Assembly (NCBI RefSeq): GCF_000376885.1
Contig: NZ_AQXR01000011.1
Location: forward strand, 124,001 to 188,000
Direction of reading: 5' to 3'
DNA from: Alloscardovia criceti DSM 17774
Lineage (GTDB): Bacteria > Actinomycetota > Actinomycetes > Actinomycetales > Bifidobacteriaceae
DNA length: 64,000 nt
The notes under the pieces were generated by a model. That model was not told the origin of the DNA and did no database searches. It saw nothing but the letters and a program-made list of their open reading frames with translations. This document shows positions 1 to 64,000 of this stretch, piece by piece; positions within the stretch are counted from its first letter, which is position 1, and every line of letters starts with the position of its first letter. The translations under genes were made by a program, and so were the position numbers.

Positions 1-2997
1 GATATCGCTTTACCGGAGCGTGCGCAAAAATTCCCGGATACGGTGCGCAGCATGGCAGAAATCTACGCGCCGCGTGGTGATGTGAGCAACGATAACAGCG
101 TAGATGCCCATATTTTCCAGTCCTCGCGTGACGAAATGGAATGGATTGTTACGGACATTATGGCTCACCGCGTCGAGCAGCAGCAGTCGTGGGATGCCAT
201 GGCCATTATTACGCACGATAATTCTACGGCACGTTTATTTGGGCAACGCTTACAAAATGAGGGGATTCCGGTACGATTTTCCGCAATTTCTAAGCCGCTG
301 AGCGAAGATCCTGTGGCCTTAGGATTGTTTGCGGCCATTGAGTTGGGCCGAATACGTCCGGAGAATTTTGACACGTTGGATGCACTAACTCAACGCGTAT
401 CGGCGCTTTTGCGTCAGTTCGCGAGCAGTCCGTTGGGCATGACAGAGGACAATCATCCTTTGCGTGTCAATCACATTGAAGCCTTGCTGAATGCGTTAAG
501 CGCAGTTATTCAAGCCTGGGGGGATGGCCGGGCAGATACGGATTATGACTTTCAGTCTATTATTGAGGCTTGGTCTTACGTGCGCGAGCAGCTGGGCGCA
601 GCAGCGGGGATGTATCCGCTGAATGCGTCTGCGCTGAAAACCCTTGTGTTCCTCGATGTGGAGGGTGTGCGTCCAAGAATTATGGATGTGCTCTCTGCAA
701 TGGACGCGCGTCAATCGAGTGATGTGGCGGCTCTGAGAAAGCTGCTGAGCATGATGGATGCCAGCGCAGAAACGGCAGCATCCGAAGGTGATAAAAACAT
801 TATCGCCATCCTTTGGGCTACCTGGAAGGCTGCCCACGTATCCGATGACTGGCAGAAAAAAGCTTTAGACTACTCCGATATTTCCGCACGATTGCATTAC
901 AATGACTGGCTCGATGGCGCTATGCGATTATTTGATTTTGCCAATCAAAATAATGCGGCACTGAGCATTGATGCTTTCATGATGCGTGTGGCGAATTTGG
1001 AAGTTTTGGCGGATTCTCTAGCACATGTGGCGCCTATAGAAGAAGCCGTAACCGTGACCACCGTGGCTTCAACGGCTGGGCAAACGTGGGATCAGGTGTG
1101 GATCCCCCAAATGCAGCAGTCCATCTGGCCAAATCTTGCTGTGCGCAACACCTTGCTGGGAGCTGATGATTTAAGCGATGTGGTCCTGCATGGCGCTATC
1201 ACTATGGATGCGCATGCGCGCATGCTCGATGTGCTGCACGCGGAAAAGCGCAGCTTCTTAGTTGCGCTGACGAGGGCGCAGCAGCGGCTGCATATCAGTG
1301 CTGTGTGGGATAACACCACCACGCCATCGGATTTTCTGTATACGTATATGCCAGAAAAATTTGCCCGTGTGGATTCTCTGGAAAAGGCTGATTTTACGGA
1401 GGTTCCGGTAGTGGACTTGCAGTCGTCTACCGACTCGCAGGACGGCTCGAAAGACGGTTCGCAGGACAGTCAGAGCACATCGTCAAAACATATGAGTATG
1501 ACGGATATCATCCGCCAAGCTCGCGTCACTTTGAGTGAGGAATTGCTGGCAGCTGGCGGTGAACACATCCAGCCAGATGCGGATAATCTCAGTCCACGCG
1601 CTCAGGATGCATTAAAGACCCTCGACTTTTTAAGCACGCAGGGGTATAGTTTCGCCGCTCCAGAAAAATGGGCTTTTATTTCCGCTCCATCCGCAGACGT
1701 GGATAACTTCAAGGAAGAAAAAGACTCAAATGCCCAGCCCGTGCGGGTATCTCCGTCCAGCGTAGAGAGCATTTGGGGATGCCCTATTTGCTATCGTCTA
1801 GAAAATCAATTCTCCGGCACGCGACAGTCCACAGCCGCTACCTCCTTCGGAGATCTCATCCACGAAGTAGCTCAATGGGCCAGCCAAGATATGCATTTTG
1901 ATACCGAGGAGTTTTATCAGGCTAAACTAGAGGAGCTCTCCAATCCTCCCGCCGTGCTGAACTGGGTAACGAATGCCCTGTTGAAGCAGTACAACAGTCT
2001 CAAGAGCACGGCAAATCTGGATGCAGGTCTGAAAGAGTACATGAGCCAGGTCAAAAACGATGCCAAAGCTCCAGAAATTCTAGGTAATATTGCGTATTAT
2101 TTTGTCAATTCCCACAGCAGTGAGCTGGCGCCAGATGCAGATTGGCACCCGCCCTTTGTGCCGGTGACCAGCGCAGAAGTGGAGAAGGAATTCGACGCTT
2201 TTATCACCTTGGAGGATATTCGATTCGCCTACAACGCCATCGAAGGTCGAACACCGCTGACACAAAAGGAATTCAGCGCGCTGGTCTGCATGCTCGTCAA
2301 TGGCATGCCGGAGGGCTACGATTACAACACCGTTGTGCACTTACATGGCAAGATTGATCGCGTAGAAAAGCACGGTCAAGTCGGTGGCAAAGACGTGGTG
2401 TACATCATCGATTACAAAACGGGAAATAAAGCACATGCGATGTCTGAAATTGTCAGCAATCTTCAGCTCACCAGCTACCAGTTAGGGCTTATTTTCCACG
2501 GTAAAAAGCACGATACTGACGCTGAGCGCGCCGAGCTTTTTGCTCAGGCGCCGCAGATTACTATGTCCGCGCTGTTCGATGTGAAGCATGAGAATATTCC
2601 TGCCACATCCCGCCACAAGGGTTTCCACAAATATCAGCCGGCACTCTTTGTAGAGGGGCATTTGGGTTATGAAAGTGCTACGAGAAGCTATTACAAACAG
2701 CACAGCAAACTGTGGAGTAAGGATGACTTCACCTTCGACAAGAGCTATCTAGGAAGCTTGAGTCCGCAGGCTTTGGAGCGTGTACAAGAAGAATACCGCA
2801 TGCGTGACGCGGATAGAACCCTGTATTCGCTGGCCTTAATTGCGCGCGTCTTTTATGCTGCGGCGGCATTGAAATCAGACGTTATTACCGCAACCGAAGT
2901 ACACAGCACGCACGATGTGCGTTACTGTGCGTATACCGACGTGTGCGCCTTGTGTGCGGGGAAAAATAATTCCGTAATGGAGGAGTGGCTTTCATGA
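1..2997 (+). CDS. adnA: AdnA-type ATP-dependent helicase-nuclease subunit (5' end outside window)
   Basis: The frame is open from the first base, so the N-terminus with the Walker A motif lies outside the window; 998 residues are visible. The C-terminal helicase half is recognisable: a motif V-like stretch (STAGQTWDQVWIPQ, near 1070-1110) and motif VI (VALTRAQQRL, near 1261-1290). The C-terminal third is a RecB/AddB-like PD-(D/E)XK nuclease with a His in FGDLIHEVAQ, an Asp in GKIDRVE and IIDYKTG near 2407. Cysteines in GCPIC (about 1780) and CAYTDVCALC (about 2925-2955) fit the four-Cys Fe-S cluster of AdnA/AddB proteins. Such enzymes resect double-strand breaks as heterodimers. The partner gene follows with a 4-nt ATGA overlap, which supports translational coupling. 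AddB-like naming is the alternative; two helicase-nuclease subunits in tandem favour AdnAB. Confidence 0.85.
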   Translation, partial: DIALPERAQKFPDTVRSMAEIYAPRGDVSNDNSVDAHIFQSSRDEMEWIVTDIMAHRVEQQQSWDAMAIITHDNSTARLFGQRLQNEGIPVRFSAISKPLSEDPVALGLFAAIELGRIRPENFDTLDALTQRVSALLRQFASSPLGMTEDNHPLRVNHIEALLNALSAVIQAWGDGRADTDYDFQSIIEAWSYVREQLGAAAGMYPLNASALKTLVFLDVEGVRPRIMDVLSAMDARQSSDVAALRKLLSMMDASAETAASEGDKNIIAILWATWKAAHVSDDWQKKALDYSDISARLHYNDWLDGAMRLFDFANQNNAALSIDAFMMRVANLEVLADSLAHVAPIEEAVTVTTVASTAGQTWDQVWIPQMQQSIWPNLAVRNTLLGADDLSDVVLHGAITMDAHARMLDVLHAEKRSFLVALTRAQQRLHISAVWDNTTTPSDFLYTYMPEKFARVDSLEKADFTEVPVVDLQSSTDSQDGSKDGSQDSQSTSSKHMSMTDIIRQARVTLSEELLAAGGEHIQPDADNLSPRAQDALKTLDFLSTQGYSFAAPEKWAFISAPSADVDNFKEEKDSNAQPVRVSPSSVESIWGCPICYRLENQFSGTRQSTAATSFGDLIHEVAQWASQDMHFDTEEFYQAKLEELSNPPAVLNWVTNALLKQYNSLKSTANLDAGLKEYMSQVKNDAKAPEILGNIAYYFVNSHSSELAPDADWHPPFVPVTSAEVEKEFDAFITLEDIRFAYNAIEGRTPLTQKEFSALVCMLVNGMPEGYDYNTVVHLHGKIDRVEKHGQVGGKDVVYIIDYKTGNKAHAMSEIVSNLQLTSYQLGLIFHGKKHDTDAERAELFAQAPQITMSALFDVKHENIPATSRHKGFHKYQPALFVEGHLGYESATRSYYKQHSKLWSKDDFTFDKSYLGSLSPQALERVQEEYRMRDADRTLYSLALIARVFYAAAALKSDVITATEVHSTHDVRYCAYTDVCALCAGKNNSVMEEWLS

Positions 2998-5900
2998 CAG
3001 AGTTCACATTAACCGATGAGCAATCACACATCGTCGATGCAGATGCGGATGCTTCGATGCTGATTGTGGCAGGTGCGGGCTCTGGAAAAACCTTCACCAT
3101 GACTCAGCGCATTATCCGGCTTATAAGCGAGGGCGTACCTCCAGAGAAAATTCTGGGTCTGACCTTTACGAAGGCTGCCGCTACGGAGCTTTTAACACGC
3201 GTTTCTACTGCCGTGCAAAAGCATAGGGATGAGGCAGCCCAGAAACACAAGGGTGAGCTAGATTCCGAGTCTTTAGAAAGCCATGCAGATAGCGCATTTA
3301 TGAAGCCTGATGTGTATACCTATGATGCATTTTTCCAAAGCATTGTGCGCCAGTTCGGGCTTTTGGTAGGCATGAATCCGCAAACGGTGCCACTGAGCGA
3401 AGCGGGAGCCTACCAACTCGTGGATACGGTCATCCAAGAAAATTTCCGCCAAGTAGTGGCAGATTTATACGGTGATGAAGAAGAAGCAGAGGAGTCTGAC
3501 TCGAGTCAGAGTGAGGGAAGTACGGACTCACTCGATGATTTTTCGGACTTAGGAGCCTACTCCACGATTGTTACACGCGTGCTGAGTTTAAGCGATGCTA
3601 TTAGTTCTAGCATGATTGATGGCTCCTGCACGAGTGTGGACGAAGCCATTCGGCGCATAGAAACCTGGGATGATGCCTTTATCCAGCATTTGACGCAGAT
3701 TATGGATCGTGAATATCCTGAAGAGCAGACCCTGGAAGGTTTCGGGGATAAGGTAGACATCGGCAAATTTACAACGGCGAAAACATTCGATAACTGGATG
3801 AAGAAGAAAAGCCGTGATTATTTCGCCTATATGCTCACGGACTTGCGTGATAAAACGCGTAAACGGTCCATGTACCTGAAATATGTACGTTTATTTGCTC
3901 AGAAAAAACGCGAACTCCATATGGCTCAGTTTGCGGATTTCACTATTGCCGCCATGCAATTAATTCAGCGTTTTCCCTGGATTGGTGAGCACTATCGTGC
4001 GCGATTTTCGCATGTCTTTTTGGACGAATATCAGGATTCTTCGACCACACAGGCCAGTCTGATAGTCCAGCTCTTTGCTCCGCACGGTGTGAACGCGCAG
4101 GGGCAGCATAGCGCGCTGACGGCGGTGGGCGACCCGTATCAGGCCATTTACGGCTGGCGCGGTGCAGCTCCGGGTGCGTTCGCTGCTTTCGTACAGAAAA
4201 CAGGCGTGGGTACGCCCTTATCCTTGAGTAAAACCGTGCGCAATCCGCAGTTAGTGCTGGATATGGCGAATATGCTTACCAATCCGTTGCGCATGGGGCA
4301 CAAAGATGCATACGACCGTCCGGGAACTATTGCCTTGCAGGAGCGTCCAGTAGAGAAGCTGTCTGTGCTTGCCCAGAGCATTCAAGGCTCTTTCGGCGCT
4401 ATGTTTTATGCCTCGATGAAGCAGGAGATCGATGGCATTGTGCGGTATGCGCTGAAAGCTGTGGATAAGAGCAAAGCGGACAATGATGCACGCATTAAAC
4501 GTGGCGAAAGCGCACAGCAGGGGCCGTATGTGGCGGTGCTGCTGCGTTCTAAAACGCGCATTGACGCATACGTGGATGGCTTGACGAAGGCGGGCCTGAC
4601 GGTACAAGTCGACGGCGTGCAAACCGTGATGGATAGACCAGATGCGCACGATATTATCAATCTGCTGCGCATTGTGGCGGACCATTCGGATTCTGCGAGT
4701 GTGCTCAATCTACTGGCCAGCACGCGCTACGATTTGGCTGCCTCAGATTTGAAGGCACTGTCCGTGGCGGCGAAAAGCTATGACAAGCAATTACAGACAA
4801 ATTTGCTCAAGCATGTGAATGTGCAGGACACGGATACTGCCAAGGACTGGGATATGCCTGCGGTGGTGTCTTTAGCAGACATTCTTTTAGCAGATAATCG
4901 TGCAGAAATTCTCCGCACATACTTCACCGGTAGTGCCGAGGGTGCAGCAAAAATTAACGATTTTGCGCAAGCTGTACAAAGGGTAGAGTCTCAGTTGCAC
5001 AGTGGCATCGAAGCTGTGATCCGCACGGCTGGGGACGTACTGGGATTGGATATCGATGTAGCGGTGGCATATGCGTTGAGCCGTGCACAAGGGCGTACCG
5101 GAGAGGCCGTGCCTGTATCCAGCGTGGAGAGCATTGCCCAAATGGCGCGCACGTACAACGATGAGCTGCTAGATGGTCAAACCGCCACGGTTTCAGGATT
5201 CCTATCGTGGCTGGACGGGCAAAAGAAGTCCCTGCCGGAAAATCCTACGATTGTGGGTGCTCAGGGCGCTGACGTCATCGTCTGTACCATTCACCACTCG
5301 AAGGGCTTGGAGTGGGATAGCGTCATTATCCCAAGCATGAACAAGAGCACCTTCCCCTCCAGCCAGGGGTCTTATTTTTCCACCGACGAGCTGTATAAAG
5401 ACGATCCGGAACCGCGTTTTGGGCGCTACCTTTCGCACGCCCACACCTGGCTTACAGATCCGACGGCCGTGCCATATCCTGTGCGCAGTGATAAAGACTC
5501 CGTGTCACGCTTTGTGGATGTGGAGGATTTCCCGAAGAAGATCGGTGATTCTGCTGCGTTGGAAAAGCTTGTGTATGGGCAAATACACCTCTTAGAGCGG
5601 GGCGAATTGAGTAGCACTATGAGCATTCGTGAGGAGAGCGGGCAGACCGTACTGGAAGATGAGCGGCGTCTAGCGTATGTCGCGGTGACGCGTGCGAAGC
5701 GTGACGTGCTCATCACAGGTTTTACGCAAACGATGAATGCTATGACGGATGATGATGACCCCGTGGGGTATGTCCTTTCCCTGGATGCGATTCCTGCCGG
5801 GCAGAAGCTGGTTACGGCAGATGTGAGTAAGGCGTCGCTCTTTTGGCAAGAATGCTATGATTTCATGACTACGGAGCAGTCGAATACGCATCCGTGGAAA

Positions 5901-7088
5901 GAGGATGTAATTTCCGTCGGTGATTTTGAGATTGCGCAGAATTATCAAGATAGCCCTGTGGGCGCGTTCGTGGGGCAGGATGCTCAGGATTATGCGCAAA
6001 CCGTCATCGGGGAAGCGCTTACGGATGCGCAAACAGCCGTGCAGGATGCTCATTTGGAGCTTTATGCGCATCCGCGTGAGGTGGAGCCAGTCGTAGGGCG
6101 CGTACTGCAAAAATCCTACGAAACTCTGCGCACCTTTGAGCAGCAGCAGACGCCAGATTCAGAGCATAATGCAGCGCAAGCAGAGGAAACAGTCGCGCCT
6201 TCTTTGTATGAGTGTGCACGCCAGCTCCATGAAACGCTTCAGCAATTACACGCAACCAGCAGTGCTGACGATGCAGATCAGAAGATTGTCGCCTCGGCTC
6301 AGCGCGTGCTATCTCAACGTAACACCTCGGTCACGGCTTTGCAACGCGAAAGAATAGAGGCTTCAGAAGCCGGGCAGGACCGCACCCACCACAGTGAGAC
6401 GCAGCTTCGACGCGCTCGCGCCATTATGCGCCCAGTGCCGAGCCTTGTTTTGTATGAAGATGCGCAAGAGCTCAGCCCTGCCACGTTGGGTACAAAATTC
6501 CACGCCTTTGCGGAGCGTTATTTCAGCCCGGAAGATGAGCGAGCAGATGGCAGTTTTGCCGAGCTCAAGCAAAGCATGCGCGCCGAGGTGGAGAGGGAAG
6601 AGCCGCAAAACGCAGTGGAGAAGCAGATGCATGTCTGGAAGCAGCGTTTGCTTGACTCGCCATTTAGCGTCGATGACTCCGTGGGTACTGAAATTCCTTT
6701 TGCTTATGCTATTGAAGGCGAAGAGCGTGCGGTGGTTGGCGTAATCGATGCGGTCTTTGCGGGCAATATCCTTACAGATTCGCCGATTTCCCAGCAGGCA
6801 CAGAAAAATCAGCGTCAAATTCGCTATACGGTGATTGACTGGAAAACTGGTCATCGCCCACGTAAGGCTGAAGAGATTGAGCAAAAATTGCTCCAAATCG
6901 ACATGTATCGAGAAATTTTGGCACACATAAAGCATGTTGAGGTGGATGAGGTGGATGCGGCCTTGTACTACGTCAGCGAGGAAAATGCGGAGGAGCGCAC
7001 AATTTATGCGCAGTACAAAACTGCTGCAGACATCGAGCAGCTCTTCCATGCGTCAGTGTGGGATTTCGATGCGGATCGCAATGAGTAA
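2994..7088 (+). CDS. adnB: AdnB-type ATP-dependent helicase-nuclease subunit
   Basis: UvrD-like SF1 helicase fused to a RecB-family nuclease, 1364 residues. A Q-motif Gln is at about residue 10, Walker A (AGAGSGKT) at 26-33, Walker B (DEYQDSS) near 343, motif V-like TIHHSKGLEWD near 765 and motif VI VAVTRAKRD near 900. The nuclease core is VVGVIDAV followed by VIDWKTG near 1281. With AdnA it would form the motor-nuclease that processes DNA ends for recombination. A GTG at 2985 is an alternative start, but it overlaps the Shine-Dalgarno AGGAG (2981-2985); the ATG at 2994 sits 8 nt after that SD and overlaps the adnA stop. A strong terminator follows at 7177, so the pair probably ends the transcript. 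The acidic Ser-rich insert near residues 160-180 looks like a linker. Confidence 0.9.
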   Translation: MTEFTLTDEQSHIVDADADASMLIVAGAGSGKTFTMTQRIIRLISEGVPPEKILGLTFTKAAATELLTRVSTAVQKHRDEAAQKHKGELDSESLESHADSAFMKPDVYTYDAFFQSIVRQFGLLVGMNPQTVPLSEAGAYQLVDTVIQENFRQVVADLYGDEEEAEESDSSQSEGSTDSLDDFSDLGAYSTIVTRVLSLSDAISSSMIDGSCTSVDEAIRRIETWDDAFIQHLTQIMDREYPEEQTLEGFGDKVDIGKFTTAKTFDNWMKKKSRDYFAYMLTDLRDKTRKRSMYLKYVRLFAQKKRELHMAQFADFTIAAMQLIQRFPWIGEHYRARFSHVFLDEYQDSSTTQASLIVQLFAPHGVNAQGQHSALTAVGDPYQAIYGWRGAAPGAFAAFVQKTGVGTPLSLSKTVRNPQLVLDMANMLTNPLRMGHKDAYDRPGTIALQERPVEKLSVLAQSIQGSFGAMFYASMKQEIDGIVRYALKAVDKSKADNDARIKRGESAQQGPYVAVLLRSKTRIDAYVDGLTKAGLTVQVDGVQTVMDRPDAHDIINLLRIVADHSDSASVLNLLASTRYDLAASDLKALSVAAKSYDKQLQTNLLKHVNVQDTDTAKDWDMPAVVSLADILLADNRAEILRTYFTGSAEGAAKINDFAQAVQRVESQLHSGIEAVIRTAGDVLGLDIDVAVAYALSRAQGRTGEAVPVSSVESIAQMARTYNDELLDGQTATVSGFLSWLDGQKKSLPENPTIVGAQGADVIVCTIHHSKGLEWDSVIIPSMNKSTFPSSQGSYFSTDELYKDDPEPRFGRYLSHAHTWLTDPTAVPYPVRSDKDSVSRFVDVEDFPKKIGDSAALEKLVYGQIHLLERGELSSTMSIREESGQTVLEDERRLAYVAVTRAKRDVLITGFTQTMNAMTDDDDPVGYVLSLDAIPAGQKLVTADVSKASLFWQECYDFMTTEQSNTHPWKEDVISVGDFEIAQNYQDSPVGAFVGQDAQDYAQTVIGEALTDAQTAVQDAHLELYAHPREVEPVVGRVLQKSYETLRTFEQQQTPDSEHNAAQAEETVAPSLYECARQLHETLQQLHATSSADDADQKIVASAQRVLSQRNTSVTALQRERIEASEAGQDRTHHSETQLRRARAIMRPVPSLVLYEDAQELSPATLGTKFHAFAERYFSPEDERADGSFAELKQSMRAEVEREEPQNAVEKQMHVWKQRLLDSPFSVDDSVGTEIPFAYAIEGEERAVVGVIDAVFAGNILTDSPISQQAQKNQRQIRYTVIDWKTGHRPRKAEEIEQKLLQIDMYREILAHIKHVEVDEVDAALYYVSEENAEERTIYAQYKTAADIEQLFHASVWDFDADRNE

Positions 7089-7176
7089 CGACGCACGCGT
7101 AAGCAGCAGCTGCTAAAATCTGCGCTGGACCTCCATGATTGGTGTGAAGTAACTCACAGGCGCATGATGTGACTTG

Positions 7177-7220
7177 AGGGCTTTCCCTGAATTATCGTGA
7201 AATTCATCAGGGAAAGCCCT
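7177..7220 (+). terminator. Terminator-like hairpin after adnB
   Basis: A perfect 14-bp inverted repeat: AGGGCTTTCCCTGA at 7177-7190 pairs with 7207-7220 across a 16-nt loop. It is followed by an AT-rich stretch (TAATTTATTA) rather than a pure T run. It lies 88 nt after the adnB stop. Confidence 0.75.
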
Positions 7221-7286
7221 TAATTTATTACCAGATGATGAATTATTGTTATTTTTGCGTTGTATCGTATGACATTTGGTAGAAGA

Positions 7287-7312
7287 AATTCACAACAGAT
7301 GAATTCACAACA
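7287..7312 (+). repeat. Tandem 11-bp direct repeat upstream of the esterase gene
   Basis: AATTCACAACA occurs at 7287-7297 and 7302-7312, a 15-nt period. It lies just before the likely start at 7335. It may be a protein-binding site or chance; the stretch is also open in the reading frame of the esterase gene. Confidence 0.35.
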
Positions 7313-7334
7313 CATGGAATATAAAGAGGCGCTT

Positions 7335-8984
7335 ATGTATAACTGGTTTCTCAATGTTCACATCGATCACGGTTGGGTCATCTGGTCAGTTATAGTCCTC
7401 GTTTTCGTACTCTGCGTATTGTTGTTGCCAATCTTTGTGCCGGCATCGGCATACAGAAAAGCGCAGACTGTATCCGCAGGCGATGAATCTGTGGACGCTG
7501 CTCACAACGCCGCGCATCACCACCGAGGGCACCGTGCACAGCACGAAGCACGCAAGACCTCGCTTTTTTCCCAACATAAGTGGTATATGACGCTCCTTAT
7601 CCAGATGCTAAGCGCCCTTGCAGGGCTCATACTCGGTTGGGTTACCGTGTGGCTTCTGTCTGATGTATTTCTCGTCTTTGGGGTAGGACTGGGCAGAAAA
7701 GTCTTTATCCGCGTAGCGTTTGGATGCGCCGTTGCAGGGTATGCCATCGCCTCGCTGGTGCTGTATCGCAGCTGGCGCAGAATCATTGCTATCTGTCTCA
7801 TTCCAGCCGCTATATTATTCAGCGCCTCGCAGGTCAATGCTGCATACGGACAGTATCCCACCATTCGCGATCTGCTGGGCAAGAGCTTATACCCTGAAAC
7901 AGATGCCTTCCCTCAGGCTACGACGACGGTGTCGGATTATCTGAAGTTGGCACAGTCGGGTCGCATCAGCGTGCCGGAGCACGGTGAAATTCACAGCGTC
8001 AGAATTCCTGCCACCGAGTCCGGCTTTCATGCGCGACTGGCCGTGGTGTATGTGCCGCCGGCGGCTTTGACCACGCAGGTGCCCGCATTGCCCGTGATTT
8101 TTATCATGTCTGGTCAGCCAGGGTATACGAGTACCTTCTTTACTGCCGGGCAATTGGGCGCCATTGCAGATGCATACGCAGCCAAACACAACGGACTTGC
8201 ACCGGTTATTATCTCGCCAGATCAGCTAGGAAATCAGTTCCACAACACCATGTGTGCCAACACGATTCCCTTTGGCAATACGGAAACCTATCTTATGAAA
8301 GATGTGGTGGGGTGGATGGAAAAGAATCTGCCGATTACCACGGATCACACGCATTGGGCTATAGGGGGCTTCTCTCAGGGTGGTACCTGCTCAGTGGAGC
8401 TAGGGCCAAAGTATCCGGAACTCTTTAATTATGTCATCGATATTTCTGGAGAAAAACAGCCAAACGCTGGCTCAGAAAGCACCATGATTAACACATATTA
8501 TGGCGGAGATAAAAGCGCGTATGAGGCGCATATTCCGGAAAATATTTTTAACGCGCATCCAAATTCCCACCAAACAATTCTGTTTGGTTCGGGCCAGCTG
8601 GACACGGTGGGGCAGGCAGATGTAGTGTATGTGAGCCAATTTGCTCGAAAATCTGGGTGGAAGGTGAAATCCGCACTTTCAGCAGGTTCTGCGCACGACT
8701 GGACGACCGTGCAGAACGTTATGCGTTACGCTGTGGCAGATTTTAGCAATCATGCAGGCTTGGGCGCAGAGGTGAAGGTAACCGATTTTCCTTCCTTATC
8801 CTTAATTCCTGGGTTGACACTGTCCGATGGCGGCACGAGCGCGACCAGTCTGAGCGTTACAGGTACGAGTAGTACAAGTACTTCCGGTGCTGGAAAAGCT
8901 TCAACGGTCTCCGTATTTAACGTAGCAAACGCATCTGAGAGCATTTCGAGAAAATCCACGCCAGCGCGCGCAAGGCATCGTTAA
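7335..8984 (+). CDS. Membrane-anchored esterase-family (alpha/beta hydrolase) protein
   Basis: 549 residues. Several hydrophobic segments occupy the first 180 or so residues, followed by an extracytoplasmic esterase D/PF00756-like hydrolase domain. The nucleophile elbow reads GGFSQGG (about 8359-8380), an acid candidate lies in GQLDTVGQ and the His in GSAHDW. A Ser/Thr-rich tail closes the protein. The start chosen is the ATG at 7335 with AGAGG at 7325-7329; the frame continues upstream to a TTG at 7260 and other ATGs without better ribosome sites. The next gene encodes an MprF-like lipid aminoacylating enzyme 68 nt downstream, so a role in removing or remodelling aminoacyl lipids is a reasonable inference. 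Mycoloyltransferase-like or general esterase activity cannot be excluded. Confidence 0.75.
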   Translation: MYNWFLNVHIDHGWVIWSVIVLVFVLCVLLLPIFVPASAYRKAQTVSAGDESVDAAHNAAHHHRGHRAQHEARKTSLFSQHKWYMTLLIQMLSALAGLILGWVTVWLLSDVFLVFGVGLGRKVFIRVAFGCAVAGYAIASLVLYRSWRRIIAICLIPAAILFSASQVNAAYGQYPTIRDLLGKSLYPETDAFPQATTTVSDYLKLAQSGRISVPEHGEIHSVRIPATESGFHARLAVVYVPPAALTTQVPALPVIFIMSGQPGYTSTFFTAGQLGAIADAYAAKHNGLAPVIISPDQLGNQFHNTMCANTIPFGNTETYLMKDVVGWMEKNLPITTDHTHWAIGGFSQGGTCSVELGPKYPELFNYVIDISGEKQPNAGSESTMINTYYGGDKSAYEAHIPENIFNAHPNSHQTILFGSGQLDTVGQADVVYVSQFARKSGWKVKSALSAGSAHDWTTVQNVMRYAVADFSNHAGLGAEVKVTDFPSLSLIPGLTLSDGGTSATSLSVTGTSSTSTSGAGKASTVSVFNVANASESISRKSTPARARHR

Positions 8985-9052
8985 ATCACCAGCACGACAC
9001 CACGACTTATAACCTTCCCACGTCAGCACAGGCGTGAACATCAGGAGTTGAT

Positions 9053-11698
9053 ATGAAAGCAGCACAAACCGCTACCCAACAGAGTAAAAAATCCTCCCGA
9101 GGCATTGCTCAAAGCTTCGCCACCTTGGGCAAAGATCTCGTAAAATTTCTCATGAGAAGACCCTTATCGCTGATCTTTGCGGCGATTTTTGTGCTCGTCA
9201 ACATAGGTATGCGTGTGGCTTGGGATCTTGGATTTCTACGCGATTCCTCGTTGCCCGCCGGTACCGTGGACAAATTTCCCGGTACATTTTTCCGCATCAG
9301 CTTTGAGCATCTGTCGGGGTATGGATGGCTGAGAAGCTTAGGAACTCTGGTCATCGTTAACACCCTGCCGAGCATTGTCATCGGCGTATTGCTGATTGTC
9401 ATCTGCTTTGGCCTTGCAGAACGAAAACTGGGCATTCTCAAAAGCCTTTTCGTTTCCCTCGTCAGCACAACCATTGGCTTGTCCTCCGCAATTGCCTTGT
9501 ATTATGCGGCGTATTCGGGTACTATGCGATGGTCTGCACTGAAAAATCTGCCCGTGAACTACGGGGTAACGGTAGCTGTCATCGGCGCCTTTATGGCGGC
9601 GTCGGCGACCATGAGCCCGTTATGGCAGCGACGCATTTCCGTCATCGTGTACGCATCCGCGGCAACCTTGATCCTGTATAGCGGGGAATTTGTGGACTAT
9701 GCCTTGCTGCTGAGCGCCTTCGTGGGGCAAATGTGCGGCTATATGGTGACCAGCAACAACGTGTACGCTGTGGTGTCCACCTACAAATACATAGGTGTCA
9801 TCGAAAAGCGTCGTATTTTTGCTGTTATTTATACGATTCTTGCTTTCGGCCCCATTGTATCCACCTTCTCGCGCGTGCATGCGGGTCCGCTGTCGGCTAT
9901 TGGCATGCTGATGAGTTCCGATACGGTCAGTCTTTCCAATGCCACCATGTGCGAAAATAATTCCCTGCGTTCCGATTGCATCGTCCTTCATCGAGTTTTG
10001 GGAGCCGATGGGTCTCTCAGTCTGAGTTTGAGTCTGACCTTATTTGTGGTTATGCTCACGATTGCTTGGGGATTATTGAAGGGAAGCCGTGTAGCTGCGT
10101 GGACCGCAATTGTAATGAGCAGTATTACGGCTCTGCTGACCGCGAGTTTCTATGTCTTCCTTCCGCTGGGACAAGCGTGGTATTTCAATCTTTCCCTGTG
10201 GAAGCGTGTGGCTTACATGTTTACGCATGGAGCGTTGATGAACGTCCTCTTGCTTATCGCCATTGTAGTGGGCTTTATCATCGCTCTAGTCATGAATTTT
10301 GAGGCATTCCCACGCCAAATCCGGCGTACCCACGTCATGATGGGCGCTATGGGCATCGTTTTTGCTGGCATCATTTTGGGTTCTATAAGCCTGTGGTCCA
10401 CGGCCGATATGCGTATGCAATACTCGGGACATGATTGGATGCTTCACGATGTGGTACTGCTCGTGATGACCACGTTAACGCACTTTTTCCCCATGGGCTT
10501 TTTGCATCAAACCTGGGCGGTGAGCAGCCTAGCCTCTCACTCAACGTGGCATCATGCTCTCGCTTTTGGCAGCGCAATTCTTTTCTGGGTGATTGTCGAA
10601 GCCGTGCTGCTCACATGGCTGAATATTAAGCAGGGCGCACACGAGGCAGAGCAGTCCCATGTGGATGCTGTGCTGAAGACCGGTGGCGAATCCATGTCCT
10701 TTATGTCCACCTGGGATGGCAATAATTATTGGTTTAGTGAAGATCAGAAAAGTGCCATTGCTTACCGCGTGTATCTCAATATGGCCATCGCCGTTACCGG
10801 ACCTTTTGGCCCGGCGGACAATTACGAAAATGCGCTGATCGGCTTTAGCAAGTTCTGCGAAGAGCACGGATGGACGCCCGTGATGTACAGCGTGCACGAC
10901 TCGCAACGCGAAATTCTCGAATCCTGGGGGTGGAACAGCCTCGACGTGGGCACAGAGATGATTATCAATCCGCGCGAGTGGAAAACCACCGGCAAAAAAT
11001 GGCAGGATATCCGCACAGCGGTGAACAAGGCCAGCCGTGAAGGCATTACGGATGTCTTGTCTACGTTTAAGGCAGAGCCGGTAGAAATTCGCCAGCAGAT
11101 TATGGATTTGTCCGAAGAGTGGGCAGAAGAAAAATCGCTTCCGGAGATGAAATTCACCTTGGGTGGTGTGGAAGAACTGATGGATTCTCGTGTGAAAATC
11201 CTCTACGCGATTGATGAAGAGGGAACTGTGCAAGCCGTCACGAGTTGGCTACCTACGTATCGCCAGGGGCATATTGTGGGGTGGACGCTTGACTTTATGC
11301 GACATCGTAATGATAGTATGAAGGGGATTATGGAATTTCTCATTGCGAGAATGGCGCAGCGATTGCACGATCAAGGTGAGGAAGATCCGGAGAACTCCGT
11401 AGAATTCCTCAGTTTATCGGCCGCCCCACTGTCCGGCATGGAAGTGCGTGAAGGGCAATCCGAGTTCCTGTCGCATGCCCTTCAACTCATGGGTAAGCTC
11501 TTGGAACCAGCCTACGGATTTGGCTCTTTGTTCTTCTTCAAGAAGAAATTCCAACCACACGAACAGCACGTCTACATCGTGTACCCAGATTCGGCAAAGC
11601 TTGTGCAAGTGTCCCTTGCCATTGGACATGCGTATCTTCCGCAGATGTCCGCCAATGATTTGTTGGCTTTACTGCGTACCATGCGAGGCGATGCCTAA
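9053..11698 (+). CDS. MprF-like membrane protein with C-terminal aminoacyl-lipid synthase (DUF2156) domain
   Basis: 881 residues. The first 550 or so form about a dozen hydrophobic segments with a rhomboid-like N-terminal part. The last 330 are a soluble DUF2156/LPG-synthase domain of GNAT-like fold, beginning near MSFMSTWDGNNYWFS (about 10695). Proteins of this architecture transfer an amino acid from aminoacyl-tRNA to phosphatidylglycerol or diacylglycerol, which lowers surface negative charge and raises resistance to cationic peptides. Substrate and amino acid cannot be read from the sequence. AGGAG precedes the ATG by 6 nt. The upstream esterase gene is in the same direction and probably co-transcribed. 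Assignment to the family is firm; the exact lipid product is not. Confidence 0.8.
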   Translation: MKAAQTATQQSKKSSRGIAQSFATLGKDLVKFLMRRPLSLIFAAIFVLVNIGMRVAWDLGFLRDSSLPAGTVDKFPGTFFRISFEHLSGYGWLRSLGTLVIVNTLPSIVIGVLLIVICFGLAERKLGILKSLFVSLVSTTIGLSSAIALYYAAYSGTMRWSALKNLPVNYGVTVAVIGAFMAASATMSPLWQRRISVIVYASAATLILYSGEFVDYALLLSAFVGQMCGYMVTSNNVYAVVSTYKYIGVIEKRRIFAVIYTILAFGPIVSTFSRVHAGPLSAIGMLMSSDTVSLSNATMCENNSLRSDCIVLHRVLGADGSLSLSLSLTLFVVMLTIAWGLLKGSRVAAWTAIVMSSITALLTASFYVFLPLGQAWYFNLSLWKRVAYMFTHGALMNVLLLIAIVVGFIIALVMNFEAFPRQIRRTHVMMGAMGIVFAGIILGSISLWSTADMRMQYSGHDWMLHDVVLLVMTTLTHFFPMGFLHQTWAVSSLASHSTWHHALAFGSAILFWVIVEAVLLTWLNIKQGAHEAEQSHVDAVLKTGGESMSFMSTWDGNNYWFSEDQKSAIAYRVYLNMAIAVTGPFGPADNYENALIGFSKFCEEHGWTPVMYSVHDSQREILESWGWNSLDVGTEMIINPREWKTTGKKWQDIRTAVNKASREGITDVLSTFKAEPVEIRQQIMDLSEEWAEEKSLPEMKFTLGGVEELMDSRVKILYAIDEEGTVQAVTSWLPTYRQGHIVGWTLDFMRHRNDSMKGIMEFLIARMAQRLHDQGEEDPENSVEFLSLSAAPLSGMEVREGQSEFLSHALQLMGKLLEPAYGFGSLFFFKKKFQPHEQHVYIVYPDSAKLVQVSLAIGHAYLPQMSANDLLALLRTMRGDA

Positions 11699-11774
11699 AC
11701 ATTTATAAACGAAAACGATAAGCCGAGCTGGAAGAAAACTCCAAACCCCAGCCGAGCGGATGGTTGAGGAAAAA

Positions 11775-12449
11775 ATGAATCAGTCAGTCCTCGTCAGACC
11801 AGCTGAGGAAAAAGATTTTGACCAACTTTCTCACATCATGTTTCACACGTGGTATGAGATGGACATGGAGCAGGCTTCTGCGCATACGACGCAGCTGTTG
11901 CATGCCCTGTCCCGCTATGATGTAGCACATTATTTGGAAACATCCACCCACGCCTTGGTAGCCATCGATGAGGCGCATTCGACGGCTCAGCAAGACCATG
12001 TTTTGGGTGTAGCCATGTGGCGCAACGACGCCGACTGGCGGGCGCACATTTCCCAAAAAAGCGTGGCAGCATCGGAATTACAAAAGATCGATAATCTGCG
12101 CCGCATGGATGCAGATTTTGAAAAAATGTATCAAGAATTTTCCGAAGATGCTCAGCGCACAGTAGATCTTGCCCGGCACGCGGCCGCACAGAGCGAAGCG
12201 GAACTGCGCCTCTTTATGATTGCGTCTCAGGCGCGTGGTCGAGGAGTGGGTAAAAAGCTACTCTCGCGTGCTGAAAATTCGATGCGCACCAGTGGCGCCC
12301 GCCAGTACTATCTGTATACTGATAGCGAATGCGATTACAGCTTCTACGATTACAAAGGCATGAAGCGCGTCACGCAAGCCCTTCAGGTCCCAGGACCGGG
12401 AGGACGTACCGTAGATAAATTCATCTACACACAACAACTGAATAAGTAA
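11775..12449 (+). CDS. GNAT-family N-acetyltransferase
   Basis: 224 residues with a GNAT fold. N-terminal VRPAEEKDFDQLS is typical of strand 1/helix 1, and the acetyl-CoA loop is QARGRGVGKKLL (about 12229-12260). A helical insertion rich in charged residues lies between about 80 and 135. The substrate is unknown. The ATG at 11775 has GAGGAA at 11766-11771; an in-frame ATG at 11760 has no comparable ribosome site. It follows the MprF-like gene by 76 nt and may belong to the same transcript. Protein or small-molecule acetylation are both possible. Confidence 0.8.
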   Translation: MNQSVLVRPAEEKDFDQLSHIMFHTWYEMDMEQASAHTTQLLHALSRYDVAHYLETSTHALVAIDEAHSTAQQDHVLGVAMWRNDADWRAHISQKSVAASELQKIDNLRRMDADFEKMYQEFSEDAQRTVDLARHAAAQSEAELRLFMIASQARGRGVGKKLLSRAENSMRTSGARQYYLYTDSECDYSFYDYKGMKRVTQALQVPGPGGRTVDKFIYTQQLNK

Positions 12450-12488
12450 AAAAATAATTATAATTACAATTTAAAATGTAGCGGACTT

Positions 12489-12512
12489 GAGCCGTCGAAG
12501 TACGACGGAAAC
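12489..12512 (+). other. Small hairpin in the leader of the MFS gene
   Basis: CCGTCG (12492-12497) pairs with CGACGG (12503-12508) around the loop AAGTA. Flanking TGAG/CTCA can extend it with a small bulge. It lies about 40 nt before the MFS start and after an AT-rich stretch (12450-12478). No T run follows, so it is more likely a leader structure or operator than a terminator. Confidence 0.3.
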
Positions 12513-12550
12513 TCATCAGCTGCCCCTTGTTCGAAAGTTAGGTTCTTCAC

Positions 12551-13834
12551 GTGTATAGGAAGATTTTCACCATTCCGGGCACTGCTGCGTTCTCCATCTC
12601 CGGAGCGATGACGCGCGCCACTATGTCCACCATCGGTTTGAGCATGATTTTGTGCTTAAACAATTTGTATAACGAGTGGACATCTGCAGGATTGATGAGC
12701 GCAGTATATATTATTGCAGCTTCGATAGTTACACCAATTTACGCAAAGCTTTTCGACCGTTTTGGTCAGAAAAAAGTGGGTCTGATTACGGCCCCAATCC
12801 AGTTTGGTTTGTTACTCGCATTCGCCGCGGCCGCCTATATGCGCGCGCCTTTGCCTGTGCTCTTTGTGCTGGCCGTGCTCGTGGGATGCTGTATGTATGC
12901 CGTGGGAGCCGTAGTGCGTACTCGCTGGTCTTGGGCTTTGCGCGATAAGCCTGAGGAATACTTAAATACGGCTTACTCCTTGGAATCGGCCATCGACGAG
13001 TTGATTTTCATCGTAGGTCCTATCGCGGCTGCAACGATTTCTACGAGCTTCCCACCAGTGTCCACGATTATTCCATTCATTCTCTTTGGTGGTATTAACT
13101 TCGTGGGCGCTATGATTTTCTACAATTTGAAATCTGCCACGCCTCCGGCTGTGGAAACCTTGCACACGGTAAACGTAGATAAAACAGATGAACTGGCAGA
13201 GTCTAACTCTGCCATGAGCGGTTCTGAGCAATTGCGGGCGCGCAATATTTTGTTCTACCCAGGCATGCTGCTGCTGGTACTGGCTATTACGGTGTTTAAT
13301 TCTACGTTCTCGGCATTTGATGTGACGATGACGGCCGTGATGCAAACTATGGGACACTATCAGCAGGTGGGCTTTATGCTCGCCACCATTGCAGCTGGCT
13401 CGCTTATCGGCGCCTTGGTTTTCGGTTCGCGCAAGCATACACACAATGCGTGGATGCGCATGATTCTCTTTATGGTGTTGCTCGCTTTGGGCATTGCGGG
13501 TGTGGCGATGACGGTGCACAATTTGTGGATTGCGGCTATTTTCGGCGTGTTCTCGGGTCTTTTTGTGGCTCCAACCTACGCCAGTGCAAACCTGATTATG
13601 CGCAATACGGCTCCGCCAAACAAGCTCACGGAAGGATTGAGCTGGATTTCCACGGGTTCCACCATCGGCGCTTCGATGGGATCTGCCGTGGGAGGCATTT
13701 TCCTCGATAGGATTGGCGATTTTGCCACGATGAACCTGGTCTGGCTTTTCGCTGCTTTGGCTATCCCATTCTTCTTCTTCGGATATCTGCAAGTCAGAGC
13801 TTTTGAAAAGAAACATGCCGTTTCCCAGCAATAA
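12551..13834 (+). CDS. MFS transporter
   Basis: 427 residues with about twelve hydrophobic segments and a hydrophilic central loop (about residues 195-225) dividing two six-helix halves, as in the major facilitator superfamily. The cytoplasmic loop after helix 2 reads AKLFDRFGQKKVG, the classical MFS motif A region. The likely substrate is a drug or metabolite exported by proton antiport, but nothing identifies it. The start is a GTG at 12551; upstream ribosome-site complementarity is weak (TTAGG), and an in-frame ATG at 12608 would remove most of helix 1. A terminator follows at 13921. Confidence 0.8.
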   Translation: MYRKIFTIPGTAAFSISGAMTRATMSTIGLSMILCLNNLYNEWTSAGLMSAVYIIAASIVTPIYAKLFDRFGQKKVGLITAPIQFGLLLAFAAAAYMRAPLPVLFVLAVLVGCCMYAVGAVVRTRWSWALRDKPEEYLNTAYSLESAIDELIFIVGPIAAATISTSFPPVSTIIPFILFGGINFVGAMIFYNLKSATPPAVETLHTVNVDKTDELAESNSAMSGSEQLRARNILFYPGMLLLVLAITVFNSTFSAFDVTMTAVMQTMGHYQQVGFMLATIAAGSLIGALVFGSRKHTHNAWMRMILFMVLLALGIAGVAMTVHNLWIAAIFGVFSGLFVAPTYASANLIMRNTAPPNKLTEGLSWISTGSTIGASMGSAVGGIFLDRIGDFATMNLVWLFAALAIPFFFFGYLQVRAFEKKHAVSQQ

Positions 13835-13920
13835 TCTCTGGGGCGTTTAAGCTAGAGGTAGGAAGCAAATAGGCACACACTCTCGCGCAGGGCGCAACAG
13901 AGCGGTGTAACAGAGTAATG

Positions 13921-13951
13921 AGAGGCTGGTGACAAAGAACCAGCCTCTTTT
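13921..13951 (+). terminator. Rho-independent terminator between MFS gene and dapB
   Basis: AGAGGCTGGT (13921-13930) pairs perfectly with ACCAGCCTCT (13939-13948) around an 8-nt loop, followed by TTTT. It ends only about 20 nt before dapB, so it could also act in the dapB leader. Confidence 0.8.
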
Positions 13952-13971
13952 CACAAGTCAAAGGAGCAGAT

Positions 13972-14712
13972 ATGATACGTGTTTCGGTGGTGGGTGCACA
14001 AGGTCGCATGGGTAGCCATGTGGTCGATGCCGTGAATACAGCGGCAGATATGGTATTAGCAAAAACCGTGGATGCAGGTGACGATATCAGCGTTATTTCC
14101 CCAGACAACACGGACGTAGCCGTGGAATTTTCTGTCCCATCCGCAAGCCTCGATAATGTGCTTGCCCTCGTGAGCCAAGGGGTGCATGTGGTTGTCGGTA
14201 CCACCGGCTGGACTGAGGATAAGCTCGATACGCTGCGCAAGGCTTTGAGTGAGCATCCCGAGCTCAGCGTTTTCATCGCTCCAAACTTCGCCATCTCTAC
14301 TGTACTGGCTGAGCATTTTGCTGCCCAAGCTGCGCAGTACTTTGAATCTGCGGAAATTATTGAGCTGCATCACCCGGATAAGGTAGATGCTCCAAGCGGT
14401 ACAGCCTTGCATACCGCGCAGAAAATTGCCGAAGCCCGCAAAGCGGCTCATATGGATGACATTCCTGACAATACGCAGTCTGATGGCGGCTCTCGCGGTC
14501 AAGTCGTGGACGGCATCCACGTGCACGCCGTGCGTCTGCGTGGCCTGAACGCTCACGAAGAAGTACTTTTCGGCAATGCAGGCGAGCAGCTCGTTATCCG
14601 CGCAGATTCCTTCGACAGAGTCTCCTTTATGCCCGGCGTTTTGCTCGCGGTCCGAAACGCAGGCAAGAGCTCTGGACTAACCGTAGGACTAGAGAATTAT
14701 TTGGACCTCTAG
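13972..14712 (+). CDS. dapB: 4-hydroxy-tetrahydrodipicolinate reductase
   Basis: Second dedicated enzyme of the diaminopimelate/lysine branch: NAD(P)H-dependent reduction of the product of DapA, in the cytoplasm. 246 residues, normal length. The N-terminal Rossmann motif is VGAQGRMG (6-13). The C-terminal catalytic region reads HHPDKVDAPSGTA near 133-145, with the family's His pair and the Lys. The ATG has AAAGGAG upstream. dapA follows after 47 nt, giving a dapBA pair; the product feeds peptidoglycan cross-links and lysine. Confidence 0.97.
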   Translation: MIRVSVVGAQGRMGSHVVDAVNTAADMVLAKTVDAGDDISVISPDNTDVAVEFSVPSASLDNVLALVSQGVHVVVGTTGWTEDKLDTLRKALSEHPELSVFIAPNFAISTVLAEHFAAQAAQYFESAEIIELHHPDKVDAPSGTALHTAQKIAEARKAAHMDDIPDNTQSDGGSRGQVVDGIHVHAVRLRGLNAHEEVLFGNAGEQLVIRADSFDRVSFMPGVLLAVRNAGKSSGLTVGLENYLDL

Positions 14713-14759
14713 CGTGATTTAATAATTTTTAGTCAAACCCAGAAGGTAATTTCATAAAT

Positions 14760-15671
14760 ATGACTACCGAGATGCATCTGTTAGAAAATGCGCCTTTCGG
14801 TCGGGTTATCCCAGCAATGGTGACCCCTATGAAGGCGGATGGAGAAATCGATTACGAAGCTGCTCAGAAACTCGCTCAGCACCTTGTAAAAGATGGAGCA
14901 GATGGCATCCTACTTAATGGAACAACCGGCGAATCGCCTACGACCCACCTCGAGGAGAAGATTGACCTCGTCCGTGCTGTCAAAGAAGTTGTAGACGTTC
15001 CGATTATTACGGGAGCCGGCTCGAATGATACAGCGCATTCCGTGCGCATGGCAGAACACATTCAAGAAGCTGGAGCAGATGCGTTGCTCATCGTGGCTCC
15101 ATACTATTCAAGACCATCACAAGAGGGCATTTTCCAGCATTATAAGGCTGTAAATGATTCCTCAGACGTGCCTGTAATTATTTATGATGTCCCAGGACGT
15201 ACCGGTGTGCGCATTTCCACCGATACTTACGTACGCCTTGCGGGACTCTCACAGGTGACTGCGGTGAAGGATGCTACAGGAGATTTGGCCGCAGCAGTAG
15301 TAAAGAAGATGGAAACGGGTCTTGCATGGTATTCCGGAGATGATGGCGTGTACTTGCCATTCCTGTCCATCGGAGCAGTGGGCATCATTTCCGTTATTGC
15401 CCACGTGGCCGCTGGCCCATTGCGCGAGCTCACGCAAGCCTTCGATGAAGGTCACATTTTGGAAGCACAGCGCATTGCCGTACACCTCGCTCCGCTGGTG
15501 GGAGCCTTGAATGGGGACGGTTTCCAGGCTGTGATGGCGAAGGCCGCTTGCCAGGTTCAGGGGTATATCCCAGATACCTCCATGCGTTTGCCAAATGTGG
15601 GTCCCGATGGCGCACAGCTGATCAAGGCACGTGAAGGTATGCGTGCTTCGGGAGTGCTCAAGCATAAGTAG
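14760..15671 (+). CDS. dapA: 4-hydroxy-tetrahydrodipicolinate synthase
   Basis: Class I aldolase-like TIM barrel that condenses pyruvate with aspartate semialdehyde. 303 residues. GTTGESPT near residue 55 is the signature motif; Tyr in IIYDVPGRTG near 142 and the Schiff-base Lys in VTAVKDATGD near 170 are present. The ribosome site is weak and distant (AGAAGG), so the gene may depend on coupling with dapB. RNase J follows 63 nt downstream, an arrangement often seen in actinobacteria. Confidence 0.97.
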   Translation: MTTEMHLLENAPFGRVIPAMVTPMKADGEIDYEAAQKLAQHLVKDGADGILLNGTTGESPTTHLEEKIDLVRAVKEVVDVPIITGAGSNDTAHSVRMAEHIQEAGADALLIVAPYYSRPSQEGIFQHYKAVNDSSDVPVIIYDVPGRTGVRISTDTYVRLAGLSQVTAVKDATGDLAAAVVKKMETGLAWYSGDDGVYLPFLSIGAVGIISVIAHVAAGPLRELTQAFDEGHILEAQRIAVHLAPLVGALNGDGFQAVMAKAACQVQGYIPDTSMRLPNVGPDGAQLIKAREGMRASGVLKHK

Positions 15672-15734
15672 ATTCATCGGTAGTGGAACAGGCTTATAGG
15701 AGCTTCGGCTCACACATTCAACGAAAGGTTAGAT

Positions 15735-17576
15735 ATGCCTTCCACTCAAGGAACGCGTAAAAATACACGCAAAACAAACTCGCGCGGATTACACAAATCC
15801 ACGCGCACACGTAAACCACGCAATACTGCACCTGCTCATACCGTTAATGCACAGGCCAATCCAAACACCACTTCCGACGGTAAGCCATTAATCGCTCCAC
15901 CAAAGTATCGCAAGGGCTCCATGCGCATTGTGCCTCTGGGCGGTTTGGGCGAAATTGGTCGCAATATGAATGTGATCGAGTACAACGGTCATATTTTGCT
16001 CATCGATTGTGGTGTACTCTTCCCAGAAGAAGAACAGCCAGGTGTGGATCTCATCCTGCCTGATTTCAGCTATATCAAAGATCGTCTCGACAAGGTGGAA
16101 GCACTAGTGCTGACACACGGTCACGAAGACCACATCGGCGGTGTGCCTTATTTGCTGCGCTTACGCAAGGATATTCCACTTATCGGGTCCAAGCTGACCT
16201 TGGCTTTAGTAGAAGCCAAGTGCAAGGAGCATCACATTAATCCTGTGCTCAAGCCAGTTCAGGGCCGCGACAAGATGAAGGTGGGTGCTTTCAACCTCGA
16301 ATTCATCACCGTCACCCACTCCATCCCAGATGCGTTGGCTGTATCTGTGAAAACGCCAGCCGGTCATATCATCGACACCGGCGATATGAAGCTCGATCAG
16401 TTGCCACTGGATCACAAGATTACAGATTTACGTCAATTTGCAAAGCTCGGCGAGCAGGGCGTGGATTTGCTCATGTCCGACTCCACCAATGCGGAGGTGC
16501 CAGGCTTCGTTAAGCCAGAAACCACCATCGGTCCTGCTCTGGATCGCGCATTTGCCGAAGCCAGCCGCAAGATTATCGTGGCCAGCTTCTCCTCACATGT
16601 GCACCGTGTGCAGCAAGTCGTGGACGCCGCGCATAAGAATGGCCGCAAGGTGGTCTTCGTGGGTCGCTCCATGGTGCGCAATATGGGCATTGCAGCCGAC
16701 TTGGGTTATCTGCATTTGCCAGAAGATACCGTCGTTGATCTCAAGAAAGCGCACGATATCCAGGACGATAAGATCGTGTACATGTGCACCGGTTCGCAGG
16801 GCGAGCCTATGGCCGCTTTGGGACGCATTGCTGATGGTAACCACCCAGACATCACCGTGGGTGAGTTTGATACCGTGATTTTGGCCAGCTCCTTGATTCC
16901 AGGCAACGAGCATGGCGTATACAAGGTCATCAATAAGCTGACACGCATGGGCGCCCGTGTGGTCAACAAGGACAACGCCGCCATTCATGTCTCCGGACAC
17001 TGCGATGAAGGCGAACTTTTGTACTTCTACAATATTGTGCAGCCGAAGTGTGCGATGCCTATCCACGGCGAGCACCGTCATCTCGTGGCTAATGGTTTGA
17101 TTGCGGTGAAGACAGGCGTGGATCCAAACAACGTCGTGCTGGCAGAAGACGGCGATGTGGTCGACCTGTACAAGGGCAATGCGGCGGTCGTCGGTTCTGT
17201 GCCATGCGGCTATGTCTACGTGGATGGTCAATCCGTGGGTGAGATTGGCGAAGAAGAGCTCGAAAAGCGTCGTATTCTGTCCGAAGAAGGCTTCGTCTCC
17301 TCCTTCGTGGTTGTGGATACGGAAATGAACGAGGTCGTCACCGGTCCAAAGATTTATCTGAACGCCGTTGCAGAAGATGCCAGCGACTTTATGGAAGTGC
17401 GCTCACGCATTATTACGGACCTCGAAGACGCAATGGGACGTGGCACACATGACACCTACCAGCTGCAGCAAATTATGCGCCGCACGCTCGGGGGCTGGAT
17501 TGCACGAAAGTTTAACCGTCGCCGTCCAATGATTGTGCCTGTTGTAGCCGATGTAGCCCAGGATGTCCAAAAATAA
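15735..17576 (+). CDS. rnj: Ribonuclease J
   Basis: 613 residues. The metallo-beta-lactamase/beta-CASP nuclease core starts near residue 60 (IVPLGGLGEIGRN), with the metal-binding motif HGHEDHIGG near 128-136 and a later conserved His in VSGHCDEGEL near 420. The last 100 or so residues form the C-terminal dimerisation domain. It processes and degrades RNA by 5'-3' exo- and endonucleolytic cleavage. The first 55 residues are an Arg/Lys/Thr-rich extension, probably disordered and RNA-binding. The ATG at 15735 is preceded by AAAGG. Confidence 0.95.
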   Translation: MPSTQGTRKNTRKTNSRGLHKSTRTRKPRNTAPAHTVNAQANPNTTSDGKPLIAPPKYRKGSMRIVPLGGLGEIGRNMNVIEYNGHILLIDCGVLFPEEEQPGVDLILPDFSYIKDRLDKVEALVLTHGHEDHIGGVPYLLRLRKDIPLIGSKLTLALVEAKCKEHHINPVLKPVQGRDKMKVGAFNLEFITVTHSIPDALAVSVKTPAGHIIDTGDMKLDQLPLDHKITDLRQFAKLGEQGVDLLMSDSTNAEVPGFVKPETTIGPALDRAFAEASRKIIVASFSSHVHRVQQVVDAAHKNGRKVVFVGRSMVRNMGIAADLGYLHLPEDTVVDLKKAHDIQDDKIVYMCTGSQGEPMAALGRIADGNHPDITVGEFDTVILASSLIPGNEHGVYKVINKLTRMGARVVNKDNAAIHVSGHCDEGELLYFYNIVQPKCAMPIHGEHRHLVANGLIAVKTGVDPNNVVLAEDGDVVDLYKGNAAVVGSVPCGYVYVDGQSVGEIGEEELEKRRILSEEGFVSSFVVVDTEMNEVVTGPKIYLNAVAEDASDFMEVRSRIITDLEDAMGRGTHDTYQLQQIMRRTLGGWIARKFNRRRPMIVPVVADVAQDVQK

Positions 17577-17679
17577 TTCCTCGCTTCCATTACTGAAATT
17601 ATTGAAATAACCATCGTGTGTGTAGGGCTGGAGCAGAAGTTGTGCGCAGCCCGGCACACACCCCATAGAAAAGAGAAAA

Positions 17680-20256
17680 ATGCCAGGAGCAAATCTCACG
17701 CGCATCGAAGCTGAAGAGCGCGCACGCATTATTTCCAACGCACACTACACCGTGCATTTGGATCTCAACCAAGGCGAAAATGACTTCCGCTCAGTTTCTA
17801 CTATCGAATTCGACGCAGAAAAAGGCGCCTCCACTTTTGTGGATTTAATTGCCAACACCGTCACCTCCGTGGAATTCAACGGTGAACAGCTCGACCCAGC
17901 CACCGTTTTCGTAGACAATCGCATCGAGCTGACCAACCTCGCCGAGCACAACACGGTGACCATCGACGCTCTGGCACAGTATTCTCATACTGGTGAGGGC
18001 ATGCATCGTAGCCTTGATCCAACGGATGGCAACGTGTACCTCTACACTCAGTTCGAAGTGCCGGATGCACGTCGCGTGTATGCCGTTTTCGATCAGCCGG
18101 ATATCAAGGCACAGTTTGACTTTACGGTGGATGCGCCACAGGCCTGGGAAGTAATTTCCATCATGCCAGCCGACGAGCCAGAGGATTTGGGCAATGGTTC
18201 CAAGCATTGGACATTCCCAACCACTCCAACCATGAGCTCCTACCTGACTGCTTTTGTGGCAGGACCTTATGCCAGCTGGCACACGTCTCACGTGCTGTCG
18301 GATGGCCGCGAAGTGCCTATGGCTATTTATGCACGCCAGGCTTTGAAGGATGCCATGGCCAAGGATGTGGATTACTTGTTTAACGTCACCAAGGCGGGCA
18401 TGGACTTCTACGATAAGACTTGGGGAGTGCCATACCCATATGCCAAGTACGATCAGCTTTTCGTGCCAGAGTACAACGCGGGCGCTATGGAAAACATCGG
18501 TACGGTAACCATTCGTGACTCCTATGTCTTTGAGTCCAAGGTGACAGATGCTTTGGCTGAACGTCGCGATGTTACTGTGCTCCACGAGTTGGCACACATG
18601 TGGTTCGGCGATCTGGTCACTATGAAGTGGTGGAACGACCTGTGGCTCAACGAATCCTTCGCAGAATTCACCTCCACCTTGGCCACGGCAGAAACCACCC
18701 AGTGGAGCGATGCATGGGCTACCTTCGCGTCCGGCGAAAAGAGCTGGGGACAGGCTCAGGATGAAATGCCTACAACCCACCCAATCGTGGCAGAAATTAA
18801 GGATTTGCACGATACTGAGGTCAACTTCGACGGCATTACGTATGCAAAGGGCGCTTCCGTGCTGAAGCAGCTGGTGGCATATGTGGGTCGTAAGGAATTC
18901 TTCGCTGGCATTCATAATTACCTCGAAAAGCACCAGTATGCGAATGCTACCTTGGCTGATTTGCTTGCTGAATTGGAAGCAACTTCTGGTCGTGATTTGA
19001 AGAGCTGGTCTAAGCAGTGGCTGGAAAACGCGGGCATTAACACTATCACCTCTGAGGTCAAGACCGCAGCGGATGGTACCATCGAGGAAATGGCACTTGT
19101 GCAGTCTGCTTCGCAGGAATATCCAGTATTACGCACGCATCGCTTGGCTGTGGCATTCTACGAAGAAAATGCAGATGGCCAGGTAGAGCTGACCGAACGC
19201 TTCGATTTGGATGTGGAAGGCGAGCGCACCATCGTTGAAGCGGTGAAGGGCAAGAAGCGTCCTGCCTTTATCATGGTGAACGAAGATGATTTGACCTACA
19301 CTAAGCTGCGCTTCGATGAGCAGTCCTTGCAGTTTGCATTAGATAATCTGTACAAGTTCACGGATGCCTTGACACGTGCGGTGGTCTGGTTGAGCTTGTG
19401 GGATATGACCCGCGATGCTCAGCTGCCAGCCACGCAGTTCATTCACACCAGCTTGAAGGCTTTGAGCACGGAGAAGGAATCTACCACCTTCCGTTATGCT
19501 TTGGCTCAGGTGGCTACGGCTGTGGGACATTATGTGCCAGTGGCGCAGCGCGAAGCCCTGAAGAAGGAAATCGCTCAGGAACTCTTCCGCTTGGCTCAGG
19601 CTGCTGAGGACGGCTCCGATGAGCAGTTCCAGTTGGTTACCGCGTATCTGAACAATGGCTCAGATGACCAGTTCGCAGAGCATGCTCAGGCTTTGCTCGA
19701 TGGTAGCCTCAGCTTCGAGGGCTTGGAGATTGACAACAACTTCCGTTGGACGATTATCATCGCTCAGGCTGCGGCGGGCGTCATCGATGCACAGAAGGTG
19801 GATGAGGAACTTGCCGCTCGCGATACTACAGAAAACCGTCAGTTTGCGGTGATGGCGAAGGCTGCGATTCCTACACCGGAAGCTAAGGCTTGGGCATGGG
19901 ATCAGGCTTTGCACAATACCGAGCTGACGAATTCTCAGCTGGAAAATGTGGCTGGTGGATTCTCCATGAACTCTGACCCTGAACTCTATGCTCAGTACGT
20001 AGATAAGTACGGCGATGTCATCGACTGGGTGTGGGAGAACAAGACCTTCCACATGTCCGAAGCTTTGCTCAAGGGCACATCGCGCGGATCTGGCTTGTAT
20101 CCAAGCTTCGCGGATCCTGCGCGTCTCGTCGAAGTAGGAGAGAAGTGGTTGGCTGCGCATCCAGATGCAGCAGATGCTTTGCGTCGTATGGTTCGCGAGA
20201 ATTTGGACTCGTCGCAGCGTGCATTGCGCGTTGTGCGATACAACGAGTCACTCTAA
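17680..20256 (+). CDS. pepN: Aminopeptidase N (M1 family)
   Basis: 858 residues, the length of actinobacterial PepN. GAMEN is at about 267-271, the zinc motif HELAH at about 302-306 and the third ligand Glu in NESFAEF near 324. A large C-terminal helical ERAP1-like domain follows. It removes N-terminal residues from peptides in the cytoplasm. The 103-nt gap before it contains an imperfect GTGTGTG...CACACAC hairpin (17615-17662) that could be a weak terminator or leader structure. The start is supported by AAAAGAG upstream. Confidence 0.96.
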   Translation: MPGANLTRIEAEERARIISNAHYTVHLDLNQGENDFRSVSTIEFDAEKGASTFVDLIANTVTSVEFNGEQLDPATVFVDNRIELTNLAEHNTVTIDALAQYSHTGEGMHRSLDPTDGNVYLYTQFEVPDARRVYAVFDQPDIKAQFDFTVDAPQAWEVISIMPADEPEDLGNGSKHWTFPTTPTMSSYLTAFVAGPYASWHTSHVLSDGREVPMAIYARQALKDAMAKDVDYLFNVTKAGMDFYDKTWGVPYPYAKYDQLFVPEYNAGAMENIGTVTIRDSYVFESKVTDALAERRDVTVLHELAHMWFGDLVTMKWWNDLWLNESFAEFTSTLATAETTQWSDAWATFASGEKSWGQAQDEMPTTHPIVAEIKDLHDTEVNFDGITYAKGASVLKQLVAYVGRKEFFAGIHNYLEKHQYANATLADLLAELEATSGRDLKSWSKQWLENAGINTITSEVKTAADGTIEEMALVQSASQEYPVLRTHRLAVAFYEENADGQVELTERFDLDVEGERTIVEAVKGKKRPAFIMVNEDDLTYTKLRFDEQSLQFALDNLYKFTDALTRAVVWLSLWDMTRDAQLPATQFIHTSLKALSTEKESTTFRYALAQVATAVGHYVPVAQREALKKEIAQELFRLAQAAEDGSDEQFQLVTAYLNNGSDDQFAEHAQALLDGSLSFEGLEIDNNFRWTIIIAQAAAGVIDAQKVDEELAARDTTENRQFAVMAKAAIPTPEAKAWAWDQALHNTELTNSQLENVAGGFSMNSDPELYAQYVDKYGDVIDWVWENKTFHMSEALLKGTSRGSGLYPSFADPARLVEVGEKWLAAHPDAADALRRMVRENLDSSQRALRVVRYNESL

Positions 20257-20344
20257 GCACTCGTACGCACAGCAGTCACGCACGCGGGGCTGAGAACGCT
20301 CTGCGATACGGGCTTTGCGCATAGATTGTAAAATCAACACACAT

Positions 20345-20384
20345 AACCTGCCGTCAGACTACAATGGTTTAGCGGCAGGTTTTT
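20345..20384 (+). terminator. Rho-independent terminator between pepN and glmM
   Basis: AACCTGCCG (20345-20353) pairs with CGGCAGGTT (20373-20381), with a T5 run at 20380-20384. The 19-nt loop is large. It ends only 20 nt before glmM, so glmM expression requires read-through or a promoter overlapping this region. Confidence 0.75.
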
Positions 20385-20404
20385 CTAGTTGTTAAGGAGA
20401 GGAA

Positions 20405-21775
20405 ATGCCTCGTCTTTTTGGTACTGATGGTGTGCGCGGTTTGGCAAATGGTTTGCTCACCGCCGACCTTGCATTAAAAATGGGTGATGCTGCGGTACGC
20501 GTATTCGCCGGAAGCACTGCTCATGGTCGACATCGCGCATTAATTGGTCGAGATACTCGTGTTTCTGGAGATTTTTTGGCTTCGGCTCTGGCTGCAGGTA
20601 TGAGCTCGGGTGGTTTTGATGTCATCGACGTAGGTATTTTGCCAACGCCGGGTTTGGCATATTTGACCTCGGTATTGAACGTAGAGATGGGTGCAGTTAT
20701 TTCCGCCTCCCATAATGCCATGCCAGATAATGGTATTAAATTCTTCGCTCGTGGTGGTTTTAAGCTGCCAGATGCGAAGGAAGATGAGATTGAGGAATTG
20801 CTCGGTACACAGTGGGATCGTCCAACGGGCGCGGGCGTAGGCCGTATTTCTCACGACAATGTCACCGCCACCAATTTGTATATCGATCATCTCGTATCTT
20901 CTATTGCCCCTATGGGCAAGGATAAGATCCAGCCTCAGCCATTGAAGGGTTTGCGCATCGTAGCCGACTGTGCGAACGGCGCTACATCGGCTGTAGCACC
21001 GGAAGCCTTGCGTCGCGCAGGTGCCGATGTCGTCGTGATTAACGCATCCCCAGATGGTTATAACATCAACGACCATGCAGGCTCCACACATCCGGAGCAG
21101 TTGCAGGCTATGGTAAAGGCTAGCGATGCGGATATGGGTGTGGCCTTCGATGGCGATGCTGACCGTTGTCTTGCCGTCGATGCAGAGGGCACGCTCGTCA
21201 ACGGCGATCAGATTATGGGTATTCTTGCGCGTTCGTACAAGGAGCAAGGCAAGCTCAAGGACAATACGCTGGTCATCACCGTTATGAGCAATTTGGGTTT
21301 AATCCTCGCTTTGAAGGATATGGGCATTAACACTGTCCAGACCTCTGTAGGTGACCGTTATGTGCTCGAAGCTATGCTGGAGAACGGCTATACCCTCGGC
21401 GGTGAGCAGTCGGGTCATGTGATTAATCGTGAATTTGCTACCACCGGTGATGGTACTTTGACGGCATTGTGCCTTGCCAATGAGGTAGTAAAGTCCGGTA
21501 AGACGTTGAAGGAGCTGGCTGCGGACTTCCCACAGCTGCCTCAGCAATTGGTCAACGTGCCAAACGTAGACAAGTTGGCTGCATACACGAACGAGGCCGT
21601 GCAAGAGGCTATCCGCAAGGAAGAGCAGTACTTGGGCGAAACGGGTCGTGTGTTGCTGCGTCCATCTGGTACGGAACCTTTGGTACGTGTCATGGCTGAA
21701 GCTGCAACCCAAGAGCAGGCAGATGAGGTCTGCGCACGCTTGGCTGAGGTTGTCGCCCGCGAGCTTGCATTGTAA
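20405..21775 (+). CDS. glmM: Phosphoglucosamine mutase
   Basis: Interconverts glucosamine-6-phosphate and glucosamine-1-phosphate on the way to UDP-GlcNAc. 456 residues. The phosphoserine loop is ISASHNAMPDNG near 99-109, the metal loop FDGDADR near 247, and the C-terminal phosphate loop RPSGTEPLVRVM near 418. AAGGAG lies before the ATG. def follows after 60 nt and the two end at the same terminator, suggesting an operon. Confidence 0.97.
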   Translation: MPRLFGTDGVRGLANGLLTADLALKMGDAAVRVFAGSTAHGRHRALIGRDTRVSGDFLASALAAGMSSGGFDVIDVGILPTPGLAYLTSVLNVEMGAVISASHNAMPDNGIKFFARGGFKLPDAKEDEIEELLGTQWDRPTGAGVGRISHDNVTATNLYIDHLVSSIAPMGKDKIQPQPLKGLRIVADCANGATSAVAPEALRRAGADVVVINASPDGYNINDHAGSTHPEQLQAMVKASDADMGVAFDGDADRCLAVDAEGTLVNGDQIMGILARSYKEQGKLKDNTLVITVMSNLGLILALKDMGINTVQTSVGDRYVLEAMLENGYTLGGEQSGHVINREFATTGDGTLTALCLANEVVKSGKTLKELAADFPQLPQQLVNVPNVDKLAAYTNEAVQEAIRKEEQYLGETGRVLLRPSGTEPLVRVMAEAATQEQADEVCARLAEVVARELAL

Positions 21776-21835
21776 TTCCAAGAAATTTCCAATTTTCAAG
21801 ATTTTCAAGTTTTTTCAAGCTGTAGAGGAGACCCC

Positions 21836-22489
21836 ATGGCATGGAATAGCAAAAATGTAGACAAAGAATTCGACCGTGATGTGCGCTCCTTGCTGTCGGA
21901 TACGGATGAAGATGGCAATTTGCCTATCGTCCAATTGGGTGAGCCGGTGCTGCGCATGGAGACTGAAAAGTACAATGGTCAGCTCAGCCAAAAAACCTTG
22001 CTCCGTCTTATCGAGCTTATGCATGGCACCATGCTGGCTGCTCCGGGCGTGGGCTTAGCCGCTCCACAGATTGGCTTAGGATTGGCGATCGCCGTCATTG
22101 AAGACCATGTGCGAGATGATGAGGACGACCCGCGCGGCATTGCGGAGCTGCCCTTTACGACCTTAATCAATCCACACTATGAGCCATTGGGCGAGGAGAC
22201 GGCAAGCTTCTACGAGGGTTGCCTGAGCTTTGACGGCTATCAGGCAGTGCGCAAGAGATACTTGCATATTAAGGCCACGTGGATGGATGAGGCAGGCAAT
22301 GAGCATGAGCAAGAAATGCATAACTGGCCTGCACGCATTTTCCAGCACGAAACGGATCACCTGTCTGGCGAAGTGTATATCGACAAGGCAGAGACCCGCA
22401 GTTTGACGACCTATGACAATCTTGAGGATTATTGGGCTTTTGAAGCTGTGCCTCACGAGGCATCTGAAGCGCTGGGCTTCGAGCTCTAG
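21836..22489 (+). CDS. def: Peptide deformylase
   Basis: Removes the N-formyl group from nascent proteins; Fe2+/Zn2+ hydrolase. 217 residues. The three family motifs are present: GVGLAAPQIG (about 70-79), EGCLS (about 127-131) with the metal Cys, and QHETDH (about 170-175) with the two metal His and catalytic Glu. GAGGAGA precedes the start. The stop is followed by a bidirectional terminator shared with the convergent gene. Confidence 0.97.
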   Translation: MAWNSKNVDKEFDRDVRSLLSDTDEDGNLPIVQLGEPVLRMETEKYNGQLSQKTLLRLIELMHGTMLAAPGVGLAAPQIGLGLAIAVIEDHVRDDEDDPRGIAELPFTTLINPHYEPLGEETASFYEGCLSFDGYQAVRKRYLHIKATWMDEAGNEHEQEMHNWPARIFQHETDHLSGEVYIDKAETRSLTTYDNLEDYWAFEAVPHEASEALGFEL

Positions 22490-22505
22490 GAATTTCAAAC
22501 AAAAC

Positions 22506-22548
22506 AGCGGGGTTGGTTTGGGCTATCAAAGCCTGTACCAACCCCGCT
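22506..22548. terminator. Bidirectional terminator between def and the convergent arylsulfotransferase-like gene
   Basis: A perfect 12-bp stem: AGCGGGGTTGGT (22506-22517) with ACCAACCCCGCT (22537-22548). It lies between convergent stops at 22489 and 22568. The plus side lacks a strong T run; AAAAC on its 5' side gives GTTTTG for the minus strand. Confidence 0.8.
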
Positions 22549-22567
22549 TGTGTATCGTAAATATGCG

Positions 22568-24373
22568 CTAGTACTGGCCGGCGAAATAAAAGCCATTCAA
22601 AGGCAGATATTGCACACTGCGCAGTTGTGCTAACGGAGAGGTGCCGGACGAAGAAGTCTGAGCGCTGTAATGCGCCAGTTCAGAGCCTGTGCCATCGTAT
22701 ACGGTCCACGTATGATCCCACGTATCAGTGGTGACGAGCATATTTTCGACCTTCTGGGCGTTGCCATCCAAGGCCGAGTAATCCGTTTGCACGGACGATT
22801 CCAAGGAATATGTGCGCGCAAACGGATCCACATGAAGCGTATACACAAAAGAATGCGCCTGCGTACCCGCCGGATCGACGCGCTGTGATGCCTGAGGAAT
22901 GGCCGCACTCCAGTTAAAGCTGGGATTGCTCGGGGAGTAGGCGAAATTATTATTCAACAAGGTGAGCGTATAACCGCTTGAGCTTACGTCGCTGATAGTA
23001 AGGCTGCTTTGCCCGGCAAAATCGCTGAAATCGCCGTTCTTCGCGAGCAGTAGATACGAGTATTTGGGATCCGTCCACAAGCCGGCAGGGCCGATAATCG
23101 AGGTCAAATTCGGCGAATCCGTCGAAATATCAATGCTCAGCAAGGAGGATGTTTCTCGCGACGACAGCAGAACGGTATCGTCATCAATCATGGCTATGGA
23201 ATTGAGTCCCAACCAATTCCAAGAACTATCCGTGGAGGTGCCGTCAGCCGCTAAGGCTAAGTGCTCGGTGGCGGAGCGGTAAGAATTCAGCAGCGTGGAG
23301 GTGTTGACCAGCATGCGCGTTTTACCGTTGAGAGCGCTGATGCGCACCACATACGTGCCCACCTCATGTGTCTCGTCATAGGTCGCTCCATCGGTAGCAA
23401 TGGCCACAATATTTCCCGCCGAATCCATCGTAAAATCACCGGCCAGCGAGTAGCGGTCACCAAAATTAATGAAATTATCTACATAGCCCGTGCGGTCTAC
23501 AGCCACGATTTGCGTAGGGCTGATAGCGTAGTACAGATGATTCTTGTACTGGATAAAACGTGTGGCCGAGGAATTTTTCAAAGGAATTTCGCCACGCAAA
23601 ACCCCATCAGAGTCGTATAAATACGTGAAATTCGCATTGCCGGAGCTGCGGGGCATGACTGCAAAGAGCCCGTCCCCCAAATTTGTGTACGGCACATTCG
23701 ACCCCGTGTGTGCCAAATGTGACACAGAAATCTGTACGGGCTCGTTGGACAGCACATCGCCCATGTCGTAGGAATATGTGCGCGTAGTCTGCTCACCCGC
23801 GGCATCCGTAATAGTGAAGGTCACCACGTTGCGCGTGGAGGGAATCAACCCGATAACTTGGAATTCGTGCGTGCGACCACGCTGTGTAGTCGTGGAGACG
23901 GTGCGACTAAAGGTGGGATAATTCGTTTCCGGTGCAGACACGCTGTAAGATACACTCATTGGCTGCTCGGTGACGAAAAAGATGTACAGCGAGTTCGTAT
24001 TTGTGCCAAAAGGATTTGCTTCGATGAGCATGTGATCCATAGTGAAGCGTGTGCTAGCTTTTTGGCGATCTATCTGGTTTTGTGCTCGCGTTTGATAGCC
24101 GATGGTATAGATGCGTTCGATGGAGTCTGATAGCAGATTTTCTGGGGAATTGCGTCTTTCATTGTAATACGTCAAAGCACCCCAGAGAGTGAGGATAACG
24201 ACGAGCACCACAGACAGAGAAACTGCGCTACGACGTAAACGTTCTAATAAGCTTTGGGATTCTAATGCCTTCTTGGGCAGGTCTCGAGCTTCTCTCGAAG
24301 ACGGAACAGACCTGAAATCGGAGCTTTTCGTACGGTTTCCCGATGTATGGTGCACGATTTCAGGTCTGGTCAT
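22568..24373 (-). CDS. Arylsulfotransferase-fold membrane-anchored protein lacking the catalytic histidines
   Basis: 601 residues: a charged N-terminal tail, one membrane segment at about 50-68, then an extracytoplasmic domain resembling the ASST N-terminal domain and beta-propeller (ANPFGTNTNSLYIFF near 115, HEFQVIGLIPST near 170, SWNWLGLNSIAMIDDD near 387, VLLSSRETS near 404). ASST enzymes move sulfate between phenolic compounds through a sulfo-His intermediate. At the three places where my recollection of the family has His (HHD near 272, xHLNSI near 387, GQHDA near 456), this protein reads TRF, LGLNSI and GQSSL. The Arg in SSR is kept, 17-18 residues after the second site, as expected. 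It is therefore probably not a sulfotransferase; a binding or structural role is inferred. It ends at the terminator shared with def. Confidence 0.65.
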   Translation of the reverse strand: MTRPEIVHHTSGNRTKSSDFRSVPSSREARDLPKKALESQSLLERLRRSAVSLSVVLVVILTLWGALTYYNERRNSPENLLSDSIERIYTIGYQTRAQNQIDRQKASTRFTMDHMLIEANPFGTNTNSLYIFFVTEQPMSVSYSVSAPETNYPTFSRTVSTTTQRGRTHEFQVIGLIPSTRNVVTFTITDAAGEQTTRTYSYDMGDVLSNEPVQISVSHLAHTGSNVPYTNLGDGLFAVMPRSSGNANFTYLYDSDGVLRGEIPLKNSSATRFIQYKNHLYYAISPTQIVAVDRTGYVDNFINFGDRYSLAGDFTMDSAGNIVAIATDGATYDETHEVGTYVVRISALNGKTRMLVNTSTLLNSYRSATEHLALAADGTSTDSSWNWLGLNSIAMIDDDTVLLSSRETSSLLSIDISTDSPNLTSIIGPAGLWTDPKYSYLLLAKNGDFSDFAGQSSLTISDVSSSGYTLTLLNNNFAYSPSNPSFNWSAAIPQASQRVDPAGTQAHSFVYTLHVDPFARTYSLESSVQTDYSALDGNAQKVENMLVTTDTWDHTWTVYDGTGSELAHYSAQTSSSGTSPLAQLRSVQYLPLNGFYFAGQY

Positions 24374-24480
24374 GTGTTCTCCACCTTTATCCGTTATTTC
24401 AAGTCCTCTTTAAGAATTATACGAGAGAACCCTACGAAAAGTGCGGACAGAGGCAGGAGAGTGCGTATGCAGTTGTGCGT

Positions 24481-25803
24481 TTAGATGTTCATCAAGTCGT
24501 TGAAGGACTCGATCATCGTAGGATGTGTGAAGATAGCATCACGCATATAAGTGTAAGGAATGTGGTTATCCATAGCCATCTTAATGTAGTTGATGAGCTC
24601 TTCAGCCTTATCGCCGTACAAGCTGGCGCCCACGATTTCCTTGGTGTCCTTGTCTACGACCACCTTGAAAAGACCGCGAGGGTCATTGTTGATCTTGTGA
24701 CGAGGAATGGAATTGACAGGAATGGTGTTTTCTGCCACATTCATGCCCTTGTCCCGCGCTTCTTGGAAGGTCAGACCAATGCGAGCCAAGGTTGGGGTGA
24801 TGAAGACGGAGTATGGCACGTGTCCGCGGTTTTGTGTGGTGCGATGTCCATTACCGAAGATTTGGCTGCGTACAATGCGGAAGTCGTCTAGAGAAATATA
24901 GGTGAACTGCATGCCACCATATACATCGCCCACAGCATACACACCTGGCACAGTGGTTTCCAACTTTTCGTTGACGACGATTTCGGAGCGGTCTCCCACC
25001 TTGATATCCGTGTTTTCCAAGCCGAGACTTGCGATGCGAGGGCGGCGACCCGTAGCCACCAGCACAGCATTGCCATCAAAATCGCCTGCGCTGGTGTGTA
25101 CTGTGGCAAAGCCGTCGTGATCGGTAACAGACTGCGTGTCCACATTCAGTACGAATTCCACACCCGCAGCCTTCAAATCCTTAATGGCTTCTTCTGCAAT
25201 CTGTGCATCTTCGCGCGGCATAAGCTTGCCTGAGCGCTCCAACACGGTGACTTTGCTGCCAAAAGTGGTGAGCATAGACGCAAACTCGAGAGCAATGTAT
25301 CCGCCGCCGATGATGACAACTTGGCGAGGCAGATTGTTCAAATCCAAAGCCTCGGTAGAGGTAATCATGTACTGGGAATCTGCAAGACCCTCAATGTCTG
25401 GGACGATGGAGGTAGCGCCTGTGTTGATGATGATGTGCTCAGCTGTATAGGTATCGAGTACCTTATCGCCATCGAGCACTTCTACGGTCTTATTTCCAGT
25501 AAACCGGGCTGTGCCATCAATAACCTGGATATTGTCATCATCTGCCAGCATGTGGTAATTCTTGCCGTTCAAGGCGCTGACCACAGCCTTTTTGCGATCC
25601 ATGGCATCGTCGAAGTTTAATCCTTGATTGCTAGCTACAACGAGGGTCTTGCTTGGGATGCAAGCGATGTTAATGCAGGTGCCGCCGTACATAAGCTTGG
25701 ACTGCTCAATCACTGCTACAGTTTTACCTTCTTTGCTGGCTGCCTTGGCAAAAGTCTTTCCTGCTTTTCCAAAACCGATGATGATGAAATCAAACTGTTG
25801 CAT
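24481..25803 (-). CDS. RclA-like flavoprotein disulfide reductase
   Basis: 440-residue class I pyridine nucleotide-disulfide oxidoreductase. The FAD motif GFGKAG is at 10-15, the redox pair is Cys43-Cys48 (GGTCINIACIPSK), and a second Rossmann motif IGGGYIALEFA (about 165) binds NAD(P)H. The C-terminus has FTHPTMIES with the His-Pro-Thr and Glu of the catalytic dyad. The overall sequence resembles RclA/YkgC-type proteins, linked to reactive chlorine and copper stress, more than lipoamide dehydrogenase. AAGGAGA precedes the ATG. It overlaps the upstream Rrf2 gene by 14 nt, so both are co-translated and the regulator probably controls it. Confidence 0.85.
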   Translation of the reverse strand: MQQFDFIIIGFGKAGKTFAKAASKEGKTVAVIEQSKLMYGGTCINIACIPSKTLVVASNQGLNFDDAMDRKKAVVSALNGKNYHMLADDDNIQVIDGTARFTGNKTVEVLDGDKVLDTYTAEHIIINTGATSIVPDIEGLADSQYMITSTEALDLNNLPRQVVIIGGGYIALEFASMLTTFGSKVTVLERSGKLMPREDAQIAEEAIKDLKAAGVEFVLNVDTQSVTDHDGFATVHTSAGDFDGNAVLVATGRRPRIASLGLENTDIKVGDRSEIVVNEKLETTVPGVYAVGDVYGGMQFTYISLDDFRIVRSQIFGNGHRTTQNRGHVPYSVFITPTLARIGLTFQEARDKGMNVAENTIPVNSIPRHKINNDPRGLFKVVVDKDTKEIVGASLYGDKAEELINYIKMAMDNHIPYTYMRDAIFTHPTMIESFNDLMNI

Positions 25804-26227
25804 GAGATTTCTCCTTAGAAATAATGGTTTTTAAAATGTCGTCGATGGTGTATTGGCTGTAATAGTTTTTGAGGATCTTGAATTCCTCGTGAACTAAAGC
25901 GCTAGTAATGGAGCTCATATTGCGTGAAATTTCGCAGGAGCTGTCCGGCGTGCCGGTGAGGATGCGTGGATCGATATCGTGGTTTCGTAAGAGTTCAAAA
26001 AGCGTGGAAAGCTGTACGTCGTTGGTAAGCGGAGTGGCGGTGTATCCGCCGGACTTTCCGTTCTTCGATTCTACTAATCCTTGATCGCATAACACACGCA
26101 TTACGCGGCGAAGTTGCACGGGATTTACGCAAATGAGCTCGGCAAGTTGAGATGATGAAAAGGACTCACCCGCATGCTTAGACAGATATGCCAAAGCATG
26201 TATAGCGATGGTGAATTGTAGATTCAT
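25790..26227 (-). CDS. Rrf2-family transcriptional regulator
   Basis: 145 residues with the Rrf2 winged helix: MNLQFTIAIHALAYL at the N-terminus, recognition helix region ICVNPVQLRRVMRVL, wing SGGYTATPL. Cysteines are at 33, 47 and 98. Only Cys98 lies in the region where IscR/NsrR carry three Fe-S ligands, so Fe-S binding looks unlikely and thiol redox sensing is possible. The ATG has AGAGG upstream. It is the first gene of a two-gene operon with the RclA-like reductase and diverges from the secreted protein gene at 26372. The AT palindrome at 26252-26265 in its promoter is a candidate operator. Confidence 0.88.
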   Translation of the reverse strand: MNLQFTIAIHALAYLSKHAGESFSSSQLAELICVNPVQLRRVMRVLCDQGLVESKNGKSGGYTATPLTNDVQLSTLFELLRNHDIDPRILTGTPDSSCEISRNMSSITSALVHEEFKILKNYYSQYTIDDILKTIISKEKSHATV

Positions 26228-26251
26228 AGCACCTCTTTAATGGTAACTTTG

Positions 26252-26266
26252 ATAATTACAATTATA
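26252..26266. promoter_or_regulatory. AT-rich palindrome overlapping the rrf2 -10 region
   Basis: ATAATT-AC-AATTAT (26252-26265) is an imperfect palindrome 25 nt before the rrf2 start. On the minus strand TATAAT (26266-26261) is a good -10 hexamer, with a weak -35 (CTGTGC, 26289-26284) at 17-nt spacing. The overlap of palindrome and -10 would suit autorepression by the Rrf2 protein; this is inferred. Confidence 0.45.
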
Positions 26267-26288
26267 TATAGCGTGCGGACAATGCACA

Positions 26289-26297
26289 GGGGGGGGG
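26289..26297 (+). repeat. Homopolymeric G tract (G9)
   Basis: Nine consecutive G in the intergenic region between the divergent rrf2 and the secreted protein gene, directly next to the proposed rrf2 -35. Such tracts are prone to slipped-strand length change and can alter promoter spacing. It lies 74 nt before the start at 26372. Confidence 0.8.
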
Positions 26298-26371
26298 AGG
26301 AAGTGGTGTAAATTAGAATAGGTGGAGGAGAGAAACTAAAGCCATAATATGTAGGGATGGAGAAGAGAAAA

Positions 26372-27355
26372 ATGAATAGTGTAGAAGAATCTGAGGCTGA
26401 AAAAGTAGTTGCGGAGCGCCGGAAGAAGCGCAAGCTGGTTACCATCTCCAGTATTCTTGTGGTGTTGTTGATTATTGGTGGTTGTGTGTATGGCTTGTTT
26501 CAGCAGCGCTCTCGTCTGATGGCTGCGTGTGGTGAGGCGAATGATGCGTATAAGACGGCGTATACGGCGTATGAGAAGCAGTATGGTCAAGCCCAATCTT
26601 TGGCTTCCTCGGTAGCGGCGGATCAGGTAGCGGACGCAACCACGTATGACACACTGAGCAAGCATGCGAATACGAAGCTGAAGAAAGCGGTAGCGTTAAA
26701 CTGCACCATCAGCTACAGTCAGATATTTGACTTTTCTACAGCGCGTCTGGATGATCAAACCAAGAATGTGACCAAGGAAACAGTAGCAGTGAAGAAGGCT
26801 GTGACTGCGGTTGAAAAATCGAAAGCCGACAAAGACTTAGAGAATGCGAAGGCTAGTGCGCAGGTTAAGTTGGATGAGGCGAATAATCTGTACAATTCGT
26901 CTGATGGTCAAGTAGCTGATAATGCGACACGTGATCAGTTAAAAACTCTCATTGATACTCTCCAAAACGCATTAAATGATACGAATGCGACTGTGGAGTC
27001 TCTCAATAAGGCTCTTGAGCCAGTCCAGGGTGGAATAGACGGTGTGAACGCAAGTGTGCAAGCCAAGAACGATGCTGACGCACAAGCCGCCGCTCAGGCT
27101 GCTGCTCAAGCTCAAGCGCAGGCTCAGGCTGCTGCACCAACCTATAGTGGCGGATCGTATAATAGCGGTCGTTCCTATTCATATTCAGGTGGCGGAGCAA
27201 CTGCTCCAGCTCCAGCAGCTCCGGCTCCAGCAGCACCATCTGCTCCAGCAAATAATGGAGGCGGAGATAATTCAGGTAATTGGCGCGATGCATGGAAAAA
27301 TCAGACTGGAGGATCATGTACCGCTAATAATAGTTGCATTTATGAAGTTGGCTAA
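26372..27355 (+). CDS. Secreted/membrane-anchored hypothetical protein with Ala/Pro-rich linker
   Basis: Not recognised as a known family. 327 residues: acidic then Arg/Lys-rich N-terminus (1-21), one membrane segment (22-43), an alpha-helical external region rich in Ala, Lys, Asp and Gln (about 50-245) that looks coiled-coil, a low-complexity Ala/Gln then Gly/Ser/Tyr and Pro/Ala linker (about 245-300), and a short C-terminal piece with two Cys (GGSCTANNSCIYEVG) that could form a disulfide. There is no LPXTG sorting signal. The ATG at 26372 has GGAG 9 nt upstream; an ATG at 26357 is possible but has poor spacing. A terminator at 27385 makes it monocistronic. A surface or cell-wall-associated role is inferred from layout only. 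Confidence 0.75.
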   Translation: MNSVEESEAEKVVAERRKKRKLVTISSILVVLLIIGGCVYGLFQQRSRLMAACGEANDAYKTAYTAYEKQYGQAQSLASSVAADQVADATTYDTLSKHANTKLKKAVALNCTISYSQIFDFSTARLDDQTKNVTKETVAVKKAVTAVEKSKADKDLENAKASAQVKLDEANNLYNSSDGQVADNATRDQLKTLIDTLQNALNDTNATVESLNKALEPVQGGIDGVNASVQAKNDADAQAAAQAAAQAQAQAQAAAPTYSGGSYNSGRSYSYSGGGATAPAPAAPAPAAPSAPANNGGGDNSGNWRDAWKNQTGGSCTANNSCIYEVG

Positions 27356-27384
27356 TTAAACATCTCCCTTTCTCTTCTCTCTTT

Positions 27385-27425
27385 AGTGTGGCTCAATCCT
27401 TGTAAGGGTTGAGCCACACTTTTTT
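27385..27425 (+). terminator. Strong Rho-independent terminator
   Basis: A 16-bp stem (27385-27400 with 27405-27420, one G.U pair), a 4-nt loop TGTA, then T-rich sequence. It closes the secreted-protein gene. Confidence 0.9.
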
Positions 27426-27570
27426 ATTGTTTTTTTCTGTTCATAAAAACTTTCCTTCATTCTGTTTGATACTGGGCGGGTAAGGACGCATGAGCCTCGC
27501 GTGTGGATCATCGATATCGATGAGCACGGGTGCGCTTTGTCATTACATAGTAGGAACACTTCACGTGTTT

Positions 27571-27608
27571 CTTTGATATATCAAAGCACTCTCTGATTTT
27601 TTAGAGAG
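27571..27608 (+). promoter_or_regulatory. 16-bp palindrome and adjacent hairpin before a small ORF
   Basis: CTTTGATATATCAAAG at 27571-27586 is a perfect palindrome. CTCTCT (27589-27594) and AGAGAG (27603-27608) form a second short hairpin just before the Shine-Dalgarno AAGGAG (27618-27623) of the small ORF. The palindrome may be an operator. Confidence 0.4.
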
Positions 27609-27632
27609 GAAGATACGAAGGAGAAGATGTTT

Positions 27633-27803
27633 ATGGCAAGACATAAGCATTTGAATATTAAGATACGGCAGGGTTTGGTGAAGACGCTTGCCGTCAGAGT
27701 GGCACTTTCCACTCTATTCGGCGGACTTGCATACGCTGGGGTGGTGGTTTGGGGTGGGTGGTGGGCAATGAAAAGCAATATGATGTTTGTGAGCAACAAG
27801 TAA
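27633..27803 (+). CDS. Small hypothetical membrane protein (56 aa)
   Basis: A short frame with a good ribosome site: AAGGAG at 27618-27623, 9 nt before the ATG at 27633 (an ATG at 27627 is too close). The product begins MARHKHLNIKIRQGL, a basic segment, followed by a hydrophobic stretch ALSTLFGGLAYAGVVVWGG, which fits a single membrane helix or signal anchor. No family recognised. It lies alone between a terminator and a convergent tRNA gene, behind a 16-bp palindrome. No clear terminator follows. Confidence is moderate because the frame is short. Confidence 0.5.
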   Translation: MARHKHLNIKIRQGLVKTLAVRVALSTLFGGLAYAGVVVWGGWWAMKSNMMFVSNK

Positions 27804-27942
27804 TTACAGATTGTGATCATTCATTTGAAATATAAATGGTGTGACTTTTTAGGGACATTTACCGATTTTTTCGCAAATGTAGACGCGCAACCGAAAATAA
27901 AAATACGCGAAAATCGTTGCAAATAAAGGCGAAACAACATAG

Positions 27943-28015
27943 TGCCTCGGATGCGATTCGAACGCACGACACCCGCTTTAGGAGAGCGGTGCTCTATCCC
28001 CTGAGCTACCGAGGC
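27943..28015 (-). tRNA. tRNA-Arg (anticodon CCT)
   Basis: 73 nt read on the minus strand. The acceptor stem GCCTCGG/CCGAGGC closes with discriminator A, D-arm AGCTCAGGGGATAGAGC, anticodon stem CCGCT/AGCGG with loop CTCCTAA (anticodon CCT), and T-arm with GTTCGAATC. CCA is not encoded. It reads AGG codons. Confidence 0.96.
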
Positions 28016-28102
28016 AGGGTACTCGTAAAAGTGTACACGTTTTTTCAAAACTGTGTAGTCAAGCGTGTAGCCGAGATCTACAAACTTGCTCAAATAACAA
28101 GA

Positions 28103-28134
28103 AACCGTGTGGCAAACTTTGCAGCCACACGGTT
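28103..28134 (-). terminator. Terminator-like hairpin after xseB
   Basis: AACCGTGTGGC (28103-28113) pairs with GCCACACGGTT (28124-28134) around a 10-nt loop. Read on the minus strand it is followed by TCTTGTTATTT, a broken T-rich tail. It lies 27 nt past the xseB stop. Confidence 0.65.
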
Positions 28135-28160
28135 CTGAGAACTCACACAGGCGCTAAGCT

Positions 28161-28442
28161 TCACTCATTTCCCTGCGTGCCAGCATTCGCTTGGAACTGA
28201 GCCTGAGCTTCCTGCACCTCGTTCAGCTTCTTTGCCACCTCATCGAGCAGGCTCTGAGCGCGGTGTGCAAGCGCTTCGCCCAGCTCCCACTGTTGCATAG
28301 CGGCGTTCAGTTCCAAACCGCCGGCTTCCAGTTTTTGCACCACGACGACCAGCTGATCGCGCGCCTGCTCATAGGTCATGTTTTCGATTTCTTTGAGCTG
28401 TTCTTCGCTTAAATGATTCTGTGTATTTTGTGTATCTGTCAT
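28161..28442 (-). CDS. xseB: Exodeoxyribonuclease VII small subunit
   Basis: 93 residues. The family core MTYEQARDQLVVVVQKLEAGGLELNAAMQQWELGEAL-like stretch (about 23-60) is typical of XseB, with its two helices. Several small subunits bind each XseA catalytic subunit; the enzyme degrades single-stranded DNA from both ends. It lies 37 nt downstream of xseA in the same direction, the usual xseAB operon. Confidence 0.95.
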   Translation of the reverse strand: MTDTQNTQNHLSEEQLKEIENMTYEQARDQLVVVVQKLEAGGLELNAAMQQWELGEALAHRAQSLLDEVAKKLNEVQEAQAQFQANAGTQGNE

Positions 28443-28479
28443 AATCAGTCCTTAAAATTTCTTGGGATATACCGTAGCT

Positions 28480-29739
28480 TTAATTCTTTTCGTAAATGTG
28501 TGTCACCGAGGCAACCAACTTGCCGGATTTCAGCGTGATGCTAATCTTCTCATCCACGTGCAGTTTTTCGGCAGAGTCGATGACCGTGCCGGATTCGGCC
28601 TGAATAACCGCATAACCACGGTTCAACGTAGACTGTGGGCTCAAGGCACGTAAGGTGGCCTGGAGTTTATCAATTGTGGACGTAGCATCGGCGGTGAGGA
28701 AGTTCATCGCGGTCGAAATGCGTTGACGAGCATCTTTCACGAATTGCACAGGCTTATCCAGTATCGTCTGCGGATGTGTCAGACTTGGACGATTTGCGTA
28801 GGCGCTCAAGCGTTGGCGTTCCACATCAACCTTGCGTTGAAGTGCGGCAAATTTGCGTTGACGCGCTTCGTGCACCAAATCCATTTCCTCGCGTACATCC
28901 GGTACTACACGTTTCGCCGCATCCGTTGGGGTAGAGGCACGCAAATCGGCAGCTAAATCAATCAGTGTCCAGTCGTCTTCGTGGCCGATGGCTGAAACCA
29001 GCGGAGTTACACACGCCGCCGCAGCACGCACCACGCCTTCATCGGAAAAGCCAATCAAATCTTCAAACGCGCCGCCACCGCGTGCCACGATGATGACCTC
29101 CACGCGAGGATCATTGTCCAATGCCTGGATAGCAGCCATCACCTCCGGAGGGCTAGAAGGTCCTTGTACATGCACATGTTGCACCACAAATTCGATGCTT
29201 GGCCAGCGCAGGCGTGCATTCGTAATGACATCGCCCTCCGCACGCGCGCCCGGAGCACAAATTAAGCCAATGGTGCGTGGGAAGCGTGGAAGCCCCACTT
29301 TCCGTTCCTCATCAAAAAGACCTTCGCCTTTGAGCTTTTTGCGCAGCTGTTCAATCTGCTCCATGAGACCGCCTTTGCCCACATGGTGGATTTCATCACC
29401 ACGTAGACTTAAGGACGTACGCGCCTGATAAATATTCGCCTTACCGTGCAATACTACGAGATCACCTTGCTGGAATTTCGCTGCCTCGTAGGCAGGAGGG
29501 CCAAAAAACACGACTTCAATCTGTGTAGGTGTCTGAGTGTCGCGCAAGGTCATATACACCTGACCTGCACGGCGCGCATTAATTTGATGAATCTGACCGG
29601 TGACCCATAAGCTGGGCCAACGCTCTACGGCAGCGGCAAATTTGCTGCTCACCATGGACACTTGCCAAGGATTATCCTTCGTTGTTTGGCTTGCTAAAAG
29701 TGGCACCGATCCCGTCGAAGAAACCTGATTTTCAATCAT
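28480..29739 (-). CDS. xseA: Exodeoxyribonuclease VII large subunit
   Basis: 419 residues. An OB-fold domain is at about 20-125 (VTGQIHQINARRAGQVYMTL), followed by the catalytic domain with IGLICAPGARAEGDVI, VIIVARGGGAFEDLIGF near 225 and VSAIGHEDDWTLIDLAAD near 255, all conserved XseA signatures. It provides the catalytic centre of ExoVII, acting on single-stranded DNA in mismatch and damage repair. xseB follows. The upstream gene is divergent with a 62-nt spacer. Confidence 0.96.
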   Translation of the reverse strand: MIENQVSSTGSVPLLASQTTKDNPWQVSMVSSKFAAAVERWPSLWVTGQIHQINARRAGQVYMTLRDTQTPTQIEVVFFGPPAYEAAKFQQGDLVVLHGKANIYQARTSLSLRGDEIHHVGKGGLMEQIEQLRKKLKGEGLFDEERKVGLPRFPRTIGLICAPGARAEGDVITNARLRWPSIEFVVQHVHVQGPSSPPEVMAAIQALDNDPRVEVIIVARGGGAFEDLIGFSDEGVVRAAAACVTPLVSAIGHEDDWTLIDLAADLRASTPTDAAKRVVPDVREEMDLVHEARQRKFAALQRKVDVERQRLSAYANRPSLTHPQTILDKPVQFVKDARQRISTAMNFLTADATSTIDKLQATLRALSPQSTLNRGYAVIQAESGTVIDSAEKLHVDEKISITLKSGKLVASVTHIYEKN

Positions 29740-29763
29740 GTTTTAAGAATATGCGAGTCTTGT

Positions 29764-29792
29764 GACACTCGTGCGCATTTACCGCGTATTAT
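29764..29792 (+). promoter_or_regulatory. Possible promoter for a leaderless acetyltransferase mRNA
   Basis: TATTAT at 29787-29792 is a -10-like hexamer. GACACT at 29764-29769 sits at 17-nt spacing, and the better -35 TTGTGA (29760-29765) is at 21 nt. Transcription would start at about 29799-29802, at or just before the ATG at 29802; no Shine-Dalgarno is visible. Confidence 0.4.
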
Positions 29793-29801
29793 ATGAAAAC
29801 T

Positions 29802-30419
29802 ATGACTGAAAAAAATAGCACAACCGTGCATGCAGAGGGCGTCGAGGGAGCTGAAAATTATACGCCAGAAATTCTGGTTCGACGCTCTACATATGAAGAT
29901 ATTCCAGCCATTATGGAGGTTGTCCAGCAAGCAAAAACGCAACTCAAAGCCGATGGGAGCTCACAGTGGCAAAACGGTTACCCCAATAAATACACCTTCA
30001 TCGCAGACATCGATGCCGAGTCCAGCTACGTACTCACCGTTGACGGCGTGGTTGCCGGCACAGCCATGATTTCCTATGGTGAAGAAGCCGGATATTCGGA
30101 TTTACGCGAAGGCCAGTGGGCGTATCCTGTAGAGGAGTACGGCCCATACGCAGTGATTCATCGCGTAGCTGTCAGCGCCCAGCATCGCGGACGCAAAGTC
30201 GTGGATAAACTTTTTAAAGAATTACTGCGCACGATGGCGGACGAAGGCATCACAATCGTACGTATCGACACGCATCGAAAAAATCTACGCATGCAGAAGG
30301 TTTTAAGCAGAATCGGCTTCGAATATGCAGGCGTTATCACGCTGGATCACGATCCGGAAGACCCTACACGATTAAGCTATGAAGGAATTATCCAAAATCT
30401 TTTGGGTTTGCTAGTATAA
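29802..30419 (+). CDS. GNAT-family N-acetyltransferase
   Basis: 205 residues. The GNAT fold starts after a 25-residue polar N-terminus: VRRSTYEDIPAIMEVV. The central VIHRVAVSAQHRGRKVVDKLF carries the acetyl-CoA loop (about 30159-30215), and VRIDTHRKNLRMQKVLSRIGFEYAG is the typical strand/helix pair. The target is unknown. In-frame ATGs at 29793 and 29802 both lack a ribosome site; the -10-like TATTAT just before them suggests a leaderless transcript starting near 29802. Divergent from xseA. The ileS T-box leader follows. Confidence 0.8.
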   Translation: MTEKNSTTVHAEGVEGAENYTPEILVRRSTYEDIPAIMEVVQQAKTQLKADGSSQWQNGYPNKYTFIADIDAESSYVLTVDGVVAGTAMISYGEEAGYSDLREGQWAYPVEEYGPYAVIHRVAVSAQHRGRKVVDKLFKELLRTMADEGITIVRIDTHRKNLRMQKVLSRIGFEYAGVITLDHDPEDPTRLSYEGIIQNLLGLLV

Positions 30420-30434
30420 GCACTCAAAGACTAG

Positions 30435-30748
30435 TTACTTGGATAGCGTGGGAATTTCGACTGAGATTATCCGGCGCTATCCAAGATAGAGACAGCTAGG
30501 TGGCTGTGATCCGTTATCAGCGGGGAGCTATCGGAAGAAAGATGCGTCGTGGTGCGTATAGGCATTGCAAGCTCATCGAGTAGAACCGACGGAGCAGACC
30601 GTATTCTGTCAAGAGGTATTGCGTAGTCTCAGCGCAATACAACCGAGGTGGTACCGCGGGGTGTGACATTACAGATTTTCGTAATGCAAGTAATGCACAC
30701 ATCGTCCTCAACGTGAATAAGCAACTATGTTTCACAAGAGGCGAGATA
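30435..30748 (+). promoter_or_regulatory. T-box riboswitch of ileS (very short stem I)
   Basis: The conserved T-box TGGTACCGCG is at 30649-30658, within GAGGTGGTACCGCGG (30645-30659). Stem I is a perfect 11-bp helix, CTTGGATAGCG (30438-30448) with 30475-30485, closing a 26-nt loop that contains ATT (30466-30468) and ATC (30469-30471), both Ile codons and specifier candidates. ACAGC/GCTGT (30492-30496/30502-30506) forms a second helix. Uncharged tRNA-Ile would bind the specifier and the T-box bulge and raise ileS expression. No terminator with a T run precedes ileS; CCTC at 30706-30709 can pair with the GAGG of the ileS ribosome site (30738-30741), so control is probably translational. CATTAC at 30667 can pair with two alternative GTAATG copies (30681, 30691). 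Confidence 0.9.
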
Positions 30749-33700
30749 ATGAGCAATCGCATTTATCCAAAGGCTGTGACTGACAAAGCGTTTGAATCTG
30801 TCACTCCAAGCCCAGATTTCCCTGCCATGGAAGAATCCGTCCTGAAGTATTGGGACGTTGACGATACCTTCCAAAAGTCCATTGCTCAGCGTGATAGTGG
30901 CAATGCAAATGATGAATTCATCTTCTTCGATGGTCCTCCGTTTGCTAACGGTTTGCCACACTATGGTCATTTGCTGACCGGCTATGCAAAGGACGTGATT
31001 CCCCGTTTCCAGACCATGAAGGGCAAGAAAGTCAACCGTGTCTTCGGTTGGGATACTCACGGTCTTCCAGCAGAGCTCGAAGCGGAAAAGGAACTTGGCA
31101 TCACCGATAAATCCCAGATCGATCAGATGGGATTGAAGGCGTTTAATGAAGCCTGCCGTCGTTCTGTGCTCAAGTACACTCAGGAGTGGAAGGACTACAT
31201 CCACCGTCAGGCTCGCTGGGTGGACTTTGACAACGGATACAAGACCCTCAACACCTCCTACATGGAGTCCGTGATCTGGGCATTCAAGCAGCTCTATGAT
31301 CGCGACCTGGCATATCAGGGCTTCCGCGTGTTGCCATACTGCTGGAAGGATGAAACACCACTGTCTGCACATGAATTGCGCATGGATAGTGATGTGTATC
31401 AAGATCGTCAGGACAACACCCTGTCTGTGGCGGTAAAGATGCGCGATGAAGATGCGTATGCAGTATTCTGGACCACCACACCATGGACTATCCCAGGCAA
31501 TATGGCGCTCGTTGTCGGCGCACAAATTGACTATGTCGAAGTCGAGCCAACAGAAGGTAAGTTCGCCGGTAAGAAGCTGTACTTCGCCAAGGATCTCGTA
31601 GCGAATTTCGCTAAGGATTTGGGCGATAATTACATGGTAGTGAAGGAATTGAAGGGTTCTGAGCTGGTAGGACGTCGTTACTACCCAGTATTTGACTACT
31701 TCCTCGATGGTCATCTCACCGATAAGGAAGGCAAGGCAAATGAAGATCCTCATGCTTTCACTATTTACGCAGCAGATTATGTAGATACCACCGAAGGTAC
31801 AGGTATCGTGCACCAGGCTGTCTATGGTGAGGATGATATCAATACCTTGAATGCGCACCGCATTCGCACGCTGGATTATTTGGATGAGCATGCACGATTC
31901 TTGGATATGATTCCGGAGTACGCGGGTGTGCAGGTCTTTGAGGCTAACATGCCAATCACGCGCGATTTGCGTGCAGGCACCGGAAACTTGGAAGGTATTC
32001 CGGAAGAAAATCGTGCATTCATCGTGCAGGAAAAGTCCTACGTCCACAGTTACCCACACTGCTGGCGTTGCGGCAACCCGCTGATTTACAAGCCAGTATC
32101 TTCATGGTTCGTTTCCGTCACTAAGTTCAAGGACAGGCTGCTGGAGCTCAATCAGACTGTGAACTGGATCCCAGAAAACGTCAAGGACGGACAGTTCGGT
32201 AAGTGGCTGGAAAATGCGCGCGACTGGTCTATCTCTCGTAACCGTTACTGGGGTAGTCCAATTCCTGTATGGATTTCTGACGATCCTCAGTATCCACATG
32301 TGGATGTGTACGGTTCTTTGGAAGAGCTCAAGCGTGACTTCGGCAAGTATCCAACGGATGACAAGGGTGAGGTCAATTTGCATCGCCCATGGATTGACGA
32401 ATTGACGCGTCCAAACCCTACAGATCCTACCGGCAAGTCTAAGATGCGCCGCATCGAAGACGTGCTGGACTGCTGGTTTGAGTCGGGTTCTATGCCATTT
32501 GCACAGTTCCATTATCCGTTTGAAAATAAGGAATACTTCGAAGAGCACATGCGTGCAGACTTTGTCGTAGAGTACATCGGTCAGACGCGCGGATGGTTCT
32601 ATCTCATGCTCGTCATGAATGGCGCACTTTTCGATGAAGCACCATTTAAGAACGTCATGTGCCACGGCATCGTGCTTGGTGATGATGGACAGAAGATGTC
32701 CAAGCATTTGCACAACTATCCGGACGTCAACGGCGTATTTAACGAGTACGGATCCGATGCTATGCGTTGGTTCTTGATGAGCTCGCCAATTTTGCGCGGC
32801 GGTAACCTCATCGTCACCGCAGATGGTATTCGCGATACTGTGCGCCAGATTATGCTGCCAGTATGGTCCACTTACTACTTCTTCAGCCTGTATGCAAATG
32901 CCGCAAATAATGGCGCAGGCTACGATGCACACATGTTGCGTTCAGAAGAAGTGCATGATTTGCCACATATGGATCGCTACTTGTTGGCTCGCACCCGCAC
33001 CTTGGTGGAGCAGACGGAAAAGAATCTCAGCGAGTACGCTATCGCCGATGCATGCGCAAACGTGGCAGAGTACATCGATTTGCTGACCAACTGGTACGTG
33101 CGTAATACGCGTGACCGTTTCTGGAACGAGGACCACCAGGCATTTGACACCTTGTTCACCGCTTTGGAAGTGTTGGCTCGTGTACTTGCGCCACTGGCTC
33201 CAATGGAAGCTGAAACCGTATGGCGTGGTCTGACCGGTGGCGAATCCGTACATCTCGCGGACTGGCCATTCCTGGAGGATGCGGAAAGCGAAAAGGCTAC
33301 CGAGCTGGGCGATGTCTTGAAGGCAGACGATGAGCTCGTACGTACCATGGATAAGGTTCGTGAGGTCGTATCCAGTACCTTAAGCCTGCGCAAGGCGGAG
33401 AAGATTCGCGTGCGCCAGCCATTGGAGCGTTTGACCGTCGTTGCGGAAAATGTGGATGATGTCTCCGAGTACGAGGACTTGCTCAAGTCCGAGCTTAACG
33501 TGAAGCATTTGACCTACACCACACTGGAAAACGCAGGCGAGCATGGTCTCAAGGTCGTCAACGAGTTGAAGATGAATGCGCGTGTGGCCGGGCCTCGCTT
33601 GGGCAAGAATGTGCAGTTCGCCATTCGTGCATGCAAGTCCGGTTCTTGGCATGTCAATGATGCCGGCATGCCAGTCGTGGATATCGATGGCGTAGACGGT

Positions 33701-34078
33701 GGCATTGCCTTGTCTGAGGGAGAATTCGAGCTGATTTCTCGCGTAGAAGCGGAGGATAATGGCACGGTCGATACGTCTTCTGTCTCCAGCGCTCTGCCAA
33801 CCGGCGGTTTCGTACTGTTGGATACGCATCTGACGCCAGAACTTCTCGCAGAAGGTTATGCGCGCGATGCTATCCGTTCCGTGCAGGATGCGCGCAAGGC
33901 TGCAGACTTCGACATCGCAGATCGCATCAAGCTTGTGCTCACCGCTCCAGCAGAAGATGCCGAAAAGCTGACGATGTTTGAAGATCTCATCAAGGCGGAA
34001 ACTCTGGCTACCTCCTTCACGGTAAATACCAGTGATGTAGAAGGACTTGTGGTTTCTGTCGAGAAGGCAAACGCATAG
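30749..34078 (+). CDS. ileS: Isoleucyl-tRNA synthetase, type 2
   Basis: 1109 residues, class I synthetase charging tRNA-Ile. The HIGH motif is HYGH in PPFANGLPHYGH near 60-73, the CP1 editing domain follows at about 190-390 (WTTTPWTIPGN), and KMSKH (HLHNYP follows) is near 649-653. PHYGH and KMSK-x-L-x-NYP are typical of the eukaryote-like type 2 enzymes, which also lack the C-terminal zinc finger; none is seen here. Type 2 enzymes are usually less sensitive to mupirocin. The ATG at 30749 has AGAGGCG upstream; a GTG at 30713 lies inside the T-box leader and is rejected. Regulated by that T-box; a terminator follows at 34099. Confidence 0.96.
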   Translation: MSNRIYPKAVTDKAFESVTPSPDFPAMEESVLKYWDVDDTFQKSIAQRDSGNANDEFIFFDGPPFANGLPHYGHLLTGYAKDVIPRFQTMKGKKVNRVFGWDTHGLPAELEAEKELGITDKSQIDQMGLKAFNEACRRSVLKYTQEWKDYIHRQARWVDFDNGYKTLNTSYMESVIWAFKQLYDRDLAYQGFRVLPYCWKDETPLSAHELRMDSDVYQDRQDNTLSVAVKMRDEDAYAVFWTTTPWTIPGNMALVVGAQIDYVEVEPTEGKFAGKKLYFAKDLVANFAKDLGDNYMVVKELKGSELVGRRYYPVFDYFLDGHLTDKEGKANEDPHAFTIYAADYVDTTEGTGIVHQAVYGEDDINTLNAHRIRTLDYLDEHARFLDMIPEYAGVQVFEANMPITRDLRAGTGNLEGIPEENRAFIVQEKSYVHSYPHCWRCGNPLIYKPVSSWFVSVTKFKDRLLELNQTVNWIPENVKDGQFGKWLENARDWSISRNRYWGSPIPVWISDDPQYPHVDVYGSLEELKRDFGKYPTDDKGEVNLHRPWIDELTRPNPTDPTGKSKMRRIEDVLDCWFESGSMPFAQFHYPFENKEYFEEHMRADFVVEYIGQTRGWFYLMLVMNGALFDEAPFKNVMCHGIVLGDDGQKMSKHLHNYPDVNGVFNEYGSDAMRWFLMSSPILRGGNLIVTADGIRDTVRQIMLPVWSTYYFFSLYANAANNGAGYDAHMLRSEEVHDLPHMDRYLLARTRTLVEQTEKNLSEYAIADACANVAEYIDLLTNWYVRNTRDRFWNEDHQAFDTLFTALEVLARVLAPLAPMEAETVWRGLTGGESVHLADWPFLEDAESEKATELGDVLKADDELVRTMDKVREVVSSTLSLRKAEKIRVRQPLERLTVVAENVDDVSEYEDLLKSELNVKHLTYTTLENAGEHGLKVVNELKMNARVAGPRLGKNVQFAIRACKSGSWHVNDAGMPVVDIDGVDGGIALSEGEFELISRVEAEDNGTVDTSSVSSALPTGGFVLLDTHLTPELLAEGYARDAIRSVQDARKAADFDIADRIKLVLTAPAEDAEKLTMFEDLIKAETLATSFTVNTSDVEGLVVSVEKANA

Positions 34079-34098
34079 TTCACTGTAAACGGGTAACG

Positions 34099-34162
34099 AA
34101 ATCCCTCGCTCTTGTGCATGAGATAATCGAAAATCTTATGGAGACAATAGCGGGGGATTTTT
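34099..34162 (+). terminator. Terminator after ileS
   Basis: AAATCCCTCGCT (34099-34110) pairs with AGCGGGGGATTT (34149-34160) with one G.U pair, followed by TTTTT (34158-34162). The 38-nt loop is long but the stem is strong. Confidence 0.7.
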
Positions 34163-34261
34163 CGTTCATCCTATTATTGTTCGTTCATGACCGGTGAAAT
34201 TACATGAGAAATTGTGAGGAAAGCATTACAATAAACGGGTTGAGAATCTCAAGGAAGTGAA

Positions 34262-34309
34262 ATGGAAACATTTTTGGCGTTCTATTTCTCCGGAGAGGCT
34301 TCGATATAA
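34262..34309 (+). CDS. Possible 15-aa leader peptide upstream of corA
   Basis: ATG at 34262 with AAGGA at 34251-34255 (6-nt spacing) opens a 15-codon frame (METFLAFYFSGEASI) ending TAA at 34307-34309. It sits about 200 nt before the CorA-type transporter start in a 343-nt stretch with no other gene. Leader ORFs are known upstream of some magnesium transporter genes in enterobacteria; here it is inference only. Confidence 0.3.
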   Translation: METFLAFYFSGEASI

Positions 34310-34369
34310 AATTAATACAAGAGGATTTTCATTCTTTTCATATGCCTTGTGTGCTCAGCTTTGAAGTCT

Positions 34370-34402
34370 TATGACAAGGATATTCTTATGTTCGCTGTCA
34401 TA
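34370..34402 (+). other. Inverted repeat in the corA leader
   Basis: TATGACA (34370-34376) and TGTCATA (34396-34402) can pair across 19 nt; another TATGAC lies at about 34416. The rest of 34163-34505 holds the short leader frame and AT-rich sequence; I see no known riboswitch such as an M-box. Confidence 0.3.
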
Positions 34403-34505
34403 ACGTAAAGTAGGTATGACGGAAGAATGAGATGGCATATCTAGCGCAAATATTCAGGGCTTTGCGTGTGTGTGGTGCCAGCAGAGCGGTAAGGGGTGAT
34501 GAGTT

Positions 34506-35444
34506 ATGATGCGTGTATTTAGCAGTGTAAACGGCAGGACTGAGCAAATATCTAACCCCGAACGTGGTTCATGGGTAAATCTGACGAATCCTTCTGACTC
34601 AGAGCTGGCCGAAATTTCCGAAAAGTGCAAAATTGACTTGGCAGATTTGCGTGCACCTTTGGATGACGAAGAGCGCTCTCGTGTAGACGTCGAAGACGGT
34701 TACACCATGGTTATCGTGGATATCCCAACCGTGGAAGAGCATGGTGGACGTGACTGGTATGAAACCATTCCTTTGTCCATTATCGTGACGGATGATTTGA
34801 TTATCACCGTGTGTATGGAAGATTCCTTGCTTTTGCATCCGTTTATGGATGGCGCTATTCGCGGCTTTAATACTTTTATGCGCTCGCGTTTTATTTTGCA
34901 AATTTTGTATCGCAATGCTTCGATGTATTTGCGTTATCTGCGCATTATCGATCGTGAAAGCGATAAGTTGGAAATGCGTTTGCAGCATTCAACGGCAAAC
35001 CGTGAGATTCTCTTGCTTATGGAGCTGTCTAAATCTTTGGTTTACTTCACTACATCGTTGAAATCAAACGAAGTTGTGCTGGAAAAGCTTACGAATTTGC
35101 AGCGTTTCCGCTACTACGAAGATGATGCAGATTTGCTGGATGATGTTATTACGGAAAACAAGCAGGCTATCGAGATGGCAAGCATTTACCAGTCCGTTTT
35201 GCAGGGCATGACGGATGCTTTCGGCACGATTGTGTCCAATAACGTAAATAACGTCATGAAGATTTTCACCATCATTTCGCTGGTCATGGCTATTCCAACC
35301 ATGATTTTCTCCATGTATGGCATGAATTTCCAGGATATTCCATTGCTGTACAACCCTCACGGATTCTGGATTATTACGGTGATTTCGGTGGTACTGTCGG
35401 CAGCGGCAGCATGGGTTTTTACGCGATCCAATCGATTTAGGTAA
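34506..35444 (+). CDS. corA: CorA-family divalent cation transporter
   Basis: 312 residues. A large N-terminal cytoplasmic domain (1-250) with a long helix is followed by two C-terminal membrane segments (about 250-270 and 285-305). The signature YGMNF is at about 270-274, at the end of the first membrane helix, as in pentameric Mg2+/Co2+ channels. The GMN family also includes Zn2+ transporters (ZntB), so Mg2+ is likely but not certain. AAGGGG lies upstream of the ATG. The 427-nt region before it carries a possible leader peptide and hairpins. Confidence 0.9.
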   Translation: MMRVFSSVNGRTEQISNPERGSWVNLTNPSDSELAEISEKCKIDLADLRAPLDDEERSRVDVEDGYTMVIVDIPTVEEHGGRDWYETIPLSIIVTDDLIITVCMEDSLLLHPFMDGAIRGFNTFMRSRFILQILYRNASMYLRYLRIIDRESDKLEMRLQHSTANREILLLMELSKSLVYFTTSLKSNEVVLEKLTNLQRFRYYEDDADLLDDVITENKQAIEMASIYQSVLQGMTDAFGTIVSNNVNNVMKIFTIISLVMAIPTMIFSMYGMNFQDIPLLYNPHGFWIITVISVVLSAAAAWVFTRSNRFR

Positions 35445-35531
35445 AGTATCGGGCCGGTAGTTTGGCGGTTTGGCGTGCGCTGAGCGTTTCTTCGTAGAAA
35501 CTGCGGGCAAGGATAAGGATAAAGGACTGAG

Positions 35532-36416
35532 ATGAAGGTGAAAAAACTGCTTGCATCCCTTGCAAGTGTGCTGCTTTCAGCCAGTCTTGCCGCCTGCGGG
35601 GTGGAATTCAGCGACGTTGTGGGGCCTACGATTAATATCGGCATTGCACAGGATAGACCGGGTCTGAGTTTTGCGCGCAACGCTTCTGCCAGTGGTGGTT
35701 CGGTTAGCGGTTTTAGCGTGTATATTGCCCAGCAAATTGCCTTGGATTTGGGATACTCCGACCAGCAGATTAATTGGATCGGTGCGACGGATTCCCAGCA
35801 AGATCAGTTTTTCGAAACAGGCAAAATTGACATGTTTGTGGGAGCGTCGGAGTACTCGCAAAAGGCGTCGTCTACGCATAATGTGGAATTTGCCGGCCCA
35901 TTTTTGGTCTCGCCCATGGGCGTGATGGTGCGCAAAGATCAATATGAGCAAACGCAGTCTGTCAATGATGGCTTAGGCAAGCGCGTCTGCATCGTGCGCG
36001 GTGAGTTGGCAGATGATTGGAATGACGAGCAGATTGCTACTTTTAAACAGCGCGTGGAGCAGGTATTTGAGCAGGATAGCTATGCGCAGTGCATGTCGGC
36101 TATTGCGACTGCCACGGTGGATTCCATTGTGGGCAATGAAATTGCCTTGGAGCAGTACATGTTTAGCACGCGCGGCCAGCAGTTTGTGCTCAGCGAAATT
36201 CCGGACGAAGTCATGTCTTATGGTGTTTCTGTGCCGGAGGGCGATATACGATTGCAGGCCAAAATTCAACGAAAGTTAGCAAGCTTGGTGGCGGATGGAT
36301 CGTGGGATCGTGCCATTGCATCCATTAAAGAGCAATCCGAAAAAACATCCATTCAGCAGTTGCAGGCACCGGTTATTTCCGAGCCGCCGGAAGAGCCATC
36401 TATTGAAACAAAATAA
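35532..36416 (+). CDS. Amino-acid ABC transporter substrate-binding lipoprotein
   Basis: 294 residues. The N-terminal signal peptide MKVKKLLASLASVLLSASLAAC ends in the lipobox LAAC, so Cys22 would be lipidated and the protein anchored outside the membrane. The body is a family 3 solute-binding protein (PF00497): GFSVYIAQQIALDLGY near 65, DMFVGASEYSQ near 105, and GKRVCIVRGELADD near 150, similar to glutamate-binding GluB-type proteins. A Pro/Glu-rich tail closes it. No permease or ATPase gene is adjacent, so it is an orphan or serves a transporter encoded elsewhere. AAGGA precedes the start. Confidence 0.85.
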   Translation: MKVKKLLASLASVLLSASLAACGVEFSDVVGPTINIGIAQDRPGLSFARNASASGGSVSGFSVYIAQQIALDLGYSDQQINWIGATDSQQDQFFETGKIDMFVGASEYSQKASSTHNVEFAGPFLVSPMGVMVRKDQYEQTQSVNDGLGKRVCIVRGELADDWNDEQIATFKQRVEQVFEQDSYAQCMSAIATATVDSIVGNEIALEQYMFSTRGQQFVLSEIPDEVMSYGVSVPEGDIRLQAKIQRKLASLVADGSWDRAIASIKEQSEKTSIQQLQAPVISEPPEEPSIETK

Positions 36417-36519
36417 CGAATTCCGGACTTTAAAGTCCACGTTAGCCTCGATAATTTTGATTAGTTTGGGCTTTTATCACCATATTTTGTGAAAGTATTT
36501 GTGAAAGCGAGATTATTGC

Positions 36520-39471
36520 ATGGAAGAATTCACTCCTACAGAACCACGTTGGCGCTACAACGCACAACTGGCTCAGAATATTGAAGAACACTGGCAGGAG
36601 AAGTGGGAAAAAGAAGGTACTTTCTGGGCAGCAAATGTTCAAGGTGATTTGACCGATGGTGAGGGCAACCTCGCGCAAGGACGCAAGCCATTCTTCGTCA
36701 TGGACATGTTCCCATACCCATCCGGCCGTGGTCTGCACGTAGGACACCCATTGGGTTACATTGCCACAGATGTGGTCTCTCGTTATCACCGTATGAAGGG
36801 CGAAAACGTTCTGCACGCCTTGGGTTATGACGCCTTCGGCCTGCCAGCCGAGCAGTTCGCTGTGCAGACGGGTCAGCATCCGCGCATCACCACTGAGGAA
36901 AATATTGCCAATATGCGCCGTCAGCTGCATCGCATGGGTTTGAGCTTGGATAATCGCCGTTCTTTCGCCACGATTGAGCCGGGCTATGTGCATTGGACCC
37001 AGTGGATTTTCACGCGCATTTTTGAGTCGTGGTATGACGAGGATTTTGTGCGTGCCGATGGCGGTAAGGGTAGTGCTCGCCCAATTTCTGAATTGATTGA
37101 GAAATTCCGCTCGGGTGAGAAGGAGATCCCTGGTTTTAAGCAGGCTTCGTGGGATGAGCTGGAGCCAAAGCAGCAGGATGATGTGCTCAACAACTTCCGT
37201 CTCGCCTACGTTTCCAAGTCGCCGGTGAACTGGTGCCCAGGTTTGGGTACAGTGCTGGCCAATGAGGAAGTGACTGCGGATGGTCGCTCCGAGCGTGGAA
37301 ACTTCCCTGTATTCCAGCGCGAGCTTTCCCAGTGGTCCATGCGCATTACAGCGTATGGTCATCGTCTGATTGAGGATTTGGATGGCATCGACTGGCCAGA
37401 CAAGGTCAAGTCTATGCAGCGTAACTGGATTGGCGAATCTCACGGTGCTTCGGCGCATTTCGAGGTGCCTACTGCTTCGGGTAGCGAGGATATGGAAGTG
37501 TATACCACGCGTCCGGACACGATTTTTGGTACAACTTTCGCCGTTGTAGCCGTTGATCATCCTTTGCTGGAGCATGTGCCAGCAGCGTGGCCTGAGGATA
37601 TGCCGGAGCAGTGGAAGGGCGGTTATGCGTCCTTGAGCGAAGCTGTAGAGGAGTATCGTCGTCAAGCTATGCGCAAGACGGCGGCGGATCGTGTGGCAGA
37701 CAATGGCTCAAAGACCGGTTTCTTCTCTGGTTTGTATGCCATTAACCCGATTACAGGTGCGCAAATTCCAGTCTTTGTATCCGATTACGTGGTGATGGGT
37801 TACGGTACGGGTGCAGTGATGGGCGTACCTGGTGGAGATCAGCGTGATTTTGATTTCGCCACAGCTTTCGGTTTGCCCGTTATTTACACTGTCGAGCCAG
37901 CGTCTGAATCGGGCGAAACCTTGGCTGAGGATTATGAGGGCCAGAAGGCGTATGAATCCCATGAAGGTCGTGTAATCAATTCTTCCGTAGAAGCTACCCA
38001 TGTGGGCGGTGTGAAGCTGGATTTGGATGGCATGAATGTGGACGAATCCATTGCAGCTGCTACTGCGTGGTTGGAAGAGCAGGGCGTGGGTAAGCATGCC
38101 GTGTCATATCGTTTGCGCGACTGGCTCTTTAGCCGTCAGCGTTACTGGGGTGAACCATTCCCAATTGTCTATGACAAGAATGGCGTGGCTCATACTGTGC
38201 CGGATAGCATGCTTCCTATTAATCTGCCAGATGTGCCAGATTACAGCCCGCGCACGTATGATCCAATGGATAGTGAATCGGAGCCTGAAGCACCATTGAG
38301 CCGCAATGAGGACTGGGTGAACGTCACGCTGGATTTGGGTGATGGTCCTCAGGAGTATCGCCGCGATACAAATACCATGCCTCAGTGGGCAGGATCCTGC
38401 TGGTACTACATGCGTTATACGGATCCAAACAACGATCAGGCTATGGTAGATCCTGCAGAGTTTAATTACTGGCTGGGTGCACATCACAACGATACTGCGG
38501 GTGCTTCCGGCGGTGTAGACCTGTACGTGGGTGGCGTGGAGCATGCCGTGCTGCATTTGCTGTACTCCCGCTTCTGGCACAAGGTGCTGTACGATTTGGG
38601 TGTGGTCAGCGCTCCTGAACCATTCCATAAGCTCTTCAACCAGGGCTACATTCAGGCCTATGCATACACGGATGAGCGTGGACAGTATGTGCCTGCGGCA
38701 GAGGTCGAAGAGGTTGCGGGTGATGACGGCGAGACGCAGTTCGTATGGAACGGTCAGAAGGTTAACCGTGAATTCGGCAAGATGGGTAAGAGCCTGAAAA
38801 ACATCATCACACCAGATGATATGTACGACGAGTATGGCGCAGATACCTTCCGCTTGTACGAAATGAGCATGGGGCCTCTGGACGAATCACGCCCTTGGAA
38901 TACGCGCAATGTCATCGGTTCGCAGCGCTTCCTGCAGCGTTTGTGGCGTAACGTCATCGACGAAAATACGGGTGAACTCCACATTTCTGAAGACGAGCTG
39001 GATGAGAAAACAGCCAAGCTTCTGAACAATACCATTGTGGACGTCACTGAGGAAATGGAAAATATGCGTCCAAACACCACCATTTCCAAGCTTATTGTGC
39101 TCAACAATCACTTGACGTCTTTGGATGTGGTGCCTCGTAAGGCTATCGAGCCAATGATTTTGATGCTTTCGCCGATTGCGCCTCATATTTGTGAGGAACT
39201 GTGGGGCAAGCTCGGCCACGAAAAGTCTTTGGCACATGCCGACTGGCCTGTAGCAGATCAGCGCTTCGTGGGTCAGGACTTGGTCACCGCCGTCGTGCAG
39301 ATCAAGGGCAAGGTGCGCGGAAAGCTGGAAGTCAGTCCGGATATCAGTGCTGAGGATTTGGAGGCTCAAGCGCTTGCTCTGCCAGCTATTGTGGAGCGTT
39401 TGGGTGGGGTAGCGCCACGTAAGGTGATTGTGAAGGCTCCTCGCATCGTGTCCATAGTGCCAGGTGAGTAA
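36520..39471 (+). CDS. leuS: Leucyl-tRNA synthetase
   Basis: 983 residues, class I synthetase for tRNA-Leu. HVGH in PYPSGRGLHVGHPLGY is near 72; the editing domain includes TRPDTIFGTTF near 330; the zinc/LeuS-specific region follows; and the KMSKS motif reads KMGKS near 753. The length and the KMGKS variant suit an actinobacterial LeuS. The ribosome site is weak. No T-box precedes it, unlike ileS. It ends at a strong terminator. Confidence 0.97.
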   Translation: MEEFTPTEPRWRYNAQLAQNIEEHWQEKWEKEGTFWAANVQGDLTDGEGNLAQGRKPFFVMDMFPYPSGRGLHVGHPLGYIATDVVSRYHRMKGENVLHALGYDAFGLPAEQFAVQTGQHPRITTEENIANMRRQLHRMGLSLDNRRSFATIEPGYVHWTQWIFTRIFESWYDEDFVRADGGKGSARPISELIEKFRSGEKEIPGFKQASWDELEPKQQDDVLNNFRLAYVSKSPVNWCPGLGTVLANEEVTADGRSERGNFPVFQRELSQWSMRITAYGHRLIEDLDGIDWPDKVKSMQRNWIGESHGASAHFEVPTASGSEDMEVYTTRPDTIFGTTFAVVAVDHPLLEHVPAAWPEDMPEQWKGGYASLSEAVEEYRRQAMRKTAADRVADNGSKTGFFSGLYAINPITGAQIPVFVSDYVVMGYGTGAVMGVPGGDQRDFDFATAFGLPVIYTVEPASESGETLAEDYEGQKAYESHEGRVINSSVEATHVGGVKLDLDGMNVDESIAAATAWLEEQGVGKHAVSYRLRDWLFSRQRYWGEPFPIVYDKNGVAHTVPDSMLPINLPDVPDYSPRTYDPMDSESEPEAPLSRNEDWVNVTLDLGDGPQEYRRDTNTMPQWAGSCWYYMRYTDPNNDQAMVDPAEFNYWLGAHHNDTAGASGGVDLYVGGVEHAVLHLLYSRFWHKVLYDLGVVSAPEPFHKLFNQGYIQAYAYTDERGQYVPAAEVEEVAGDDGETQFVWNGQKVNREFGKMGKSLKNIITPDDMYDEYGADTFRLYEMSMGPLDESRPWNTRNVIGSQRFLQRLWRNVIDENTGELHISEDELDEKTAKLLNNTIVDVTEEMENMRPNTTISKLIVLNNHLTSLDVVPRKAIEPMILMLSPIAPHICEELWGKLGHEKSLAHADWPVADQRFVGQDLVTAVVQIKGKVRGKLEVSPDISAEDLEAQALALPAIVERLGGVAPRKVIVKAPRIVSIVPGE

Positions 39472-39536
39472 AACATGCTCCTGCTGCTGGTGGAGGGGGC
39501 TTGAGATCACAGTTTCCTGTGGTCGCTGAGTTTCAC

Positions 39537-39573
39537 AAAGCGTGCGTAGTACGGAATGTGCTACGCACGCTTT
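39537..39573 (+). terminator. Rho-independent terminator after leuS
   Basis: AAAGCGTGCGTAG (39537-39549) pairs perfectly with CTACGCACGCTTT (39561-39573) around 11 nt, followed by a T-rich tail. Confidence 0.93.
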
Positions 39574-39648
39574 TGTTTTTGTGTTGTGTTTCGGTGTGAC
39601 TCTTGGGCGATTTTCTTAAAGCTGGCCGATGGTCTGCTCTTGGGCGTG

Positions 39649-39657
39649 TTATCCACA
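39649..39657 (+). promoter_or_regulatory. Perfect DnaA-box sequence upstream of comEA
   Basis: TTATCCACA matches the consensus DnaA box exactly. It is a single copy 60 nt before the comEA start; it could be chance or a regulatory DnaA site. No cluster that would suggest an origin is present. Confidence 0.35.
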
Positions 39658-39716
39658 TTCGTTCACAGGCTCAGAAAAATTTCCGGAGGACGTATCTTCT
39701 CTGTCAGTCTTGAAGG

Positions 39717-40463
39717 GTGAAACACGTACAAGACGATACTCTGCAAAATCTGAGGCATCTGACGGCTCAAGACGGTTTATACAGTCCCGTTTTGAGCCGA
39801 CATGTGCAAAAGGAGCATCCGACTGCGGTAAAAGCTCAAGCTGTAGTTGCGCGGCGGACTGGGATGACTAAACAGTCTGCGGCTCGGCATGCGAGAGAAA
39901 CGGTAGTAGATAAGCGGGAACGACGCACTGCCGAGTCGATTTTGCCGCGCATGTTAGGCTCCCCGGCACATAGCGCTTTAGTGATTTTGGTGCTGGTTTT
40001 AGCCTTATCCACGAGCCTGACCTTGCTAGTAATTCAAAGCACGGAGCTGGCATCGCTGGCCTCCGCGCAAAGTGAAAACGCTTCAACACAGCCGGTAGAG
40101 TCATCACTTTCTGGGGTGACTTCTTCAGCACAAGGTACTCAATCGCAAGCGCCGACCGAAATGCAAACTCACACGGATCCTTCAACGGAGCCTGCGCCTA
40201 CACTTGAGCAAAGCACGCAGAGTACACAGAACACTCAGGACATACCAAGCGAGCAAAGCCAGCAGGCTCAGGGGATTAATATCAACACCGCTACCGCGGA
40301 GGAACTCCAAAACATCCCCGGAGTGGGTCCTGTGATGGCACAGAAAATCCTCGATTACAGAAGCACACATGGTCCCTTTCACAGTGTCGATGATCTGATG
40401 GAGGTCAGTGGAATTGGTGCAAAAACCTTAGAAAAGATGCGTGCTCATGTCCGCGCTCAGTAA
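39717..40463 (+). CDS. comEA: ComEA-type helix-hairpin-helix competence protein
   Basis: 248 residues. A basic cytoplasmic N-terminus (1-80) is followed by one membrane segment (about 84-104), a Ser/Thr/Gln/Glu-rich external linker (105-185), and two C-terminal helix-hairpin-helix motifs (GININTATAEELQNIPGVG near 186, DLMEVSGIGAKTL near 230) that bind double-stranded DNA. ComEA receives DNA at the surface and passes it to the ComEC channel. The frame opens at a stop at 39711, so the earliest start is the GTG at 39717, directly after GAAGG and hence poorly spaced; an ATG at 39864 is the alternative. comEC overlaps its end. Confidence 0.9.
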   Translation: MKHVQDDTLQNLRHLTAQDGLYSPVLSRHVQKEHPTAVKAQAVVARRTGMTKQSAARHARETVVDKRERRTAESILPRMLGSPAHSALVILVLVLALSTSLTLLVIQSTELASLASAQSENASTQPVESSLSGVTSSAQGTQSQAPTEMQTHTDPSTEPAPTLEQSTQSTQNTQDIPSEQSQQAQGININTATAEELQNIPGVGPVMAQKILDYRSTHGPFHSVDDLMEVSGIGAKTLEKMRAHVRAQ

Positions 40464-42162
40464 ATACGATTTCAGACTCGCCATTCCCGCGGCATGTGCA
40501 TGGCTGACCTGCCTGATTGTGCTGAAATTCTACGAATCTGCGGATGCACATGCGCTTAGCAGCACCTGGCTTGTATCTGTGTGCGTTGTGCTGATTGCGG
40601 TTGCCACTGTCATGCTTGTTCTGATGGTGTTGCGTGTCGAGGCTATTTCTCAACGGGTTATCGCGAGCGCGCATTACGTATGCGTGTGTTTCTGCGCCGT
40701 GCTGTGCTGCATCATCAGCAGTGTGGTGTATAGCGTGGTGGATCGGATGGATATTCATCACAGCGTTTCCCGCACAGGAAGTCAAAACATTGACACAATG
40801 GTACGCATCTCTTCTCCTGTTTCTACGACACGGCTGCGTGGTTATAGGTGCAGTGTGCGTGCGGAGAGTGTGAGTATGACCATTGCTGCAGTCAGTCAAC
40901 GCAGCAGCTTGCCTTTGCGCGTGTATTTTGCGGACCATTCGGCGTGTAATCGAATTCCGGGGGAAAGAGTGCAACTCCATGGACGACTGAGTTACTCGGA
41001 TTTCGGTCAGGATAAATGGGTGCTGAAAATTGAGGAGGGCTGTGCCTCATGCGTTATTTCTCACGGAGACGTGCCCGCGTTTCAACGCGTCATCCATAGA
41101 ATCCATCAGTCCTTTTTACAGGTTACGCAAAAACTGGATACGCAAGCGGTGCTGTTAGTGCCTGGCATCACCATGGGAGTGATGGGACAGGATGCTTATA
41201 TTGCTGAGGATATGCTCAACGCCTCCCAGCCCCTGCAGACTCATGACGTAGCACAACTTCAGCGTTCGGCGGAGAAGATCAAAAATAATTTTCGCACCGC
41301 CGGGATTATGCATACACTCGCGGTGTCTGGAGGACACTTTTCGCTCGTCATGGCGGCGGTTATCTGGTGTGCAAAAAGGCGTAAGGCTTCTCGTTATATA
41401 CTGGCTGTGGCCTTGGGAGTAGCAAATATTCTCGTCTTTTCCGTGATGTTTCCTTCCGATTCGCTCCTGCGTGCCTTCATCATGGTGTTTTTCAGCATCG
41501 GATATGTGCTGTGGGGACGAAGGGCGGATTCAGGTGCAATGTTGTGTTGGACTATTATTCTGAGCCTGATTTTCCGTCCTGCTTATGCGCTGAGCATGGG
41601 GTACGCCTTGTCCTGTGTTTCCGTTTTAGCTATCTTGCTTTTTTCCGACAGAATTGAAAAGTCCTTGAATCTTGTTCTTCCGCGCTCGCTGGCTCAGGCG
41701 TGCGCGGTGACCTTGAGTGCGCAACTTATGACTCTGCCTTTAACAGTGATGCTTCAGCCGCACATTCCGATGTATTCTTTGCTGAGCAATGTGCTGGTGA
41801 GTATCCCTATGGATATAGCCACCGTGTTAGGACTTGTAGGTTTGGCGGTAGCGTGGATCTGCGAGCCGGTTGGTCTTCTGATCGTAAGGATGGCAGGCTG
41901 GGCTACAGGCATGATGGCATTTATCTGCGAGGGTATACAAAGTCTGCCCTTTGCCAACGTCAGCTGTACAGTCGAAGAATTATGCGTGGGCTATGCAGCT
42001 ATCGCTGCATTGTCCTATGCAACTTTTCGTTTTCTTCGGCGCAAACAGAAAGAGAATGGACAGAAAGGTGCATTTGAGAAAACCTTTACGGTGCCCTTTA
42101 AATTAACGATTTGTACCTGGTGGGCAGAAATACTGCAATTGTTAAGCCGCTGGCAAAAGTAG
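40447..42162 (+). CDS. comEC: ComEC/Rec2 competence channel, without C-terminal nuclease domain
   Basis: 571 residues with an N-terminal DUF4131-like region (membrane helices, then a soluble OB-like part at about 110-215) and a Competence domain with many membrane helices (HTLAVSGGHFSLVM near 298, SDSLLRAFIMVFF near 340). It conducts single-stranded DNA across the membrane. The protein ends about 45 residues after the last helix, with no metallo-beta-lactamase-like domain, which many longer ComEC proteins have. The ATG at 40447 lies inside comEA; a GTG at 40441 is the alternative. It overlaps comEA by 17 nt, so the two are coupled. holA follows. Confidence 0.9.
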   Translation: MSALSKYDFRLAIPAACAWLTCLIVLKFYESADAHALSSTWLVSVCVVLIAVATVMLVLMVLRVEAISQRVIASAHYVCVCFCAVLCCIISSVVYSVVDRMDIHHSVSRTGSQNIDTMVRISSPVSTTRLRGYRCSVRAESVSMTIAAVSQRSSLPLRVYFADHSACNRIPGERVQLHGRLSYSDFGQDKWVLKIEEGCASCVISHGDVPAFQRVIHRIHQSFLQVTQKLDTQAVLLVPGITMGVMGQDAYIAEDMLNASQPLQTHDVAQLQRSAEKIKNNFRTAGIMHTLAVSGGHFSLVMAAVIWCAKRRKASRYILAVALGVANILVFSVMFPSDSLLRAFIMVFFSIGYVLWGRRADSGAMLCWTIILSLIFRPAYALSMGYALSCVSVLAILLFSDRIEKSLNLVLPRSLAQACAVTLSAQLMTLPLTVMLQPHIPMYSLLSNVLVSIPMDIATVLGLVGLAVAWICEPVGLLIVRMAGWATGMMAFICEGIQSLPFANVSCTVEELCVGYAAIAALSYATFRFLRRKQKENGQKGAFEKTFTVPFKLTICTWWAEILQLLSRWQK

Positions 42163-42275
42163 GATGGAGGCGCGTGTGCAAGAATAGTAGCTGAAACGTG
42201 GCGTAACGCATGCGAGCGCGAAATATTACGCCCAAGAAGGAAGCGGATGTCCACGCTGACAAGGAAATTAGAAAC

Positions 42276-43262
42276 ATGTCATTAAGCGCAGTGTATGTAG
42301 TCAATGGGGGAGACGAGTATATCAATTCGCAAACCCTACACAAGCTTATACACGATATCAGCGTTGAGTTGCCGGATATGGAACGCATGGATGTGGACGC
42401 CAGCTCGAGCAGCCCGTACGCCTTTATGGAGGCGGTCAGTCCATCGCTTCTTTCCGACGGCGCCATCGTCTGCGTGGATAATTTAGAAAATGCATCCGAA
42501 AAGCTTCTTCAAGCCATGGAGCAGTTTGCAGCTGAGCATAAGAAAAGAAGTGTGGGCGATTCTGTAGTCATTGCCCGCCGCAATCCTGGTCAGAAAGGCA
42601 CCGGATTCGTCAACCGTTTGAAAAAGCAGGGCGCCAATATCATCGATGTGCGTCAGCTGAAAAACGATAAAGATTACAGATCTTTTATCACAGGCGAATG
42701 CGAACGCTACAACCGGTTCATGACACCGGATGCTATAGCCTTACTATCTGGCGCACTCATGGGTAAAACCGGTGAAATTGCGGCCATGTGCGAGCAGCTC
42801 TGCATGGATTTTGAGGAGAATCCTATTACCATAGATATGGTTTCGCAGTATATGCTGAACGATCCTCAAGTAACGGGCTTTAATGTGTCTGATAAGGCGA
42901 TGGCAGGAAATTTTACAGGAGCCATCGTGGATTTGCGCACGGCTGTGACCCAAGGCATGGCGCCTATCGCCATTATTGGCGCTTTAGCATCAAATCTGCG
43001 CACCCTAGCCAAGCTTGCCGCAGTAGAATCCGGCCAAGTCAGCCGAGCGGATGTGGGTCTGACTAATAATTGGGTCTACAACAAAGCCAAACGAAATCTG
43101 CGCGGCTGGAATTCCGAGGGACTTGCACATGCTATACAAATGTGTGCATGGGCAGACGAACAGTGTAAATCCTCAGGCACGGACCCTCTGTATGCCACAG
43201 AAAAACTAATAGAATGTATCTCTTCACATGGTCGAGTAACGGTACAAGGAATGAATAAATGA
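42276..43262 (+). CDS. holA: DNA polymerase III delta subunit
   Basis: 328 residues. Clamp-loader delta subunit that opens the sliding clamp. The N-terminus AVYVVNGGDEYINSQTL corresponds to the family's first strand and loop; the middle part (VVIARRNPGQKGTGFVNRLKKQG) and the C-terminal helical collar (SNLRTLAKLAAVESGQ) are typical. The ATG at 42276 has AAGGA 10 nt upstream and starts where the domain starts. The frame continues to an ATG at 42210 that has no ribosome site, so a 22-residue extension is possible. It overlaps tsaE by 4 nt (ATGA). comEC-holA linkage is common. Confidence 0.88.
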   Translation: MSLSAVYVVNGGDEYINSQTLHKLIHDISVELPDMERMDVDASSSSPYAFMEAVSPSLLSDGAIVCVDNLENASEKLLQAMEQFAAEHKKRSVGDSVVIARRNPGQKGTGFVNRLKKQGANIIDVRQLKNDKDYRSFITGECERYNRFMTPDAIALLSGALMGKTGEIAAMCEQLCMDFEENPITIDMVSQYMLNDPQVTGFNVSDKAMAGNFTGAIVDLRTAVTQGMAPIAIIGALASNLRTLAKLAAVESGQVSRADVGLTNNWVYNKAKRNLRGWNSEGLAHAIQMCAWADEQCKSSGTDPLYATEKLIECISSHGRVTVQGMNK

Positions 43263-43861
43263 GCGGTGAAATAACAATTCACGTACCAACAGCCGAGGAT
43301 ATGCACGCCATCGGTCAAACAATTGCACACACACTCCAAGGTGGAGATGTCATCGTCCTCTCTGGTCCTCTCGGAGCTGGCAAAACCACGTTATCTCAAG
43401 GAATCGGCAAAGGCTTACATATTGAGGAAGCCGTGGTTTCTCCTACCTTCACCATAGCTCGAGAACTCAACGGTTCATTTGACAACGGTCAGCCTGCACA
43501 CCTCGTGCACGTTGACGCCTACAGGCTGCCTGGATCTGACAATGATGACGTCATGCTTGATTCTCAGCAGCAGGCAGCTCAAGCCGCAAACCGCTTGCTT
43601 GATCAATTGGAATCTTTAGGACTGGACGAAACCCTTGAAGATCCCGATGAAAATACCGTTATTCTCATCGAATGGGGATCGATGATGGCATCCGTCTTAT
43701 CGGATAGTCGATTGGAAATCGCCATCGACCGTTCGATCGACCATACCACATCAGACAGCAATCAGGATGACGAATTAACCAGTGACGGCATGCGCACACT
43801 CACGCTGACGCCGGTGGGTGCTTCGTGGGAAAAGCGTATCGCACATCTTTCAGTCGCGTAA
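43259..43861 (+). CDS. tsaE: tRNA t6A biosynthesis ATPase TsaE
   Basis: 200 residues. P-loop GPLGAGKTT at about 37-45, then VSPTFTIARE near 60 (switch region) and LVHVDAYRL near 80, and IEWG near 140, all TsaE hallmarks. It is the ATPase that resets the TsaB-TsaD complex making N6-threonylcarbamoyladenosine at A37 of ANN-decoding tRNAs. A helical insert (about 85-130) and a Ser/Asp-rich stretch near 165-180 make it longer than the roughly 150-residue average. Start overlaps the holA stop. Confidence 0.95.
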   Translation: MSGEITIHVPTAEDMHAIGQTIAHTLQGGDVIVLSGPLGAGKTTLSQGIGKGLHIEEAVVSPTFTIARELNGSFDNGQPAHLVHVDAYRLPGSDNDDVMLDSQQQAAQAANRLLDQLESLGLDETLEDPDENTVILIEWGSMMASVLSDSRLEIAIDRSIDHTTSDSNQDDELTSDGMRTLTLTPVGASWEKRIAHLSVA

Positions 43862-43913
43862 CGTGTTGGCGAAGTTTGCAGTCTAGGAACAAGCAGGAAA
43901 ATACGAGGAAAAC

Positions 43914-44798
43914 ATGACATATATTGATGTCGCACACATGGTCCAAGCTCTCCATCTCGGTTTTGATATAGATGCGATTACGCACCTGTATAGCGAGCCG
44001 ACCCTCGTCATAGACACCTCGTTCGGCGCTACCGTGGGGGTTATCGGGCATAGTCCCTTGTATGAAGCGGATTCGCGCTCGCATGTAGAACTGCTTCAGC
44101 CACATATTGCTCAGGTCATTGATGAAGCAGGGCTCCAGCCGCAGGATATCCAGCGTATCGTCGTGGGAACGGGCCCTGCGCCCTTTACAGGTTTGCGTGC
44201 CGGAATCGTGGCTGCCCGTGCCCTCGCTTTTTCGACGGGCGCAGAACTCTTGGGCATGAACGTGCTGGAAGTGCAGAGCAATTGGAATCGCTTAGAGCAG
44301 GCTAATATGTCTCAGTTTGAGCAGCCGGTGGGCACAATTATCGCACGTCACATCACGTTAGCAGTCAACGATGCGCGGCGTAAGCAGTTGTATTATGCGG
44401 CGTATGATGAAGCCGGCAATGAGCTATTGCCTATGAATATCGCCGCCGCTACTGATATTGCGCAAGAACTGCGCACAGTGTGTGATAAGCGTGGATGGTT
44501 GGATCCTGATGTGCACGTTGTAGTAGATATTATCGGGCGAGGAGCGCATAAGTATGCTTCTGCGTGGGATATGTTGCCCGTGGGGGAGATTCGTGAGGAA
44601 TCTGTGCTTCACAACGCGGGGCCGGCGGGATTGGCTATTTTTGCGGCCAGTGCTTTAGCACATCAAGCGAAGGGTGATGATGTATCCACGGATCCGCTGT
44701 ATTTGCGTCGCCCCGATGTGACCATTCCTGCACCAAATAAGCACGTGCTCGGCCAAACCTCGATTTCCATGAAGGTTGGAGAAGGCGTTGAACACTAG
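43914..44798 (+). CDS. tsaB: tRNA t6A biosynthesis protein TsaB
   Basis: 294 residues. The ASKHA fold starts at TLVIDTSFGATVGVIG near 29-45, preceded by an unusual 28-residue extension. GTGPAPFTGLRAGIVAARALAF near 85-106 is the family signature. TsaB is the scaffold partner of TsaD. The extension (MTYIDVAHMVQALHLGFDIDA) is open and begins at an ATG with only a weak ribosome site, and a later start would be compatible with the domain. rimI starts inside its 3' end. Confidence 0.92.
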   Translation: MTYIDVAHMVQALHLGFDIDAITHLYSEPTLVIDTSFGATVGVIGHSPLYEADSRSHVELLQPHIAQVIDEAGLQPQDIQRIVVGTGPAPFTGLRAGIVAARALAFSTGAELLGMNVLEVQSNWNRLEQANMSQFEQPVGTIIARHITLAVNDARRKQLYYAAYDEAGNELLPMNIAAATDIAQELRTVCDKRGWLDPDVHVVVDIIGRGAHKYASAWDMLPVGEIREESVLHNAGPAGLAIFAASALAHQAKGDDVSTDPLYLRRPDVTIPAPNKHVLGQTSISMKVGEGVEH

Positions 44799-45399
44799 AG
44801 CGGTAGAAACTGCTGGAAACCGACCACACAGCGTCGTCCTCGAAAGTCTCGAACTTCCGGCTGTGGCAGAATCGGATATCCAGACTATCACCCAGCTCGA
44901 ACGCGAATTGTTTTCAGCGGGTGCGTGGAGTGAAGATAGCATTCGTCAAGAATTCACGGCGCCTGATCGTACCTATATCGTCGCCAGAGAGGAAAGCCCG
45001 GGCACTATTGTGGGCTATGCAGGCTTATGGTTTGATGGTGTGGATGCGCAGATTATGACGGTTGGTGTGGCTACGGATTATCAAGGACAGCATATTGCCA
45101 CGCAATTAGTGCAGGCTTTGAAGAACGTAGCCAAGCAGTTGGGTGCCGAACGCGTACTGCTAGAGGTTGCAACGGATAATGCGCCGGCATTGCACGTGTA
45201 CGAGGCTGCGGGCTTCGAGCGCATGGGTATAAGAAAACGGTATTACCAGCCGGAAAATAAAGATGCGTATACCATGTCTTGTCTGCTCGATGCGCATCAG
45301 GGCTCTGAGCGTATACCTGCCGGTTTTGCTCTGCCGGACAATACTGTACACATGAAGAAAAATACGGACGATGAATCCTCATACGGAGAGAATAAATAA
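44788..45399 (+). CDS. rimI: Ribosomal protein S18-alanine N-acetyltransferase
   Basis: 203 residues, GNAT fold: acetyl-CoA loop TDYQGQHIATQLV near 95, and VLLEVATDNAPALHVYEAAGFERMGIRKRYY near 125-155, the RimI signature. It acetylates the N-terminal Ala of S18, though some homologues act on other proteins. The start is inferred as TTG at 44788, with GGAGAAGG (44778-44785) upstream; a TTG at 44776 is the other candidate. It overlaps tsaB by 11 nt and shares 1 nt with tsaD, giving the usual tsaB-rimI-tsaD order. Confidence 0.88.
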   Translation: MNTRAVETAGNRPHSVVLESLELPAVAESDIQTITQLERELFSAGAWSEDSIRQEFTAPDRTYIVAREESPGTIVGYAGLWFDGVDAQIMTVGVATDYQGQHIATQLVQALKNVAKQLGAERVLLEVATDNAPALHVYEAAGFERMGIRKRYYQPENKDAYTMSCLLDAHQGSERIPAGFALPDNTVHMKKNTDDESSYGENK

Positions 45400-46445
45400 T
45401 GAGTGAACCACTTATTTTAGGAATTGAATCCACCTGTGATGAAACCGCCGCCGCAGTGGTACGAGGCAAAACGCTGGTATCCAATGTCGTAGCATCGTCC
45501 ATGGAGGAGCATGCACGATACGGTGGCGTTATCCCTGAAATCGCTTCACGTGCCCATGCGGAAACCTTTGTACCTGTGGTGTCCAAGGCTCTTGCGGATG
45601 CGGATGTGAACTTGGAAGATATCGACGCGATAGCGGTGTCTGCAGGTCCTGGACTTGCGGGCTGCTTAGCCGTGGGCGTTTCGGGTGCTAAATCTTTGGC
45701 ATGGGCGGCGCATAAGCCTCTATATGGTATTAACCATGTGATAGGTCATGTGGCCGTCACACAGTTGCAGTTTGGTGATGTGCCAGAAAATACTTTGGCA
45801 CTCATCGTTTCTGGTGGTCACACGTCCTTGCTGAAAGTCAATGATATCGCTACTGATGTGAGCGTGGTGGGCACGACATTGGACGATGCGGCGGGCGAAT
45901 GCTTTGATAAGGTGGCGCGTTTGCTGGGGTTTCCATATCCGGGCGGACCTCATATTGACCGTCATGCTCATCTGGGCGATCCGCAGGCCTTAAAAGTGCC
46001 TCAAGGATTAGTGCAGGGCAAGGCTGCGGCAGAGCATCCCTATGATTTTAGTTTTTCTGGTGTCAAAACAGCCGTTGCGCGTTGGATTGAAAAGCAAACA
46101 GAATTGGGCAATGCCATCAATGTCGACGATGTGTGTGCAGCTTTAGCAGATTCTGTAGCTACCGTTCTTTCACGAAAAACCATGGCGGCCGCTGAAAAAT
46201 TCGGTTCGAACACGGTTATCGTGGGCGGCGGTTTTAGCGCGAACTCGCAGTTGCGTGAGGCGCTCACACAGGCGGGCCACAAGCATGGCATCGATGTGCG
46301 TATTCCAGAACTCAGATTGTGCACAGATAATGGCGCCATGGTTGCTATGCTGGGATCCAATTTGGTGGAGGCCGGTGTAAAACCATCCAGCCCGGATTTT
46401 TCGATTGATTCCTCGATGGGGTTGAATCGTATTAGCATGGATTAA
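45399..46445 (+). CDS. tsaD: tRNA t6A threonylcarbamoyltransferase TsaD
   Basis: 348 residues. IESTCDETAAAVV at the N-terminus, the metal motif HVIGH near 113-117, SGGHTSLL near 138, and a C-terminal GGFSANSQLREAL near 268 and LCTDNGAMVA near 305. It transfers the threonylcarbamoyl group to A37 of tRNA. Its ATG overlaps the rimI stop by one base (TAATG), with GGAGAG upstream. It is the last gene of the comEA-to-tsaD run. Confidence 0.97.
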   Translation: MSEPLILGIESTCDETAAAVVRGKTLVSNVVASSMEEHARYGGVIPEIASRAHAETFVPVVSKALADADVNLEDIDAIAVSAGPGLAGCLAVGVSGAKSLAWAAHKPLYGINHVIGHVAVTQLQFGDVPENTLALIVSGGHTSLLKVNDIATDVSVVGTTLDDAAGECFDKVARLLGFPYPGGPHIDRHAHLGDPQALKVPQGLVQGKAAAEHPYDFSFSGVKTAVARWIEKQTELGNAINVDDVCAALADSVATVLSRKTMAAAEKFGSNTVIVGGGFSANSQLREALTQAGHKHGIDVRIPELRLCTDNGAMVAMLGSNLVEAGVKPSSPDFSIDSSMGLNRISMD

Positions 46446-46476
46446 TTTCGTGCAATTTTCCGTGTAGCAAATACAA

Positions 46477-46504
46477 GCGCAGAACATAATAAAGTGTTCT
46501 GCGC
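46477..46504 (+). terminator. Terminator-like hairpin after tsaD
   Basis: GCGCAGAACA (46477-46486) pairs with TGTTCTGCGC (46495-46504) around 8 nt. The tail CTATTATTG is only moderately T-rich. Confidence 0.65.
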
Positions 46505-46534
46505 CTATTATTGTGGATATTTTGCATAACATAA

Positions 46535-46561
46535 CAAAAAAGCTCCCACGGTGGGGAGCTT
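46535..46561 (-). terminator. Terminator of tRNA-Arg(ACG)
   Basis: AAGCTCCC (46540-46547) and GGGAGCTT (46554-46561) pair; on the minus strand the stem is followed by T6 (46540-46535). It lies 7 nt past the tRNA 3' end. Confidence 0.85.
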
Positions 46562-46567
46562 CGCTTG

Positions 46568-46641
46568 TGCGCCGAACAGGATTCGAACCTGCAACCTTCT
46601 GATCCGTAGTCAGATGCTCTAATCCGTTGGGCTATCGGCGC
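46568..46641 (-). tRNA. tRNA-Arg (anticodon ACG)
   Basis: 74 nt on the minus strand. Acceptor GCGCCGA/TCGGCGC with discriminator A, D-arm TAGCCCAACGGATTAGAGC, anticodon stem TCTGA/TCAGA with loop CTACGGA (anticodon ACG, whose A34 is normally deaminated to inosine by TadA), and T-loop GTTCGAATC. CCA is not encoded. Confidence 0.96.
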
Positions 46642-46887
46642 AATGCTTTAAGTCTTAACTTCAAGCAACTTGTATATATTAACCACTTCCCCCCGATATG
46701 CGCAACTCGGCGTGTTGCACTTCGTAGGAAGCATAAATGAGCAAATCGTAAAACGCGTACGGTACACTGAAAAAGGAAGATAAGGACGCCATTGCGAGAC
46801 TCCTGTACTCAATGGGCGTACACCATCTCGGCAATTATTGTATTGCACAGAACAAATGAACATAGGCTAGACCAGAGTAGGAGATTC

Positions 46888-48183
46888 ATGCCTTCCCAGC
46901 ATTCCCCAAACACGACACCTCAGAAAAACAAGCAGAAAAATAATGTGCTGCACAAACTTTCACGCGCGGTGAGTATTGCGTCTTCAGATCGTGTTTCCGG
47001 ATTGATTATGCTGGCCTTCGCCATTGTCGGCTTTGCTATAGCGAATTTTCACGGCACCTTTGAAGGTTTTGAGGCACTCAAAAATACGGTGCTCACCATT
47101 CCGTTCCTCGACCTCCATTTGAGCGTCGATGCATGGGTACAAGACGGCATGCTGACCATTTTCTTCTTAGCTGTGGGTTTGGAATTAAAACAGGAAATAA
47201 CGCACGGTTCCTTATCTGATATCAAAGCTGCTGCTGTGCCGATTTTCGCAGCTATGGGGGGTATGGCAATTCCTGCCTTACTCTTTACAGGCACGATTAT
47301 GGCGTGGCCATTCTTGAGCGGATCGGACACGATTATGGCCGATGGCAAGGCATTCTCCATTGGGGAAGTGGCTCAAGGTTGGGCTGTGCCGACTGCTACA
47401 GATATCGCGTTTTCGCTGACGGTTTTGGCCATTTTTGCGCGTACCCTGCCTACGGCGCTGCGAGCTTTCTTGCTGACGCTGGCTACGGTGGATGATTTAT
47501 TGGGCATCGTTATCATCGCGATTTTCTACTCGGATTTGAACGATATCTGGTGGGTGTTGGGCATTGTCGGCGCTGCGGCGGTATGGGCGTGGAGTGTACG
47601 TCGTAAAGAAGTGCCATGGCTACTGGCGATTGTGGCCTTCCTCGCTTTGTGGTACAGCATGCATGAGCTCGGCATTCACCCAACCTTGAGTGGCGTGATT
47701 GCCGGCCTGCTGACTCCAGCAGGCGAGCTTTTCGATGAGGAAGAAAGCCGCGTGGAGCGCTATAACAATAAAATTTCGCCGTATTCTTCACTGCTTGCGC
47801 TCCCTATTTTTGCGCTATTTGCCACGGGCGTGCACTTCGACAAGCTCAGTTTCGAACTTTTCACCTCTCCGGTTGTGCTAGGTATCATCCTCGCACTCGT
47901 GATCGGTAAGCCGTTAGGCATTCTTGGCTCGACGTGGATTGCCACACATCTGTCATCGTTTACGTTGGCCGACGATTTACGTGTGCGTGATATTGTGCCA
48001 ATTTCCTTGGCATGCGGCATTGGCTTTACGGTGGCGTTCCTCATTGCTTCCCTCGCGTATGATCAGCCGCAGCTGAGCAACGAAGCCCGTTTTGGAGTAC
48101 TCATCGCTTCGCTCGTATCCGCTATCCTTGCGGCTCTTGCGTTGACTTATCAATCTCGAAGATTTGATTCCGACAAAAAGTAA
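46888..48183 (+). CDS. nhaA: Na+/H+ antiporter NhaA
   Basis: 431 residues with about twelve membrane helices. The conserved Asp pair is in LATVDDLLGI (about residue 200), and VGLELKQEI near 95 and AVPTATDIAFSL near 170 are family signatures. It exchanges external H+ for internal Na+ for pH and salt homeostasis. The first 30 residues are polar and basic. Start: ATG at 46888 with AGGAG at 46879-46883; the frame continues upstream to a TTG at 46792 that lacks a ribosome site. The 46642-46887 stretch before it holds the promoter region for the divergent tRNA and for nhaA; I see no other gene there. Confidence 0.95.
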   Translation: MPSQHSPNTTPQKNKQKNNVLHKLSRAVSIASSDRVSGLIMLAFAIVGFAIANFHGTFEGFEALKNTVLTIPFLDLHLSVDAWVQDGMLTIFFLAVGLELKQEITHGSLSDIKAAAVPIFAAMGGMAIPALLFTGTIMAWPFLSGSDTIMADGKAFSIGEVAQGWAVPTATDIAFSLTVLAIFARTLPTALRAFLLTLATVDDLLGIVIIAIFYSDLNDIWWVLGIVGAAAVWAWSVRRKEVPWLLAIVAFLALWYSMHELGIHPTLSGVIAGLLTPAGELFDEEESRVERYNNKISPYSSLLALPIFALFATGVHFDKLSFELFTSPVVLGIILALVIGKPLGILGSTWIATHLSSFTLADDLRVRDIVPISLACGIGFTVAFLIASLAYDQPQLSNEARFGVLIASLVSAILAALALTYQSRRFDSDKK

Positions 48184-48198
48184 AAGAAAGAAGTAAAC

Positions 48199-48897
48199 AT
48201 GCGTTATACCCCAGAGTTTGATGCTGATATCGAATCCATGTCAGGTGCGCAGGTGCGTGATCCAAGTGATCTGCATCGTTTGGAATTCATTCGCGAAGAA
48301 TTCCGTGTCGGTTTTAATCTCTTGCATGATCTCGGCCCAGCAATTTGCGTGTTCGGTTCAGCTAGAACTCCTGAGGGGACTCAAGAGTACGAAGACGGTA
48401 GAAAAATCGGCGAACTTCTCGCAAATAAAGGGTATGCGGTTATTACCGGTGGCGGCCCAGGATCGATGGAAGCAGCCAATCGTGGAGCGTATGAGGCTGG
48501 CGGCACATCCGTGGGTGTGGGCGTACAATTGCCCCACGAGCAGGGTATTAATCCGTATGTGAATCTATCTATGGAATGTCACTACTTCTTTACTCGAAAA
48601 ACCATGTTTATGCGCTACTCCGATGGTTTGATTGTGTTGCCCGGTGGAATGGGCACTTTGGATGAGCTTTTTGAGGCTCAAACCTTGGTGCAAACACATA
48701 AAACGCCAGCGCGCACTATCGTGCTCTATGGTTCTGCGTATTGGGGTGGTCTGCTGGATTGGCTGCGCAATACGGTCGCGCATGAAGGCAAAATCAAGTA
48801 TGAAGATTTGAATCGGTTTATCGTCACCGATGATGCCGAGGAAGCCGTACGCATCGTGACACGCAGCGTGCGTAGAGTAAAAACGCGCGAAATGTAA
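48199..48897 (+). CDS. LOG-family (TIGR00730) nucleotide phosphoribohydrolase-like protein
   Basis: 232 residues with a Rossmann-like fold. VFGSARTPEG near 52, VITGGGPGSMEAANRGA near 80-96, and PGGMGTLDELFE near 150 are the PGGxGTxxE-type LOG signatures. LOG proteins hydrolyse cytokinin riboside 5'-monophosphates or AMP-like nucleotides; in bacteria the role is often nucleotide salvage and is not settled here. It follows nhaA by 15 nt, so the two may share a transcript, and ends at a strong bidirectional terminator. Confidence 0.9.
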   Translation: MRYTPEFDADIESMSGAQVRDPSDLHRLEFIREEFRVGFNLLHDLGPAICVFGSARTPEGTQEYEDGRKIGELLANKGYAVITGGGPGSMEAANRGAYEAGGTSVGVGVQLPHEQGINPYVNLSMECHYFFTRKTMFMRYSDGLIVLPGGMGTLDELFEAQTLVQTHKTPARTIVLYGSAYWGGLLDWLRNTVAHEGKIKYEDLNRFIVTDDAEEAVRIVTRSVRRVKTREM

Positions 48898-48913
48898 AAA
48901 CTTACAGCTATAG

Positions 48914-48950
48914 AAAACGGTACTGAAACTCACATCTCAGTACCGTTTTT
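48914..48950. terminator. Bidirectional Rho-independent terminator
   Basis: AAAACGGTACTGA (48914-48926) pairs perfectly with TCAGTACCGTTTT (48937-48949), T5 on the plus side and A4 on the other, between convergent genes. Confidence 0.93.
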
Positions 48951-49018
48951 GATTGCCTTTTGATTGACCCTGCGTGATGAATATGCACAGTAAACGCGCC
49001 TAGGTCTCGAGCAAAAAG

Positions 49019-49702
49019 TTAATGTGCGATGGCGTAGAGAAGACCCGTGCCTATGGAGAGGAGGGTTGCATCATAATCCTCGCTTTGCATCAGGGCAGTA
49101 ATAATCTCACGCAGAACCACGGCTTTTTCACTACGGTCTGCAGGGTTAGGCACGCCTCCCTGATTTTTCGGAGCTGACATGGCCATAGCATCTGTGAGAA
49201 TAAGCAAACCATTCGAGCGGAGCAAACGCTGTGCGTGATCAAAAGCCGCAGTGTAATTTTCCGCTTCAGCTGCCACGACAATCAGATCATAATCGTGCGC
49301 ATTCAGTCGCTGCACAAACTGCGAGGCCTGAGCATCCACACTTCTCATCTTCGTACGTGTACTCGGCAGGGAGTCAAAAATAGTGCGCGTAGCATCAGCA
49401 GACTCTGCAGAAGAGGTGACTACTGTCAGCTGTCCTGCATTGTTCATCCCGGAAACCAAGGCAGGGATTTCGATGCCACTTTCTGATCCTAAAACTAAAA
49501 CAGTTTGCGCTTGAATGAGTCGGGCCTGAAGCGTCAGAAACTGAGCCTGCGAACTCGAAGCAATGGCCTCATTGTGAGAACCATTGAGATAAGCATTGCG
49601 CAATCTTTTGGAAGTTGCCGAATCAAAATCTGCGCTGGTTTCTTCGATGAAAGTCCATGCTTGAGCGATATGAGAGTATGTTGTGCTATTCATACGCTTC
49701 AT
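49019..49702 (-). CDS. O-methyltransferase-like SAM-dependent protein
   Basis: 227 residues resembling class I methyltransferases of the caffeoyl-CoA/catechol O-methyltransferase type (PF01596). A helical N-terminus is followed by QTVLVLGSESGIEIPALVSG (SAM loop, with SES where GTG-like glycines are common), GQLTVVTSSAE, and YDLIVVAAEAENYTAAF. The divergent SAM loop and AAEAE in place of the metal Asp leave activity uncertain. Substrate unknown. Start ATGs at 49702 and 49693 both lack a clear ribosome site; the start is 14 nt from that of the divergent ogt, so leaderless translation is possible. Convergent with the LOG-family gene. Confidence 0.7.
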   Translation of the reverse strand: MKRMNSTTYSHIAQAWTFIEETSADFDSATSKRLRNAYLNGSHNEAIASSSQAQFLTLQARLIQAQTVLVLGSESGIEIPALVSGMNNAGQLTVVTSSAESADATRTIFDSLPSTRTKMRSVDAQASQFVQRLNAHDYDLIVVAAEAENYTAAFDHAQRLLRSNGLLILTDAMAMSAPKNQGGVPNPADRSEKAVVLREIITALMQSEDYDATLLSIGTGLLYAIAH

Positions 49703-49716
49703 TGTATCTTTAATCT

Positions 49717-50082
49717 ATGAGTTCACACACGCAAGATAGCCATCTTTCTTCCGAGCAGAATTCTTCAGCAAGCTTCTCGCAGCGCGTCTATGAGGTTGTT
49801 CGGCGCATCCCTCGAGGAAAAGTTGCTACCTACGGCCAAATTGCCAGCCTTATCGGCTCTCCGAGAAGTTCGAGGTTTGTGGGTTTCGCCTTGCATTCCA
49901 ATCCTGAACCGGGCGTCATACCTTGTCATCGCGTGGTCTTTAAATCTGGAGCCTTAGCGCCAGGCTTTGCTTTTGGTGGTCCAGACCGACAGTATTTGCT
50001 TTTGAAAGAGGAAGGTGTTGCGTTTGTGGAGCACGATGGGCAGCTCAGGGCGGATTTGAAACACTGCCAGTGGCAGGCTTAG
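49717..50082 (+). CDS. ogt: Methylated-DNA-cysteine S-methyltransferase family protein (single domain)
   Basis: 121 residues containing only the C-terminal DNA-binding/active-site domain: GKVATYGQIASLIGSPRSSRFVGFAL near 40-65 and the active Cys in PCHRVV near 68-73. The Cys is kept, so it is not an ATL protein, which would have Trp or similar. The N-terminal ribonuclease-like domain of Ada/Ogt enzymes is absent. It could repair O6-alkylguanine or act as a damage sensor. There is no ribosome site, and the ATG lies 14 nt from the divergent methyltransferase start. It overlaps the convergent dprA by 38 nt. Confidence 0.85.
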   Translation: MSSHTQDSHLSSEQNSSASFSQRVYEVVRRIPRGKVATYGQIASLIGSPRSSRFVGFALHSNPEPGVIPCHRVVFKSGALAPGFAFGGPDRQYLLLKEEGVAFVEHDGQLRADLKHCQWQA

Positions 50083-51121
50083 ATGCAGCAAGTGGATCAT
50101 GAGACGCATGACACACATCGCTTAAATCCGTGGCAGACACCAGAAGCGTAGCCTTACCGTCGTAAATCAGTCGGTTACATCCCGTGTTGTGGACGGTATT
50201 AATATTTCCCGGTGCCGCTACCACGAGCCGATTAAGCTCAGCAGCCCAGGTCGCCGTATTCAAAGCCCCCGATCTTGCTTGGGCTTGCGAAATAATCACA
50301 ACCGATCCCAGGGCTGCAATTAAACGATTCCGATGCAGAAAGCGGTAGGGCTCGGGTGTCGTATTGGGTGCAAGCTCGCTGATAATAGCTCCCTGAGTTT
50401 GGATAATGCGGTCAAAGAGCGTGGAATTGCGTGCAGGACCTATATAATTCAATCCGCCTGCCATAACTGCTATGGTTTTGCCAGCATCTTCTATGCAATC
50501 GGCTGCAGCCAGAGCTCCCCAGTGTGCCGCAGCATCCGCGCCTAGTGCTCCACCAGAAATAACCGTATGCCCATGGATGGCAGCATACTTTCCGCACTGG
50601 AAGGCCACCTGACGGCCATACGCATCCACCGCTCGCGAACCCACAATGCTGATGGGCTCAGGGCAGGAGACTAAAGCGTTCATATCTCCCAAACCCCACA
50701 GACACAGTGGTGGCTGAGACTGCGTGTGCAGTGGCAAATCAAAAAGCTGCCGAGGCCAGTAGCTACTAGTGGAGTCAATAATCCAGTACCGGTAATTATT
50801 TGTGAGAGCGCTGGCTAAGGATACTAAGCTCATACGCGCGTAACCTTCGAGTGCCTGTGCCCACTGAGTGACGGATTTTTTGACCAGTCGTTCCAGCTCC
50901 TCTCCGGTATAGGCGACCATCACACATTCGATAATGTCTGAGATATCGGGAAGACAGTGACACTTTTGGTAGTGCACACTTATGTTTTGCAATCGTTGCA
51001 GCAGTGTAATAACGTCACCGCCCGCAAAGTGGGAGGCGAGAAAATACATCACCTCGTCCGAGCCTCGAGCTGCGAATGTCAATGTCGCTTTGGCTACGGC
51101 TGTATCTGTGGGCTTATCCAT
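50045..51121 (-). CDS. dprA: DNA-processing protein DprA
   Basis: 358 residues. The Rossmann core is intact: ISIVGSRAVDAYGRQVA near 165, ISGGALGADAAAHWGAL near 192, MAGGLNYIGPARN near 224, and ISELAPNTTPEPYRFLHRNRLIAAL near 245. DprA binds incoming single-stranded DNA and loads RecA. The N-terminal 140 residues are a helical region. Its ATG overlaps the comM stop by one base, so the two are coupled. Third gene of the yraN-comM-dprA operon; its 3' end overlaps the convergent ogt. Confidence 0.93.
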   Translation of the reverse strand: MDKPTDTAVAKATLTFAARGSDEVMYFLASHFAGGDVITLLQRLQNISVHYQKCHCLPDISDIIECVMVAYTGEELERLVKKSVTQWAQALEGYARMSLVSLASALTNNYRYWIIDSTSSYWPRQLFDLPLHTQSQPPLCLWGLGDMNALVSCPEPISIVGSRAVDAYGRQVAFQCGKYAAIHGHTVISGGALGADAAAHWGALAAADCIEDAGKTIAVMAGGLNYIGPARNSTLFDRIIQTQGAIISELAPNTTPEPYRFLHRNRLIAALGSVVIISQAQARSGALNTATWAAELNRLVVAAPGNINTVHNTGCNRLIYDGKATLLVSATDLSDVCHASHDPLAASKPATGSVSNPP

Positions 51122-52755
51122 TATGAAACTCCCGGAAGAAAGAGGACACGAGCATGCATAACTTCATCGATGCCGGGCTGAGCTTTTCCTAGGATATCGC
51201 TGACGGACCAGGCGATACGCAGTATTTTTGTCGCCCCGCGCATCGTTATCTCTTCGTTTTCCAGCCATTTGTTTATCTGCGAGGTGACAGTGGCGGCAGA
51301 CGCGTGCAGCAGCCAGTCGGAGCTGGCATGCGCGTTGGTAGACCAGTGCAGGCCTTGGAATCGGCGCGCTGCCCGTTCGCGAGCTAGGCGCACGTTGTCA
51401 CGCATATGTGCCGAATCCCAATGCGCATGATCACCCCATAGGGGACTATATGCATCGGAGGATGCATTTTGTGTTTTCAAAGAATGCACCGCGTTGACAT
51501 CTATTTTGATATCGATGCGATCTTGAATGGGTTTTGAAATGCGTTGGCGGTGTCGACGAATTTCAGACGGTGTGCAGGTGCACTGGCCATCTGGACTCCA
51601 GAGCAGTCCACAAGGACACGGATTTTGCGCTAAAACCAGCTGAAATTGAGCGGGATAAGACACAGATTCTTTCGCACGGGAAATCTTGATATAGCCGTCT
51701 TCTAAAGGCGTACGCAGTGCTTGAAGTACTTGCCGTTGGAATTCAGGCGCTTCATCGAGGAAAAGCACACCATGATGGGCGAGCGACATTGCGCCCGGTT
51801 TGACACCTCCAGGTGAAGAACCACCTACGAGGGCGTGGAGACTGGCATTATGATGTACGGAAATAAAGGGAGCACGCTGAGCCAGCGGCAGGCGTACATC
51901 AGCCCCTGCACAAGAGTGGATAAACGCAATTTCGCGGGCCTCATGCTCGCTAAGTTCGGGCAGGATACTGGGCAGTCGTTGTGCCAGCATGGATTTTCCA
52001 GCACCGGGAGGTCCCTGAAGAAGCAGATGATGCGCTCCGGCTGCAGCGATTTGCATACACCATTTCGCATCCTCCTGTCCGATAATATCCTGGTAGTCCA
52101 ATGCTTTCGTAGAATGGGCTTCCTTCGCGGTTAGTCCGGCCAAAGATGTGCGTGTTTGACTTTCAGTGTCTTTCGTTCTCGGAGTTCCCGAAATGGTCGA
52201 GTGTGCTGGTGGGGAGTGCTTGAGAGGGCCTACAATCTGCGGTGGTGTGCCCAACAAAGTCATGAATTCCTGAATATTATGTACCCCAATGACCTCCATA
52301 TCGGAGACGATGCGCGCTTGGCTGAGATTTGCATGAGGCAGGATAATGCGCGATATGCCTTGCGATTGGGCATACATCACGATGGGTAAAACGGCGTTTA
52401 TAGGAAGCACAGAGCCGTCGATGCCCAGCTCTCCCATGACAACGGTGTCGTCCAATAGGGAAGGGTTGACATAATCCAAAGCGCTGAGCAGGCTCGCGGC
52501 TATGCTCAAATCGTATTGCGATCCGCGCTTCGTTACCAAAGCAGGGGATAGATTCACCGTGATGCGGCCATGCGGCCATTGCATTGCAGTGTTTTTGCAG
52601 GCAGATCTCACACGTTCACGTGCTTGCAGAAGTACGCTATCTTTGCTGCCAATAATTGAAAAATGCGGCAATCCGTTAGTGATAAAACTCTGCACCGCTA
52701 CCAAATCCGTGTGCATACCATTGACGGCTACCGCCAAAATATTTCCCACATGCAT
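51121..52755 (-). CDS. comM: YifB/ComM-family Mg-chelatase-like AAA+ ATPase
   Basis: 544 residues. The N-terminal domain resembles the Lon C-terminal/ChlI-N fold (HFSIIGSKDSVLLQARERVRSA near 30). Walker A GPPGAGKS is near 244-251, Walker B LFLDEAPEF near 333, and a C-terminal Mg_chelatase_C domain follows. In competent bacteria ComM is a helicase that promotes branch migration during DNA integration. The Cys cluster CPCGLLWSPDGQCTC near 380 is usual for this family. Start at 52755 overlaps the yraN stop by one base. Confidence 0.93.
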   Translation of the reverse strand: MHVGNILAVAVNGMHTDLVAVQSFITNGLPHFSIIGSKDSVLLQARERVRSACKNTAMQWPHGRITVNLSPALVTKRGSQYDLSIAASLLSALDYVNPSLLDDTVVMGELGIDGSVLPINAVLPIVMYAQSQGISRIILPHANLSQARIVSDMEVIGVHNIQEFMTLLGTPPQIVGPLKHSPPAHSTISGTPRTKDTESQTRTSLAGLTAKEAHSTKALDYQDIIGQEDAKWCMQIAAAGAHHLLLQGPPGAGKSMLAQRLPSILPELSEHEAREIAFIHSCAGADVRLPLAQRAPFISVHHNASLHALVGGSSPGGVKPGAMSLAHHGVLFLDEAPEFQRQVLQALRTPLEDGYIKISRAKESVSYPAQFQLVLAQNPCPCGLLWSPDGQCTCTPSEIRRHRQRISKPIQDRIDIKIDVNAVHSLKTQNASSDAYSPLWGDHAHWDSAHMRDNVRLARERAARRFQGLHWSTNAHASSDWLLHASAATVTSQINKWLENEEITMRGATKILRIAWSVSDILGKAQPGIDEVMHARVLFLPGVS

Positions 52756-53168
52756 TAGAGAATTCTCCTCACATGTGTTAATTTCTGCACTTTTCCCTGC
52801 TTGACCAGTATGCCTATGCCATCGAAGCGCACCAGTTGAGGCGTATTCGTATGATGCTGAGCCATCCAGGATAACGCGGATTTACGCATATGCGCACACT
52901 TCAGCGGCGTTATAGCCTCTAAAGGGTCGCCATACTCGAATGAGCTGCGTGTTTTGACCTCGATGAAGACGAGAATGGGTGGATCTTCTGTGTGCTGTGC
53001 AGGGCATATCGCCACTGCATCGATTTCACCAAAACGGCATCGCCAATTGCGATCGAGGATACTCCACCCGAGTTCAGTCATATACTGACAGGCATAATCT
53101 TCGCCGATTTGCCCGAGGAGATCGGAGGAATTGCGAGGAGGAAGGGAAGCGAGTTGTGTTGTATTCAT
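52755..53168 (-). CDS. YraN/UPF0102-family endonuclease-like protein
   Basis: 137 residues with a PD-(D/E)XK-type fold: GQIGEDYACQYMTELGWSILDRNWR near 20-43, RCRFGEIDAVA with the Asp near 50, and ILVFIEVKTRSS with the E-x-K near 67-69. The family is predicted to act on DNA or Holliday-like structures, but function is not settled. The ATG at 53168 gives a compact domain; a GTG at 53201 is also possible. First gene of the yraN-comM-dprA operon, a conserved order. Confidence 0.88.
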   Translation of the reverse strand: MNTTQLASLPPRNSSDLLGQIGEDYACQYMTELGWSILDRNWRCRFGEIDAVAICPAQHTEDPPILVFIEVKTRSSFEYGDPLEAITPLKCAHMRKSALSWMAQHHTNTPQLVRFDGIGILVKQGKVQKLTHVRRIL

Positions 53169-53286
53169 ATATCCAGTGCACCATGACAAGACACAGCTCA
53201 CAGAATTAATCTGACCTTGTTAGCAAATGTGAATAACCGTGTCGAAATGCACTTTTCGTCCATACCTTAGGTTCGAAAACTTTGCA

Positions 53287-53320
53287 TAAAAAATGCAGCA
53301 GAGCTCACACCCTGCTGCAT
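53287..53320 (-). terminator. Terminator after the pyridoxamine kinase gene
   Basis: ATGCAGCAG (53293-53301) pairs with CTGCTGCAT (53312-53320); on the minus strand it is followed by a run of T (53292-53288 and beyond). Confidence 0.88.
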
Positions 53321-53363
53321 ATCGTACAGACGCTTAAAAGTCAAGCGTCATCAGTGCTCACCT

Positions 53364-54239
53364 TTAAGCTACAAGTCCAGTCAATTCAGACAAAACTAGT
53401 TCAAAGCTGACGCCACGCTCCTCAAAGTGAGGCTGGTTTCTCGTAGAGACCATAGCCTTGCGCACAAATTCACCAGCAATGTGTGCCGCCTCATCCAAAG
53501 GCTTTCCAGCCAGCACAGCACCACTCAAAGCTGAGGCAAAGGCGTCACCTGTTCCGTGAATCATGTATGGCAACTTGTCGTGCACGAGCTCGATCTTACC
53601 TGCAGAACGTGTGTCTTCAGACGCTACAAAGTTACGCAACTTGCCATCCTGACGATCGATGCCCTTCAAAACCACGTTGTGAGCACCCAAATCCAGCAAC
53701 GCATCAAGAATCTCGTTAACCTTCGCATCGTCCACATTCTGAGTTGGATACTCGCTGTCGGTTAAAATCGAAGCCTCAGTCAAGTTTGGCATCAGCACAT
53801 CCGCACCCACAGCCAAACGCTTTGTAGCATCGCACAATTCCTGCGTATAGGTTGGGTACATCTTTCCACCATCACCCATCACAGGATCTACAAGATGCAA
53901 AGCCTGAGGATATTCCTTATAGAGACGTTCTACAAGGTCCACTTGTGCAGGAGAACCCAAGAAACCGGAGTATACGGCATCCAGTTCCACGTTTTCTTCC
54001 TTCCACGCATCCAAATATCCGGACAAAATATCGGTGGTGTCATGGAAGGTGTAGGTCTTATACATTGTATGAGCCGAAAACAGTGCCGTTGGCACAGGGC
54101 ACACATCGCAGCCAGCCGCAGAAAGAATAGGGATTGCCGCCGTCAACGAGCACTTGCCGTAGCCGCACATATCATGCACGGCTGCAACGCGTGGAATGTA
54201 CTCGGGATTTCGCTGATACAGGACCTTGCTATTTGTCAT
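53364..54239 (-). CDS. Pyridoxamine/pyridoxal kinase (PdxK/PdxY-like)
   Basis: 291-residue ribokinase-fold enzyme phosphorylating vitamin B6 vitamers in the salvage pathway. AAVHDMCGYGKCSLTAAIPIL near 18-38, VDPVMGDGGKMYPTY near 118, MPNLTEASILTD near 150, and IHGTGDAFASALSGAVLAG near 234 with the catalytic Asp of GTGD. Cys-rich N-terminal loops are shared with Firmicutes-type pyridoxamine kinases. Which vitamer is preferred is not readable. PLP made here would serve enzymes such as the neighbouring MetY. A perfect 14-bp palindrome lies 22 nt before the start. Confidence 0.88.
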   Translation of the reverse strand: MTNSKVLYQRNPEYIPRVAAVHDMCGYGKCSLTAAIPILSAAGCDVCPVPTALFSAHTMYKTYTFHDTTDILSGYLDAWKEENVELDAVYSGFLGSPAQVDLVERLYKEYPQALHLVDPVMGDGGKMYPTYTQELCDATKRLAVGADVLMPNLTEASILTDSEYPTQNVDDAKVNEILDALLDLGAHNVVLKGIDRQDGKLRNFVASEDTRSAGKIELVHDKLPYMIHGTGDAFASALSGAVLAGKPLDEAAHIAGEFVRKAMVSTRNQPHFEERGVSFELVLSELTGLVA

Positions 54240-54260
54240 ATTAACCTCTCAAAATAAAAA

Positions 54261-54274
54261 TTCACATATGTGAA
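54261..54274. promoter_or_regulatory. 14-bp palindrome upstream of the pyridoxamine kinase gene
   Basis: TTCACATATGTGAA is a perfect palindrome 22 nt before the kinase ATG, so it probably lies in its 5' leader or promoter. Candidate operator. The remainder of 54275-54503, up to metY, holds AT-rich sequence with a TTGACA at 54431-54436 but no matching -10 at standard spacing. Confidence 0.45.
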
Positions 54275-54503
54275 CATGTAACCCCACACTAGCGCAGGGA
54301 AAAAACTTTTCCAAACACTGTATTACTTCGTAAACCGTGAATTTTCAAAGCTCGATAAAGCGCTATAAACAATAGTGATAATCAAAGGTGCGTGTTTCCA
54401 CAAATCAGGTCGTACAGTGGGGAGTAATCGTTGACAGTTTCAACGAAATAGACGTCGAAAAAACTTAAATAATCCGCACGCACAAATGAATTCGAGGGTA
54501 ATC

Positions 54504-55811
54504 ATGGCAGACAATGCGTATCATTTTGAAACACTCCAGCTTCACGTAGGACAGGAACAGGCAGACCCAGCAAGCGACTCGCGCGCTGTGCCGATTTATC
54601 AGACCACCTCATATGTATTCCATGATTTTGATCATGCAGAGGCGCGCTTCGGGCTCCAAGATCCGGGCAATATTTATGGACGACTCACAAATTCCACGCA
54701 GGATGTGTTTGAAAAGCGTATCGCCGCATTAGAGGGTGGCACAGCCGCGCTCGCAGTGGCGTCCGGTGCTTCTGCAGTCTTCTATGCTGTGCGCAATATT
54801 ACGGAGCAGGGAGACCATATCGTAGCCGCAAATACCATTTATGGGGGTACGTACAATCTGCTCGCACACACGCTTCCTCGTGACGGCGTGACCACCACAT
54901 TCGTGGACCCTTCTGATCCACAGAATTTTGAGGATGCCATTCAAGACAACACCAAGTTAGTATTCTTTGAAACCTTCGGAAATCCGAATTCGGATCTGGT
55001 GGATTTTGAAGCAATTTCGCAGATTGCTCACAACCATAACATTCCTGTGATCGTCGATAATACGTTTGCAACGCCGTATCTATTCCGCCCATTCGAGCAT
55101 GGTGCCGATATTGTGGTACATTCTGCCACCAAGTTCATCGGTGGACACGGCACTACACTGGGCGGTGTCATCGTGGAGGGCGGTAAGTTTGACTGGGCTG
55201 CCGTACCTGGAAAATTCCCAACTCTGACCACTCCAGATAACAGCTATCACGGTTTGAACTTCTATGAGGCCTTGGGCGGAGCTGCTTTTGTCACTCGCAT
55301 TCGTGCCATTATTTTGCGCGATACGGGTGCCGCAATTTCACCATTCAATGCGTGGATTTTGCTTCAAGGCACAGAGACTTTGTCCTTGCGCGTGGAGCGC
55401 CATGTAGAAAATGCATTGAAAGTAGTGGAATATCTGCAAAGCGTCCCAGAAGTGGAGTCCGTCAGCCATCCAAGCATCGAGGGGCGCAAGGATCACGCGC
55501 TGTATCTGAAATATTTCCCACAGGGTGCGGGTTCTATTTTCACCTTCGATATCAAGGGTGGCAAGGATGCAGCTCGCGTCTTCATCAACAATTTGAAGCT
55601 CTTTAGCCTGCTGGCGAATGTGGCTGATGTGAAGAGCTTGGTCGTGCATCCTGCTTCTACCACGCATTCTCAGGAAAGCGAGGAGGAGCTCCAGTCGCAG
55701 GGCATTTCGCAGTCCACCATCCGTTTGTCCATCGGTACCGAGCATATTGACGATATTATCGCGGATCTGAATGCGGGTTTCGAAGCCGTGCGCAAGGCGG
55801 GACTCGCATAA
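54504..55811 (+). CDS. metY: O-acetylhomoserine sulfhydrylase / Cys-Met metabolism PLP enzyme
   Basis: 435 residues. Cys/Met metabolism PLP family, fold type [11 protein letters not shown] near the N-terminus and [10 protein letters not shown] near 30 are typical of O-acetylhomoserine aminocarboxypropyltransferases; the PLP Lys is in [13 protein letters not shown] near 205. It makes homocysteine from O-acetylhomoserine and sulfide. The approximately 430-residue length and the sequence style favour MetY over cystathionine gamma-synthase (about 380). The ATG at 54504 has GAGGG 5 nt upstream; an ATG at 54486 is the alternative. It is followed by a terminator shared with the ROK gene. Confidence 0.92.
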
Positions 55812-55835
55812 ATTCTAAAAATTGAGCCATAAAAT

Positions 55836-55874
55836 TTCAGGGCGGTAGATGGTATGCACATCTGCGGCCCTGAA
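55836..55874. terminator. Hairpin between convergent metY and ROK genes
   Basis: TTCAGGGC (55836-55843) pairs with GCCCTGAA (55867-55874), with a nested AGATG/CATCT helix (55847-55851/55859-55863). On the minus strand it is followed by ATTTTATGG. It fits a bidirectional terminator. Confidence 0.7.
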
Positions 55875-55909
55875 CTTGTTCCTGTGTCGTTAAGTATTAA
55901 AAGGTTCGT

Positions 55910-57049
55910 TTATGGGTTGAGCAGCGAATCCAAATAATCTTGAGCCAGTACGTAAGCTGCTCCAATAATCGCTTGGTCAGGATTGCACGCACTTTTGATG
56001 ACATTAGGGTTTTTCGCCTCATTTAAGGTTTTCAATTCTGTCAACAGCATGCTCGGTGCCAGCGCGCGCACACGGGAACGTAACTCGGAAATATCCGAAC
56101 TATCCAAGTATTGGGCCACCTCGCCGCCCACAATAACCGGCACCTGCACAACCATGCGAATATTGTGAATCAACAGTGCTAAATAATCGAGATACGTATT
56201 AAAAACCTTCGTATGCGTGTAATCGCTGTCACGCACATGATTCATAAATCTCCACACCGTCGAATCATGGATGCCCGAGGATTTCAGCAGAGCCTGCGCG
56301 CTGCAATACAACTGAGCGCACCCATACTGGCCACACTCGCACTGGGGAATATCATCGCCTAAAGCGTGAGGGAAAAGTGTGGTGTGCTCTACAAAACTGG
56401 AATTTTTCACATATCGTCCGCCGCGGATAAAGGCGCTACTCATGGTGGAATTCAGATACAAGCATGCCGCCTCTTTAAGCTGTGGCTGGAAGAGGGTTTC
56501 TGCAGCTGCCTGAGCTAGCGGCTCTCGCATAATACGCACCGGATAGCTCATGCGAGACTCAATGGTCTCACGAATTCGATTTTCGCTAGAATCATCCAAA
56601 GCCGCATGAGGTGCCACGATGACACCAATACCGCGCAAATGCCGTGTATCAATGGCACTGGTTGCGATAAACGATTCTATTGCCATCGCCAAGCCATCGT
56701 AAAAACCCGCAGCCTTAAAATCATCTAAATTGAGCGAATCGCGCGAGACAATATCGCCCCGAAGATTTGTGGCAATCACATGAACCGTGCGTTTGCGTAC
56801 CAGCACCCCGATGCAAATACACCGCGAATATGCAAAAGAATAGGCGTCCTTTTTGCGTCCACCAGTGGAATCAAAAACGCCCTGCGTTTGCGTCACATAC
56901 CGCAATTCCTGCAAACGTTTCAGCGCTGAGGCAATCGTTGGCATGCTCACGGACAATTTTTCTGCCAAACCCGCGCGTGAAATACCTTCATTAGTAATAA
57001 TCGTGCGCAAAACAGCATGCTCAGTTCGACTCAGACGCTTGGAATTCAT
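55910..57049 (-). CDS. ROK-family transcriptional regulator
   Basis: 379 residues. N-terminal winged helix (LSRTEHAVLRTIITNEGISRAGLAEKLSVSMPTIASALKRL, about 6-45) joined to a ROK (NagC/XylR-like) sugar-kinase-fold domain. The zinc motif CECGQYGC is at about 234-241. The glucokinase-type phosphate loop is not evident, so it is a regulator rather than a kinase. It probably senses a sugar; the effector is unknown. A response regulator gene lies 64 nt upstream in the same direction, and no catabolic gene is adjacent. Confidence 0.85.
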   Translation of the reverse strand: MNSKRLSRTEHAVLRTIITNEGISRAGLAEKLSVSMPTIASALKRLQELRYVTQTQGVFDSTGGRKKDAYSFAYSRCICIGVLVRKRTVHVIATNLRGDIVSRDSLNLDDFKAAGFYDGLAMAIESFIATSAIDTRHLRGIGVIVAPHAALDDSSENRIRETIESRMSYPVRIMREPLAQAAAETLFQPQLKEAACLYLNSTMSSAFIRGGRYVKNSSFVEHTTLFPHALGDDIPQCECGQYGCAQLYCSAQALLKSSGIHDSTVWRFMNHVRDSDYTHTKVFNTYLDYLALLIHNIRMVVQVPVIVGGEVAQYLDSSDISELRSRVRALAPSMLLTELKTLNEAKNPNVIKSACNPDQAIIGAAYVLAQDYLDSLLNP

Positions 57050-57113
57050 ACCAAGACTTTAGCATGTGGCATACAAAAGAGGGTCTTGTTTTTGGTCCTG
57101 CTGAAGACCGAGC

Positions 57114-57812
57114 TCATCCGTTCTCATGCATGCGAGGCAGTGGCACATTCGGATGATATTTATGAAGTAACGCATTTTCGTAAGCATACGACACAATATG
57201 CTGGCGATTCGAAGCATTAATTTTGAACATAATGCTCTTGATATGAGACTTCACTGTATCGATGGAAATATGAAGATTACTAGCCACTTGCTTATTGGAG
57301 AAGCCCTCCGCAATTTGCAAAATCACATCGCGCTCGCGATGGGTGAGCTTGCCAAATTCATAATCCTCCACACAGTCATCCCTCTTGGGTGGTTTCTGCC
57401 CCAAAGTCTGACTTTCGGAGCCTTCGGGACGGTTGTGCACATCCGCGATCATGGCAAATAACGTGTGCGAATCCGTATCTTTGAGCAGGAATTCAGAGGC
57501 GCCAAAGTTCAGCGCATGATGACGCAGCTGAGGAGTACAGGTATCGTTGAGGATAATCACTTTGGTACGTGGATACTCGGCGCGAATGATGCGCGTGGCT
57601 TCCAGGCCGTCCATAGTGGGCATATGGATATCCATAAGGACCACATCCGGCTTTAAACGACGCGTGGCTTCGATGGCATCTAAGCCGTTGAATGCGCTGG
57701 CGACGACGGTAAAATCATCCTGACTCGATATGAGATTCGAAATCATTTCATTGATAAGATTTTGGTCATCAGCAACAACAATGCGTATCAATTGCTTCTC
57801 AAACTCTGTCAC
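57114..57812 (-). CDS. LuxR/NarL-type response regulator (orphan)
   Basis: 232 residues. Receiver domain (IRIVVADDQNLINEM near 10, phospho-acceptor Asp in VVLMDIHMPTMDG near 59, and ILNDTCTPQLRHHALNFGASEFLLKD with its Thr and Lys) plus a LuxR helix-turn-helix (LTHRERDVILQIAEGFSNKQVASNLHIS, about 154-207). Control of transcription by phosphorylation is expected, but no histidine kinase gene is next to it. The start is uncertain: the frame is open to a GTG at 57884, yet that adds 24 residues with no receiver homology and includes a CACCCA/TGGGTG hairpin better seen as leader. The GTG at 57812 lacks a strong ribosome site. Confidence 0.82.
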   Translation of the reverse strand: MTEFEKQLIRIVVADDQNLINEMISNLISSQDDFTVVASAFNGLDAIEATRRLKPDVVLMDIHMPTMDGLEATRIIRAEYPRTKVIILNDTCTPQLRHHALNFGASEFLLKDTDSHTLFAMIADVHNRPEGSESQTLGQKPPKRDDCVEDYEFGKLTHRERDVILQIAEGFSNKQVASNLHISIDTVKSHIKSIMFKINASNRQHIVSYAYENALLHKYHPNVPLPRMHENG

Positions 57813-57849
57813 AACACTAAAAATATCTACTTCTCGTTTTTGGCGACAC

Positions 57850-57863
57850 CACCCAAATGGGTG
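57850..57863 (-). promoter_or_regulatory. Inverted repeat upstream of the response regulator gene
   Basis: CACCCA (57850-57855) and TGGGTG (57858-57863) form a 6-bp palindrome around AA, 38 nt before the likely start at 57812. Possible operator or leader hairpin. Confidence 0.35.
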
Positions 57864-57949
57864 ATATTCTTTTTCTATTTGCACAGATTCTTTTTGTGCA
57901 GGGTATACAGTAAATCAAAACGAGTAGTCATTATCTTTTGTGCGTCTAA

Positions 57950-57974
57950 GACACGCGAATTTTGTAGGCGTGTC
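57950..57974 (-). terminator. Weak terminator-like hairpin after lacI-type gene
   Basis: GACACGC (57950-57956) pairs with GCGTGTC (57968-57974). It lies 32 nt past the stop of the minus-strand regulator gene, but no T run follows on that strand. Confidence 0.4.
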
Positions 57975-58005
57975 CGGCGTGTGCTGTGGGGTAGAGAGTG
58001 AAGAA

Positions 58006-59034
58006 TTAATCCTCCTTCAGTGGAGCTGTGGAGTCACGTTCGATGAGCACCGTTGGTAAAATGGCGCGCTGCGGCGTGTAATCTTGAGGATTTTCATGAC
58101 TTTTCACGATCATCTGCAAGGCTGCCTGAGCCATATCCTCGATGGGCTGACGAACGGTGGTTAATTGCGGACTAAGATACTGAGCAGTTTGAATATCGTC
58201 AAAACCGACGACCGATAATTCCTCAGGAATGGAAATATTGAGCTGGCGCGCAGCTTCATAAATGCCCATACACTGCAAATCGCTGGAACCGAAAATTGCC
58301 GTTGGTCGATGATTTGGATCCTTTAGAAGCTTCAAGGCAACCTGTAAAGCCCCATCCACCGTAAAATCGCCCTCATCGGTAAATGCGGGATTGTACTCGA
58401 TATCGGCCTCGGCAAGAGCGGCCTTATAACCATCAAATCGCGCGCGCGAGCAGAGCATGGTGTGCGGTCCGGTGATAATACCGATATCTTTGTGTCCTTG
58501 TGCGATGAGATAACGTGTGGCTGTGAGTCCGCCATTCCAGTCGTCAGCTTGCACGGAAGAATCCTGTGAATTCGGGTTGCCTGCAGGATCGAGAATGACA
58601 TAGGGGATGTGGTGCTCATCCAAGCGTTTATGTTCTTCATTCGTCAGCTTCGAAAATACCAGAATGACACCATGTGGTGAACGTCGAATGACGCCATCGA
58701 TCCAGCTTGCATCCGGATGTGAGCGGTTTCCGCTTTCGGTGGTAATAACGCTTAATCCTAAGGATTTTGCGGCATTAAGCACGCCGCGAAGCACTTCGAG
58801 GCTCCATACCGTATCGAAAGATTGAAGCACAACCTCGATGTACTCACTTTGAGTGGAGGGGTTATTTCTACGGACATAATGATTGTCGATGAGTGCCTGT
58901 GCGATGATTTCACGCGTTTGAGAAGCTACGTCGCTTCTCCCATTGAGTACTTTTGACACGGTGGCTAGCGAAAAGCCTGTTTCTAGCGCAATATCTGAGA
59001 GCTGCTTCCTGCGTGTTGGTTCTGCCGGTTTCAT
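58006..59034 (-). CDS. LacI-family transcriptional regulator of the xyloside operon
   Basis: 342 residues. The N-terminal LacI HTH (LSDIALETGFSLATVSKVLNGR, about 12-33) is followed by a periplasmic-binding-like sensor domain (VVLQSFDTVWSLEVLRGVLNAA near 65, VVGFDDIQTAQYLSPQLTTVRQP near 275-297). The ATG at 59034 has an excellent site, AAGGAGGG; in-frame upstream starts would fall in a 39-bp palindrome. That palindrome lies in its own leader, indicating autoregulation, and more CGAAA/TTTCG sites stand before the divergent sugar ABC operon. The effector is probably a xylose- or arabinose-containing oligosaccharide, judged only from the GH43 gene. Confidence 0.92.
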   Translation of the reverse strand: MKPAEPTRRKQLSDIALETGFSLATVSKVLNGRSDVASQTREIIAQALIDNHYVRRNNPSTQSEYIEVVLQSFDTVWSLEVLRGVLNAAKSLGLSVITTESGNRSHPDASWIDGVIRRSPHGVILVFSKLTNEEHKRLDEHHIPYVILDPAGNPNSQDSSVQADDWNGGLTATRYLIAQGHKDIGIITGPHTMLCSRARFDGYKAALAEADIEYNPAFTDEGDFTVDGALQVALKLLKDPNHRPTAIFGSSDLQCMGIYEAARQLNISIPEELSVVGFDDIQTAQYLSPQLTTVRQPIEDMAQAALQMIVKSHENPQDYTPQRAILPTVLIERDSTAPLKED

Positions 59035-59052
59035 GTTCCCTCCTTTTCTTGA

Positions 59053-59091
59053 GTGTATCATATTTTCGAAAGTTTCGAAAATATGATACAC
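59053..59091. promoter_or_regulatory. 39-bp perfect palindrome, LacI-type operator
   Basis: Two perfect 19-nt arms (59053-59071 and 59073-59091) flank a central G at 59072. The core is CGAAA-G-TTTCG, a LacI-style operator core, extended by an unusually long ATATGATACA arm. It lies 19 nt before the LacI-family start, inside its leader. It could also fold as a long RNA hairpin. Confidence 0.8.
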
Positions 59092-59171
59092 GTTCTATTG
59101 ATATTCCGTTTATTATCAAGGCTTTGAAATGCATGAGATTCGTCATCATATCAAAGAGTTAATTCGACGAA

Positions 59172-59200
59172 TTGACTAAGTATTTCTTCCTTGATAATAT
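59172..59200 (+). promoter_or_regulatory. Probable promoter of the sugar ABC operon
   Basis: TTGACT (59172-59177) and TAATAT (59195-59200) at exactly 17-nt spacing. A TCGAAA (59208-59213) and TTTCGA (59227-59232) pair follows at the predicted start site, which would allow repression by the divergent LacI-type protein. Confidence 0.6.
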
Positions 59201-59295
59201 CATAATGTCGAAAATAAAAGATATACTTTCGATAAGAAAGTTTAGATTGGATGCGCGAAGTGGCGTAAATGATAGAAATATCAATGAGAAAGATA

Positions 59296-59308
59296 TCGAA
59301 ACTTTCGA
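59296..59308. promoter_or_regulatory. Second LacI-type operator
   Basis: TCGAAA-C-TTTCGA is a perfect palindrome around a single C, with the same CGAAA-N-TTTCG core as the 39-bp site. It lies 38 nt before the lipoprotein start. Confidence 0.65.
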
Positions 59309-59313
59309 AAATG

Positions 59314-59327
59314 TTTACCTAGGTAAA
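59314..59327. promoter_or_regulatory. TTTACC-type palindrome
   Basis: TTTACCTAGGTAAA is a perfect 14-bp palindrome between the second LacI-type site and the Shine-Dalgarno AGGAG (59334-59338). It may bind another regulator or form a leader hairpin. Confidence 0.45.
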
Positions 59328-59345
59328 TAGGTGAGGAGAAAAACA

Positions 59346-60629
59346 ATGAAGTTCAAGCAAATTGCTGCAGCTGGATTAGCAGTTGCTACGCTCATCGGTA
59401 TTGCTGGTTGTGGTAGCAGCTCAAATACCACTGCAGATGGCAAAACAGAAATCGTGATTTGGCATAATTCCACCACTGGTGATGGAAAGCAGTACTGGAC
59501 CGATGCCGCAGCAGACTATATGAAGGCAAATCCAGACGTATCTATCAAAATTGAAGCCATTCAAAATGAAGATCTCGATGGAAAGCTTCAAACAGCTTTG
59601 CAAGATCCGGACTCCGCGCCAGATATCTTCCTGAGTCGTGGTGGTCAAAAGCTTCAGGATATGGTCGAAGCGGGCCAAGTCATGGATATAACAGACAAGC
59701 TGGATAGCGACGTTAAAACTCAAATGAAAACAGCGCTCACCTCTCAGACGGTAGATGGCCAAGTTTATGGAATGCCACTGTCTGTGCTCCCAGGCGGTAT
59801 GTGGTATTCCAAGGACCTCTTCGCACAAGCGGGGATTACGCAAACGCCTACCACGTGGGATGAGTTTACCGACGCCGTGGCTAAGCTGAAGGATGCAGGC
59901 ATTACGCCAATTGCTTTGGGTGGCAAGGATGCATGGCCAGCTGCACACTGGTATTACTGGTTTGCTCTGCGTGAGTGCTCTGCCTCTGCGTTCTCTAAGG
60001 CGCAGACCGAAAAGAATTTTGATGATGCATGCTGGACCCGTGCAGGCGAAGATGTGCAAAAGCTCAAGGATTTGGATGCGTTTAATGATGGCTATCTCAC
60101 CACTCCAGCTCAGCAGGGTGCAAATTCTTCGGCTGGTTTGATTGCGAACCATATGGCTGCTATGGAGCTTATGGGTGGCTGGGATCCAGGTGTGATCCGC
60201 GACCTGACTCCAGATAAGAAGGACTTGGCAGATCTTGGTTACTTTGCATTCCCTACAATTGATGGTGGTGAAGGCGACCCAACGGCCATTATGGGTGGTG
60301 CAGATGCTATGTCCGTCAGCTCGAGCGCTCCAGAGCAGGCTGTCGATTTCTTGAACTTCATTGCGCAAAAGGAGTATCAGGAAAAGTATGCATCCGCATT
60401 TTCGACCATTCCTGCATCTGAAGAAGCCCAGGAAGCAGTGACAAACTCCGCTTTGTTGGAAGTGCTTCCGGTATATAAGAAGGCTAGCACTGTTTCTTTG
60501 TGGCTCGACACCGTGCTCGGACAAAATATCGGAAATGCGTTGAATGAAGGTGTAGTAAACCTTCTGGCAGATAAGGGCACCGCTCAAGACATTATCAAGA
60601 ATGTTGAAGACGCTGCCAAGAAGGGCTAA
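59346..60629 (+). CDS. Sugar ABC transporter substrate-binding lipoprotein
   Basis: 427 residues. Signal peptide with lipobox IAGC (MKFKQIAAAGLAVATLIGIAGC), so lipid-anchored outside the cell. Family 1 extracellular solute-binding protein: EIVIWHNSTTGDGKQYWTDAAADY near 40, PDIFLSRGG near 100, and AMSVSSSAPEQAVDFLNFIAQKEYQ near 325. It binds an oligosaccharide, probably xylosidic given the GH43 gene downstream. The ATG at 59346 has AGGAG 7 nt upstream; a GTG at 59331 overlaps that site. It is followed by a 262-nt structured gap before the permease genes, which probably sets it at a higher level than the permeases. Confidence 0.92.
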   Translation: MKFKQIAAAGLAVATLIGIAGCGSSSNTTADGKTEIVIWHNSTTGDGKQYWTDAAADYMKANPDVSIKIEAIQNEDLDGKLQTALQDPDSAPDIFLSRGGQKLQDMVEAGQVMDITDKLDSDVKTQMKTALTSQTVDGQVYGMPLSVLPGGMWYSKDLFAQAGITQTPTTWDEFTDAVAKLKDAGITPIALGGKDAWPAAHWYYWFALRECSASAFSKAQTEKNFDDACWTRAGEDVQKLKDLDAFNDGYLTTPAQQGANSSAGLIANHMAAMELMGGWDPGVIRDLTPDKKDLADLGYFAFPTIDGGEGDPTAIMGGADAMSVSSSAPEQAVDFLNFIAQKEYQEKYASAFSTIPASEEAQEAVTNSALLEVLPVYKKASTVSLWLDTVLGQNIGNALNEGVVNLLADKGTAQDIIKNVEDAAKKG

Positions 60630-60690
60630 GCCCATATTCACGAGTTGGCAGTTGTTCAACTCTGGCATAAAAACATATCCAAATTTTTCC

Positions 60691-60847
60691 CTATCAGGGG
60701 AGAGATGTGGTGATGAGCCATATCTGAACCAGCCTCGCCCCTGATAGAGATCTCCATTAACACAGGTACCACACGCATTGCCTTGACCGTGAGGTCATCC
60801 ATCGGCATCTGCGTTATCTCCAGTAGTTGCTTGGGTAATGCGTGTGG
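60691..60847 (+). other. Structured intercistronic RNA between binding protein and permease genes
   Basis: Two long helices: CTATCAGGGG (60691-60700) with 60738-60747, and CCACACGCATT (60769-60779) with AATGCGTGTGG (60837-60847), the latter extending by several G-C/G.U pairs. Inside the second lies GACC-GTGA-GGTC (60885-equivalent position is 60785-60796). No T run follows the first stem. Likely a processing or attenuation element that differentially stabilises the upstream message. Confidence 0.5.
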
Positions 60848-60891
60848 ATCCCACTCATCGGTGTCGAAAAAGACTCGAAAGGAAGTCTGAA

Positions 60892-61896
60892 ATGAGCAGT
60901 GTACAAACTGTGTCAGCGAATACCAGTTCGTCCCGAATCAGACGTAAAGATAAAATTCAAAAAAATATCGAGATTGCAGTTCTGTCTGTTCCTGCTCTCA
61001 TCATGTTCCTAGGTTTTGTCATTTTGCCGGTATTCATGGCAGCCTATTACGGATTCTTTAAATGGAAAGGCTATGGAAAGCCTGAAGTTAATGGAACATT
61101 CATCGGCTTGCAAAATTATGCCGTAATCCTGCAAGATCCAAACTTCCAAGAAGCTTTTATGCACACCATGATGGTGGTGGTTGCTTCCTTGATTATTCAA
61201 GGACCATTGGCAATTCTTTTTTCGCTACTTCTCAATCAAAAGTTTAAGGGACGTGCACTGATTCGTACCCTCATCTTCGTGCCATACGTAGTATCCGAAG
61301 TTATTGTGGGTACCGGTTGGTCCTTGATGCTTCAAACCAGTGGAGCTGTCAATGCAGTGCTCAAGAGTTGGGGCATTCCAGGAGCGGATTGGATTTCTGA
61401 TCCAAAAATAGCGTTCTGGACACTGATGATGATTATCACTTGGAAGTACATAGGATTTGCTGTCATCTTAATGATTGCCGGTATGCAGTCCATACCTGAA
61501 GAACTGTATGAAGCTGCGCGCGTCGACGGCGCCGGTTTCTGGCAGCAGCACTGGAGCATCACCCTTCCGCTCCTTGCGCCAACTATCCGTATTTGGGCAT
61601 TTATGTCGATTATTGGTTCGTTGCAGCTTTTCGACTTGGTATACATCATTTGGGGACAATACGTATCCTCCACAGCCGGTACATCCACAATGGCAACGTA
61701 CATGGTTCGCGAAGGACGACTTGCAAATAATTACGGTTATGGTTCTGCAGTAGCGGTAGTCATCTTCGTTATTTCTCTAGTTATCGCCTTAACCTACCAG
61801 CACTTTGTCTTAAACCGCGATCTTGAAGGTGCGATAACGACGAAGAAGTCCGCACGCAAGTCACAGAAGAATACTAACGTTCAAGGAGCTGAGTGA
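60892..61896 (+). CDS. Sugar ABC transporter permease (MalF-like)
   Basis: 334 residues with a Lys-rich N-terminus, about six membrane segments and the EAA loop EELYEAARVDGAGFWQQHWSITLPLL near 203-228 that docks the ATPase. Belongs to the CUT1 (MalF/UgpA) class. The ATG at 60892 has GGAAG at 60881-60885; a frame open to an ATG at 60838 lies within the folded intercistronic region and is less likely. It is followed by its partner after one base. Confidence 0.93.
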   Translation: MSSVQTVSANTSSSRIRRKDKIQKNIEIAVLSVPALIMFLGFVILPVFMAAYYGFFKWKGYGKPEVNGTFIGLQNYAVILQDPNFQEAFMHTMMVVVASLIIQGPLAILFSLLLNQKFKGRALIRTLIFVPYVVSEVIVGTGWSLMLQTSGAVNAVLKSWGIPGADWISDPKIAFWTLMMIITWKYIGFAVILMIAGMQSIPEELYEAARVDGAGFWQQHWSITLPLLAPTIRIWAFMSIIGSLQLFDLVYIIWGQYVSSTAGTSTMATYMVREGRLANNYGYGSAVAVVIFVISLVIALTYQHFVLNRDLEGAITTKKSARKSQKNTNVQGAE

Positions 61897-61897
61897 T

Positions 61898-62770
61898 ATG
61901 TCTATACGCACACGGCACACTAAAAACCCGGATGGCATCCGCAGGTCACAGAAAACACCATGGGGACATCCTGTTGTTTATTTATTGTCTTTAATTCTTG
62001 TACTGATTTGCATTATTCCGGTTGTGTACATCATAATCGGCGGATTTAGAACGAATTCACAGATTACGCGCGATCCTGCGGGTTTGCCGAATCCATGGAA
62101 TTTTGAGAACTACAAAACCGTTTTTACCTCCAATATTTTCTGGTCGGAACTGGTGAATTCGTTGATTGTCAGCGTTGCCACCATGGTAGGCATCGTAGTG
62201 CTCAGCCTTATGGTCAGCTTTGTGCTTGCGCGCTATGAGTTCAAGTCCCGAAATCTCATGTATTCACTGTTTGCGGCGGGCATGATGTTCCCTATTACCG
62301 TTGCAATCACGCCTTTGTACTTGCTGTTGAAGAATTTGCACTTAGTAAATTCTCACTTGGGCATTATTCTTCCGCAAATCGCCTTTGGCCTTCCGCAGGC
62401 CATCATCATTCTTGTACCGTTCCTTCAATCTATTCCAAAATCTTTGGAAGAAGCGGCGCTGATCGATGGTACCTCACGACTGGGCTTCTTCTTTAGAATG
62501 GTTTTGCCGTTGAGCTGGCCAGGCGTGGCAACCGTGGGCATTCTTGCCTTTGTCGCTAGCTGGAATGCGTATATGCTTCCGCTGTTCCTGCTCAATGATT
62601 CGAGCAAGTATACGCTGCCATTAGGCGTGCAAATGTTTAGTTCCCAGCATTCGGTGGATACTGCACAAGTGCTTGCTTTCACCGCTTTGAGTATGATTCC
62701 GGCTTTGATTTGCTTCACCATATTCCAAAAGAAGATTGTGGGTGGTCTTGCTGGAGCGGTCAAGGGTTAA
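61898..62770 (+). CDS. Sugar ABC transporter permease (MalG-like)
   Basis: 290 residues with about six membrane segments and the EAA loop KSLEEAALIDGTSRLGFFFRMVLPL near 180-205, typical CUT1 MalG class. It partners the preceding permease. AAGGAG lies 9 nt before the ATG. No ATP-binding-cassette gene follows; a GH43 gene does, so a shared ATPase (MsiK-like, encoded elsewhere) would energise this importer. That is the common pattern in actinobacteria. Confidence 0.94.
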   Translation: MSIRTRHTKNPDGIRRSQKTPWGHPVVYLLSLILVLICIIPVVYIIIGGFRTNSQITRDPAGLPNPWNFENYKTVFTSNIFWSELVNSLIVSVATMVGIVVLSLMVSFVLARYEFKSRNLMYSLFAAGMMFPITVAITPLYLLLKNLHLVNSHLGIILPQIAFGLPQAIIILVPFLQSIPKSLEEAALIDGTSRLGFFFRMVLPLSWPGVATVGILAFVASWNAYMLPLFLLNDSSKYTLPLGVQMFSSQHSVDTAQVLAFTALSMIPALICFTIFQKKIVGGLAGAVKG

Positions 62771-62799
62771 TCAGCAAAATCACGTACTATACACAACTT

Positions 62800-62835
62800 T
62801 CGGAAGGCTCAACTTCTCCCCCACGAGCCTTCCGA
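62800..62835 (+). other. Hairpin between permease and GH43 genes
   Basis: TCGGAAGGCTC (62800-62810) pairs with GAGCCTTCCGA (62825-62835) around 14 nt. There is no T run after it, so it is more likely a processing or partial attenuation element than a full terminator. Confidence 0.55.
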
Positions 62836-62886
62836 CCATCTACCTACGTTTAGCTATGCTGCTGACGTTGTTCGCAGGAGAATGAT

Positions 62887-64000
62887 ATGAAGATTGTCAA
62901 TCCAGTTCTTCCAGGTTTCAATGCAGACCCTTCGATTATCCGAGTAGGGCAGACCTACTATATTGCAAACTCTACTTTTGAATGGTTCCCAGGCGTACGC
63001 CTTCACGAATCTCAAGATCTCGTGCACTGGAATCTGTTGCCAAGCCCGATTAATCGGACCTCGCAGATTGATATGCGCGGCGTGCCTTCATCGGGCGGCG
63101 TGTGGGCTCCAGATTTGAGCTACGCGGATGGCAAGTTTTGGCTGATTTACTCCAATATTGTTATGGTCAACGGTGCTTTTAAGGATGGCACGAATTATCT
63201 GATTACAGCAGAGGATATCCGCGGACCTTGGTCAGAGCCAATTCAGCTGAATAATACAGGCTTCGATCCTTCACTTTTCCATGATGACGATGGGCGTAAA
63301 TACCTTGTACAGCAAACGTGGGATTTTAGAGAGTATCGCCATGCTTTTGACGGCATTACACTCACCGAGTTTGATACCTCTACGATGACGCTGAAGCCGG
63401 AAACGGCTCGCACCATTTGGAATGGTACCGAGGCGAAACTAGTAGAAGGACCGCACTTGTATAAGCGCAACGGTTACTACTATTTGTTTGCGGCTGAGGG
63501 CGGTACCGTGTATACGCATCGCGAATCGGTGGCGCGTTCCACGAGCCTAGATGAACTTAGTTTCGAGTCCATGCCAAGCAATCCCTTTATCAGCAATTTC
63601 GATACGCCAGAATCCTATTTGCAAAAGCAGGGACATGGAGCTTTAGTGGATACGCCATCGGGGCAGTGGTATTACGCCTCCTTGTGTGGCCGACCTTGGC
63701 ATCACGATATAGAACCGGCATATGATCCACGCGGTTGGTGCACCTTGGGGCGCGAAACCTCCATCCAGCAAGTGGAATGGGATGAGGATGGCTGGCCATA
63801 CATTGTGGGTGGTCATGGAGGGTTAACTGAGGTGGATGCTCCGGTGGATGCTATCGAAACAGTAGCGCCTGAAAACCATAATCAGCACGATGAGTTCGAA
63901 AGCAATTGTCTCGATATCAATTGGAATACTTTGCGTGTGCCTTTTACAGAGGCTATGGGCGAAGTGGGCAATGGGCGCTTGGTACTCACCGGTCAAGGCT
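62887..64000 (+). CDS. GH43 beta-xylosidase-like glycoside hydrolase (3' end outside window)
   Basis: 371 codons are visible and the frame is open to the last base. It starts MKIVNPVLPGFNADPSIIRVG, the GH43 five-bladed propeller entry, with the base Asp at 14. The pKa-modulating Asp is in GFDPSLF near 127, and the acid Glu in VEGPHLYK near 187. A GHGALVDTPSGQWYYASLCGRP-like run near 245-270 is typical of beta-xylosidases with a C-terminal GH43 beta-sandwich domain (started after about 335). No signal peptide, so it acts on imported xylo-oligosaccharides. AGGAG is at 62876-62880. Alpha-L-arabinofuranosidase is the alternative. Confidence 0.9.
   Translation, partial: MKIVNPVLPGFNADPSIIRVGQTYYIANSTFEWFPGVRLHESQDLVHWNLLPSPINRTSQIDMRGVPSSGGVWAPDLSYADGKFWLIYSNIVMVNGAFKDGTNYLITAEDIRGPWSEPIQLNNTGFDPSLFHDDDGRKYLVQQTWDFREYRHAFDGITLTEFDTSTMTLKPETARTIWNGTEAKLVEGPHLYKRNGYYYLFAAEGGTVYTHRESVARSTSLDELSFESMPSNPFISNFDTPESYLQKQGHGALVDTPSGQWYYASLCGRPWHHDIEPAYDPRGWCTLGRETSIQQVEWDEDGWPYIVGGHGGLTEVDAPVDAIETVAPENHNQHDEFESNCLDINWNTLRVPFTEAMGEVGNGRLVLTGQG

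Follow-up and report, generated by a model that had tools for sequence, protein, structure and literature searches.

A probable arylsulfotransferase pseudoenzyme, apparently kept in the cell envelope after stepwise loss of its catalytic histidines

The window (the whole stretch of DNA analyzed here, 64,000 nucleotides) encodes a protein with the predicted fold of the arylsulfate sulfotransferases (ASSTs) that lacks histidine at all three sites where these enzymes use it. There is strong support for the loss of its sulfo-histidine chemistry. We consider it likely, with a probability of roughly 70%, that the protein is a pseudoenzyme, i.e., that it lost catalysis in steps and was kept as a binding or scaffold protein of the envelope. 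The comparisons below show the predicted fold, the missing residues and the order of their loss across genera, the intactness of the genes, and a change of rate that differs between domains; loss of activity, surface location, and a binding or scaffold role are what we infer from them.

The gene is the only PF05935 gene in its genome of 1.88 Mb, which also encodes a phosphoketolase and an actinobacterial-type aminopeptidase N (TIGR02412); the GC content of the window is ~50%. These features are consistent with Bifidobacteriaceae. By profile, the protein belongs to both PF05935 (Arylsulfotrans; E = 2.3e-30, 106.3 bits) and PF17425 (Ig-like domain; E = 4.5e-17, 62.3 bits), with scores far above the curated cut-off (24.2 for each), and the 601-residue sequence matches none of the NCBIfam models. 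A Shine-Dalgarno-like AAAGGTGG lies 7 bases 5' of the ATG start, and together with a TATAAT element it suggests a candidate promoter of the gene's own, with a weak -35 region; a scan did not list it. The layout on the minus strand is as follows:

22568..24373 (-): predicted pseudo-arylsulfotransferase gene, 601 aa, ATG start (PF05935 and PF17425, AlphaFold model, match to 3ETT)
24381..24421 (-): TATAAT (24421-24416) and Shine-Dalgarno-like AAAGGTGG (24388-24381), read from the sequence
24272..24373 (-): cytosolic N-terminal tail, residues 1-34, disordered in the model and conserved in the genus (RTKSSxxRSxPS)
24149..24271 (-): predicted membrane-spanning helix, residues 35-75 (model helix 35-75; hydrophobic SLSVVLVVILTLWGAL read from the sequence)
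24038..24148 (-): extracellular helical stalk, residues 76-112 (model helices 77-88 and 91-107)
23714..24037 (-): Ig-like N-terminal ASST domain, residues 113-220 (PF17425; strands in the model; rate relative to glmM about as in His-bearing genera)
22583..23686 (-): beta-propeller domain, residues 230-597 (PF05935; structural match to 3ETT/3ELQ and 9KF6)

The AlphaFold model, built with 38 relatives (pLDDT 85, pTM 0.81), consists of the disordered tail, the helix of residues 35-75, which is probably a type II membrane anchor, the helical stalk, a beta-sandwich, and a propeller. This is the fold of the ASST family, and the ASST-like fold claimed in the original prediction is thereby borne out. 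Foldseek ranks the E. coli ASST first. In a search of solved structures, the full-length match to the E. coli enzyme (3ETT) reaches Z 25.7 (rmsd 3.4, 438 residues aligned), the propeller of Cpz4 (9KF6) reaches Z 26.1 over 327 residues, and the next unrelated propellers appear only at Z 19. When solved structures were searched by sequence alone, neither the window protein nor a profile of the eight altered proteins described below retrieved an ASST; the broader profile A1 did. Like the AssT of E. coli CFT073 (PDB 3ELQ, 3ETS, 3ETT), the window protein places an Ig-like domain before the propeller and carries the equivalents of Arg374 and Asn358 within an NW..xNSI..LSSR frame; unlike it, the window protein lacks H252, H356, and H436 as well as the Cys418/Cys424 pair, its N-terminal helix probably serves as a membrane anchor, and its gene has no dsbL/dsbI neighbors. 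The Streptomyces sulfotransferase Cpz4 (PDB 9KF4, 9KF6) shares the propeller fold, but the match covers only residues 203-596 of the window protein and leaves the Ig-like part outside; the titles of the PDB entries describe Cpz4 as a functional enzyme in caprazamycin synthesis, unlike the window protein, which is predicted to be inactive.

The catalytic set of ASSTs comprises His252, His356, Asn358, Arg374, His436, and Thr501, with His436 transiently sulfated, and H436 and its neighbors have been reviewed as conserved in all known ASTs (PMC13426309). With the ASST gene from the E. coli CFT073 genome, aligned with the relatives, as the reference, these positions map as follows:

23435..23443 (-): HHD site, here A311-G312-D313 (region of E. 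coli H252; context SLAGDFTMD), from the alignment
23207..23209 (-): G389, at the position of E. coli H356, from the alignment
23156..23158 (-): R406, the kept equivalent of E. coli R374, from the alignment
23006..23008 (-): S456, at the position of the sulfated nucleophile H436, from the alignment

Five genomes represent the window's genus, each with one copy of the gene, and in the alignment the three sites lack histidine in each of the five. The nucleophile position holds Ser or Asn, and the sulfuryl-coordinating positions of His252 and His356 (AGD and G389 in the window protein) are likewise devoid of histidine. The equivalent of Arg374 is present in 5/5 genomes, and N391 of the window protein occupies the Asn358 position, where Asn is kept in three of the five species. 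An absence common to five genomes is not explained by chance or by a single faulty sequence. Thus, the original prediction that all three active-site histidines are lost agrees with the alignment, its homologs across the genus included, and its picture of a membrane-anchored propeller without sulfo-histidine chemistry is well supported by alignment and predicted fold together. The second site, the third site, and the kept Arg had been placed correctly (G389, S456, R406), whereas the TRF taken for the HHD site (residues 271-273) was misplaced by 40 residues; since the true site, AGD at 311-313, also lacks histidine, the conclusion is unchanged. Furthermore, 73 alignment columns are at least 95% conserved in 30 His-bearing relatives, and 14 of them are changed in all five species of the genus. 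All four conserved His columns fall among these 14, for which the chance expectation, C(14,4)/C(73,4), is ~0.0009.

No His or Cys of the propeller is conserved across the genus, and the sole invariant His, H169, lies in the Ig domain; the possibility of another histidine taking the catalytic role was rejected on this ground. Because the family depends on His436 as the nucleophile of its chemistry (PMC13426309), which is Ser or Asn here, and because neither a coordinating histidine nor any other conserved His or Cys is left in the propeller, the window protein very probably cannot transfer sulfuryl groups, as judged from its residues. An enzyme with another chemistry in the same pocket, e.g., one based on Ser, Asp, or Asn, would fit the partly kept pocket shell and N538, a residue adjoining the T501 position that is common to this genus and its sister genus and new relative to the Ser of other relatives. 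However, the old catalytic positions vary within the genus (G/D, S/N), and the missing conserved His or Cys also counts against it, so that we regard such an enzyme as very improbable.

The main rival to a pseudoenzyme scaffold is ligand binding in the old pocket: the protein would serve as a receptor or binding protein whose ligand is an anionic aromatic compound, sulfated or otherwise, bound without transfer. The retained Arg406, Gln455, and Trp387 (the last two equivalent to Q435 and W354), together with Asn391, could mean that the pocket is still of use, against the pseudoenzyme reading. PDB entry 4P05 is, by its title, the H436N mutant of the E. coli enzyme carrying substrate in its active site, and two species of the genus have Asn at this position. 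The pocket nevertheless differs within the genus, with G389/N391/S456 in three species and D389/D391/N456 in the other two, and the added acid would disfavor an anionic ligand. A pocket that is neutral or acidic depending on the species speaks against a single shared sulfated ligand. As the propeller is moreover less constrained than the Ig-like domain (see below), we consider a receptor of this kind unlikely.

In the sister genus (g15, three genomes), HHD is gone and Q, E, or M stands in place of His356, but the GQH nucleophile is retained in 3/3 genomes; one of its three proteins has Gln for Arg374. Elsewhere in the family and order, 30/30 relatives compared keep all three sites. In the phylum-wide sample, the nucleophile His is found in 25/25 readable matches, and the His356 position is His in 26 of 27 and Tyr in one. 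In the sister genus, as in the window's genus, the gene sits beside def, glmM, and pepN. The gene tree unites the altered proteins of the two genera in a single clade (100/100), and the glmM tree likewise places the genera as sisters (97/93). The single clade, the sister relationship by glmM, and the shared place beside def indicate vertical descent, and vertical descent with this residue pattern points to stepwise loss, the coordinating sites first and the nucleophile last. Judged by its residues, the sister genus is an intermediate stage with the nucleophile histidine only. The His-bearing ASST homologs in other genera of the same family share the architecture, the N-terminal anchor, the NPYGTNT motif, and ~30-37% identity with the window protein. 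They differ in keeping HHD, HxN, and GQH, in their genome location (none of the copies examined matches the def-glmM-pepN neighborhood), and in a propeller better conserved than the Ig domain, a difference that is clear in g4 and g6.

Other departures from the canonical sites were seen at larger distance. A distant ASST homolog (L119, G759:C74:3453-4361) has Tyr at the His356 position with the nucleophile kept, and is another partial variant. Two distant phylum-wide matches are without the HHD pair; L093 and L096 have NFW there and keep His356, Arg374, and His436. Another member of the phylum has a 2125-residue open frame with two tandem arylsulfotransferase domains (L092, G780:C8:179941-182793). 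Two matches from the first contig scan, in Cohnella and Paenibacillus, were rejected as chance hits to membrane regions of two-component histidine-kinase-like proteins, and the viral contigs searched held no relative of the window protein.

A functionless gene decaying toward loss would be expected to evolve fast, and this one does: identity within the genus is 53-69%, vs. 90-96% for glmM, and three of the five species lack the C-terminal GFYFA end. On the other hand, the altered genes are intact in 8/8 genomes of the two genera despite ~0.35-0.42 nonsynonymous changes per site (0.23 for the closest pair). By contrast, the His-bearing gene is reduced to remnants in several single-contig g4 genomes (G013, G023, G032, G053, and G056). 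The pN/pS ratio of 0.27-0.44 within the window's genus, compared with 0.05-0.24 for glmM, def, pepN, merA, and xseA, is a rough figure as synonymous sites are saturated; it speaks against decay, but it is high, and selection on the propeller itself is only loosely shown.

The rates of the two domains were compared relative to glmM of the same genome, with a domain border set by hand and few genera. The propeller evolves at 4.6-9.4 in the two altered genera vs. 1.3-4.2 in His-bearing genera, i.e., about two to four times faster, whereas the two groups differ little in the rate of the Ig-like domain (mostly 3-5, with largely overlapping ranges). The ratio of Ig to propeller divergence is 0.72 (0.57-0.88) in the window's genus, 1.61 (1.33-1.93) in g4, and 1.71 (1.19-2.37) in g6; it is ~1.16 in g5 and g8, with intervals that include 1. 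The cytosolic tail shows a mean pairwise identity of 0.50 in the genus and 0.47 in the sister genus, vs. 0.13-0.27 in four His-bearing genera, and no other protein of the window's own genome carries its motif. The intact genes and the domain-specific rates argue against simple decay, as does the conserved tail and Ig-like domain, and we hold decay to be quite improbable. That constraint has moved off the propeller and onto the Ig-like domain and tail favors a binding or scaffold role over plain decay.

Under the pseudoenzyme reading, the ancestor would have been a membrane-anchored ASST with an Ig-like domain and a propeller, inherited vertically. Both sulfuryl-coordinating sites (HHD and H356) would have been lost in the common ancestor of the two sister genera, and the nucleophile H436 would later have become Ser or Asn in the window's genus, after which ping-pong transfer via sulfo-histidine could not run. 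The protein would have been retained at the cell surface, its selected function carried by the tail, membrane helix, stalk, and Ig-like domain, probably through contacts with partner proteins or the envelope, while the propeller, being less constrained, may serve as a platform for structure or ligand binding. A more specific version is possible, and we put it forward tentatively: a transmembrane scaffold or signaling pseudo-sulfotransferase, in which the newly conserved tail and Ig-like domain took over from a propeller freed from catalysis, with the sister genus as a living intermediate.

Pseudoenzymes are well known among kinases and phosphatases. Our literature search found none described among the PAPS-independent arylsulfotransferases. 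The two sister genera offer a stepwise route, coordinating histidines first and nucleophile last, with constraint moving from the catalytic to the accessory domain. Database names derived from PF05935 would label such proteins sulfotransferases, and genes very likely incapable of the reaction would enter tallies of gut or oral sulfation capacity.

Directly upstream of the gene, at 24481-26227 (-), lie a merA-type hypothiocyanous acid reductase (NF041853, over the cut-off) and a HypR regulator (NF041852, just under the cut-off). The pair is found upstream of the gene in three of the five genus genomes and is absent from the locus in the other two, and a search of the sister genus's def locus did not find it; a link to merA/hypR was rejected for these reasons. 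In one genome (G003, L041:6778-7173), the peptide deformylase match is an open frame of 131 aa vs. 217 aa elsewhere, possibly a start-site or frame problem. At 26357-27355 (+), a 332-aa open reading frame with no Pfam match stops ahead of a strong terminator-like hairpin at 27385-27420.
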